Shown here: one piece after another, positions 1 through 35,823 of the stretch
How the letters are laid out: every line of letters begins with the position of its first letter
Numbering within the stretch: position 1 is the stretch's first letter
NCBI GenBank assembly: GCA_019118505.1
Contig: DWYU01000141.1
Location: forward strand, 1-35,823
Direction of reading: 5' to 3'
Source: Candidatus Oscillibacter excrementavium
Lineage (GTDB): Bacteria > Bacillota > Clostridia > Oscillospirales > Oscillospiraceae
DNA length: 35,823 nucleotides
Made by a program: the position numbers and the translations under genes
Notes under the pieces: model-generated
What the model was told of the DNA's origin: nothing
What the model saw: the letters and a program-made list of their open reading frames with translations, nothing else
The model's database searches: none

Positions 1-2202
1 CAGATTCACGAAGTTCAGCAGGGCGATCAGCAACAGGACAGCCCCCACCATGCCCAGGATCAGCACCATGTTGAGGCGGGAGCTCTCGAAGTTCTCCTGA
101 TAGTCGCTGCGCATGGTGACACTGATTCCCCGGTTCAGATCCTGCTCATATTGGGACAGGAACGCTTCAAAAGACACCTGCTGGCTGTGGTCAATATCCA
201 CCGCCAGCTGCCGGTAGCCCTGGCCGGGGAACAGTTCCTCAAACACCGTCAGCGGCACCAGATAATAGAAGGTGAAGGATGCCTCCGGGCTGTTGGCTCC
301 CTCCAGATAGGCGTTGTCGTGCATCAGGGAACCCAGCACGGTGAACGACTGTCCTTCCAGCTCCAGCGTCTCCCCCGCCGCCAGGCAGGAGACGCCCTCG
401 TGGTAGGCGCCGCCGGCGATCACATAGTTCCCGCTTGCAAAGGCGGCCTGGTCAAAGCTGCCGCTGGTGAAGGGACAGTTTTCCAGCACATAATCGAGAT
501 ACGCCCCATCCAGCCCCACCACAATGGCGGTGTATGCGCCAGTCTCGCTGAACCGGTCCAGTCCCGCCATCCAGTCCGGGAAAGCCGCCTGGGATTCTTT
601 GAGGGTCATGGTCTCGTCGTAGGGCTGGTTATAGTAGTCCACCACCCGCGCCCGCAGGGTCTCGTCCGCCGTCAGGGAGACCTCCCGGGTCTTGAGGGCG
701 CTCACCGAGGTGACCTCCGGCCGGGCGCTCAGTTCCTCCACCATCTCCTGGGTGATGCCCTGGTTGTGCTCGTTGTACCGCTGGTAGGTGGTGGCCGCCG
801 AGGCGTCCGCGATGGAGTAGTCCCAGGGGGACAGCGCTTCCAGGTACAGGTCCTCCTGCAAGCTCACATATTGCAGCCGGATGTCGGTGAGCAGCAGCAC
901 CGCCGCCAGCAGGATGACCACCGACAGGGCCATGCGGCCCTTGCCCCGGCCCAGGGTGCGCAGGGCCAGCCGGGGCAGCGTGACCATTCCATTTTTGGTT
1001 CCGCCGCCGTGGGCGGGCCGGGACTCGTTCAGCCGCAGGGTCTGGGCGGGCGTCAGCCGGGCCAGACGCAGAGTGGGCAGCAGATAGGACAGGAGCGTAG
1101 TGCCCAGGGCACACACTGCCGTCAGGGCGAAGGGCTGCCAGCTCAAAAAGTAGAGGGCCGGGTTCTGCTCCATGCCCACGACCACCCTGGACGTGATGGC
1201 AAGGTTCAACCCGAATCCGATCAGGAAGCCGGGGACCAGACCCAGCGCCGTCACAGAGACGCCTTTTTCCAGCAGATACCGCCGCAGCTGCCGGGGCGAC
1301 AGGCCCAGGGCCTTCAGCCCGGCAAAGTAGGCCCGGTCCTGCTCGGCGGTGACCTGCACGATGGCAAAGATCATGAGAAAACCGCACACCAGCACCAGCA
1401 GTGCCGGGGCGTAGTAGGGGCGGGCCTGCTGCCCGGCCAGATCCAGCCGGGCGTCGTTGTAGGCGAGATTCGTGGTAAAGGGCAGCTCCGGCAGGCCCTG
1501 ATCGGCCAGAATCTGAGCAGCCTGGGCGTCCAGGTCACGGGGTTGGTGCAGGGTAACGCCCAGGGTGAGGTCAGCGGCGTTCTCGCTGTCATAATCCGGC
1601 ACCAGTGTCTGGGCGGTCTCCGCCGTAATCCAGGCGCAGGCTTCGGTGAAGTTGGTGGGGCTGGCCCACCAGCCGCACAGGGTAAATTCGTCCGTATGGA
1701 CCTGACCGCTGGCATCCGTCCATTGCAGCGTCACCGGCGCGCCGATCTCCCGCACGATGCCCAGGGACCCCATGGTGAACTCGTCTAGGGCGATCTCACC
1801 GGGCTGCTGGGGCAGGCCGCCGGTGGTAGGGACCGACAGGACGGTTTCGGCATAGTCCTGGTCGGTCACCGCCAGCTTCACCAGCCGCTGGCCCATCATC
1901 GGGTCAGAGAGAGTGCCGATGGTACTCAGTCGGACGGTGCTTTTGATGTTGGGATGCTGGGAGAGCAGGTCCGCCTGATGCTCCGTCAGGCCGCTGTAAA
2001 GAATATGGCTGGTGGAGCCGTAGGTGTACTGGTAGTTGAGCAGGAACGCATCCTCCACCGCCCCGCCCAGCAGGAATACAAAGGCGTACAGGCCGGTGAC
2101 CAGCGCCACCGCCAGAGCTAACACTGCATTCTTGACCCGGTGAAAGCGGAAATCCCGCCGTACCAGCGTCCAGCAGACTTTCAGGTTGTTGTTTGCGAGC
2201 AT
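1..2202 (-). CDS. ABC transporter permease, FtsX/MacB-like (partial, runs off left edge)
   Basis: Reverse-strand reading from ATG at 2202 (MLANNNLKVCWTLVRRDFRFHRVKNAVLALAVALVTGLYAFVFLLGG...) stays open to position 1. Two hydrophobic permease blocks, directly downstream of an ABC ATPase gene. The frame is absent from the ORF track because it has no stop inside the window. Confidence 0.88.
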   Translation of the reverse strand, partial: MLANNNLKVCWTLVRRDFRFHRVKNAVLALAVALVTGLYAFVFLLGGAVEDAFLLNYQYTYGSTSHILYSGLTEHQADLLSQHPNIKSTVRLSTIGTLSDPMMGQRLVKLAVTDQDYAETVLSVPTTGGLPQQPGEIALDEFTMGSLGIVREIGAPVTLQWTDASGQVHTDEFTLCGWWASPTNFTEACAWITAETAQTLVPDYDSENAADLTLGVTLHQPRDLDAQAAQILADQGLPELPFTTNLAYNDARLDLAGQQARPYYAPALLVLVCGFLMIFAIVQVTAEQDRAYFAGLKALGLSPRQLRRYLLEKGVSVTALGLVPGFLIGFGLNLAITSRVVVGMEQNPALYFLSWQPFALTAVCALGTTLLSYLLPTLRLARLTPAQTLRLNESRPAHGGGTKNGMVTLPRLALRTLGRGKGRMALSVVILLAAVLLLTDIRLQYVSLQEDLYLEALSPWDYSIADASAATTYQRYNEHNQGITQEMVEELSARPEVTSVSALKTREVSLTADETLRARVVDYYNQPYDETMTLKESQAAFPDWMAGLDRFSETGAYTAIVVGLDGAYLDYVLENCPFTSGSFDQAAFASGNYVIAGGAYHEGVSCLAAGETLELEGQSFTVLGSLMHDNAYLEGANSPEASFTFYYLVPLTVFEELFPGQGYRQLAVDIDHSQQVSFEAFLSQYEQDLNRGISVTMRSDYQENFESSRLNMVLILGMVGAVLLLIALLNFVNL

Positions 2203-2214
2203 GGCCGGACCTCC

Positions 2215-2880
2215 TTACCCGCGGATGCGCCCGTCCTCGATGCGGACGACCCGGTCGGCCATCTGGGCCAGTTCCAGGTTGTGGGTGATCATCACCAGGG
2301 TCTGGCGGTAGGTCTCCACCGACAGCTTCAGCAGGCCCAGCACATTCTGGCCGGTCTTGCTGTCCAGGTTGCCGGTGGGCTCGTCGGCCAGAAGGATGGC
2401 GGGCTTGGCGATCAGGGCCCGGGCGATGGCCACCCGCTGCTGGCCGCCGCCGGAGAGCTCGTTGGGAAACGCGTTCAGCCGCTCTTTCAGGTGCAGCAGT
2501 TCCACGATCTCGTCAAAGAATGCCGGGTCCGGGGTGCTGCCTGCCAGGCTCAGAGGGAACAGGATGTTCTCCTTCACCGTCAAAGTGGGCACCAGATTGA
2601 AATTCTGATACACGAAGCCCACCTTGCTGCGGCGGAACACCGCCAGCTCCTTCTCCTTCAGCCCCCGCAGGTTCACGCCGTCCACGATGACCTCCCCCTC
2701 GTCGGGGATGTCCATGCCGCCGATCATGTTCAGCAGGGTGGTCTTGCCGGAGCCGGAGGCGCCGATGATGGCGGTGAATTTGCCCTTTTCGATCTCCAGG
2801 TCGATGCCGTCCAGGGCCTTGACCTGGTTCTCCCCTTTGCCAAAATATTTTTTCAGGTTATGTACCGTTACGATGTTCAT
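2215..2880 (-). CDS. ABC transporter ATP-binding protein (BceA/LolD-like)
   Basis: [57 protein letters not shown]...; Walker [10 protein letters not shown], signature [15 protein letters not shown], Walker [13 protein letters not shown]. Start trimmed from the ORF-track start to ATG 2880. Confidence 0.93.
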
Positions 2881-3254
2881 GGATGGATTCCTCGCTTTTG
2901 TTCTTTGGGTTTCAACAGGCGGTTCAGGCGGATCAGATTCATCCGCTGCACCAGAACACAGTAGAGATTGTGCAGCCCCACCAGGACGGCCAAAAGCACA
3001 ATCCAGAATCGTCCTGCTGCCAATGCGCAGGCAAAACACAAAACAGCGCCAAAGCTGTGGATCTTTGCGTTTTTGAGCAGTTGGCTCTTTAGAAACCGCA
3101 TATCCTCAATGCTGCTGCCGCGCAGAAAATAGTTGTCCGTATCCTGCTTCCCCCGCCATTGGTCGTAGCGCAGTTTGACCCAAACCAGGAATTTGCGGTA
3201 CTGCCTTACACCCAGAACACGGTATATCTTTTCTTCCATGGTAACAGGTCTCAT
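2877..3254 (-). CDS. Small membrane protein (about 125 aa) of unknown function within the ABC/two-component operon
   Basis: MRPVTMEEKIYRVLGVRQYRKFLVWVKLRYDQW...FGAVLCFACALAAGRFWIVLLAVLVGLHNLYCVLVQRMNLIRLNRLL. Stop overlaps the ATG of the ABC ATPase (ATGA). C-terminal 'LYCVLVQRMNLIRL' loosely resembles the tail of CrtO-like small membrane proteins. Confidence 0.7.
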   Translation of the reverse strand: MRPVTMEEKIYRVLGVRQYRKFLVWVKLRYDQWRGKQDTDNYFLRGSSIEDMRFLKSQLLKNAKIHSFGAVLCFACALAAGRFWIVLLAVLVGLHNLYCVLVQRMNLIRLNRLLKPKEQKRGIHP

Positions 3255-3271
3255 GGCCGCTTTCCTCCCCG

Positions 3272-4294
3272 TCAGCTCAGCAGATACACGGAAAAGGTTG
3301 TGCCTTCCCCTACTTTCGACTTCACACTGATATATCCCTTCTGCCGGGTGATGATGCCATTGGCCAGGTACAGCCCCAGGCCCACGCCCTCCTGCCCGGC
3401 CACCTCCGGGGCCCGGTAGAACCGCTGGAACACATCGTTGTAGTGCTCCTCCGGGATGCCGATGCCGGTGTCGGTAATGTCCACCCGGGTATAGAACTGC
3501 CAGGGGCGCACGGTCACTGCCACCTTGCCGCCGGACGGCGTGTACTTCACGGCGTTGTCCAGAAGGTTGCCGATGGCCTCCGCCGTCCACTTGGGGTCGT
3601 GCTGCACCGTGATGGCCGGGTCGCATTCCGCCGACAGGTCGATCCCCTTGGTCTCCGCCTTAGCCCAGACGGTGCTCATGGCCCGGGCGATGGTGTCGGA
3701 GAGCCGGGCCTCCTCCACATGGAGGGTGAAGGTGCCCGTCTCCAATCGGGACATTTTGATGAGGGACTGCATCAGGAAATCCAGCTTGTCGATCTGGCCG
3801 TCCATGGTAGCCAGAAACTCCGCCCGCTTTTCCGGCGGCAGGTCATGGCTGCGCAGGATGCCGGTGAACATCTTGATGTTGGCGATGGGCGTTTTCACCT
3901 GATGGGAGATGTCGCTGACCAGGCCCTGGATGGTTTCCTTGTCCCGCTGGCTCTGGCGCTTACCCTCGCTCATGATGTCAAAATACTGCATCAGCTTGCC
4001 CTGCACCTTGGCGGTCAGGCTGTCTTCGTAGGGCTGGTATCCCTCCACCGTCCGGCCGGACATCAGGGCGTCCAGGGTCTCGCACAGGTCGTCGGCAAAC
4101 AGGCTGACCTGCCGCCGCTGATACCAGGCCCACAGGCCCACCACGGCGTAGATGGCAAGGCACAGCCCCAGGATGCCGTACCGCACCGCCGCCCGGGGAA
4201 CGGTCTGCCACAGCAGCCACACCAGAGCGGCGAACAGCGCCGCGGACAACAGGAGCATCCCGGCGCGCAGAACCGTCATGCTGCGGTGTTTCAT
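3272..4294 (-). CDS. Sensor histidine kinase, intramembrane-sensing type
   Basis: Two N-terminal TM helices with a very short loop, H-box DISHQVKTPIANIKMF, N-box NLLDNAVKYTPSGG, G-boxes DTGIGIPEEH and GVGLGLYLA. Confidence 0.93.
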   Translation of the reverse strand: MKHRSMTVLRAGMLLLSAALFAALVWLLWQTVPRAAVRYGILGLCLAIYAVVGLWAWYQRRQVSLFADDLCETLDALMSGRTVEGYQPYEDSLTAKVQGKLMQYFDIMSEGKRQSQRDKETIQGLVSDISHQVKTPIANIKMFTGILRSHDLPPEKRAEFLATMDGQIDKLDFLMQSLIKMSRLETGTFTLHVEEARLSDTIARAMSTVWAKAETKGIDLSAECDPAITVQHDPKWTAEAIGNLLDNAVKYTPSGGKVAVTVRPWQFYTRVDITDTGIGIPEEHYNDVFQRFYRAPEVAGQEGVGLGLYLANGIITRQKGYISVKSKVGEGTTFSVYLLS

Positions 4295-4983
4295 ACCTTG
4301 CCTCCTGTCCAGATGTAGCCCATGCCCCGGACCGTTTTGATGTAGGTATGGGAGTCATCCTCGATCTTGGCCCGGAGCCGGTTCATGGTGACGGTGAGGG
4401 TATGGTCGTCGATAAAGTTGCCGCCGCTGTCCCACAGGCGGTCCAGCAGCTGCTGGCGGGTCAGGATCTGACCGGCGTGTTCCGTCAGATACTTGAGGAG
4501 CTTGTACTCATTGGGGGTGATGGCCAGCTTCTCTGTCCCCCGCACGGCTGTCAGGGCCGAAAAATCCAGCGTCAGCCAGCCGTCGCTCCAGCGGTCCGCC
4601 TGGGGGGCGGCCGGGGCGCCGCCCACCCGGCGCAGGGCCACCTCCACCCGCCGCAGCAGGATCTGCATGTTGAAGGGCTTGGTCACATAGTCCTCGGCCC
4701 CCATGTCAAAGCCGCGGAGCACATCCGCCTCCAGGTCGTTGGCGGTGAGAAAGATCACCGGCAGCTCCGGCTGCCGGGCCTTGAACTCCCGGCACAGATC
4801 AAAGCCGTTTCCGTCCGGCAGGTTTACGTCCAGCAGGGCCAGGTCGAAGCGTTCGCCGGAGAGCAGCTGCCGTGCCTTCTGGCAGTTGTAGGCGGCCACG
4901 GTCAGATACCCGGCGCTGTCCAGCTCAAAGCAGAGGCCGGCGCTGAGGGCCAGGTCGTCCTCCAGAACTAAAATCTTTTCCAT
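4291..4983 (-). CDS. Response regulator, OmpR/PhoB family
   Basis: MEKILVLEDDLALSAGLCFELD...LALLDVNLPDGNGFDLC...TANDLEADVLRGFDMGAEDYVTKPF plus winged-helix output domain. ATGA overlap with the kinase. Confidence 0.94.
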   Translation of the reverse strand: MEKILVLEDDLALSAGLCFELDSAGYLTVAAYNCQKARQLLSGERFDLALLDVNLPDGNGFDLCREFKARQPELPVIFLTANDLEADVLRGFDMGAEDYVTKPFNMQILLRRVEVALRRVGGAPAAPQADRWSDGWLTLDFSALTAVRGTEKLAITPNEYKLLKYLTEHAGQILTRQQLLDRLWDSGGNFIDDHTLTVTMNRLRAKIEDDSHTYIKTVRGMGYIWTGGKV

Positions 4984-5163
4984 GTGCGGTTCTCCCATCT
5001 CCCGGGCGGCGCTCTCCCACGCACGCGGACGGCCCCGCCCCAACTCATCTCAGTGTTCGATTATAGCGCATATGCGGGCCATTGCCAACAGGAGAATCTG
5101 ATGCGCGGCGCCGCCCTCCCGGACCTTCTGTGGGGCAGTTTTGTTTCAATTTTTCAGATTTGG

Positions 5164-5192
5164 TTGACAGATCACAGCAAATGGACCATAAT
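5164..5192 (+). promoter_or_regulatory. Sigma-A type promoter upstream of sepF
   Basis: TTGACA (5164-5169), 17 bp spacer, CATAAT (5187-5192). Confidence 0.65.
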
Positions 5193-5261
5193 AGATATGA
5201 TATAGGAGGATTTCCCCCTGAAATCGGTACCGTTTTGTTTGTGTGGATGCGAGGTGATCAC

Positions 5262-5726
5262 ATGAGGCTGTTGGAATCCGTGCGGAAAATCGTCTCTTCC
5301 CATCTGAATCCGGAGGATCTGCCTGAGGGCCGGGAGACTGTGGGCCCGGAGGGAGAGTCCCGGTCTGCGCGTTCAGGCGCCGCCTCCGGCTGGGGCCCGT
5401 CCAAGATCGTGCTGCAGGCCCCCCAGCGGCTGGAGCAGACGGAAGAGGTCGTGGACCTCCTCCAGAGCGGCAGCTCCGTGGTGCTGAATCTGCAGGGCGG
5501 CAATTATGAAATCTCCCGGCGGCTGCTGGATTTTGTGGCCGGAGTCGCGTATCACAACGAGAACAAGGTGTGGAAGGTCGCCCGCAACACGTTTCTGATC
5601 GTCCCCTATGACGCCGAGGTGCAGGCCATGGACTTCCCACAATACGGCAGCTTCGGCAGAGGGGACCTCTCACGCGCCGCCGGATTCCCCTCCGGGCGCC
5701 CGGAACCGCGGCAGTGGACCAGCTGA
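5262..5726 (+). CDS. sepF: Cell division protein SepF
   Basis: MRLLESVRKIVSSHLNPEDL...KIVLQAPQRLEQTEEVVDLLQSGSSVVLNLQGGNYEISRRLLDFVAGVAYHNENKVWKVARNTFLIVPYDAEV matches the SepF core fold. RBS 'gaggtgatcac' before ATG 5262. Confidence 0.85.
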   Translation: MRLLESVRKIVSSHLNPEDLPEGRETVGPEGESRSARSGAASGWGPSKIVLQAPQRLEQTEEVVDLLQSGSSVVLNLQGGNYEISRRLLDFVAGVAYHNENKVWKVARNTFLIVPYDAEVQAMDFPQYGSFGRGDLSRAAGFPSGRPEPRQWTS

Positions 5727-5784
5727 ACCAGCCCGGTCTGCGGCGGGGCGCTCCGGCGCCTGTCTGAACCGAATACTGAAAAAA

Positions 5785-5820
5785 CAGGGAGCGGACCGCG
5801 TTGTCCGCTCCCTGTCTGGA
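5785..5820. terminator. Hairpin terminator, probably bidirectional, between convergent genes
   Basis: CAGGGAGCGGAC-cgcgtt-GTCCGCTCCCTG preceded by AAAAAA. Confidence 0.65.
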
Positions 5821-5846
5821 TTCTGCCCGGATACGGCCGGGGCCGC

Positions 5847-7775
5847 TCATCTGGCCCGGCGGTCGTTGGCGGGGTCCTGATAGTAGGCCTGCTTTTCGGC
5901 GTACATCCGCTTTTCCGCGGTCTTGATCAGCCCCTCCACATCGTCAGTGGGCACATGTGCCCAGGCGCAGCCGGCGGACACGAAATACCCCTTTCTCTTC
6001 AGGGTCTCCGTCAGTTCCCGCAGGCGCCTCTCCGTGTCCTCCACAGGCGCGTCGCACACGAAGATAATGAACTCATCGCCGCCCACCCGATAGGTATAGC
6101 GGCTGCCGAAGCAGGTGCGCAGCGCGTCCGCCACCGAGCGGAGCATCTGGTCCCCGGCCTCGTGGCCCTGGGAGTTGTTCAGCTCGTGGAGGCCGTTGAC
6201 ATCCACAAAGACACAGCCGAGGCTGTCCTGGCATTTCGCGGCCAGGTTGGGCAGGTCGATCTCATAGCGGTTGCGGTTGTACAGCCCGGTGAGGGTATCT
6301 CCCTCCCCCAGCCGCTGCATGTCCCGATAGGTCCGGGTGTTGCTGTAGAGCATGGCGAAGCTGAAGCCGACGCTTCGGAGCATCGCCGTGCTGCCCGCGC
6401 GTCTTTTCAGTCCGCCGGCGGACAGGACCCCGCGGATCACACCGTCGGCATCCTCAATGGGGATGGCCGCCAGATCGGTCATGTCCTCCGGCGCATCGGG
6501 CAGCACGGCCCGGACCTCCGCGGCCGTATGGGCGCTGACCTCCGGGTGCCCGGCGGCAAAGTAGTCCGCCAGCAGCTCCGCGCTCTCCCCCAACGCAGTG
6601 CCCAGCGATGTCTCTCCGCCCTCTTCCCACAGATAGCGGACGAGGGGCTCCCTGCCGCTCATCATCGTAAACGCCACCCGCTTTGCCGGAAGCATTTTCC
6701 CGATAAGCGCCAGGGCCCTGGGCACGTTTTCCCGGTGCACATGGGCGTTGAACAGCAGTTTCTCCACGTCGTAAATGTCCCGGAGCGCGTCCAGCTGCCG
6801 CTGCTTTTCGCCGGTCTCCCGGCGCACGTAGCGGATGAGCCAGAGGATGTAGAGCAAAAATCCCACGGCCTCCAGGACCAGCAGCACGTTCAGCATGTTC
6901 CGCACGCTCCGCGCGTCCGCGAAGACCACGGACTCCGGCACGCTCAGCGCCACCCGCCACTGGTTGATGGAGGTGGGCGTGTAATAGAAGTACAGATAGT
7001 CGCCGATGGTGTTGGAGAGAAACACCACGTAGTTGCTCTCTCCGTTGATCAGCCCCTGGCGGAGCTGGGCGTCATCATAGCCGTCGGCCATGGGGCGGGA
7101 GCCGGTCTCCCAGATGTTGCCCAGCTCCTCGTGCCAGGTGTCGATGAGAAAGTCGCCGGTGGCCCCGTCGATCAGATAGACCGCCGCGCTGCCGCCATAG
7201 GGAGAATACGGCAGCGCCTCCCCCAGCGTATCGATGTCGATCACGCCATACAGCATGGCGATGGTCTCGCCGTCCCGGGTCACCGGCACGAAATGGCGCA
7301 CCACATAGCCTCCGCCATTCAGGTCCTGCTCCCGGTCGGAGATATGGGCGCCCAGGGCGGCCTCCTGTTCAAAGGAGAGCTGCCCCGCCGCCGGGACCAC
7401 CTTTCCCTCCGCTGTCAGCACGCGGTCCCCGGGAAGCAGGAACTCCAGCCGGGAGAAAAAGTCCCCGCCGCCGGGATACTGGGCCAGGAAGTCCAGCAGC
7501 TCACCGGACCCCCGGGTCATATAGCCGCTGGCCAGTGTGGCGATCAGCTCCAGCTGGCGGCGGTCAGAAGCCATATTCAGTTCCAGAACGCTGACGAACT
7601 CCTCCGCCTCGCTGGTGAGGCGCTGGAAGCCGGCTGACTCCTCCCGTTCATTGATGCGGGTCGTGACAACAACGCTTACCAGCGCAATCAGCAGGACGAG
7701 AATCAAGGTCGCAGCCACCGGGCTGCGCCAATGTACCGTGTGAACGCGCATGTTCCACCCCTTGTTCCCTGTCAA
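5847..7775 (-). CDS. Membrane GGDEF-domain protein (diguanylate cyclase) with extracellular Cache-like sensor and GAF-like linker
   Basis: C-terminal DTLTGLYNRNRYEIDLP...CVFVDVNGLHELNNSQGHEAGDQML...YRVGGDEFIIFV (GGDEF motif). N-terminal TM, long extracellular segment, second TM. Confidence 0.9.
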   Translation of the reverse strand: MTGNKGWNMRVHTVHWRSPVAATLILVLLIALVSVVVTTRINEREESAGFQRLTSEAEEFVSVLELNMASDRRQLELIATLASGYMTRGSGELLDFLAQYPGGGDFFSRLEFLLPGDRVLTAEGKVVPAAGQLSFEQEAALGAHISDREQDLNGGGYVVRHFVPVTRDGETIAMLYGVIDIDTLGEALPYSPYGGSAAVYLIDGATGDFLIDTWHEELGNIWETGSRPMADGYDDAQLRQGLINGESNYVVFLSNTIGDYLYFYYTPTSINQWRVALSVPESVVFADARSVRNMLNVLLVLEAVGFLLYILWLIRYVRRETGEKQRQLDALRDIYDVEKLLFNAHVHRENVPRALALIGKMLPAKRVAFTMMSGREPLVRYLWEEGGETSLGTALGESAELLADYFAAGHPEVSAHTAAEVRAVLPDAPEDMTDLAAIPIEDADGVIRGVLSAGGLKRRAGSTAMLRSVGFSFAMLYSNTRTYRDMQRLGEGDTLTGLYNRNRYEIDLPNLAAKCQDSLGCVFVDVNGLHELNNSQGHEAGDQMLRSVADALRTCFGSRYTYRVGGDEFIIFVCDAPVEDTERRLRELTETLKRKGYFVSAGCAWAHVPTDDVEGLIKTAEKRMYAEKQAYYQDPANDRRAR

Positions 7776-7903
7776 AATCCAAATGTTGTCTATATTTTAC
7801 AAAATCCATGGGAACTCGTCAAGATGACATCTCCGGGGAAAGGCCCCGGGATGCCCCGCCGGTTGGGCAGCTGGTCTGCCCGGCTGGTAACCCCAAAAAA
7901 TAG

Positions 7904-7932
7904 TTGCGTCCGCTACTTTTTTGTGGTATCAT
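7904..7932 (+). promoter_or_regulatory. Promoter of the marR-MFS operon with overlapping dyad operator
   Basis: TTGCGT (7904-7909), 17 bp, TATCAT (7927-7932). Dyad AGT-t-GCG-tc-CGC-t-ACT at 7902-7917 covers the -35. Confidence 0.6.
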
Positions 7933-7964
7933 AGGCAAAATGACGCCAAAAGGAGCATCTGCAT

Positions 7965-8447
7965 GTGATGGAGTCTTTTTCCAATTTGGGCCGCTATGTG
8001 TCGATCTGCGACCGGCTGATGAAGATGTACTATGACCGCGGCCTCTCCGAATTCGAGATCGGCTGGGGCCAGCAGTTCTATGTGGAGTACCTCTATGACC
8101 ATCCCGGCGCCTCACCGCAGGAGATGGTGTCCTGTATCCACGTGGATAAGGCGACGCTGACGAAGATCATCAAGAAGCTGACGGAGGTCGGCTACCTGCA
8201 GGTCACCAGCGACGGCAAGGACCGGCGTGTCAAGCATTTATACCTGACAGAGAAGGCGATCCCGGCGGCCATGCGGATCAAGCAGATCCACGCCGCGTTT
8301 TACGAGGTCCTCAGCGCGGGGATCCCGCCGGAGGAACTGGCCCTGACCGAGCGGACGCTCCAGCGTATGGCGGATAACATCCACCATACGGTTTGGCACA
8401 GAATGGAGGAACACCATGGAAGCAAGCGAACTCTCGCAGCTGACTGA
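7965..8447 (+). CDS. MarR family transcriptional regulator
   Basis: About 160 aa winged-helix protein: HPGASPQEMVSCIHVDKATLTKIIKKLTEVGYLQVTSDGKDRRVKHLYLTEKA. Followed by an overlapping MFS gene. Confidence 0.9.
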   Translation: MMESFSNLGRYVSICDRLMKMYYDRGLSEFEIGWGQQFYVEYLYDHPGASPQEMVSCIHVDKATLTKIIKKLTEVGYLQVTSDGKDRRVKHLYLTEKAIPAAMRIKQIHAAFYEVLSAGIPPEELALTERTLQRMADNIHHTVWHRMEEHHGSKRTLAAD

Positions 8448-9831
8448 CCGGAAACGGACCCTGATTTTCATCAATCTGGTGGTCTCCGGCATCGCCACAT
8501 CGATCCTGTCCACCGCCATGACCACCGCGCTGCCCAATCTGGCGGCGGATTTCGGCGTCTCCACCGCGGTGGGACAGTGGGTCACCAGCGGCTATTCCCT
8601 GGCCATGGGTATGGTCATGCCGCTGACCGCCTTTCTCATCACCCGCTTTCCCACCAAAAAACTGTATATGACCGGCATCGGCTGCTTCATCGCGGGCATC
8701 CTGCTCAGCATTCTGGGCAGCAGCTTTGCCCTGATGATGGTGGGCCGGGTCCTGCAGGCCTGCGGCAACGGCGTGCTGCTGTCGGCGGCCCAGGTGGTGA
8801 TCCTGACGGTCTATCCGCTGGAGAGGCGGGGGGCCATGATGGGCACCTACGGCCTGGCCACCACGGCGGCCCCCATCATCGCCCCCACTCTGGCCGGGCT
8901 GATGATCGACGCCTTCGGCTGGAAGTCCATCTTCTGCCTGGTGCTGGTCATCATGGTCCTCTCTTTCATCCTCTCCTGGGCCGCCTTTGCGGATGTGCTG
9001 GAGCTTCAGGACAAGAAATTCGATGGGCTCTCCTTTATAGAGAGCATCTTCGCCTTCGGCGGCATCACCCTGGGTATCGGTAACCTCAGCGGCTATGGGC
9101 TGGTGAGCGTCCAGGCGGGGCTGCCGCTGGCGGTGGGCGCTGTGGTCTGCGTGCTGTTCGTCCTCCGGCAGCGGAGGCTGGAAAAGCCCTTCCTGGACGT
9201 GAAGATCCTGCGCAGCTGGAACTACGCGGTGAGCGTTCTGTCCAGCATGGTGCTCTATCTGGTGATGATGGGCTCCTCCGTCATGATGCCCCTGTACGTC
9301 CAGAGCGTCATGGGCTATTCCGCCGTCACCTCCGGCCTGGTGACGCTGCCCGGCTCTCTGGCCACCGCCGTCGTCAGCCCCTTTGCCGGGAGGCTGTATG
9401 ACAAAATGGGCATCCGAAAGATCTTTGTGGCGGGGGCCGCCGCGCTGGTGGTCAGCAATGTGGGGATGGCCTTCATCTCCCTGGAGACCCCGCTCTGGGT
9501 GGCGGCCGGCTTCAACGTGATCCGCAACCTCGCCATCGGCAGTCTGATGATGCCGCTGCTGACCTGGGGCACCAGCAGTGTGGACCCGAAAAAGGTGGCG
9601 GACGCCTCCTCCCTGCTGACCTCCTTCCGCACCATCGCCGGGTCCATCGGCTCCGCGGTGTTCGTGGGGATCATGACGGCGGTCAGCGCCGCCTCCGCGG
9701 CGACTTACGGCGACGGCGCCCTGATGCACGGCATGAACGTGTCCTTCCTCTGGATGACTGTGGGGGCGCTGGTGCTGCTGGCCATCTCCCTTTTCGCAGT
9801 CAAAGCCGGCGGCCGCAGACAGAATCCGTGA
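8416..9831 (+). CDS. MFS multidrug transporter (DHA2-type)
   Basis: 471 aa polytopic protein: STAMTTALPNLAADFGVSTAVGQWVTSGYSLAMGMVMPLTAFLITRFPTKKLY...; overlaps the marR 3' end. Confidence 0.92.
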   Translation: MEASELSQLTDRKRTLIFINLVVSGIATSILSTAMTTALPNLAADFGVSTAVGQWVTSGYSLAMGMVMPLTAFLITRFPTKKLYMTGIGCFIAGILLSILGSSFALMMVGRVLQACGNGVLLSAAQVVILTVYPLERRGAMMGTYGLATTAAPIIAPTLAGLMIDAFGWKSIFCLVLVIMVLSFILSWAAFADVLELQDKKFDGLSFIESIFAFGGITLGIGNLSGYGLVSVQAGLPLAVGAVVCVLFVLRQRRLEKPFLDVKILRSWNYAVSVLSSMVLYLVMMGSSVMMPLYVQSVMGYSAVTSGLVTLPGSLATAVVSPFAGRLYDKMGIRKIFVAGAAALVVSNVGMAFISLETPLWVAAGFNVIRNLAIGSLMMPLLTWGTSSVDPKKVADASSLLTSFRTIAGSIGSAVFVGIMTAVSAASAATYGDGALMHGMNVSFLWMTVGALVLLAISLFAVKAGGRRQNP

Positions 9832-9844
9832 GTTCGGTGCCAGA

Positions 9845-9881
9845 CAGCGGAGGGCGGAAAATTCCGCCCCCGCTGTTTTTT
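9845..9881 (+). terminator. Rho-independent terminator of the marR-MFS operon
   Basis: CAGCGG(a)GGGCGGAA-aa-TTCCGCCCCCGCTG followed by TTTTTT. Confidence 0.85.
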
Positions 9882-9975
9882 CACATCTCAGAAACAATTC
9901 CGAAGCATTTTCCCAACAGGGCGGCGGTATCATCTCTCCAGAACACAGCCGAAGAGGCAGCAAATTCTGGAGGTA

Positions 9976-10347
9976 ATGAACATGAAAAAGAAGGACTTTG
10001 TGACCCTGATCCTGAGCACCATCGGCGGCATCCTGTTCGCCCTGGGCATGTGTATGGCGCTTCTGCCGGAGTGGGGCGCCATGCGCCAGGGCATTGTCAT
10101 CGGCGTGGTGGGCGCTGTGGTGCTGCTGGCGGTGCCGGTCCGCCGCAGGATGGACGGGAAGCCCGCCATCGTGTTCAGCGGCAAGGCCATCGGCACCACG
10201 CTCCTGGGCATCGCCGGGGCCATCGCGCTGGGCGTGGGAATGTGCATGACCATGATCTGGAACATGATGATCCCCGGCATCGCGGTGGGGATCGTGGGCA
10301 TCGTCCTGCTGCTGTGCCTGATCCCGGTCATCAAAGGATTGCAATAA
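9976..10347 (+). CDS. Small four-TM membrane protein with internal duplication ('GMCM' repeats), function unknown
   Basis: MNMKKKDFVTLILSTIGGILFALGMCMALLPEW...RQGIVIGVVGAVVLLAVPV...AGAIALGVGMCMTMIWNMMIPGIAVGIVGIVLLLCLIPVIKGLQ. RBS 'ggaggtaatgaac'. Confidence 0.8.
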   Translation: MNMKKKDFVTLILSTIGGILFALGMCMALLPEWGAMRQGIVIGVVGAVVLLAVPVRRRMDGKPAIVFSGKAIGTTLLGIAGAIALGVGMCMTMIWNMMIPGIAVGIVGIVLLLCLIPVIKGLQ

Positions 10348-10359
10348 GGAGGCGCCGGT

Positions 10360-10452
10360 ATGAGAAAGCTCTTGGCTCTGGCGGCTGCCGCCGCCGTTCT
10401 GGCCGGCGCGGCCGTGTACCTACAAATCCGGGTCCGCCGGGAAAAGTTTTAA
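10360..10452 (+). CDS. Small single-TM peptide (30 aa), hypothetical
   Basis: ATG 10360 after 'aaggaggcgccggt': MRKLLALAAAAAVLAGAAVYLQIRVRREKF. Below the ORF-track length cutoff. Confidence 0.5.
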   Translation: MRKLLALAAAAAVLAGAAVYLQIRVRREKF

Positions 10453-10481
10453 CGCTGCATCATGACAAGGAGGCTTTCAAT

Positions 10482-10772
10482 ATGGCAAAATCAAAATTGG
10501 TGCGGGCGAATGAGAAGATCGCCGAGGAAGTTGTGAAGGGCTATCAGAAAATCGAAGCGGGCGTGGTCGGCGGCTATCAGAAGGTGGAGTCCGGCGTAGT
10601 GGACGGATTCACCAGGATGACCGACGGCTTTGTGGAGCGGTTCCTGACCAAGGAGGGAGAGTCGGTCCAGGAGGCCAAGGCGCGGCTCGCCGCGGAGCAG
10701 GCCGCCCGGGAGGCACACCGGCCCGGGCAGGTTCCGTCCGCTCCCGAAAACGGGACCGGGGAGACCCCATAA
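10482..10772 (+). CDS. Small amphipathic 11-mer-repeat protein, function unknown
   Basis: ATG 10482 after 'aaggaggctttcaat': MAKSKLVRANEKIAEEVVKGYQKIEAGVVGGYQKVESGVVDGFTRMTDGFVERFLTKEGESVQEAKARLAAEQAAREA... Confidence 0.8.
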   Translation: MAKSKLVRANEKIAEEVVKGYQKIEAGVVGGYQKVESGVVDGFTRMTDGFVERFLTKEGESVQEAKARLAAEQAAREAHRPGQVPSAPENGTGETP

Positions 10773-10788
10773 GACCGCTGGCACAGCA

Positions 10789-10811
10789 GGCCGGCCGCCG
10801 GGCGGCCGGCC
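10789..10811 (+). terminator. GC-rich hairpin, possible weak terminator
   Basis: GGCCGGCCGC-cgg-GCGGCCGGCC, no immediate T-tract. Confidence 0.35.
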
Positions 10812-10910
10812 CTTGCGGCCTGGAAAAAAATTTGCGCTCTCCGGAAAACGCAAACAAAACTTTAACAATTCTATGGTATACTGAAACAAAAACAGATGTG
10901 AGGTCTGGCG

Positions 10911-11582
10911 ATGTTTCAAATTTTAGTGGTGGAAGACGACCGGGAGCTCAACCGCACGGTCTGCGCGTATCTGAATCAAAACGGCTATCAGGCAACGGGC
11001 TGTCTCAGCGCCGTCGAGGCCTATGACGCCATGTACGGCAATCTGTTCGATCTGATCATCTCCGACATCATGATGCCGGATGTGGACGGCTTTGCGTTTG
11101 TGGAGACGGTGCGGGATCAGAACAAGGACATTCCCATCCTCTTCATGACGGCGAGAGACGACTTCGCCGCCAAGCAGCGGGGCTTCCGCATGGGGATCGA
11201 CGACTACATGGTGAAGCCCGTGGATCTGGAGGAGCTGCTGCTGCGCATCGGCGCGCTGCTGCGGCGGGCCAGGATCGCCAGCAGCCGGAAGATCGAGATC
11301 GGGAAGCTGACCCTGGACGCGGACGAGCGCACCGCCTATCTGGATGGGGCGGAAGTCCCCCTGACGGTGCGGGAGTTCAACCTGCTGTACAAGCTCCTCT
11401 CCTACCCCAAAAAGACCTTCACCCGGTCTCAGCTGATGGAGGAGTTCTGGGACGTGGACTCCACCTCCAGCCTGCGCACGGTGGACGTGTACATGGCGAA
11501 GCTGCGGGAGAAGTTCGCCAACTGCAAGGACTTCTCCATCGTCACGGTCCACGGGCTGGGCTACAAGGCGGTGCTGTCATGA
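10911..11582 (+). CDS. Response regulator, OmpR/PhoB family
   Basis: MFQILVVEDDRELNRTVCAYLNQNGY...DLIISDIMMPDVDGFAFVETVR...MTARDDFAAKQRGFRMGIDDYMVKPVD plus winged-helix domain. Confidence 0.94.
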   Translation: MFQILVVEDDRELNRTVCAYLNQNGYQATGCLSAVEAYDAMYGNLFDLIISDIMMPDVDGFAFVETVRDQNKDIPILFMTARDDFAAKQRGFRMGIDDYMVKPVDLEELLLRIGALLRRARIASSRKIEIGKLTLDADERTAYLDGAEVPLTVREFNLLYKLLSYPKKTFTRSQLMEEFWDVDSTSSLRTVDVYMAKLREKFANCKDFSIVTVHGLGYKAVLS

Positions 11583-12694
11583 GGGGGCGGGACGGCCGGC
11601 GCCTCCGCCGGCTCCTGTTTTCCGCCCGGCGGTTCTGCATCTTCTTTCTGCTGATGTGCTTTGTCATCACCTGCTGTATGCTGCTGTTTCTGGGGCAGGT
11701 CCAGCGGGACATGGGCCTGGAGGCGGAGCTGCCCCGGGCGGTGATCGAGCAGGCGGCCAAATACACCTTTGCCAACATCCTGCTGCTGAGCCTGCTGTGC
11801 ACCATCTTGGACGAAATCTGGCGGCGGTTCACCGTGGGGCGGCCGGTGCGGCGGATCGTCCGGGGGGCGGAACGGATCATGCGGGGAGATTTCTCCGTCC
11901 GCATCCAGCCGATTCACAGCGCCGACAGCCTGGACGGGTTCGACACCATCATCGGCTCCTTCAACCGGATGGCCCAGGAGCTGTCCGGCATCGAGACCCT
12001 CCGCACGGACTTCATCTCCAACGTGTCCCACGAGCTGAAGACCCCGCTGGCGGTGATCCAGAATTACGGGACGCTCCTTCAGCAGCCGGATCTGCCGGAG
12101 GAACAGCGGCTGGACTACGCCAGGCAGCTGACAGAGGCCGCCCGGAGACTGGCCAGCCTCATCACCAACATCCTGAAGCTGAACAAGCTGGAAAACCAGC
12201 AGATCTTTCCGGCCCAACAGACCTATGACCTGGGAGAACAGCTGTGCGAGTGCCTGCTGGGCTTTGAGCAGGCCTGGGAGGATAAAGGGCTGGACATCGA
12301 CACGGACCTGGAGGAGAACGTCCGCGTGACCACTGACGCGGAGCTGCTGTCCCTGGTCTGGAACAACCTGTTTTCCAACGCGGTCAAATTCACCGGGGCG
12401 GGGGGGCGGATCTCCCTGTCTCTGCGGACGGAGGGGGCGGACGCCGTGGTCCGGGTGTCCGACACCGGCTGCGGCATTCCCCCGGAGGTGGGCCGGCACA
12501 TCTTTGAGAAGTTCTATCAGGGGGATCCCTCCCACGCTGCCCAGGGCAATGGCCTGGGGCTGGCGCTGGTAAAGCGGGTGATGGACATTATCGGCGGTGA
12601 AATCTCTGTGGAGAGCGTGGTCGGAAAGGGTTCTTCCTTTACAGTTCGGCTGAGGAGGGGTGCGGATGCGCCGATGGAAAAATCGCCTGCTTAA
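11579..12694 (+). CDS. Sensor histidine kinase with HAMP domain
   Basis: H-box NVSHELKTPLAVIQNYGTLL, N-box NLFSNAVKFTGAGG, DTGCGIPPEVG, GNGLGLALVKRV. Overlaps the response regulator by 4 nt. Confidence 0.94.
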   Translation: MRGRDGRRLRRLLFSARRFCIFFLLMCFVITCCMLLFLGQVQRDMGLEAELPRAVIEQAAKYTFANILLLSLLCTILDEIWRRFTVGRPVRRIVRGAERIMRGDFSVRIQPIHSADSLDGFDTIIGSFNRMAQELSGIETLRTDFISNVSHELKTPLAVIQNYGTLLQQPDLPEEQRLDYARQLTEAARRLASLITNILKLNKLENQQIFPAQQTYDLGEQLCECLLGFEQAWEDKGLDIDTDLEENVRVTTDAELLSLVWNNLFSNAVKFTGAGGRISLSLRTEGADAVVRVSDTGCGIPPEVGRHIFEKFYQGDPSHAAQGNGLGLALVKRVMDIIGGEISVESVVGKGSSFTVRLRRGADAPMEKSPA

Positions 12695-13547
12695 GCTGTT
12701 GTTTCCGGGGCCTGCCGTGACGCTGCTGGGGATCCCGGTCTCCGCGGCGCTGCTGGTCTACGCCTTCGCCTTTGCCCAGGGGGAAAACCCGCTGGTGTAT
12801 CTCTCCTATGTCCTCTCCTTTTACACCCTGGTCATCGTGTGCGCGCAGATTCCAAGACTGGTCAGGGCCGTCTCCGCCCACCTGCACCAAAGGCCCTGGC
12901 TCCACCGGTATCTGTCCGATCCCCCCTTTCGGATGCAGGTGTCCCTGCACCTGTCCCTGGGATTCAACCTGCTGTACGCGGTGTGGAAATTCTTTCTGGG
13001 GGCCTGGTACCGCTCCGTGTGGTTCGGGACCTTCGGGGTCTATTACGCCCTGCTGACAGTGCTACGGTTTCTGCTGCTGCGGCACATGAACCGGAGCGCC
13101 TTCGGCAAGGAGCCGGTCTCGGAGTGGCGGCGGTACCGGCTGTGCGGGGCGATTCTCCTGCCCATGACACTGGCCCTGTCCGGCGTGGTGGTGCTGGTGA
13201 TCGAGAAAAACGAGACCTTTCAATACCCGGGGTATCTTATCTACGCGGTGGCGCTGTACGCCTTTTACGCCGTCATCGCGGCGGCGGTCCACCTTGTGAA
13301 GTACCGGCGGTATCGAAGCCCCGTTCTGACGGCATCGAAGATCGTCGGTCTGGCGTCCGCCCTGGTCTCCCTCCTCTCCCTGGAGACCGCCATGCTGACG
13401 CAGTTCGGCGGCAGCGGAGAGCCGGCCTTCCGGCAGATCATGGTGGCGGCCACGGGCGCCGGCGTGTGCGCCATACTCCTTGGCACGGCGGTCTTTATGA
13501 TCCTCCGGGCAAGCCGGCAGCTGGGACGGCTGCTGCCGACCCGCTGA
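12660..13547 (+). CDS. Polytopic membrane protein of unknown function, translationally coupled to the kinase
   Basis: 295 aa with about seven hydrophobic segments. Start codon (GTG 12660 or ATG 12666) lies inside the kinase 3' end. Confidence 0.8.
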   Translation: MRMRRWKNRLLKLLFPGPAVTLLGIPVSAALLVYAFAFAQGENPLVYLSYVLSFYTLVIVCAQIPRLVRAVSAHLHQRPWLHRYLSDPPFRMQVSLHLSLGFNLLYAVWKFFLGAWYRSVWFGTFGVYYALLTVLRFLLLRHMNRSAFGKEPVSEWRRYRLCGAILLPMTLALSGVVVLVIEKNETFQYPGYLIYAVALYAFYAVIAAAVHLVKYRRYRSPVLTASKIVGLASALVSLLSLETAMLTQFGGSGEPAFRQIMVAATGAGVCAILLGTAVFMILRASRQLGRLLPTR

Positions 13548-13572
13548 ATTCCCTTTTCAGGAGGTCCTTGAC

Positions 13573-13947
13573 ATGGATGACAAGCAGGAAACCTTTACCT
13601 ATCAATACTCTGCCAAGCAGCAGGAGGAGGTCCGCCAGATCCGGCAGAAGTATCTGCCCCGGGAGGAGGACCCTATGGAGCAGCTCCGGCGGCTGGACCG
13701 GAGCGCCTCGAGGCCCGGGACGATTGCCGCTCTGGCGGTGGGCATCCTCAGCGCGCTGGTTTTGGGTGTCGGGATGTGCTGCACCATGGTCTGGGGGGAC
13801 ACCCTGTTCCTCCCCGGCGTTTTCATCGGCATCGCCGGGCTGGCGGGCATTGCCGCCGCGTACCCGCTCTACACGCACATCACCCGGAAACGGCGGGAGG
13901 CGCTGGCGCCGGAGATCCTCAGGCTGACCAGCGCGCTGCTGAAATAG
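13573..13947 (+). CDS. Small membrane protein, 'GMCC' motif family (homologues are, to my recollection, sometimes labelled dihydropteridine reductase)
   Basis: MDDKQETFTYQYSAKQQEEVRQIRQKYLPREEDPMEQLRRLDRSASRPGTIAALAVGILSALVLGVGMCCTMVWGDTLFLPGVFIGIAGLAGIAAAYPLYTHITRKRREALAPEILRLTSALLK. RBS 'aggaggtccttgac'. Confidence 0.8.
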   Translation: MDDKQETFTYQYSAKQQEEVRQIRQKYLPREEDPMEQLRRLDRSASRPGTIAALAVGILSALVLGVGMCCTMVWGDTLFLPGVFIGIAGLAGIAAAYPLYTHITRKRREALAPEILRLTSALLK

Positions 13948-13978
13948 CGGTTTCCGCTGCGCGTCAGCGGACCTGCAA

Positions 13979-14006
13979 GGGCAGTTCTCCTCAGGGAGGA
14001 CTGCCC
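13979..14006 (+). terminator. Hairpin, possible terminator
   Basis: GGGCAGTTCTCC-tcag-GGAGGACTGCCC (12 bp with one wobble), no strong T-tract. Confidence 0.45.
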
Positions 14007-14048
14007 GTTCCGCGTTTCAAGCCGAACGGTCGGCGCCTTCCCCGGCCC

Positions 14049-14077
14049 TTGACAGGCCGCTCCTCCGCTCCTATAAT
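14049..14077 (+). promoter_or_regulatory. Perfect-consensus sigma-A promoter for the EamA transporter
   Basis: TTGACA (14049-14054), 17 bp, TATAAT (14072-14077). Confidence 0.85.
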
Positions 14078-14275
14078 CATCTTGCAGATAAAGTGCGCAT
14101 CGATGATCGGGCCAACGAATTTCCGGAAAAGCGGGTCTCCCGCGGACGGATGACGGATATTCGGCAGGACATCCGGGCATTTTTTGTATATGGCCCTCCT
14201 TCCCGGAGGTGAGCCGTGCACCGCTTCGCCGCCCCCATACATCCCGTATCTTCTCTCAACAGAGGTGACATTTCC

Positions 14276-15136
14276 ATGTGGATGATCTTTGCGGCGGGCT
14301 CCGCCTTTTTCGCCGGCGTGACCGCCATTCTGGCCAAGTGCGGCATCCGGCGGACGGACTCCACCGTGGCCACCGCCATCCGCACCATCGTGGTACTGGT
14401 GTTTGCCTGGATCATGGTGTTCCTTGTGGGCTCCCAGGCACAGCTCCGGTCTCTGGACGGAGGCACCCTGCTGTTTCTGGTCCTGTCGGGGCTCGCCACC
14501 GGGGCCTCCTGGCTCTGCTATTTCCGGGCGCTGCAGATCGGAGACATCAACAAGGTGGTGCCCATCGACAAATCCAGCACGGTGCTGACCATTCTGCTGG
14601 CCTTCCTGCTACTGGGGGAGCCCATCGGCCTGTTTCAGGGGATCGGCGTGGTGCTGATCGGCGTGGGCACCCTGCTGATGATCGAGAAAAAAGCCTCCGC
14701 CGGGGCCGCCGCCAGCGGACAGGGCTGGCTGCTGTACGCCCTCGGCTCCGCTGTGTTCGCCAGTCTGACGGCCATCCTGGGCAAAATCGGCATCCAGGGC
14801 GTGGAGTCCAATCTGGGCACCGCCATCCGCACCGGCGTGGTGCTGGTGATGGCCTGGGTCATGGTGCTGGTGACCGGCAAGGCTCCGGCGGTGCGGCAGG
14901 TGCCCCGCCGGGAACTGGGCTTCATCTGCCTGTCGGGACTCGCCACCGGAGCCTCCTGGCTCTGCTATTACCGGGCGCTGCAGGATGGCCCAGCCAGCGT
15001 GGTGGTGCCCATCGACAAATTGAGTATCCTGGTGACGGTGGCCTTCTCCTATGTGGTGTTCCACGAGCGGCTCACCGTCCGGTCCGGCTGGGGGCTGGCG
15101 CTGATCACTGCGGGAACGCTGGCCATGCTGCTCTGA
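14276..15136 (+). CDS. EamA/DMT-family transporter (two EamA repeats)
   Basis: MWMIFAAGSAFFAGVTAILAKCGIRR...GASWLCYFRALQIGDINKVVPIDKSS...; second half repeats ...GASWLCYYRALQDGPASVVVPIDKLS. RBS 'agaggtgacatttcc' before ATG 14276; in-frame GTG at 14216 is an alternative. Confidence 0.9.
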   Translation: MWMIFAAGSAFFAGVTAILAKCGIRRTDSTVATAIRTIVVLVFAWIMVFLVGSQAQLRSLDGGTLLFLVLSGLATGASWLCYFRALQIGDINKVVPIDKSSTVLTILLAFLLLGEPIGLFQGIGVVLIGVGTLLMIEKKASAGAAASGQGWLLYALGSAVFASLTAILGKIGIQGVESNLGTAIRTGVVLVMAWVMVLVTGKAPAVRQVPRRELGFICLSGLATGASWLCYYRALQDGPASVVVPIDKLSILVTVAFSYVVFHERLTVRSGWGLALITAGTLAMLL

Positions 15137-15185
15137 TCTTCCAGTGGGAAAGGCGCCCTGCTTTCCCTCCGGTCCCCTCGGACTA

Positions 15186-15204
15186 AAGGGGGCATAGCCC
15201 CCTT
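15186..15204. repeat. Intergenic hairpin AAGGGGGC-ATA-GCCCCCTT
   Basis: Perfect 8 bp inverted repeat downstream of the EamA gene. Confidence 0.4.
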
Positions 15205-15302
15205 CTGGGTGGGCGTGGCCTGAATTTTCAAGGCCGGTGCCTTCGCCAAATCCGGCCCCGGGAGCCTGCGTCAGAACTTTTTGTAAAAGCAAAAATGAGA
15301 CA

Positions 15303-15336
15303 AAAAGAGGACACGCCGGAGCGTGTCCCCTTTTTC
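15303..15336. terminator. Bidirectional terminator between convergent EamA and PatB-like genes
   Basis: AAAAAGAGGACACGC-cgga-GCGTGTCCCCTTTTT. Confidence 0.85.
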
Positions 15337-15356
15337 CGTCCGGAGCGGCTCCGGGC

Positions 15357-16520
15357 TTATCCCCCATACGCCAGGACCGCCTCCCGGAGCCTTTGCAGCC
15401 CGTCCAGCAGCCGGCTGCGGGGACAGGCGATGTTCATGCGCAGGAATTGATTGCCGTTGCCCCGGTAGACGCTGCCCGCGGAGAGATACAGCCCCGTCTT
15501 TTGACGAATGAAGGAGGCCAACTCCTCCGACCGCTCCGCCGCCTGGCCGCAGTCCAGCCACAAGAGATAGGTGGCCTCTGCGTCCACCGCGCGGACCTGA
15601 GGCAGTTCCCGGCTGAGGAACGCCTGTGCCTGCCGCCGGTTTCCCGCCAGATACGCCCGCAGCGCGTCCAGCCAGGGGCCGCCGCAGATGAAGGCGGCCA
15701 CGGCCGCCTCCGCGGCAAAGCAGTTGGGCTCCGCCACCTCATCGGTGTTCAGGGCCCGCCAGACCTTGTGCCGCAGCACCGGATCGGGAACCACCGCCGC
15801 CGAGGTCTGGAGTCCCGCCAGATTGAAGGTCTTGGTGGGCGCGATGCAGGTGATGCTGTTTTGACGGCAGTGTTCCGAGACCGCGGCAAAGGGCGTGTAA
15901 TCCCGTCCGGGGAGCGTCAGGTCGCAGTGGATCTCATCCGACAGCACCAGGACGTGGTGGTCCCAGCACAGCTCCCCGATCCGCGCCAGGGTCTCCCGGT
16001 CCCAGATCTTCCCCACAGGGTTGTGGGGATTGCAGAGGATCATCAGGGTGGTCTGGGGGTCCGCCAGTTTCCGCTCCAGGTCCTCCCAGTCGATGCCGTA
16101 CACCCCCTGCTGGTAAGTCAGGGGGCACTCCAACACCCGGCGGCCGTTGTTCTCGATGGAGTGGAAAAAGATGTCGTATACCGGGGTCATTGTCAGCACA
16201 TTCTCCCCCGGTGTGGTGAGCTTCCGCACCACGCTGGAGATGGTGGGCACCACGCCAGTGGAGAAGAGCAGCCACTCCCGCTCCATCCGGAACCCGTGCC
16301 GGTTCCCCCACCAGCCGCAGATGGCGTCGTACCACGCCTCCGGAATGTCCGTGTAGCCGTAGACGCCGTGGGCGGCCCGGGCCTGGATGGCCGCTTGGAT
16401 CTCCGGCGCCGTGGGGAAATCCATGTCCGCGATCCACATGGGCAGCTCATTGGGTCCCACGTCCCACTTGGTGGCGTGGGTGCCCCGGCGGTCCAAAATC
16501 TGGTCAAAGTCGTAAGTCAT
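15357..16520 (-). CDS. PLP-dependent aminotransferase / cystathionine beta-lyase, MalY/PatB family
   Basis: MTYDFDQILDRRGTHATKWDVGPNELPMWIADMDFPTAPEIQAAIQARAAHGVYGYTDIPEAWYDAICGWWGNRHG...; PLP-lysine region APTKTFNLAGLQTSAAVVPD. Confidence 0.93.
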   Translation of the reverse strand: MTYDFDQILDRRGTHATKWDVGPNELPMWIADMDFPTAPEIQAAIQARAAHGVYGYTDIPEAWYDAICGWWGNRHGFRMEREWLLFSTGVVPTISSVVRKLTTPGENVLTMTPVYDIFFHSIENNGRRVLECPLTYQQGVYGIDWEDLERKLADPQTTLMILCNPHNPVGKIWDRETLARIGELCWDHHVLVLSDEIHCDLTLPGRDYTPFAAVSEHCRQNSITCIAPTKTFNLAGLQTSAAVVPDPVLRHKVWRALNTDEVAEPNCFAAEAAVAAFICGGPWLDALRAYLAGNRRQAQAFLSRELPQVRAVDAEATYLLWLDCGQAAERSEELASFIRQKTGLYLSAGSVYRGNGNQFLRMNIACPRSRLLDGLQRLREAVLAYGG

Positions 16521-16600
16521 CGGTTCTCTCCCCTTCTCTGCTGTCATGCGGCTGCCCGCAGCGGCTCAAAGGCCATTGCGGGCAGAAGGCAGTATAATGG

Positions 16601-17437
16601 TTACTCGCTGGTGACATCCGCGCCGAAATACTGCTCCGACAGCTGTGCCAGCTGGCCGGAGGCACACATATCATCCAGGGCCTCGTTGATGGCCTCCACC
16701 AGCCGCTCATTTCCCTTGGGAACGGGGATCTGGGAGGACGTGGTGGTGTCCGTCGCGGCCACGATCTTCACCGGGGCGTCCGGGTGCTTGTTCATATAGT
16801 CGTAGAAGGCGGTCTCCGCATTCAGCATACAGTCCGCCCGGCCGCTTAGAATCAGCTCGATCCCCTCCGCCACGGAGTCCACGCTGACCAGCTCCGCGCC
16901 GCAGCCCTCGGCCTCCTGGCCCCAGCTGCTGGTCAGGTTCTGGGCCGCCCGCTTGCCCTCCAGGGCGTCAAAGCCGGTGATGTCCGTGTTGTCCTCCGCC
17001 ACCAGCAGGGCGCCGTGGACATAGGTGTAGGGCTCGGAGAAGTCGTACTTCACCGCCCGCTCGTCGGAGTACTCCACCTCGTTGACCACGATGTCCACCC
17101 GGCCGGAATCCATGCTGGCGAACAGGGAGTCCCACTCCGCCTCCACGAACTGGATGTCCACCCCCAGGTGGTCCGCCACGCCCCGGGCCACGTCCACGTC
17201 AAAGCCCACCAGGTCGCCGTTCTCATCGTGATAGCTGTTGGGGGAATAGGTGCCCTCCGTGCCCACCACGATGACGCCCGCCTCCTGGATCTTGTCCAGC
17301 AGATCTGTCTCCCCCGGATTGCTGCCCTCCGCGACGTCGTTTCCGCCGTCTGCGTTCGCTCCGTTAGAGCCGCAGCCGGCCATCAGCCCCGCAGTCAGGG
17401 CAAGGGCCGCGAGGACCGCAAGCCATCTCTTTTTCAT
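16601..17437 (-). CDS. Amino-acid (probably cystine) ABC transporter substrate-binding lipoprotein
   Basis: Lipobox LMAGC; VGTEGTYSPNSYHDENGDLVGFDVDVARGVADHLGVDIQFVEAEWDSLFASMDSGRVDIVVNEVEYSDERAVKYDFSEPY is typical of the SBP_bac_3 family. Confidence 0.92.
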   Translation of the reverse strand: MKKRWLAVLAALALTAGLMAGCGSNGANADGGNDVAEGSNPGETDLLDKIQEAGVIVVGTEGTYSPNSYHDENGDLVGFDVDVARGVADHLGVDIQFVEAEWDSLFASMDSGRVDIVVNEVEYSDERAVKYDFSEPYTYVHGALLVAEDNTDITGFDALEGKRAAQNLTSSWGQEAEGCGAELVSVDSVAEGIELILSGRADCMLNAETAFYDYMNKHPDAPVKIVAATDTTTSSQIPVPKGNERLVEAINEALDDMCASGQLAQLSEQYFGADVTSE

Positions 17438-17488
17438 GGCAAATTACCTCCTGAAAGTTGTTGAATGGTCGCAAAAGCACAGCTGGGA

Positions 17489-17825
17489 TCACAGGCTCCT
17501 GCCGAACTCCCGGAGCTCCTCCAGTTTTTCCGGGGACTTGTTCTGCCTGTCATAGGCGGAGAAGATCCCCATGTTCTCCAGGTGCAGATCGTTCAGGAAG
17601 GAGTTCTGATACTCGAAGATGGCCCCGCTGCACACACTGCCGCTCGTGGCCAGACCTCTCCTGATGGCAGTATTCACAGGCCACACAGCCGGCGATGTGC
17701 ATTTGACAGACCGGAACGATATGGACCGCATGTCCCTTTTCCCGGGCCCCCTCCGCGAAGGCCTCCACCATGGCGGCGGTATTGCCATTTGGCCGGGGGC
17801 TGCCGTTCAGCACCAGAATCTCCAT
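17489..17825 (-). pseudogene. NAD(P)H-dependent FMN reductase / flavodoxin-like fold remnant (internal deletion and frameshift)
   Basis: Frame 1 N-terminus MEILVLNGSPRPNGNTAAMVEAFAEGAREKGHAVHIVPVCQMHIAGCVACEYCH; frame 2 C-terminus EYQNSFLNDLHLENMGIFSAYDRQNKSPEKLEELREFGRSL. The usual middle of about 80-90 residues is missing. Confidence 0.8.
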
Positions 17826-17829
17826 GGTG

Positions 17830-18594
17830 TCACCCCTCCAGGGAGAAGGTCACGGTCACATCGCCGCTGCCCAGGACCTCCTCCCAGCCGGTGAGGTCCT
17901 CCACCCTTCCCAGCCGGGTATAGCTCCAGGAGTTGGAACCGTAAAAGATGACAATCTGATTGCCCTGGTACAGCACGATGTCCCCGGCCTGGGTGGTGGT
18001 CTGGCGGTTGCTGGCAGGCAGGCTGGTCCCCAGGGGGCCCACCTTCTCAAAGCCGGCATAGTCGCTCATCCGGATGGTCACCGGCCCAGCCTCCATCATC
18101 TCCACCAGGGCGTCCACCGCCGTGTTGCGCTCCAGGACTGCGGTAAAGCTGCTGGTTCCGATCTGTACCTTCATGCTTGTCTGATTCATCACAGGCTCCT
18201 CCTCTTCTTCTGTTGGGTTCTCCGGGTCCGGCGGAACAGCGGAGGGGGATCCCTCTGGTTCCGTTGGGGGCTCTTCCCGGGCGGGCGCTTCCGGCAGCTG
18301 TGCCTCCCCGCCGGACGGCGCGGCTGGCTCCGACGCGGCCGGTGAGGTCTCCGCCGCAGGCGCGGCCGCATCGGCGGCCGGAGCGGGCGGCTCTGCCGCT
18401 TCCTCCGGCGCGGGCTCCTCCGGTGCCGCTTCCTCCGGGCGCTGTTCTGTCCCGTCCGCCGGCATCTGTTCCGCAGCGGCCGTCGGGTCCTCCGCGCCGC
18501 CGGGTGCCGCAGTTCCGCCGCCGTCTCCGCAGGCGGACAGCAGCAGGGCCAGCGCCAGAAGGCAGCCCCCGATCCAATATCTCTTCTGCCCCAT
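17830..18594 (-). CDS. Lipoprotein with Pro/Glu/Ala-rich linker and C-terminal cyclophilin-like domain
   Basis: MGQKRYWIGGCLLALALLLSAC lipobox; EEAAPEEPAPEEAAEPPAPAA linker; MKVQIGTSSFTAVLERNTAVDALVEMMEAGPVTIRMSDYAGFEKVGPLGTSLPASNRQTTTQAGDIVLYQGNQIVIFYGSNSWSYTRLGRV resembles the cyclophilin-like fold family. Confidence 0.88.
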   Translation of the reverse strand: MGQKRYWIGGCLLALALLLSACGDGGGTAAPGGAEDPTAAAEQMPADGTEQRPEEAAPEEPAPEEAAEPPAPAADAAAPAAETSPAASEPAAPSGGEAQLPEAPAREEPPTEPEGSPSAVPPDPENPTEEEEEPVMNQTSMKVQIGTSSFTAVLERNTAVDALVEMMEAGPVTIRMSDYAGFEKVGPLGTSLPASNRQTTTQAGDIVLYQGNQIVIFYGSNSWSYTRLGRVEDLTGWEEVLGSGDVTVTFSLEG

Positions 18595-18635
18595 GGCAGG
18601 TCCCCCTCTCCGTGGCACCGGGCCACTTCTCTGAT

Positions 18636-18680
18636 GGGTCCAGTGTATCAGCCCTCTCTTGAAATAGCAAATATTTATAT
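18636..18680 (-). promoter_or_regulatory. Promoter/operator of the lipoprotein unit (copy 2 of a shared 45-bp element)
   Basis: Minus strand: ATATAAATATTTGCTATTTCAAGAGAGGGCTGATACACTGGACCC; -35 TTGCTA, 17 bp, -10 TACACT. Confidence 0.7.
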
Positions 18681-18697
18681 ATTATTTGTTACCATAG

Positions 18698-18726
18698 TTG
18701 AACCTTATGGAATTTTCTGCTATACT
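18698..18726 (+). promoter_or_regulatory. Promoter of the LysR regulator gene
   Basis: TTGAAC (18698-18703), 17 bp, TATACT (18721-18726). Confidence 0.6.
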
Positions 18727-18743
18727 GCTGCCAAAAGGAGGCG

Positions 18744-19661
18744 GTGACCGTGGAACTGCGCGTTCTGCACTATTTTCTGGCAGTAGCCCGGGAGCAGAGC
18801 ATCTCCGCCGCGGCGGAATCCCTGCATCTCTCCCAGCCCACCCTGTCCACCCAGCTGAAGGCCATGGAGGAGGAGCTGGGCAAGCAGCTGCTAATCCGGG
18901 GGACCAAGGGCTCACGCAAGGTGGTACTGACCGAGGAGGGGATGATCCTGCGCAAGCGGGCGGAGGAGATCCTGTCCCTGGTCAAGCGGACAGAGGACGA
19001 GATCAGCCGGTCGGACGAGGTGATCGTGGGGGATGTGTATATCGGGGCCGGCGAGACCGATGTGGTCCGCTTCTTCGCCGGCGCCGCCAAGGAGCTCCAG
19101 AAAAAATACCCGGACATCCGCTACCACATCTCCAGCGGCAACGCGGAGTATGTGCTGGAATACCTGGACAAGGGGCTGATCGACTTCGGGCTGCTGTTCG
19201 GCGCGGTGGACACCCAGAAATACGAATCCCTCCCGCTTCCCACACGGGACACCTGGGGGGTCCTCATGCGGCGGGACGCCCCCCTGGCGCAGAAGTCCCA
19301 CATCACCCCGGAGGATCTGTGGGACAAGCCGCTGATCATCTCCCACCAGCGGGGCGACGCCCCCTATCTGTCCCAGTGGATGAAGAAGGACCTCTCCTCC
19401 CTCCGCGTGGTGGCCACCTATAACCTGGTCTACAATGCCTCGCTGCTGGTGGACGAGGGACTGGGATACGCCCTGTGCCTGGACAAACTAATCAACACGG
19501 CGGAGAGCAACCTGTGCTTCCGCCCCTTTGACCCGCCGCTGGAGGCACCGGCCTGCATCGTCTGGAAAAAGTACCAGATGTTCTCCAAGGCGGCGGACGC
19601 CTTTCTCCGGTCCCTCCACGGGATGCTGGAGCCGGACGCCGCCCCAGGCGGAACGGAATAA
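18744..19661 (+). CDS. LysR family transcriptional regulator
   Basis: VELRVLHYFLAVAREQSISAAAESLHLSQPTLSTQLKAMEEELGKQLLIRGTKGSRKVVLTEEG. GTG start at 18744 or 18750. Confidence 0.93.
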   Translation: MTVELRVLHYFLAVAREQSISAAAESLHLSQPTLSTQLKAMEEELGKQLLIRGTKGSRKVVLTEEGMILRKRAEEILSLVKRTEDEISRSDEVIVGDVYIGAGETDVVRFFAGAAKELQKKYPDIRYHISSGNAEYVLEYLDKGLIDFGLLFGAVDTQKYESLPLPTRDTWGVLMRRDAPLAQKSHITPEDLWDKPLIISHQRGDAPYLSQWMKKDLSSLRVVATYNLVYNASLLVDEGLGYALCLDKLINTAESNLCFRPFDPPLEAPACIVWKKYQMFSKAADAFLRSLHGMLEPDAAPGGTE

Positions 19662-19690
19662 GTCCCCCTCCCAGGCGTCGGACGCCGGTT

Positions 19691-19966
19691 TTACGGCCGC
19701 CCTGTCCCGGACTGCTTCCGGATCTGATAGCAGAGGTAGTCCATGCAGTCCAGGTGCTTTTGGCTGTCGTGCAGCTGTTCCAGCAGTCTCTCCCGCTGTT
19801 CATGCAGCATCTGCATCTGTTCAGAGGGCGTGCTGGTGGCATAGCGGGCCAGAAACGACCGCACAAACGTCTCCGGACAGCCGGCGTCCCTCAGATTTTG
19901 TTCCACGGATTCCGCGGAAAGCGGATCTCTCCACATCTTTGTCATCTCCCTCCGGCAAACGGTCAT
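19691..19966 (-). CDS. Small hypothetical protein coupled to the amino-acid ABC ATPase
   Basis: MTVCRREMTKMWRDPLSAESVEQNLRDAGCPETFVRSFLARYATSTPSEQMQMLHEQRERLLEQLHDSQKHLDCMDYLCYQIRKQSGTGRP. Overlaps the ATPase stop; start may be further in. Confidence 0.65.
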   Translation of the reverse strand: MTVCRREMTKMWRDPLSAESVEQNLRDAGCPETFVRSFLARYATSTPSEQMQMLHEQRERLLEQLHDSQKHLDCMDYLCYQIRKQSGTGRP

Positions 19967-20718
19967 CAGCAGGCCCGGACCAGCTCCCCGCTGAGGGTCT
20001 GCAAAAAAGCCCGGGTGCGCGCTTCCCTGGGGTGCTCGAAGAAGGAATAGGAATCCCCGGATTCCACCACGGTGCCGTGCTCCATGAAGATCACCTTGTT
20101 GGACACGTGCCGGGCAAAACCCAGCTCATGGGTCACCACCAGCATGGTCATGCCCTCGTTCGCCAATGTCCGCATGACCGCCAGCACCTCCCCGGTCAGC
20201 TCCGGGTCCAGGGCGGAGGTGGGCTCGTCAAAGTAGATGATCTCCGGTTTCGTGGCAATGGCCCGGGCAATGGCCACCCGCTGCTGCTGGCCGCCGGAGA
20301 GCTGACTGGGGTAGTAGTCCCGGTGGTCCAGCATCCCCACCTTCTCCAGAGCCTGCTCCCCCAGCTCCACGGCCTGGGCCTTCGGCAGCTTTCTGCCGAT
20401 CATCAGCCCCTCCGTCACATTCTGCAAAGCGGTCTTGTTGCGGAACAGGTTGTAGTCCTGAAAGACGAAGCCGGTCTTTTTCCGCAGGCGGACCACATCT
20501 TTTTTTGTGATCTTCTGAAATGGGAGGCTCTCCCCGTCAAAGGTCAGCGTGCCGCCGTCCGCCCGCTCCAGGAAGTTCATGCACCGCAGCAGGGTGGTCT
20601 TTCCGGAGCCGCTGGGGCCCAGGATGGCCACCACATCCCCCTTGTTGACTTGCAAGTCCACGCCTTTGAGGACCTCCAGATCGCCGAAGGACTTTTGGAT
20701 GTTCTTCACTTCCAGCAC
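19966..20718 (-). CDS. Amino-acid ABC transporter ATP-binding protein (TcyC/GlnQ-like)
   Basis: [51 protein letters not shown]...[37 protein letters not shown] 20718 follows 'aaaggaggaggtccc'; ATG 20739 is the alternative. Confidence 0.93.
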   Translation of the reverse strand: MLEVKNIQKSFGDLEVLKGVDLQVNKGDVVAILGPSGSGKTTLLRCMNFLERADGGTLTFDGESLPFQKITKKDVVRLRKKTGFVFQDYNLFRNKTALQNVTEGLMIGRKLPKAQAVELGEQALEKVGMLDHRDYYPSQLSGGQQQRVAIARAIATKPEIIYFDEPTSALDPELTGEVLAVMRTLANEGMTMLVVTHELGFARHVSNKVIFMEHGTVVESGDSYSFFEHPREARTRAFLQTLSGELVRAC

Positions 20719-20731
20719 GGGACCTCCTCCT

Positions 20732-21391
20732 TTATCCATAGACACGCAGCCTCTTCTCTCCCGCCCGCTGGAGCTTGGTCAGCACCGTGCAGAACAGCAG
20801 GTAAATCACGCCCACCTCGATGTACAGGGCCAGGGGCTCCGCCGTCCGGGCCACGATCCGCTCCGTGGCCATGAACATCTCCACCACCGTGATGTTGGAG
20901 GCCAGGGAGGTGTCCTTCACCATGCCGATCAGAGAGTTGGACAGGGGCGGGAACGCGGTCCGCAGGGCCTGGGGCAGCACGATCCGCCGGATGGACTGGC
21001 CCCAGGTCATTCCCGCGCACTCCGCCGCCTCCAGCTGGCCCGGCGGGACGGACTCCAGCGCGGCCCGGATGGTCTCCGCGCAGTAGGCCCCCTGGTTGAT
21101 GGAAAACACGATGACCGCAGCCGGAAAGGCGTCGATCAGAATGCCGATGTGAGGCAGGCCGTAGAACACCACGAACAGCTGCACCAGCAGCGGCGTTCCC
21201 CGGATGACCCAGATATAGAACCGGGCGATCTGCCGGGCCGCCGGCACCCTGGCAAACTGGACCAGGGCCACAGCCACCGCAATGACCAGGGCGATGGAAA
21301 AGGAAATGGCCGTCAGCGGGATGGTCATGGTCAGTCCCGGCAGCAGAATCTGCCAGAAGGACTCCGCCAGCAGGCTCCACAGATGATTCAT
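20732..21391 (-). CDS. Amino-acid ABC transporter permease (TcyB-like)
   Basis: MNHLWSLLAESFWQILLPGLTMTIPLTAISFSIALVIAVAVALVQF...WVIRGTPLLVQLFVVFYGLPHIG...GAYCAETIRAALESVPPGQLEAAECAGMTWGQSIRRIVLPQALRTAFPPLSNSLIGMVKDTSLAS. Confidence 0.94.
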   Translation of the reverse strand: MNHLWSLLAESFWQILLPGLTMTIPLTAISFSIALVIAVAVALVQFARVPAARQIARFYIWVIRGTPLLVQLFVVFYGLPHIGILIDAFPAAVIVFSINQGAYCAETIRAALESVPPGQLEAAECAGMTWGQSIRRIVLPQALRTAFPPLSNSLIGMVKDTSLASNITVVEMFMATERIVARTAEPLALYIEVGVIYLLFCTVLTKLQRAGEKRLRVYG

Positions 21392-21431
21392 GGATCGGTT
21401 CCCTTCTTTCTCACGGGGGCGTTTCTTTCAC

Positions 21432-21476
21432 GGGTCCAGTATAGGTCCGCCGTCTCTTGATTGCAAATACTTATAT
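21432..21476 (-). promoter_or_regulatory. Promoter/operator of the ABC permease-ATPase unit (copy 1 of a shared 45-bp element)
   Basis: Minus strand: ATATAAGTATTTGCAATCAAGAGACGGCGGACCTATACTGGACCC; -35 TTGCAA, 17 bp, -10 TATACT. Confidence 0.75.
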
Positions 21477-21510
21477 CACATGGATACAAATAGCTAAAAG
21501 CTATGATAAA

Positions 21511-21541
21511 GCGGCATCCCTCTTTTTCCAAGGGATGCCGC
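21511..21541 (-). terminator. Hairpin terminator downstream of the SDR gene
   Basis: GCGGCATCCCT-ctttttcca-AGGGATGCCGC (11 bp). Confidence 0.65.
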
Positions 21542-21557
21542 TGGATCGTCGGTCCAC

Positions 21558-22328
21558 TTACAGGAACGCGCCGTTGCAGACCTGGATGACCTGTCCCCGG
21601 ACGGCCCGGCCCATCTTGCTGGCCAGGAACAGGCAGGCGTAGGCCTGGTCCATGGGGTCGCACTCCGGGCCGGGGAAGTAGACGAAGTGGCCGCTGTACT
21701 TCAGCATCTCCGCGCCGCCGGGCTGCTCGCCGGCCTTGTTGGCCAGATGGGCCGGGGTGACGGTGGCGCCCGGCGCCACCGCATTGCAGCGGATGTTGGT
21801 GTCCACCAGCCGCATGGCCACGTTCTTGGTCAGGGTGTTCAGGGCCCCCTTGGTGGAGGTGTAGGTGGCGCCGCAGAAGGGCCGGGTGCCGTTGACGGAG
21901 GAGATGTTGATGATGACACCGTCATTCTTGGGCAGGAAGATCTTCAACGCCTCCCGGATGTACCGCATGGGGCCGCCCAGGTTGGTGTTCATCACGTACA
22001 TCATCCAGTCGTCGTCCGTCTCATCGATGAGCTTCTGCTCCCCGATGCCGGCGTTGTTGATGAGGATGTCCACGTCGCCGAACTCCTTCAGGGCCGTGTC
22101 AAAGACCTTTTTCGTGTCCTCGGTGGAGCACACGTCGGCCACCACACCCACAGCCCTGCCGCCCTTGGCACGGATGGTGTTCACCACCTCGTCCAGCTTC
22201 TCCTGGTGCCGGGCGGTGATGACCACCGCGGCCCCCTCCTCCGCAAACAGCTCCGCCATGGACCGGCCCATGCCGTAGCTGGCGCCGGTGATGATGGCGA
22301 CCTTTCCCGCTAACATCTGCTGTTCCAT
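21558..22328 (-). CDS. Short-chain dehydrogenase/reductase (SDR) family oxidoreductase
   Basis: MEQQMLAGKVAIITGASYGMGRSMAELFAEEGAAVVITARHQEKL...VDILINNAGIGEQ...YTSTKGALNTLTKNVAMRL: TGxxxGxG, NNAG and YxxxK motifs. Confidence 0.94.
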   Translation of the reverse strand: MEQQMLAGKVAIITGASYGMGRSMAELFAEEGAAVVITARHQEKLDEVVNTIRAKGGRAVGVVADVCSTEDTKKVFDTALKEFGDVDILINNAGIGEQKLIDETDDDWMMYVMNTNLGGPMRYIREALKIFLPKNDGVIINISSVNGTRPFCGATYTSTKGALNTLTKNVAMRLVDTNIRCNAVAPGATVTPAHLANKAGEQPGGAEMLKYSGHFVYFPGPECDPMDQAYACLFLASKMGRAVRGQVIQVCNGAFL

Positions 22329-22393
22329 CGTATCTCCGCTCCTTTTTTCGTCTGTCGGCCCTGCCGCAGCGGGGCCTGGTTTTCCATGGCTGC

Positions 22394-22430
22394 ATTATTG
22401 CACGGCGGAGATCATATGTAAAATACTTAT
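22394..22430 (-). promoter_or_regulatory. SDR gene promoter carrying the same ATAAGTATTT box as the cystine-type transporter promoter
   Basis: Minus strand: ATAAGTATTTTACATATGATCTCCGCCGTGCAATAAT; -35 TTTACA, 17 bp, -10 AATAAT. Confidence 0.55.
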
Positions 22431-22517
22431 TATAAATCCAGATGGATAGGTTTTTCCTATGTATTCTCCGATGCTCCCTACACGTCCCGCCGGCGTCCGC
22501 CGGGCCGCCGGTGCGAC

Positions 22518-22553
22518 AAGAGGCCGTGGGATCCCGCGATCCCACGGCCTCTT
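22518..22553 (-). terminator. Strong terminator downstream of the SLH metallophosphoesterase
   Basis: AAGAGGCCGTGGGATC-ccgc-GATCCCACGGCCTCTT (16 bp perfect stem). Confidence 0.8.
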
Positions 22554-22626
22554 TGTCTGTGCGTTTCTCAACGGGCTGCGTTCCTTGCAGCCGCGTCCGC
22601 TTCTGGTCTCCTGAAGTGTTCCGGGT

Positions 22627-25600
22627 TCAGGCGTCCATCTGGGCAAACCGCATCAGCATCACGGACAGATGCGCCCGGGTCAGGCTGGCCTGCGAGGCGA
22701 ACGTCCCGTCGGCGCGGCCCTTCACAATACCGGTGGCGGCGCACCAGCTGATGCCCTCCGCATAGGCGTTGGGGATGGTGGCGGCGTCCAGGAACTTGCT
22801 CAGATCCACAGACGGCGTCATGTCCTTCCCCTGGAGCTTGGCGTAGCGGGCCAGGATTGTGGCGAACATGCCCCGGGTCAGGGGCCGGTCAGGCGCAAAC
22901 ACGCTGGCGCTGATGCCCCGCATGATCCCCTGCTGGGCGACCCAGGAGATGGCGTCCCGCTGCTGGCTGCGCTCATCCACGTCGGAGAATTGGGTCGTCA
23001 TGGTGCAGTCCGGCTGGCCGGCCAGGTTGTAGATGGCCTGGGCGGCCTCGGCCCGGGTGATGACCTCGCCGCCGCCGAACACATAGGGCTCCTCGCCGGA
23101 GACCAGCTTGTGCTCCGTCACATAGGCCGCGCCGTCGTAGAACCAGTCGCCGCTGTCCACGTCGGTGTAGTCGGTGACCTTCTTGCCGTCCCGGACGGTG
23201 TTGCGGATCTCATAGGTGTCCACAACCTTCCAGTTGTTCCAGGCATCCATCTCCTCCTTCTCGTCGGTGTCGCTGTCAGCGCACTGGTAGGCGGTGCCGG
23301 TGATGGCGTCCTCGGAGATGGTGATGATGGAGAACACCTGCTGGTCCTCGTCATCCACATAGCAGTCGGTGGCGTAGTCGCTGCGGTCCGGCAGGTACTC
23401 ATAGTACTTGTTGCCCACGGTGCCGCCGGTGATGTAGGTGGTGCCGTCGCCGGTGTTGACCTTGATGTCATTGGCGGCGGTGGCCCGGATGTAGATGTGG
23501 TCGTGGCCGTTCAGGAACAGGTCCACGCCCAGGGCGTCGATGGACCACTCGGAGTCGTTGATGAAGTAGTCAATGACCTCGGAGGCCGGATGATTGGAGG
23601 TGTAGGGGCCGGCGTGGGTCAGCATGACGCGCCACTTCTTGTCGGAGTTCTCGTAGCACTTCTTGGCCCACTGGAGCTGCTTGGCGATGATGTCCGCCTT
23701 CTCCTCCGGCGGCGTCACCTCGGTGTTGATGACCACGATGCAGGCATCGCCGTACTCGATGCAGCCGATGGTGTTGTCGAACTCCGTGCCGCTGCCGCCG
23801 CCGGGCATGTTGAACCGCTGGGCGAAGGAGACGAAGCCCCAGTCGCCCTTCATCTCATGGTTGCCGGGGACGGTGATGGTGGGGATGGTGGCGTAGTAGT
23901 CGCCCATGACCTCGAAGCAGGCCTCCCACTCGGTGGCCTTGTAGCCGTCCTGGGTGGTGTCGCCGCCGCTCATGATGAACTCCGGCGTCACCAGAGTGGT
24001 GGCGTAGTCCATGCTCTTCTTGAAGGACATGTAGTCGTCCGTGGAGACGGACTGGGGATCGGAGACGAAGATGAAGGAGAACTCATCGGCGTCCGGCGAG
24101 GTGGGGGCCTTGAAGGTGTGCTCCTCACTCATGAACTGGCCGCCGTCGCCCACCCGGTAGACGTACATGGCGTCGGGCTCCAGGTCCTTCAGCACCGCCT
24201 GGTGGGTAGCCAGCTCCTTCCAGCCGGGGGTCACGGCATCCACGTAGCTGGTGCCGCGGACGGTCTTCCAGCTGCTCTCCCCCTGCTTTTTGTACTGGAT
24301 CACAGAGTTCTTGACCTCCGGCACGGTGATCCAGCTGAACCGCAGGTTCCCCTGGGTGGTGTCCGGGGTCATGGTGATCTGGCTGGGCTCACCCAGGATG
24401 CTGCCGTCATCCACAAAGACCTGGATGGGGGCCGTCTTGTCATAGGGCTTGGTGAGGGTCTGGCCGTCCGCCTGGATCTCCAGGTAGTAGAACAGGTCGC
24501 CCGCCTTGTCAGAGGGCAGATCCACCGTGCAGGTGGTGCCGGAGACCGTCATGGGCAGCTGCTTGGACAGATCGTCCGCAGTGTAGCCGTAGTGCAGCAC
24601 CGCGCCCGTCACGCTGGAGGCGCCCGCCACACGGGCGGTCACGGTTGCCTTGGCGTTCTGATCCACGTCGTTCACGGCCCGGGAGATGATCCGGGGACCG
24701 TCCATGGTAAAGTCCACCGCCTCAAAGATGGCGAGATCATAGCCCTTCAGGATGGGCTGGCGCAGACTGTCGCTCCAGATCCAGGCATTGTTGAAGTCCC
24801 AGCCCAGGTCCACATAGGTCTGCTTCTGGTGCAGGGCGTCCGCGGAGAGGTCCTCCCACTGGATGGGCTGGAAGGCGGGCTCGTTGCCGGCCAGAAGAGT
24901 GCCCTCCCAGGCGATGTTGCCGGAGATGTTGGTGGCCGCCTCGTCGTCCAGCTGGCCCACGATCTTATCCACGTTCTTGGTGCCGGAGATGGAGGTCTGC
25001 GCGGAGACGCAGCCGACGATCCGGTCGCCGGCGTTGAAGGAACCGGCAATGCCGCCGGCGGAGCCGTTCTCGCCATAGGCGCTGACGGTGCCGGCCGCAA
25101 AGCAGTTGCCCACGAAGCCGCCGCCGTCCTGGATGCCGGCCACGCCGCCCACGTCATAGGGGGCCTCCAGGTCCGCGTTGATGTAGCAGTTCTCCACGTG
25201 GCCGATGATGGGGCCCTCGCCCTCCTTCACCTTTCCGGCGATGCCGCCGCTGGTGTGGGAGTTGGACAGGTCATCCACCCAAACGTGGCCGGTGACCACG
25301 CAGCCGGTAATGGTGCCGTAGGTGACGCCGGCGATGCCGCCCACGTTCTGCTGGCCCCGGATCTCGCAGTTGATCATGGCCACGTTCTTCACATAGGCCT
25401 GGTCATTCTCGTTGCCCACATAGCCGAACAGGCCCACGTACTTCTTGGGGTAGTCGATGGTCAGGTTGCGGATCACATGGTACTGGCCGTCGAAGGTCCC
25501 CAAATAGCCCTCCTCCTTCTCGGAGGCGATGGGCCGGAAGCCCTCCCAGCCGGCCATGTCGATGTCCGCTGTCAGCACATAGTCCCCGTCCCGGGGCGCG

Positions 25601-25806
25601 CCCTCCTTCCAGGTGCCGGAGAGGTACATCAGCTGGGCGGGGGTGCTGATCTCATAGACGTCCTTCGCGGCGTTGTATACAGGCGCCACAGCGTCCTCAG
25701 GCCCCTTTGCCGCCGCTGTCGTCACCAGCAGCGAGGAGGCCATCGCAATACACAGGAGCAGGCTTAACAGCCGTTTTCGGGTCTGCCGGAGGGATCGTCT
25801 ACACAT
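22627..25806 (-). CDS. Secreted, S-layer-anchored metallophosphoesterase (purple-acid-phosphatase-like) with GLUG-like repeats, FN3-like domain and three SLH domains
   Basis: Signal peptide MCRRSLRQTRKRLLSLLLCIAMASSLLVTTAAA; GGIAG-type repeats; metal motifs FVSDPQ, GGDTTQDG, GNHE, LTHAGPY, NGHDHIY; C-terminal SLH units YTDVDSGDWFYDGAAYVTEHKLVSG..., FSDVDERSQQRDAISWVAQQGIMRG..., FLDAATIPNAYAEGISWCAATGIVKGRADGTF.... Confidence 0.92.
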   Translation of the reverse strand: MCRRSLRQTRKRLLSLLLCIAMASSLLVTTAAAKGPEDAVAPVYNAAKDVYEISTPAQLMYLSGTWKEGAPRDGDYVLTADIDMAGWEGFRPIASEKEEGYLGTFDGQYHVIRNLTIDYPKKYVGLFGYVGNENDQAYVKNVAMINCEIRGQQNVGGIAGVTYGTITGCVVTGHVWVDDLSNSHTSGGIAGKVKEGEGPIIGHVENCYINADLEAPYDVGGVAGIQDGGGFVGNCFAAGTVSAYGENGSAGGIAGSFNAGDRIVGCVSAQTSISGTKNVDKIVGQLDDEAATNISGNIAWEGTLLAGNEPAFQPIQWEDLSADALHQKQTYVDLGWDFNNAWIWSDSLRQPILKGYDLAIFEAVDFTMDGPRIISRAVNDVDQNAKATVTARVAGASSVTGAVLHYGYTADDLSKQLPMTVSGTTCTVDLPSDKAGDLFYYLEIQADGQTLTKPYDKTAPIQVFVDDGSILGEPSQITMTPDTTQGNLRFSWITVPEVKNSVIQYKKQGESSWKTVRGTSYVDAVTPGWKELATHQAVLKDLEPDAMYVYRVGDGGQFMSEEHTFKAPTSPDADEFSFIFVSDPQSVSTDDYMSFKKSMDYATTLVTPEFIMSGGDTTQDGYKATEWEACFEVMGDYYATIPTITVPGNHEMKGDWGFVSFAQRFNMPGGGSGTEFDNTIGCIEYGDACIVVINTEVTPPEEKADIIAKQLQWAKKCYENSDKKWRVMLTHAGPYTSNHPASEVIDYFINDSEWSIDALGVDLFLNGHDHIYIRATAANDIKVNTGDGTTYITGGTVGNKYYEYLPDRSDYATDCYVDDEDQQVFSIITISEDAITGTAYQCADSDTDEKEEMDAWNNWKVVDTYEIRNTVRDGKKVTDYTDVDSGDWFYDGAAYVTEHKLVSGEEPYVFGGGEVITRAEAAQAIYNLAGQPDCTMTTQFSDVDERSQQRDAISWVAQQGIMRGISASVFAPDRPLTRGMFATILARYAKLQGKDMTPSVDLSKFLDAATIPNAYAEGISWCAATGIVKGRADGTFASQASLTRAHLSVMLMRFAQMDA

Positions 25807-25854
25807 AAAAATTCCCCTTTCCAAATATTGAATTTTCGCAGATTCCCATTTTTT

Positions 25855-25868
25855 CGAAAACGCTTGCG
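25855..25868. promoter_or_regulatory. LacI-type operator A (SLH phosphoesterase promoter)
   Basis: CGAAAACGCTTGCG, just downstream of the minus-strand promoter TTGATA-17-TATATT (25911-25883). Confidence 0.7.
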
Positions 25869-25882
25869 TATCTGCTATTTTC

Positions 25883-25911
25883 AATATATACCCACTCCGT
25901 CAGAATATCAA
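25883..25911 (-). promoter_or_regulatory. Promoter of the SLH metallophosphoesterase
   Basis: Minus strand TTGATA, 17 bp, TATATT. Confidence 0.55.
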
Positions 25912-26018
25912 TGAATTTTTTCTGAGTTTTATGCAATATTGTTAGATTCGTCCAATGCATTTTTTATTTTTTGTGTTATTTGCTATCTTACCAGATCCTC
26001 GCCAAATGTGTGAATTTG

Positions 26019-26032
26019 CGCAAACGTTTTAC
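26019..26032. promoter_or_regulatory. LacI-type operator B (upstream of the SLH phosphoesterase)
   Basis: CGCAAACGTTTTAC. Confidence 0.65.
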
Positions 26033-26097
26033 CATTTCTGGTGCTGTCCTGTCTGTCGGACAGGGGCCCCGGGGAACCGTCCGCTATTGGCCGAGCC

Positions 26098-26131
26098 AAA
26101 AAATGAGCGCGCAGGCGGCCCCCGCGCGCTC
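26098..26131 (-). terminator. Terminator of the aldo/keto reductase gene
   Basis: Minus strand GAGCGCGC-N11-GCGCGCTC followed by ATTTTTT. Confidence 0.65.
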
Positions 26132-26146
26132 TCCGCACCATCGTTT

Positions 26147-27295
26147 TTATGCGCCGAACACCTCTGCCGCCCGGCGCATATTCTCTATCACCGGGACGCC
26201 GAAGGGACAGCGTTTCTCGCAGGCCCCGCAGGCGAGGCACTCTCCGCCGTGGTGGGGCAGCACCGCGTAGTGCTCCCGCACGGTCTCCGGCACCTCTCCC
26301 TGGGCCCGGGCCAGGTTCAGGAACTTGGTGACGTTGGCCACGTCGATCCCTGCCGGGCAGGGTGCGCAGTGGCCGCAGTACATGCAGTGGCCCACCCAGC
26401 TGATCCTGGGCAGGGCGGCCAGGGCGGCGGCGTAGTCCCGCTCTGCCTCCGGGGCCTCCTCATAGGCGATGCTGGTTTTCAGCTCCTCCAGCGTGCGTGC
26501 CCCGGACATGACGGAGGCCACGGCGGGCCGGGTCAGAGCGTAGTGAAGGCACTGATAGAGGGTCAGGGCCCTCCCCGCCGGGGAGAGCTCAGCGTTGAGG
26601 AGATCCCCGCCTCCGAATGCCTTCATCACCGTGATGCCCACCCCCAGCCGCTGGCAGGTCTCATACAGGGCCTGCCGCTGGGGATCCATGTTCACCAGGG
26701 GCTGTTGGTAATTCTTCTCGTTCCACAGCTGCTCCACGTCCTCCCCCGCCGGCTGGAGGTCGTAGCAGGGGTTGACGGAGAACATCAGCACCTCGATGGC
26801 GCCGCTGTTCACCGCCTCCAGAGCCACCTCCGGATTGTGGCTGGAGAGGCCGATGGCCCGGATCACCCCCTGGGCCTTCAGCTGCCGGGCGTAGTCCAGG
26901 ACGCCGTTGGCGCGCACCGTCTCCCAGTCCGCCAGGGAGTCCACGTAGTGGATCATGCCGATCTCCGCGTGGTCCGTCTCCAGCCGCCGGAGCTGGTCCG
27001 CAAAGCCCTCCTTCACCTCCGCCAGATCCCGGGTGCGCTTGTACTGGCCGTCCTTCCAGATGGTGCACAGATGGGCCTGGAGTATGAACTTCTCCCGCCG
27101 GCCACGCAGGGCCCGTCCCAGATTGGAGCGGAACTCCGGATTGGGGGCGTACAGGTCGATGCAGTTGACCCCGCCCGCCTCCATGGCATCCACCAGTTCC
27201 TCCACCTGCTCATAGGGCTTGTCCACAAAGCCCTCGCAGCCCATGCCGATCTCGCTGACCCGCAGGCCGGTCCGGCCCAGCTGACGATATTCCAT
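26147..27295 (-). CDS. Aldo/keto reductase with C-terminal 4Fe-4S ferredoxin-type domain
   Basis: MEYRQLGRTGLRVSEIGMGCEGFVDKPYEQVEELVDAMEAGGVNCIDLY...; C-terminal CMYCGHCAPCPAGIDV and CLACGACEKRCPFGVPV. Confidence 0.93.
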   Translation of the reverse strand: MEYRQLGRTGLRVSEIGMGCEGFVDKPYEQVEELVDAMEAGGVNCIDLYAPNPEFRSNLGRALRGRREKFILQAHLCTIWKDGQYKRTRDLAEVKEGFADQLRRLETDHAEIGMIHYVDSLADWETVRANGVLDYARQLKAQGVIRAIGLSSHNPEVALEAVNSGAIEVLMFSVNPCYDLQPAGEDVEQLWNEKNYQQPLVNMDPQRQALYETCQRLGVGITVMKAFGGGDLLNAELSPAGRALTLYQCLHYALTRPAVASVMSGARTLEELKTSIAYEEAPEAERDYAAALAALPRISWVGHCMYCGHCAPCPAGIDVANVTKFLNLARAQGEVPETVREHYAVLPHHGGECLACGACEKRCPFGVPVIENMRRAAEVFGA

Positions 27296-27413
27296 ATGTC
27301 GTTCCTCCCAACAGGCTTGTATGGTTTTCAGTTTACCGCATTTTGCAGTGCCTTGCAACGGGGCGGAAATCCGCCGGGCACCGGAAACAGGCCCTTGATT
27401 CCCGCGGCTGATG

Positions 27414-27427
27414 TGCAAACGTTTTAG
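27414..27427. promoter_or_regulatory. LacI-type operator C (aldo/keto reductase promoter region)
   Basis: TGCAAACGTTTTAG; core GCAAACGTTTTA identical to operator B. Confidence 0.65.
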
Positions 27428-27502
27428 TTGTTACTTTTCACAATTTCGCTTTCGAAAATCTTGCTATCCTGCATAAGATTTTTGCTTATCTCCTGTGAGA
27501 TA

Positions 27503-27531
27503 TTGACTTTCCGCGCTGTTTGTTCCATACT
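27503..27531 (+). promoter_or_regulatory. Promoter of the PiT-DUF47 operon
   Basis: TTGACT (27503-27508), 17 bp, CATACT (27526-27531). Confidence 0.55.
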
Positions 27532-27566
27532 TTGAAAAAAGCGGCTTTCTTTTTTTGTCCGTATTT

Positions 27567-27580
27567 CGAAAACGTTTGCG
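27567..27580. promoter_or_regulatory. LacI-type operator D (PiT 5' region)
   Basis: CGAAAACGTTTGCG, between the promoter and the 'aggaggg' RBS. Confidence 0.75.
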
Positions 27581-27599
27581 ATCAGGAGGGATTTGGTTG

Positions 27600-28616
27600 T
27601 TGTCCACGGTTTCTTTCTGCGTCTTAACGTGTCTGGTCTTTGTCTTTACCTATGTGAACGGCTTCCACGACGGCTGCAATGTGGTGGCAACGCTGATCGC
27701 CAGCCGCGCCATGAAGCCTCATCCGGCCCTGGCCTGGGCGGCCGTCGTGGAATTTCTCTCCCCGCTGGCCATTCTGGTGGTGGGGGCCAGCGTCTCCGGC
27801 ACCATCCAAAAGCTGGTGGGCGAGTCGTTCTACACCGCCCCCGGGACCCAGAGCACGGCCCTGGCCTTCATCACCGCCGGGATCCTGGCCGCGATCGCCT
27901 GGAACCTCACCACCTGGAAGTTCGGGATCCCCGCCTCGTCCTCCCACTCCCTGATCGGCGGCGTGGTGGGAGCCGGGCTGGCCGCCTTTGGAACCGGTGC
28001 CATCGCCTGGTCGTATTTCTGGGGCCGGGTGGTGCTGATGATCTTCCTGACGCCGGCGGTCAGCTTCTGCCTGGGCTTTCTCATCCTGAAGCTGCTGCTG
28101 CGGCTGACCCGCCACGCGGGGGTGGGCGTCAACAAGTTCTTTACATACGCCCAGTGGGTCAACATGACCTTCCTGGCCTTCAACCACTCTTTCAACGACT
28201 CCCAGAAATCCATCGGCATCATCCTGATCCTGATCGGCATCTACGGCGGAGACGTCTCCGGGATCCCCCTCTGGTCGATCCTCTGCGCGGCAGCCTGCCT
28301 GGCCTGCGGCATCGCCTTCGGCGGCTTCAAGATCATCAAGACCGTGGGCACCGGCATCTACAAGGTCCAGCCCATCCACTCCTTCGCCTCCCAGCTCACT
28401 GCCGGGTCCGTGATTCTGGCCTCTTCCCTGCTGGGGGCGCCGGTGTCTGCCAGCCAGATCGTCTCCTCCTCCATCATGGGGGTGGGCGCGGCGGAGCATT
28501 ACAAGTCCGTCCACTGGCTGGTGGCAAAGCGGATCCTCCTCTCCTGGTTCATCACCATCCCCATCGCCGGGGCCCTGGGCGCGCTGCTCTACCTGCTGTT
28601 CTCTCTGATTTTCTAA
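27600..28616 (+). CDS. Inorganic phosphate transporter, PiT family
   Basis: TTG start (27597 or 27600) after 'caggaggg': STVSFCVLTCLVFVFTYVNGFHDGCNVVATLIASRAMKPHPAL...GIPASSSHSLIGGVVGAG...NHSFNDSQKSIGIILI...GAPVSASQIVSSSIMGVGAA. Confidence 0.93.
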   Translation: MSTVSFCVLTCLVFVFTYVNGFHDGCNVVATLIASRAMKPHPALAWAAVVEFLSPLAILVVGASVSGTIQKLVGESFYTAPGTQSTALAFITAGILAAIAWNLTTWKFGIPASSSHSLIGGVVGAGLAAFGTGAIAWSYFWGRVVLMIFLTPAVSFCLGFLILKLLLRLTRHAGVGVNKFFTYAQWVNMTFLAFNHSFNDSQKSIGIILILIGIYGGDVSGIPLWSILCAAACLACGIAFGGFKIIKTVGTGIYKVQPIHSFASQLTAGSVILASSLLGAPVSASQIVSSSIMGVGAAEHYKSVHWLVAKRILLSWFITIPIAGALGALLYLLFSLIF

Positions 28617-28639
28617 TTTGCAAAGGAGGCCTTTCAAAA

Positions 28640-29245
28640 ATGCAAATCCGCAAGCGAAAGGGAAGTCTCAATTTTTACAGTCTGCTGATCCAACAGATGG
28701 AGGTGATCCGGGACGCGGTGGAGGCCCTCTGCCAATACTGCGCGGAGCCCACCCAGGAAAAGGGAGACTTTGTCAAGACCAAGGAGAAGGAGGCAGACGC
28801 CGTCCGCCGGGAGCTGGTGGAGGACATCAACCGCACCTTCATCACCCCCATCGACCGGGAGGACCTGTTCCGCCTGTCCTCCTCCGTGGACGATCTGGCG
28901 GACTACGCCTGGACCACGGTGAAGGAGCTGCGGATCTATGAGATCGAGCCGGACGAGCACCTCCAGCAGATGGCCGGCACCCTGCTGGAAATGGCCAACG
29001 GCCTGCTGGTCTGCATGGAAAATCTGGAGAAGAACCAGGCCAAGGTCTATGAGGAGGCCACCCGGGTCAAGAAGCTGGAAAACACCCTGAACGTCCAGTT
29101 CCACCGGTCCATCGCGGAGCTCTTCTCCTCGGATGACCTGAAGAAGATCCTGAAGTACCGGGAGATCTACAGCCACATGAACCATGCCTCGGACAAGGGG
29201 GATGCCAGTGCCGACATCCTGCTGGATATTATCGTGAAGCTCTGA
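28640..29245 (+). CDS. DUF47 family PhoU-like PiT accessory protein
   Basis: ATG 28640 after 'aaaggaggcctttcaaaa': MQIRKRKGSLNFYSLLIQQMEVIRDAVEALCQYC...KEKEADAVRRELVEDINRTFITPIDREDLFRLSSSVDDLADYAWTTVKEL. Confidence 0.93.
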   Translation: MQIRKRKGSLNFYSLLIQQMEVIRDAVEALCQYCAEPTQEKGDFVKTKEKEADAVRRELVEDINRTFITPIDREDLFRLSSSVDDLADYAWTTVKELRIYEIEPDEHLQQMAGTLLEMANGLLVCMENLEKNQAKVYEEATRVKKLENTLNVQFHRSIAELFSSDDLKKILKYREIYSHMNHASDKGDASADILLDIIVKL

Positions 29246-29274
29246 CGCCTCCCTCTTCCCGGAGCCTGCCGCCA

Positions 29275-29304
29275 AAAAAGCACCGCCCGCCGGCGGTGCT
29301 TTTT
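29275..29304. terminator. Bidirectional terminator between convergent DUF47 and LacI genes
   Basis: AAAAAGCACCGCC-cgcc-GGCGGTGCTTTTT. Confidence 0.88.
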
Positions 29305-29319
29305 CTGTGTGTCCCGTCC

Positions 29320-30324
29320 CTATGTCAGCGGGCGGCAGGTCCCGCGCTGGACCAGACTGGGCATCAGAATCTGGTGGACATAGCCCTGGGTCCCCTTTTC
29401 GATCTTGTCCAGCAGCATCTCCACCGCCTGGACGGCCATGTCCTTTTTCGGCTGCTCAATGGTGGTGAGGTCGATGCGCGGCAGCGCAGTGGAGGGGATG
29501 TTGTCAAAGCCGATGAGGGAGAGATCCTCCGGGATACGGATGTGGAGCTCGTCGGCCGCCTTCAGGATGCCCAGCGCGTTGGAGTCCGTGGAGGCGAAGA
29601 TCGCCGTGTAGTCGATGGGCTTTGCGAACAGCTCCTTGGCCAGCTGATAGCCGTTCTCGATGGAGGACCGGGCAAAGTCGCTGTGGTGGATCCGGGGCTC
29701 CAGGCCGAATTGCTGGCAGGCCCGCAGATACCCCTCCGCCCGGAGCTGATGGGTGGTGGAGTTCCGGCAGCCGAAGTACAGGATGTCCCGGTGGCCCAGG
29801 CCGTAGAGGTACTCCACCCCCAGATAGGTGCCCCGGCTGTTGTCCACGGACACATAGCTCTGGGGCTGGTCCCGCAGGTTCTCGCTGAGAAACACCGCGG
29901 GGATCTGCTCCAGCAGCGGGGCGATCTTCTCATAGGTGGCAGGAGACTGGGGGACGATCAGGATGCCGTCCACCCGCCGGCCCAGCAGCAGCTTGAACAC
30001 CATCTCCTCCTGCTTCAAATCCGGCTCCGAGTCGCACAGCATGATGTTGTAGCCCCGGGCCCGGGCGCTCATCTCCACATAGTAGGCCAGCTGGGACATG
30101 AACTCATTTTCAATGGCCGGTACCACCAGCCCCAGGAGATCCGTCTTTTTCATCACCATGGAGCGGGCCACATAGTTCCCCGTATACCCCATCTCGTCGC
30201 ACAGGCGGACGATCCGCTCCCGCGTGCTCTTTCCGATCTGGCTGCTTCCCGACAGAGCCCGGGATACCGTTGCATAAGAGACACCGGCGGCCTTGGCCAC
30301 ATCCTTCAGTGTCACGTTTTTCAT
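29320..30324 (-). CDS. LacI family transcriptional regulator
   Basis: MKNVTLKDVAKAAGVSYATVSRALSGSSQIGKSTRERIVRLCDEMGYTGNYVARSMVMKKTDLLGLVVPAIENEF... plus periplasmic-binding-like effector domain. Upstream in-frame ATG possible. Confidence 0.95.
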   Translation of the reverse strand: MKNVTLKDVAKAAGVSYATVSRALSGSSQIGKSTRERIVRLCDEMGYTGNYVARSMVMKKTDLLGLVVPAIENEFMSQLAYYVEMSARARGYNIMLCDSEPDLKQEEMVFKLLLGRRVDGILIVPQSPATYEKIAPLLEQIPAVFLSENLRDQPQSYVSVDNSRGTYLGVEYLYGLGHRDILYFGCRNSTTHQLRAEGYLRACQQFGLEPRIHHSDFARSSIENGYQLAKELFAKPIDYTAIFASTDSNALGILKAADELHIRIPEDLSLIGFDNIPSTALPRIDLTTIEQPKKDMAVQAVEMLLDKIEKGTQGYVHQILMPSLVQRGTCRPLT

Positions 30325-30369
30325 GATCTCTGTCCTTTCCATCGGTCCATGCCTGAGCCGGTTCTGTTG

Positions 30370-30383
30370 CGTAAACGTTTCCG
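30370..30383. promoter_or_regulatory. LacI-type operator E (upstream of the lacI-family gene)
   Basis: CGTAAACGTTTCCG. Confidence 0.7.
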
Positions 30384-30436
30384 TTTTGATGCTGTTAAGA
30401 TCCATCGAACTGTCGATTTCTCTGATCTTATTGAAC

Positions 30437-30465
30437 AGCATATAGAATTTTCTCAAACTTGTCAA
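30437..30465 (-). promoter_or_regulatory. Promoter of the LacI-family regulator gene
   Basis: Minus strand TTGACA, 17 bp, TATGCT. Confidence 0.6.
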
Positions 30466-30534
30466 TATCTCTGAAAAATTTTATAATATAGTGATTCCTC
30501 CAAATCTACCGAAGATTCTTTGGCAGGCGCCGAC

Positions 30535-30564
30535 TTGACAAATGACAGGCGGATATTCTAAAAT
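30535..30564 (+). promoter_or_regulatory. Promoter of the iPGM-like gene
   Basis: TTGACA (30535-30540), 18 bp, TAAAAT (30559-30564). Confidence 0.55.
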
Positions 30565-30579
30565 AAAATCAGAAAAATC

Positions 30580-30593
30580 CGCAAACGTTTGCA
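30580..30593. promoter_or_regulatory. LacI-type operator F (iPGM-like gene promoter), perfect palindrome
   Basis: GCAAACGTTTGC at 30581-30592. Confidence 0.8.
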
Positions 30594-30645
30594 ATACTCG
30601 GCTGTCCGCTGTAAAGACGGCCGGAAACATGAGGGAGGTCTTTTG

Positions 30646-32214
30646 ATGTCTGCATCCAATCACGGCGGCACCCAGCTGGCGGAGGCCGTCCGACAGGCCT
30701 ATGCCGCGGGGCTGGACGACTATCATCTGGAGCCCATGGTGCTGACCGAGCACGGCGCCCCCGTCGGCCGCATCCGGGATCACGACGCGGTGGTCTTCTG
30801 CTGCCGCCGGGGCGAGCGGGAGATCGAGCTGACGGAACTGTTCACGGAGGACGATTTCCAGGCCGTGGAGCGCCGGAAGCTGAAGGATCTGTATTTCGCC
30901 ATCCTGACGCTGTACCACGACAAGTTCAAGCACCTGCCCATCGCCTTTGCCCCGGAGCACGTGGCAAGGCCCCTGGCCCAGGTCCTCTCCGAGGCCGGAA
31001 AAAGCCAGTTCCACTGCGCGGAGTCCGAGAAGTTCGCCCATGTGACCTTTTTCTTCAACGGCGGGGAAAACGCCCCCTTCCCCGGCGAGGAGGATGTGTG
31101 CATCCCCTCTCCCAAGGGCATCGACTTTGACCAGAAGCCGGAGCTGTCCCTGCCGGAGGTGGCCCGGACCGTGACGGACGCCCTGGGGAAATACGACTTT
31201 ATCGTCACCAACTTCGCCAACGGCGACGTCATCGGCCACACCCAGAACACCGCCGCCAAGCTGGAGGCCTGCGGCCACGTCAGCCGGGCCCTGGAGCAGG
31301 TGGTGGAGGCCGCTCTGGCCCGGGACTACGTGGTGGCCGTCACCGCGGACCACGGCAACATCGAAAAGCTGTACACCGCCGCCGGCAAGCCCGACGGCGC
31401 CCACACCACCAATCTGGTGCCCTTTATCCTGATGGACTCCCGCCAGACAGGCCCCATCCCCCTGCGGGACGGCGCCCTCTGCGATGTGGCGCCCACGGTT
31501 TTGGACGTCATGGGGATCCCCCAGCCCCCGGAGATGACGGGCCGCTCCCTGACGGAGAGCCACGCCTGGGGCCAGGGGCGGAAGATGCTCCTCATCATCT
31601 GCGACGGCTGGGGCCTGGGCACCGGCGATGACGGCGATGCCATCCACCTTGCCCACACCCCCTACTGGGATTCCCTTTTGGGAAACCGCTCCTGGTGCCG
31701 CCTGCACGCCTCCGGCGAATACGTGGGCCTGGGGACCGGCAAGGCCGGCAACTCAGAGGCCGGACACTCCAACCTGGGGGCCGGCCGGTGCGTCATGCAG
31801 GACGACGTGCGGCTGGACGCGGCGGTGAAGGACGGCTCCTTCGCCCGCAATCCGGTCTTTCTGGAGGCCATCGAACACGCCAAGCGGAACCACGCCTCCC
31901 TGCATCTTCTGGCCTACCTCACCCACAAATCCTCCCACGGGTGCATCGACTATCCCCTGGCCATCTGCGAGATGGCCAAGAAGCAGGGGCTGGAGGAGGT
32001 CTACTTCCACATCATCTTCGACGGCCGCTCCACCGAACCCGGCTCCGCTCCCGCGCTGCTGGCGGAGCTGGACAGCCGCCTGGACCAGATCGGACTGGGC
32101 CTGATCGTGGACGGCGTGGGCCGGGGCGTGGTCCTGGACCGGGACAAGAATTACGACAAGGTAAAGCGGGCATACGATGCCCTGACAGACGGCCTGGGCG
32201 CCTGTTATTCATAA
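30646..32214 (+). CDS. 2,3-bisphosphoglycerate-independent phosphoglycerate mutase family protein, apparently circularly permuted
   Basis: ATG 30646 after 'gagggaggtcttttg'. First part matches the C-terminal part of canonical GpmI (GLDDYHLEPMVL..., AESEKFAHVTFFFNGGENAPFPGEE, NFANGDVIGHT, TADHGN, AHTTNLVP, APTVLDVMGIPQPPEMTGRSL); second part matches its N-terminal part (KMLLIICDGWGLG, GNSEAGHSNLGAGR, FDGRS, GVGRGVVLDRDKNYDKVKRAYDAL). Confidence 0.92.
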   Translation: MSASNHGGTQLAEAVRQAYAAGLDDYHLEPMVLTEHGAPVGRIRDHDAVVFCCRRGEREIELTELFTEDDFQAVERRKLKDLYFAILTLYHDKFKHLPIAFAPEHVARPLAQVLSEAGKSQFHCAESEKFAHVTFFFNGGENAPFPGEEDVCIPSPKGIDFDQKPELSLPEVARTVTDALGKYDFIVTNFANGDVIGHTQNTAAKLEACGHVSRALEQVVEAALARDYVVAVTADHGNIEKLYTAAGKPDGAHTTNLVPFILMDSRQTGPIPLRDGALCDVAPTVLDVMGIPQPPEMTGRSLTESHAWGQGRKMLLIICDGWGLGTGDDGDAIHLAHTPYWDSLLGNRSWCRLHASGEYVGLGTGKAGNSEAGHSNLGAGRCVMQDDVRLDAAVKDGSFARNPVFLEAIEHAKRNHASLHLLAYLTHKSSHGCIDYPLAICEMAKKQGLEEVYFHIIFDGRSTEPGSAPALLAELDSRLDQIGLGLIVDGVGRGVVLDRDKNYDKVKRAYDALTDGLGACYS

Positions 32215-32226
32215 GCGCCGGCGCTC

Positions 32227-32263
32227 GGCCCGCGCGGGATGCGCTCCTCATCCCGCGCGGGCC
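32227..32263 (+). terminator. Hairpin terminator after the iPGM-like gene
   Basis: GGCCCGCGCGGGATG-cgctcct-CATCCCGCGCGGGCC (15 bp). Confidence 0.65.
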
Positions 32264-32325
32264 CTGTATTTGTCTCATTCAAAGAGCCGCAAGAGACGGT
32301 CTGCACATTGGAAAAGAGGCGTGCC

Positions 32326-34035
32326 ATGAAAACAGTCCTGGGCTATCTGCGCCCCCACGCCCTGCGGGTCGCCGCAGGGGCTGCCATCAAATTCACCGCG
32401 GCGATCCTGGAGCTGATCCTCCCCCTCCTGCTGGCAAGGGTCATCGACGATCTGGTGCCCGCCGGAGATACCGCCGCCATCTGGCGGACCGGCGGCTGGA
32501 TGGCGCTGCTGGCCCTTGGGGCGGCGGGCTGCAACATCACTGCCAACCGGATGGCCGCCTGGGTCTCCATGGAGATGACCCGGGTGCTGCGCCAGGATCT
32601 CTACCGCCGGATCCAGGGGCTCTCCTGCGCCCAGGCGGACCGCTTCTCCCCCTCCTCCCTGGTGTCCCGCCTCACCAATGACACCTACAATGTCCACCAG
32701 ATGTTTGACAAGGTCCAGCGGGGCGGCATCCGGGCCCCCATGCTGGTGCTGGGCGGATTGGTGCTGACCTTTCTGCTGGAACCCTCTCTGGCGCTGGTGC
32801 AGCTGGCGGTGAGCCTTCTCACCTTTCTCACCATCACGCTGGTGACCCGGCGGGGGATCCCCCACTACACCAGGGCCCAGGCGCCTGTGGACACGGTGGT
32901 GCGCATCCTCCGGGAGAACGCCGCCGGGGTGCGGGTGGTGAAGGCCCTGGCCTGCCAGGCCCGGGAGCGGGAGCGCTTTGACGCGGCCAATCAGGCCCAG
33001 CGGCAGGCGGAGGAGCGGGCCGGGCAGGTCATGGCGCTGGCAAATCCCATAACCGATCTGCTGCTGAACGCCGGGCTCATCCTGGTGGTTCTGGTGGGGG
33101 CCCTGCGGGTCAACGCCGGGCTGATGCCCCCCGGGCAGATCGTCGCCTTCATGACCTACTTCACCCTGATCCAAAGCGCCACGCTGGGGCTTGCCAAGGT
33201 GTTCGTGAAGGTCAGCAAGGGCGCCGCCTCCGCCCGCCGGATCCAGGAGGTCCTGCTGGCCCCGGAGCAGCAGCGGCGGACAGCCCCCCAGCCCGCCGGC
33301 GGCGGTTTTCTGGGCATGGACCGCGTCACATTCTCCTATCAGGGGACCAAGCCGGATGTGGAGGAGGCGTCCTTTCTCCTGCGCCGGGGCGGGATGCTGG
33401 GGATCCTGGGCCCCACCGGCAGCGGCAAGAGTACGCTGGCCGCCCTGCTGCTGCGGCTGTATGACGCGGACCGGGGCGTGGTCTGGGTGGACGGGACGGA
33501 CGTAAAGGCCCAGGACCGCCGGGCTCTTCAGAGCCGCTTCGGTGTGGTCTTTCAAAGCGACGATCTGATCCGCGGCACCATCGGCGAAAACATCGCCTTC
33601 CTGCGGGACCTTCCCCGTCCGGCAGTGGAGGCCGCCGCCCGGACGGCCCAGGCCTGGTCCTTTATCTCCCGGCTGCCCCAGGGGCTGGACACGCCGCTGG
33701 ACCTGGGCGGCGCCAATCTCTCCGGCGGCCAGCGGCAGCGGCTGCTGATCGCCCGGGCCCTGGCGGGCCGGCCGGAGATCCTGGTGCTGGACAACGCCGA
33801 CAGCGCTCTGGACTACGCCACGGCCGCCGCGCTGCGGCAGGCGCTGCGGCGGGACTTCCCCGACACCACCCTGGTGGTGATCTCCGAGCGGGTGTCCGCC
33901 GTGCGGGAGGCGGACTGCATCCTGGTGCTGGAAAACGGCCGTATCGACGCCCAGGGCCGCCACCAGGAGCTGCTGGCCTCCTGCCGGCGCTATCAGCGCA
34001 TGGCAAGGCTTCAGATGGGAGGTGACGCCGGATGA
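32326..34035 (+). CDS. ABC exporter half-transporter (TMD-NBD), degenerate-site subunit
   Basis: MKTVLGYLRPHALRVAAGAAIKF...; Walker A GPTGSGKST, signature LSGGQRQRL, Walker B LVLDNADSALD (Glu replaced by Asn), H-loop VISERVS (His replaced by Glu). Confidence 0.93.
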   Translation: MKTVLGYLRPHALRVAAGAAIKFTAAILELILPLLLARVIDDLVPAGDTAAIWRTGGWMALLALGAAGCNITANRMAAWVSMEMTRVLRQDLYRRIQGLSCAQADRFSPSSLVSRLTNDTYNVHQMFDKVQRGGIRAPMLVLGGLVLTFLLEPSLALVQLAVSLLTFLTITLVTRRGIPHYTRAQAPVDTVVRILRENAAGVRVVKALACQARERERFDAANQAQRQAEERAGQVMALANPITDLLLNAGLILVVLVGALRVNAGLMPPGQIVAFMTYFTLIQSATLGLAKVFVKVSKGAASARRIQEVLLAPEQQRRTAPQPAGGGFLGMDRVTFSYQGTKPDVEEASFLLRRGGMLGILGPTGSGKSTLAALLLRLYDADRGVVWVDGTDVKAQDRRALQSRFGVVFQSDDLIRGTIGENIAFLRDLPRPAVEAAARTAQAWSFISRLPQGLDTPLDLGGANLSGGQRQRLLIARALAGRPEILVLDNADSALDYATAAALRQALRRDFPDTTLVVISERVSAVREADCILVLENGRIDAQGRHQELLASCRRYQRMARLQMGGDAG

Positions 34036-35765
34036 AACGGCATCTGTTCCGCCGGATGGGCCGATTCCTGCGGCCCCAGGCGCTGCCCCTGGCGGGGGCA
34101 GCGGCGCTGGCCGCTCTGTCCGGCCTGCTGGCGCTGCTGGTGCCCCTGGTGGCGGGCTGGGCGGTGGAGGCCATCGGGACCACGCCGGGAGCCGCGGACC
34201 TGCCCGCGGTGCTGCGGTGCTGCGCCGCAGGTCTCGGCGCCGCTGTCCTGTCCGCTGTTTGCAGCTACGGCGCCTCCGCCGCCCTGGTGCGGGTGGGGCA
34301 GTCCGTGTCCTACGCGCTGCGGAAGGCGGCCTTTCAGCGGATCAGTGAGCTGCCGGTCCAGTATTTCGACACCCACCCGGCAGGGGACCTGATCAGCCGG
34401 GTCTGCTACGATGTGGACACCGTCAACGCCGCCCTGTCCACCGATCTCCTCCAGATCGGCACCAGCCTGCTGACGGTCATCGGCTCCTTCGGGATGCTGC
34501 TGATGCTCTCTCCCCTGCTCTCCGGCGTGTTCTTCGTGACCGTGCCGCTCTCCGTCCTGCTGACGCGGCTCCAGATGAAGCACATCCACCCTCTGTTCCG
34601 CCGCCGCTCCCAGGAGCTGGGGGCCCTGAACGGCTTTGCGGAGGAGCGGGTCAGCCGCCAGCGGGCCATTCGGGTCTATGGAGTGGAGGCGGCGGATCTC
34701 CGGCAGTTCGCCGAGAAAAACGACGCCGCCTCCGAGACCTACTACCGGGCCGACTGTGCCAGCACGGCCCTGGGCCCCTCCGTCAATCTGATCAACAACC
34801 TGTCCCTGGCGGCCATCAGCGTCTTTGGCGCCCTGCTGTATCTGGGAGGCGGGCTGTCCCTGGGGGCGCTGTCCTCCTTCGTGCTGTACTCCCGCAAGTT
34901 CTCCGGCCCCATCCGGGAGACGGCGGAACTCCTCAGCGACCTGCAGGCCTCTGTGGCCGCGGCGGAGCGGGTGCTGGATCTGCTGGACCAGCCGCCGGAG
35001 GACGGCGACCTGCCGGGGGCCCGGGAGCCGGGCAGACTCTCCGGTGCCATCTCCTTCCGCCATGTGGACTTCGGCTATGACCCCGCCCACCCGGTGCTGC
35101 GGGATTTCAGCGTGGACATCCCCGCCGGCAGCATGGTGGCCGTGGTGGGGCCCACCGGGGCCGGCAAGACCACCCTGGTCTCCCTCCTGCTGCGGTTCTA
35201 TACGCCCCAGAAGGGCACCATCACCATCGACGGACTGCCCCTCCAGCAGTACACCCGGGACGGCCTCCGGCGCCGCCTGGCCATCGTGCTGCAGGACGGC
35301 TGGCTGTGCGGCGGCACCATCGCGGAGAACATCGCCTACGGCGTGCCGGGCGCCACCCGCGCCCAGATCGAGGCCGCCGCCCGGGCGGCCTGCATCCACC
35401 CCTTCCTGTCCTCCCTGCCGGAGGGATACGACACCGTGCTCACCGACAGCGGCGCCGGCCTCTCCAAGGGCCAGCGGCAGCTGCTGGCCCTGGCCCGCTG
35501 CTTCCTGTCCGACGCGGACATCGTCATCCTGGACGAGGCCACCTCGGACGTGGATCCGGAGACCGAGGAGCAGATCAGCGCCGCCCTGGAGCGGCTGCGG
35601 AAGGGCCGCACCTGCTTTCTCATCGCCCACCGGCTGGCCACGGTGCGCGCGGCGGACCGCATCCTGGTGCTGCAGGACGGCCGGATCGCCGAACAGGGCA
35701 CCCACCAGCAGCTGCTGGATGCCGGCGGCATCTACCGGTCCCTGTATGACGCCCAGTTCTCCTGA
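34032..35765 (+). CDS. ABC exporter half-transporter (TMD-NBD), partner subunit
   Basis: MKRHLFRRMGRFLRPQALPLAGAAALAALSG...; Walker A GPTGAGKTT, signature LSKGQRQLL, Walker B VILDEATSDVD, H-loop LIAHRLA. ATGA overlap with the first gene. Confidence 0.94.
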   Translation: MKRHLFRRMGRFLRPQALPLAGAAALAALSGLLALLVPLVAGWAVEAIGTTPGAADLPAVLRCCAAGLGAAVLSAVCSYGASAALVRVGQSVSYALRKAAFQRISELPVQYFDTHPAGDLISRVCYDVDTVNAALSTDLLQIGTSLLTVIGSFGMLLMLSPLLSGVFFVTVPLSVLLTRLQMKHIHPLFRRRSQELGALNGFAEERVSRQRAIRVYGVEAADLRQFAEKNDAASETYYRADCASTALGPSVNLINNLSLAAISVFGALLYLGGGLSLGALSSFVLYSRKFSGPIRETAELLSDLQASVAAAERVLDLLDQPPEDGDLPGAREPGRLSGAISFRHVDFGYDPAHPVLRDFSVDIPAGSMVAVVGPTGAGKTTLVSLLLRFYTPQKGTITIDGLPLQQYTRDGLRRRLAIVLQDGWLCGGTIAENIAYGVPGATRAQIEAAARAACIHPFLSSLPEGYDTVLTDSGAGLSKGQRQLLALARCFLSDADIVILDEATSDVDPETEEQISAALERLRKGRTCFLIAHRLATVRAADRILVLQDGRIAEQGTHQQLLDAGGIYRSLYDAQFS

Positions 35766-35823
35766 CGGCGCCTTTCCAAATCTCCGATAGATACGCAGAG
35801 AGGCGCCCCGGCAGATGCCGGGG

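Follow-up and report, generated by a model that had tools for sequence, protein, structure and literature searches.

A circularly permuted iPGM paralog family associated with putative organophosphate uptake genes in gut and other anaerobic bacteria

The window, a stretch of 35,823 nucleotides from Candidatus Oscillibacter excrementavium, encodes a circularly permuted paralog of the phosphoglycerate mutase GpmI (iPGM), here called pPGM. Its topology and its membership in the iPGM superfamily are firm, and a new function is likely. pPGM belongs to a distinct clade of permuted iPGMs that originated once, and on balance it probably acts on a multiply phosphorylated, imported small molecule rather than in the glycolytic 3PG/2PG step. 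It is best treated as a separate paralog family within the iPGM superfamily and not as GpmI.

Gene and protein

pPGM is encoded at 30646..32214 on the forward strand (522 amino acids plus stop) by a single ORF with an ATG start and no internal stop, and the assignment is backed by profile matches and colinear homologs. An upstream GGGAGG and the homologs, which all start at most a few residues away, support this start. In a phmmer comparison with Geobacillus iPGM (1ejj), pPGM aligns as two segments in swapped order (E 3e-106), with residues 13-302 corresponding to GpmI 218-508 and residues 314-521 to GpmI 6-213. The two halves are complementary, nothing is duplicated, and the sole uncovered GpmI residues are the four at 214-217. 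A preliminary description of this DNA had reported one uninterrupted 522-residue ORF with its halves exchanged and had located the breakpoint and the linker; the ORF and the phmmer match bear out the former, and the rotated alignment the latter.

The first segment (30682..31551, +), defined by the match to 1ejj and by conservation, holds the remaining transferase domain followed by the phosphatase domain with D403, H407, D444, H445, H462, and K336. It is followed by a new 11-residue linker between the former C and N termini (residues 303-313, 31552..31584, +), which fills the gap between the aligned segments and lies in a block with a pLDDT of 86-88 in the structural model. The last segment (residues 314-522, 31585..32211, +) is equivalent to GpmI 6-213 by alignment and conservation, and carries D12, the nucleophile S62, the SSHG motif, and DGRS with its serine at position 154. 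In the alignment, the break that creates the new chain ends falls within the transferase domain, at canonical residue 213/218, and the linker bridges the old termini. With its complementary swapped halves, joined old termini, and one origin (see below), pPGM is a natural circular permutation.

Profile searches give the same picture, as the matches to Pfam Metalloenzyme and iPGM_N and to NCBIfam TIGR01307 fall on swapped stretches. The TIGR01307 total of 453 bits lies above the cut-off of 331, but is the sum of two out-of-order stretches. The domain order of GpmI proper (N-terminal phosphatase part, transferase, C-terminal phosphatase part) is not found in pPGM, which does possess the phosphatase and transferase domains, Ser62, and the two-metal ligand set of the iPGM superfamily. 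After rotation, pPGM is about 41% identical to the canonical GpmI of its own genome and likewise to Geobacillus iPGM, whereas these two share 59% identity. An AlphaFold2 model built from 27 permuted sequences has a pLDDT of 89.9 and a pTM of 0.82; all 22 PDB matches in Foldseek at E <= 0.001 are iPGMs, each spanning only part of the model since Foldseek depends on chain order.

The stop codon is followed by a GC-rich hairpin (32227..32263, +; -38.2 kcal/mol, z -4.49, 0 of 200 shuffles as stable). A hairpin terminator had been proposed here; the hairpin stands, but its T run is weak.

Distribution and phylogeny

At least 60 proteins beyond the window's own share the permuted order, as was found when proteins of this order were sought in genomes. 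Two genome searches gave a first set of 49 full-length, colinear permuted proteins, the window's included, with 57-85% identity to the latter. A search of the class added one protein and a search of the phylum 11 (10 full length, one partial); the latter are 37-42% identical and form a deeper group 2. One further, more divergent permuted protein occurs in Chloroflexota. In terms of genomes, the family was present in 7 of 301 (own genome included), in one more among 388 of the class sample, and in 11 of the phylum sample. The complete 6.35-Mb chromosome of [Clostridium] asparagiforme DSM 15981 encodes two permuted copies in addition to a canonical GpmI, and contributes one protein to the first set. 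Other hosts are Oscillibacter, Dysosmobacter, Erysipelotrichaceae, and Anaerolineaceae or other Chloroflexota.

In a tree on the rotated alignment, all permuted sequences lie on one side of a branch with an SH-aLRT of 100 and divide into two groups (SH-aLRT 99 each). The single clade indicates one permutation event before the spread through Bacillota and Chloroflexota, and the patchy occurrence of the gene suggests that it was probably transferred between lineages. A phage or plasmid origin was considered and rejected: plasmid and phage matches are all below 60% identity, those listed fall in two pieces, as the canonical order gives, and a scan of viral contigs with the family alignment found no permuted protein. 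Four proteins (L079-L082), the most distant relatives in the genome scan, proved to have the canonical order.

The more divergent protein from Chloroflexota (L155:3208-4830) marks a third permuted branch; its motifs read YDLRGERE and GRRG, and its neighborhood shows no importer or HAD match.

Active site

The pocket was compared between 60 permuted sequences (50 from group 1, 10 from group 2) and 27 canonical ones. D12, S62, H123, R153, R185, R191, R261, R264, K336, D403, H407, D444, H445, and H462 are invariant in both. Because the two-metal phosphatase site with its Ser62 nucleophile is kept, pPGM would be expected to form a phosphoserine intermediate.

The transferase domain is different near the substrate. 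Position 154, an aspartate in 27 of 27 canonical sequences, is serine in all 60 permuted ones (D154 in none); in Geobacillus iPGM, this aspartate is the proposed general base. The GVHS and NFRPDRA motifs, near-invariant among the 27 canonical sequences, are likewise replaced in 60/60: G121-V122-S124 becomes S-S-G (SSHG), and NFRPDRA becomes CRRG[ED]RE through N259-F260 to C-R, P262 to G, and A265 to E. E231 is changed to tyrosine, again in every permuted sequence, and position 120 is lysine in 48 of 49 group-1 proteins. The transferase-pocket signature of GpmI proper (Asp154, GVHS, RD, NFRPDRA) is not present in pPGM. The earlier claim that all expected ligand motifs are present holds for the phosphatase domain, whose metal and serine set is complete, but not for the transferase pocket. 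One negative charge is lost with Asp154 and one or two positive charges are gained with Arg260 and, in the gut group, Lys120; this net change suggests a substrate with an extra phosphate.

Canonical mutase in the same genomes

The own genome also contains a canonical gpmI in a pgk-tpi-gpmI cluster, beside ORFs identified from their sequence as phosphoglycerate kinase-like and triosephosphate isomerase-like. Among 18 further genomes searched, a canonical-type GpmI match accompanies the permuted protein in 15. In the groundwater Chloroflexi genome G308, an ApgM-type mutase directly follows pPGM, and in three group-2 genomes (f134) the GpmI search gave no match over the cut-off. pPGM is not the housekeeping mutase.

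Operators and proposed regulon

A LacI-type operator, GCAAACGTTTGC (30581..30592), lies 54 bp upstream of the pPGM start. A second, GTAAACGTTTCC (30371..30382), follows at a distance of 210 bp, upstream of a LacI-family regulator gene (29323..30324, -; Pfam LacI and Peripla_BP_3, 61% to an Oscillibacter LacI probe) that is divergent from pPGM. Such operator pairs, spaced 208-221 bp apart (mean 211), occur in 27 LacI-divergent loci including that of the window, a spacing that would suit looping by the repressor.

The operator AAACGTTT occurs five times in the window against 0.11 expected. In a slightly relaxed form it occurs at 10 sites in the 2.53-Mb genome, five on the window's contig (C27) and three on another (C12). 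These two contigs make up 1.7% of the genome and hold 8 of the 10 sites (binomial 3e-13, an optimistic value since the pattern was shaped on these sites). In the window, the sites precede LacI and pPGM, a phosphate transporter with its partner, and a phosphatase-like gene. The PiT/PHO4 transporter (27555..28613, +; Pfam PHO4 E 9e-77) has an operator at 27568-27579 and its true start probably near 27594; its PhoU-like (DUF47) partner follows at 28634..29245 (+; PhoU_div E 5e-20). The third gene encodes a predicted secreted, S-layer-anchored purple acid phosphatase-like protein of 1085 residues (22630..25884, -; Pur_ac_phosph_N, Metallophos, and three SLH domains in Pfam), with an operator at 26020-26031. 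This operator lies about 140 bp upstream of the gene, whose product may act at the surface as a phytase or phosphoesterase and has, close to the N terminus, a region with weak similarity to a putative IgA1 protease of known structure (3n6z). Another ABC importer nearby, of the amino-acid type (SBP_bac_3; 16604-17437 and 19969-21391), is apparently unrelated.

On C12, the sites precede a HAD (haloacid dehalogenase) gene and an importer. C12 probably follows the window in the genome, as a relative (L033) has LacI, pPGM, two ABC exporters, a reversed HAD, a small membrane protein, and a binding protein in a row. The ninth site, on C92, is close to a second LacI and to genes for a split transketolase and an ADH, both of which relatives have in their pPGM operon; the tenth (C19) has no obvious meaning. 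The second LacI paralog at L151 (C92, about 4647-9208) shares the same operator and stands beside the split transketolase and Fe-ADH. Operators and gene order, on which this reading of the regulon rests, point to a LacI repressor that would place pPGM under joint control with the surface phosphatase, the phosphate transporter, HAD hydrolases, and an ABC importer of the organophosphate type.

Gene neighborhoods of relatives

In Oscillibacter and Dysosmobacter, the usual order begins with a PfkB-type kinase, a PHP-domain-like protein, and divergent LacI, continues with as many as five HADs in tandem and then pPGM, and often ends with IolG (inositol 2-dehydrogenase), split transketolase, and Fe-ADH. 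In several Chloroflexota, pPGM stands between three HADs and an ABC importer, and one more HAD comes after the latter. In Erysipelotrichaceae and [Clostridium] asparagiforme, the genes near pPGM encode a binding protein, two ABC ATPases, and a double permease. Within the fetched flanks of the 49 first-set group-1 loci, HADs occur in 41 and the importer in 15; only the short locus of the own genome (L001) has neither, and there both are on C12. The PDB matches of the importer's binding protein include the pyridoxal-phosphate binder 6wce and 4r72 (AfuA, a hexose-phosphate binder). The importer subunits resemble the PhnS2/T2/U2 models, all with scores below the curated cut-offs.

The HADs have DxG instead of DxD as motif I in 10 of 10 checked (FDLGGTL, FDVGNTL, LDLGGTF; L036:2789-5881, L037:3654-4382, L060:3719-5984, L093:67-840 and 6145-6876), and may not perform ordinary phosphatase chemistry. 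IolG scores above its curated cut-off directly downstream of pPGM in Dysosmobacter (435 bits) and in the groundwater Chloroflexi cluster of G308 (430 bits); it is present in 6 of the 49 first-set group-1 loci, and the own genome has only a relative of it below the cut-off.

In group 2a, the operon runs GntR, cyclic 2,3-diphosphoglycerate synthetase (cDPGS), binding protein, permease, ATPase, pPGM, and the cDPGS homolog matches 8ork with E 1e-133. Such bacterial cDPGS homologs with importer and permuted PGM are seen at L123, L124, L128, L130, and L132. cDPGS is absent from the own genome and from every searched genome with a group-1 protein. In group 2b (G836, G764, G865), pPGM lies beside rapZ-like and csp-like genes, and an adjacent importer of the kind seen in pPGM clusters is absent.

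Proposed function and alternatives

The order of the sequence, its ligands and pocket changes, the gene order, and the operators are compatible with the following pathway and direction. An extracellular organophosphate would be trimmed at the surface, imported, and processed inside by the HADs and pPGM, and PiT would take care of the phosphate set free. With the help of two metal ions, pPGM would phosphorylate its own Ser62, and the phosphoserine would then either be hydrolyzed or pass its phosphate to another position. The enzyme would thereby take phosphoryl groups off a multiply phosphorylated small molecule or shift them within it. Sugar or polyol phosphates of other kinds have an even chance of being the substrate; inositol phosphates are a possible but doubtful candidate, and 2,3-diphosphoglycerate (from cyclic 2,3-DPG) is a rather unlikely one. 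The fuller proposal is held tentatively: an undescribed permutation of a glycolytic enzyme may have given rise to a new phosphoserine phosphotransferase or phosphatase for bis- or polyphosphorylated substrates (inositol phosphates or 2,3-diphosphoglycerate) within an organophosphate-scavenging pathway that is widespread among gut and anaerobic bacteria, its gene now likely annotated as gpmI.

Several observations speak against the preferred reading. The DxG HADs of the cluster may not be ordinary phosphatases, the inositol and 2,3-DPG leads stem from different branches and disagree, and the group-2b neighbors are rapZ-like and csp-like genes with no such importer adjoining. Additionally, the phosphoglycerate pocket retains all of Arg153, Arg185, Arg191, Arg261, and Arg264, so that pPGM may still bind phosphoglycerate, and the adjoining ApgM-type mutase in the groundwater genome also fits a phosphoglycerate-related step.

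The kept arginines, together with the metal ligands, Ser62, and a TIGR01307 total over the curated cut-off, would suit a second, permuted, ordinary phosphoglycerate mutase that serves as a backup or conditionally expressed glycolytic isozyme. This is unlikely in view of the invariant Asp154 to Ser exchange with its block of pocket changes, the canonical GpmI in the own genome and most others, and a gene order of organophosphate uptake and not glycolysis. The ordinary mutase function implied by the preliminary description is not supported by the same evidence (the pocket, the canonical GpmI, and the regulon).

A role in phosphonate metabolism, like that of PhpG (a phosphonoformyl transferase of the iPGM superfamily), is improbable. 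It would account for the resemblance of the importer to PhnS2/T2/U2, for PhpG as a weak NCBIfam match of pPGM, and for the missing DxD acid of the cluster HADs, which phosphonatases lack as well. However, the PhnS2/T2/U2 and PhpG scores are all under the curated cut-offs, and the neighborhoods are without any known phosphonate-degrading enzyme. The loss of the canonical Asp154 could also point to a catalytically reduced regulator or phosphate-ester sensor, but 60/60 proteins from two phyla keep the nucleophile and the full set of metal ligands unchanged, which makes this very improbable. An assembly artifact or frameshifted pseudogene has a negligible probability even though the sequence comes from a draft assembly in 184 contigs, since the same order is strongly conserved in isolates, in dozens of independent assemblies, and twice in the complete 6.35-Mb chromosome, which refutes misassembly and upholds the earlier dismissal of a frameshift.

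Comparison with known systems

pPGM shares with GpmI (TIGR01307; 1ejj, 1o98) both domains, the fold, Ser62, D12, D403, H407, D444, H445, H462, and the arginines 153, 185, 191, 261, and 264. It differs in the permutation at 213/218, D154S, the changes of GVHS to SSHG and NFRPDRA to CRRG[ED]RE, its coexistence with a canonical GpmI, and its organophosphate regulon. As its TIGR01307 total is above the NCBI naming cut-off, genomes with pPGM are probably annotated with an extra gpmI. No description of a permuted iPGM was found in the open-access literature searched, which misses most subscription papers; none had been known to the author of the preliminary description either.

ApgM-type mutases and PhpG (TIGR00306, NF038358) share the core of the alkaline-phosphatase superfamily with pPGM, and PhpG shows that an iPGM relative can acquire a different reaction. 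Their models, however, match pPGM only weakly and partially, and in G308 a gene of its own beside pPGM encodes ApgM.

With the cyclic 2,3-diphosphoglycerate system of methanogens (cDPGS, 8ork/8oru), the group-2a operons share a strong cDPGS homolog, whereas the searched group-1 genomes have none. Cyclic 2,3-diphosphoglycerate has been described as exclusive to hyperthermophilic methanogens (PMC10690619), and phosphoglycerate mutase is not mentioned in the cDPGS papers PMC10690619 and PMC12136491.

Features in common with inositol and phytate degradation in the gut are IolG beside pPGM in two distant lineages and the operator shared by the phosphate transporter and the purple acid phosphatase of the surface. 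The gut papers PMC12482443 and PMC7618129 make no mention of either phosphoglycerate mutases or haloacid dehalogenases. Enzymes of central metabolism are rarely circularly permuted in nature. With a single origin, an occurrence in two phyla, and a rebuilt active site, pPGM links a change of topology to what is likely a change of function, and its regulon suggests an undescribed route of organic-phosphate harvesting in gut Oscillospiraceae, [Clostridium] asparagiforme, rumen Chloroflexota, and others.
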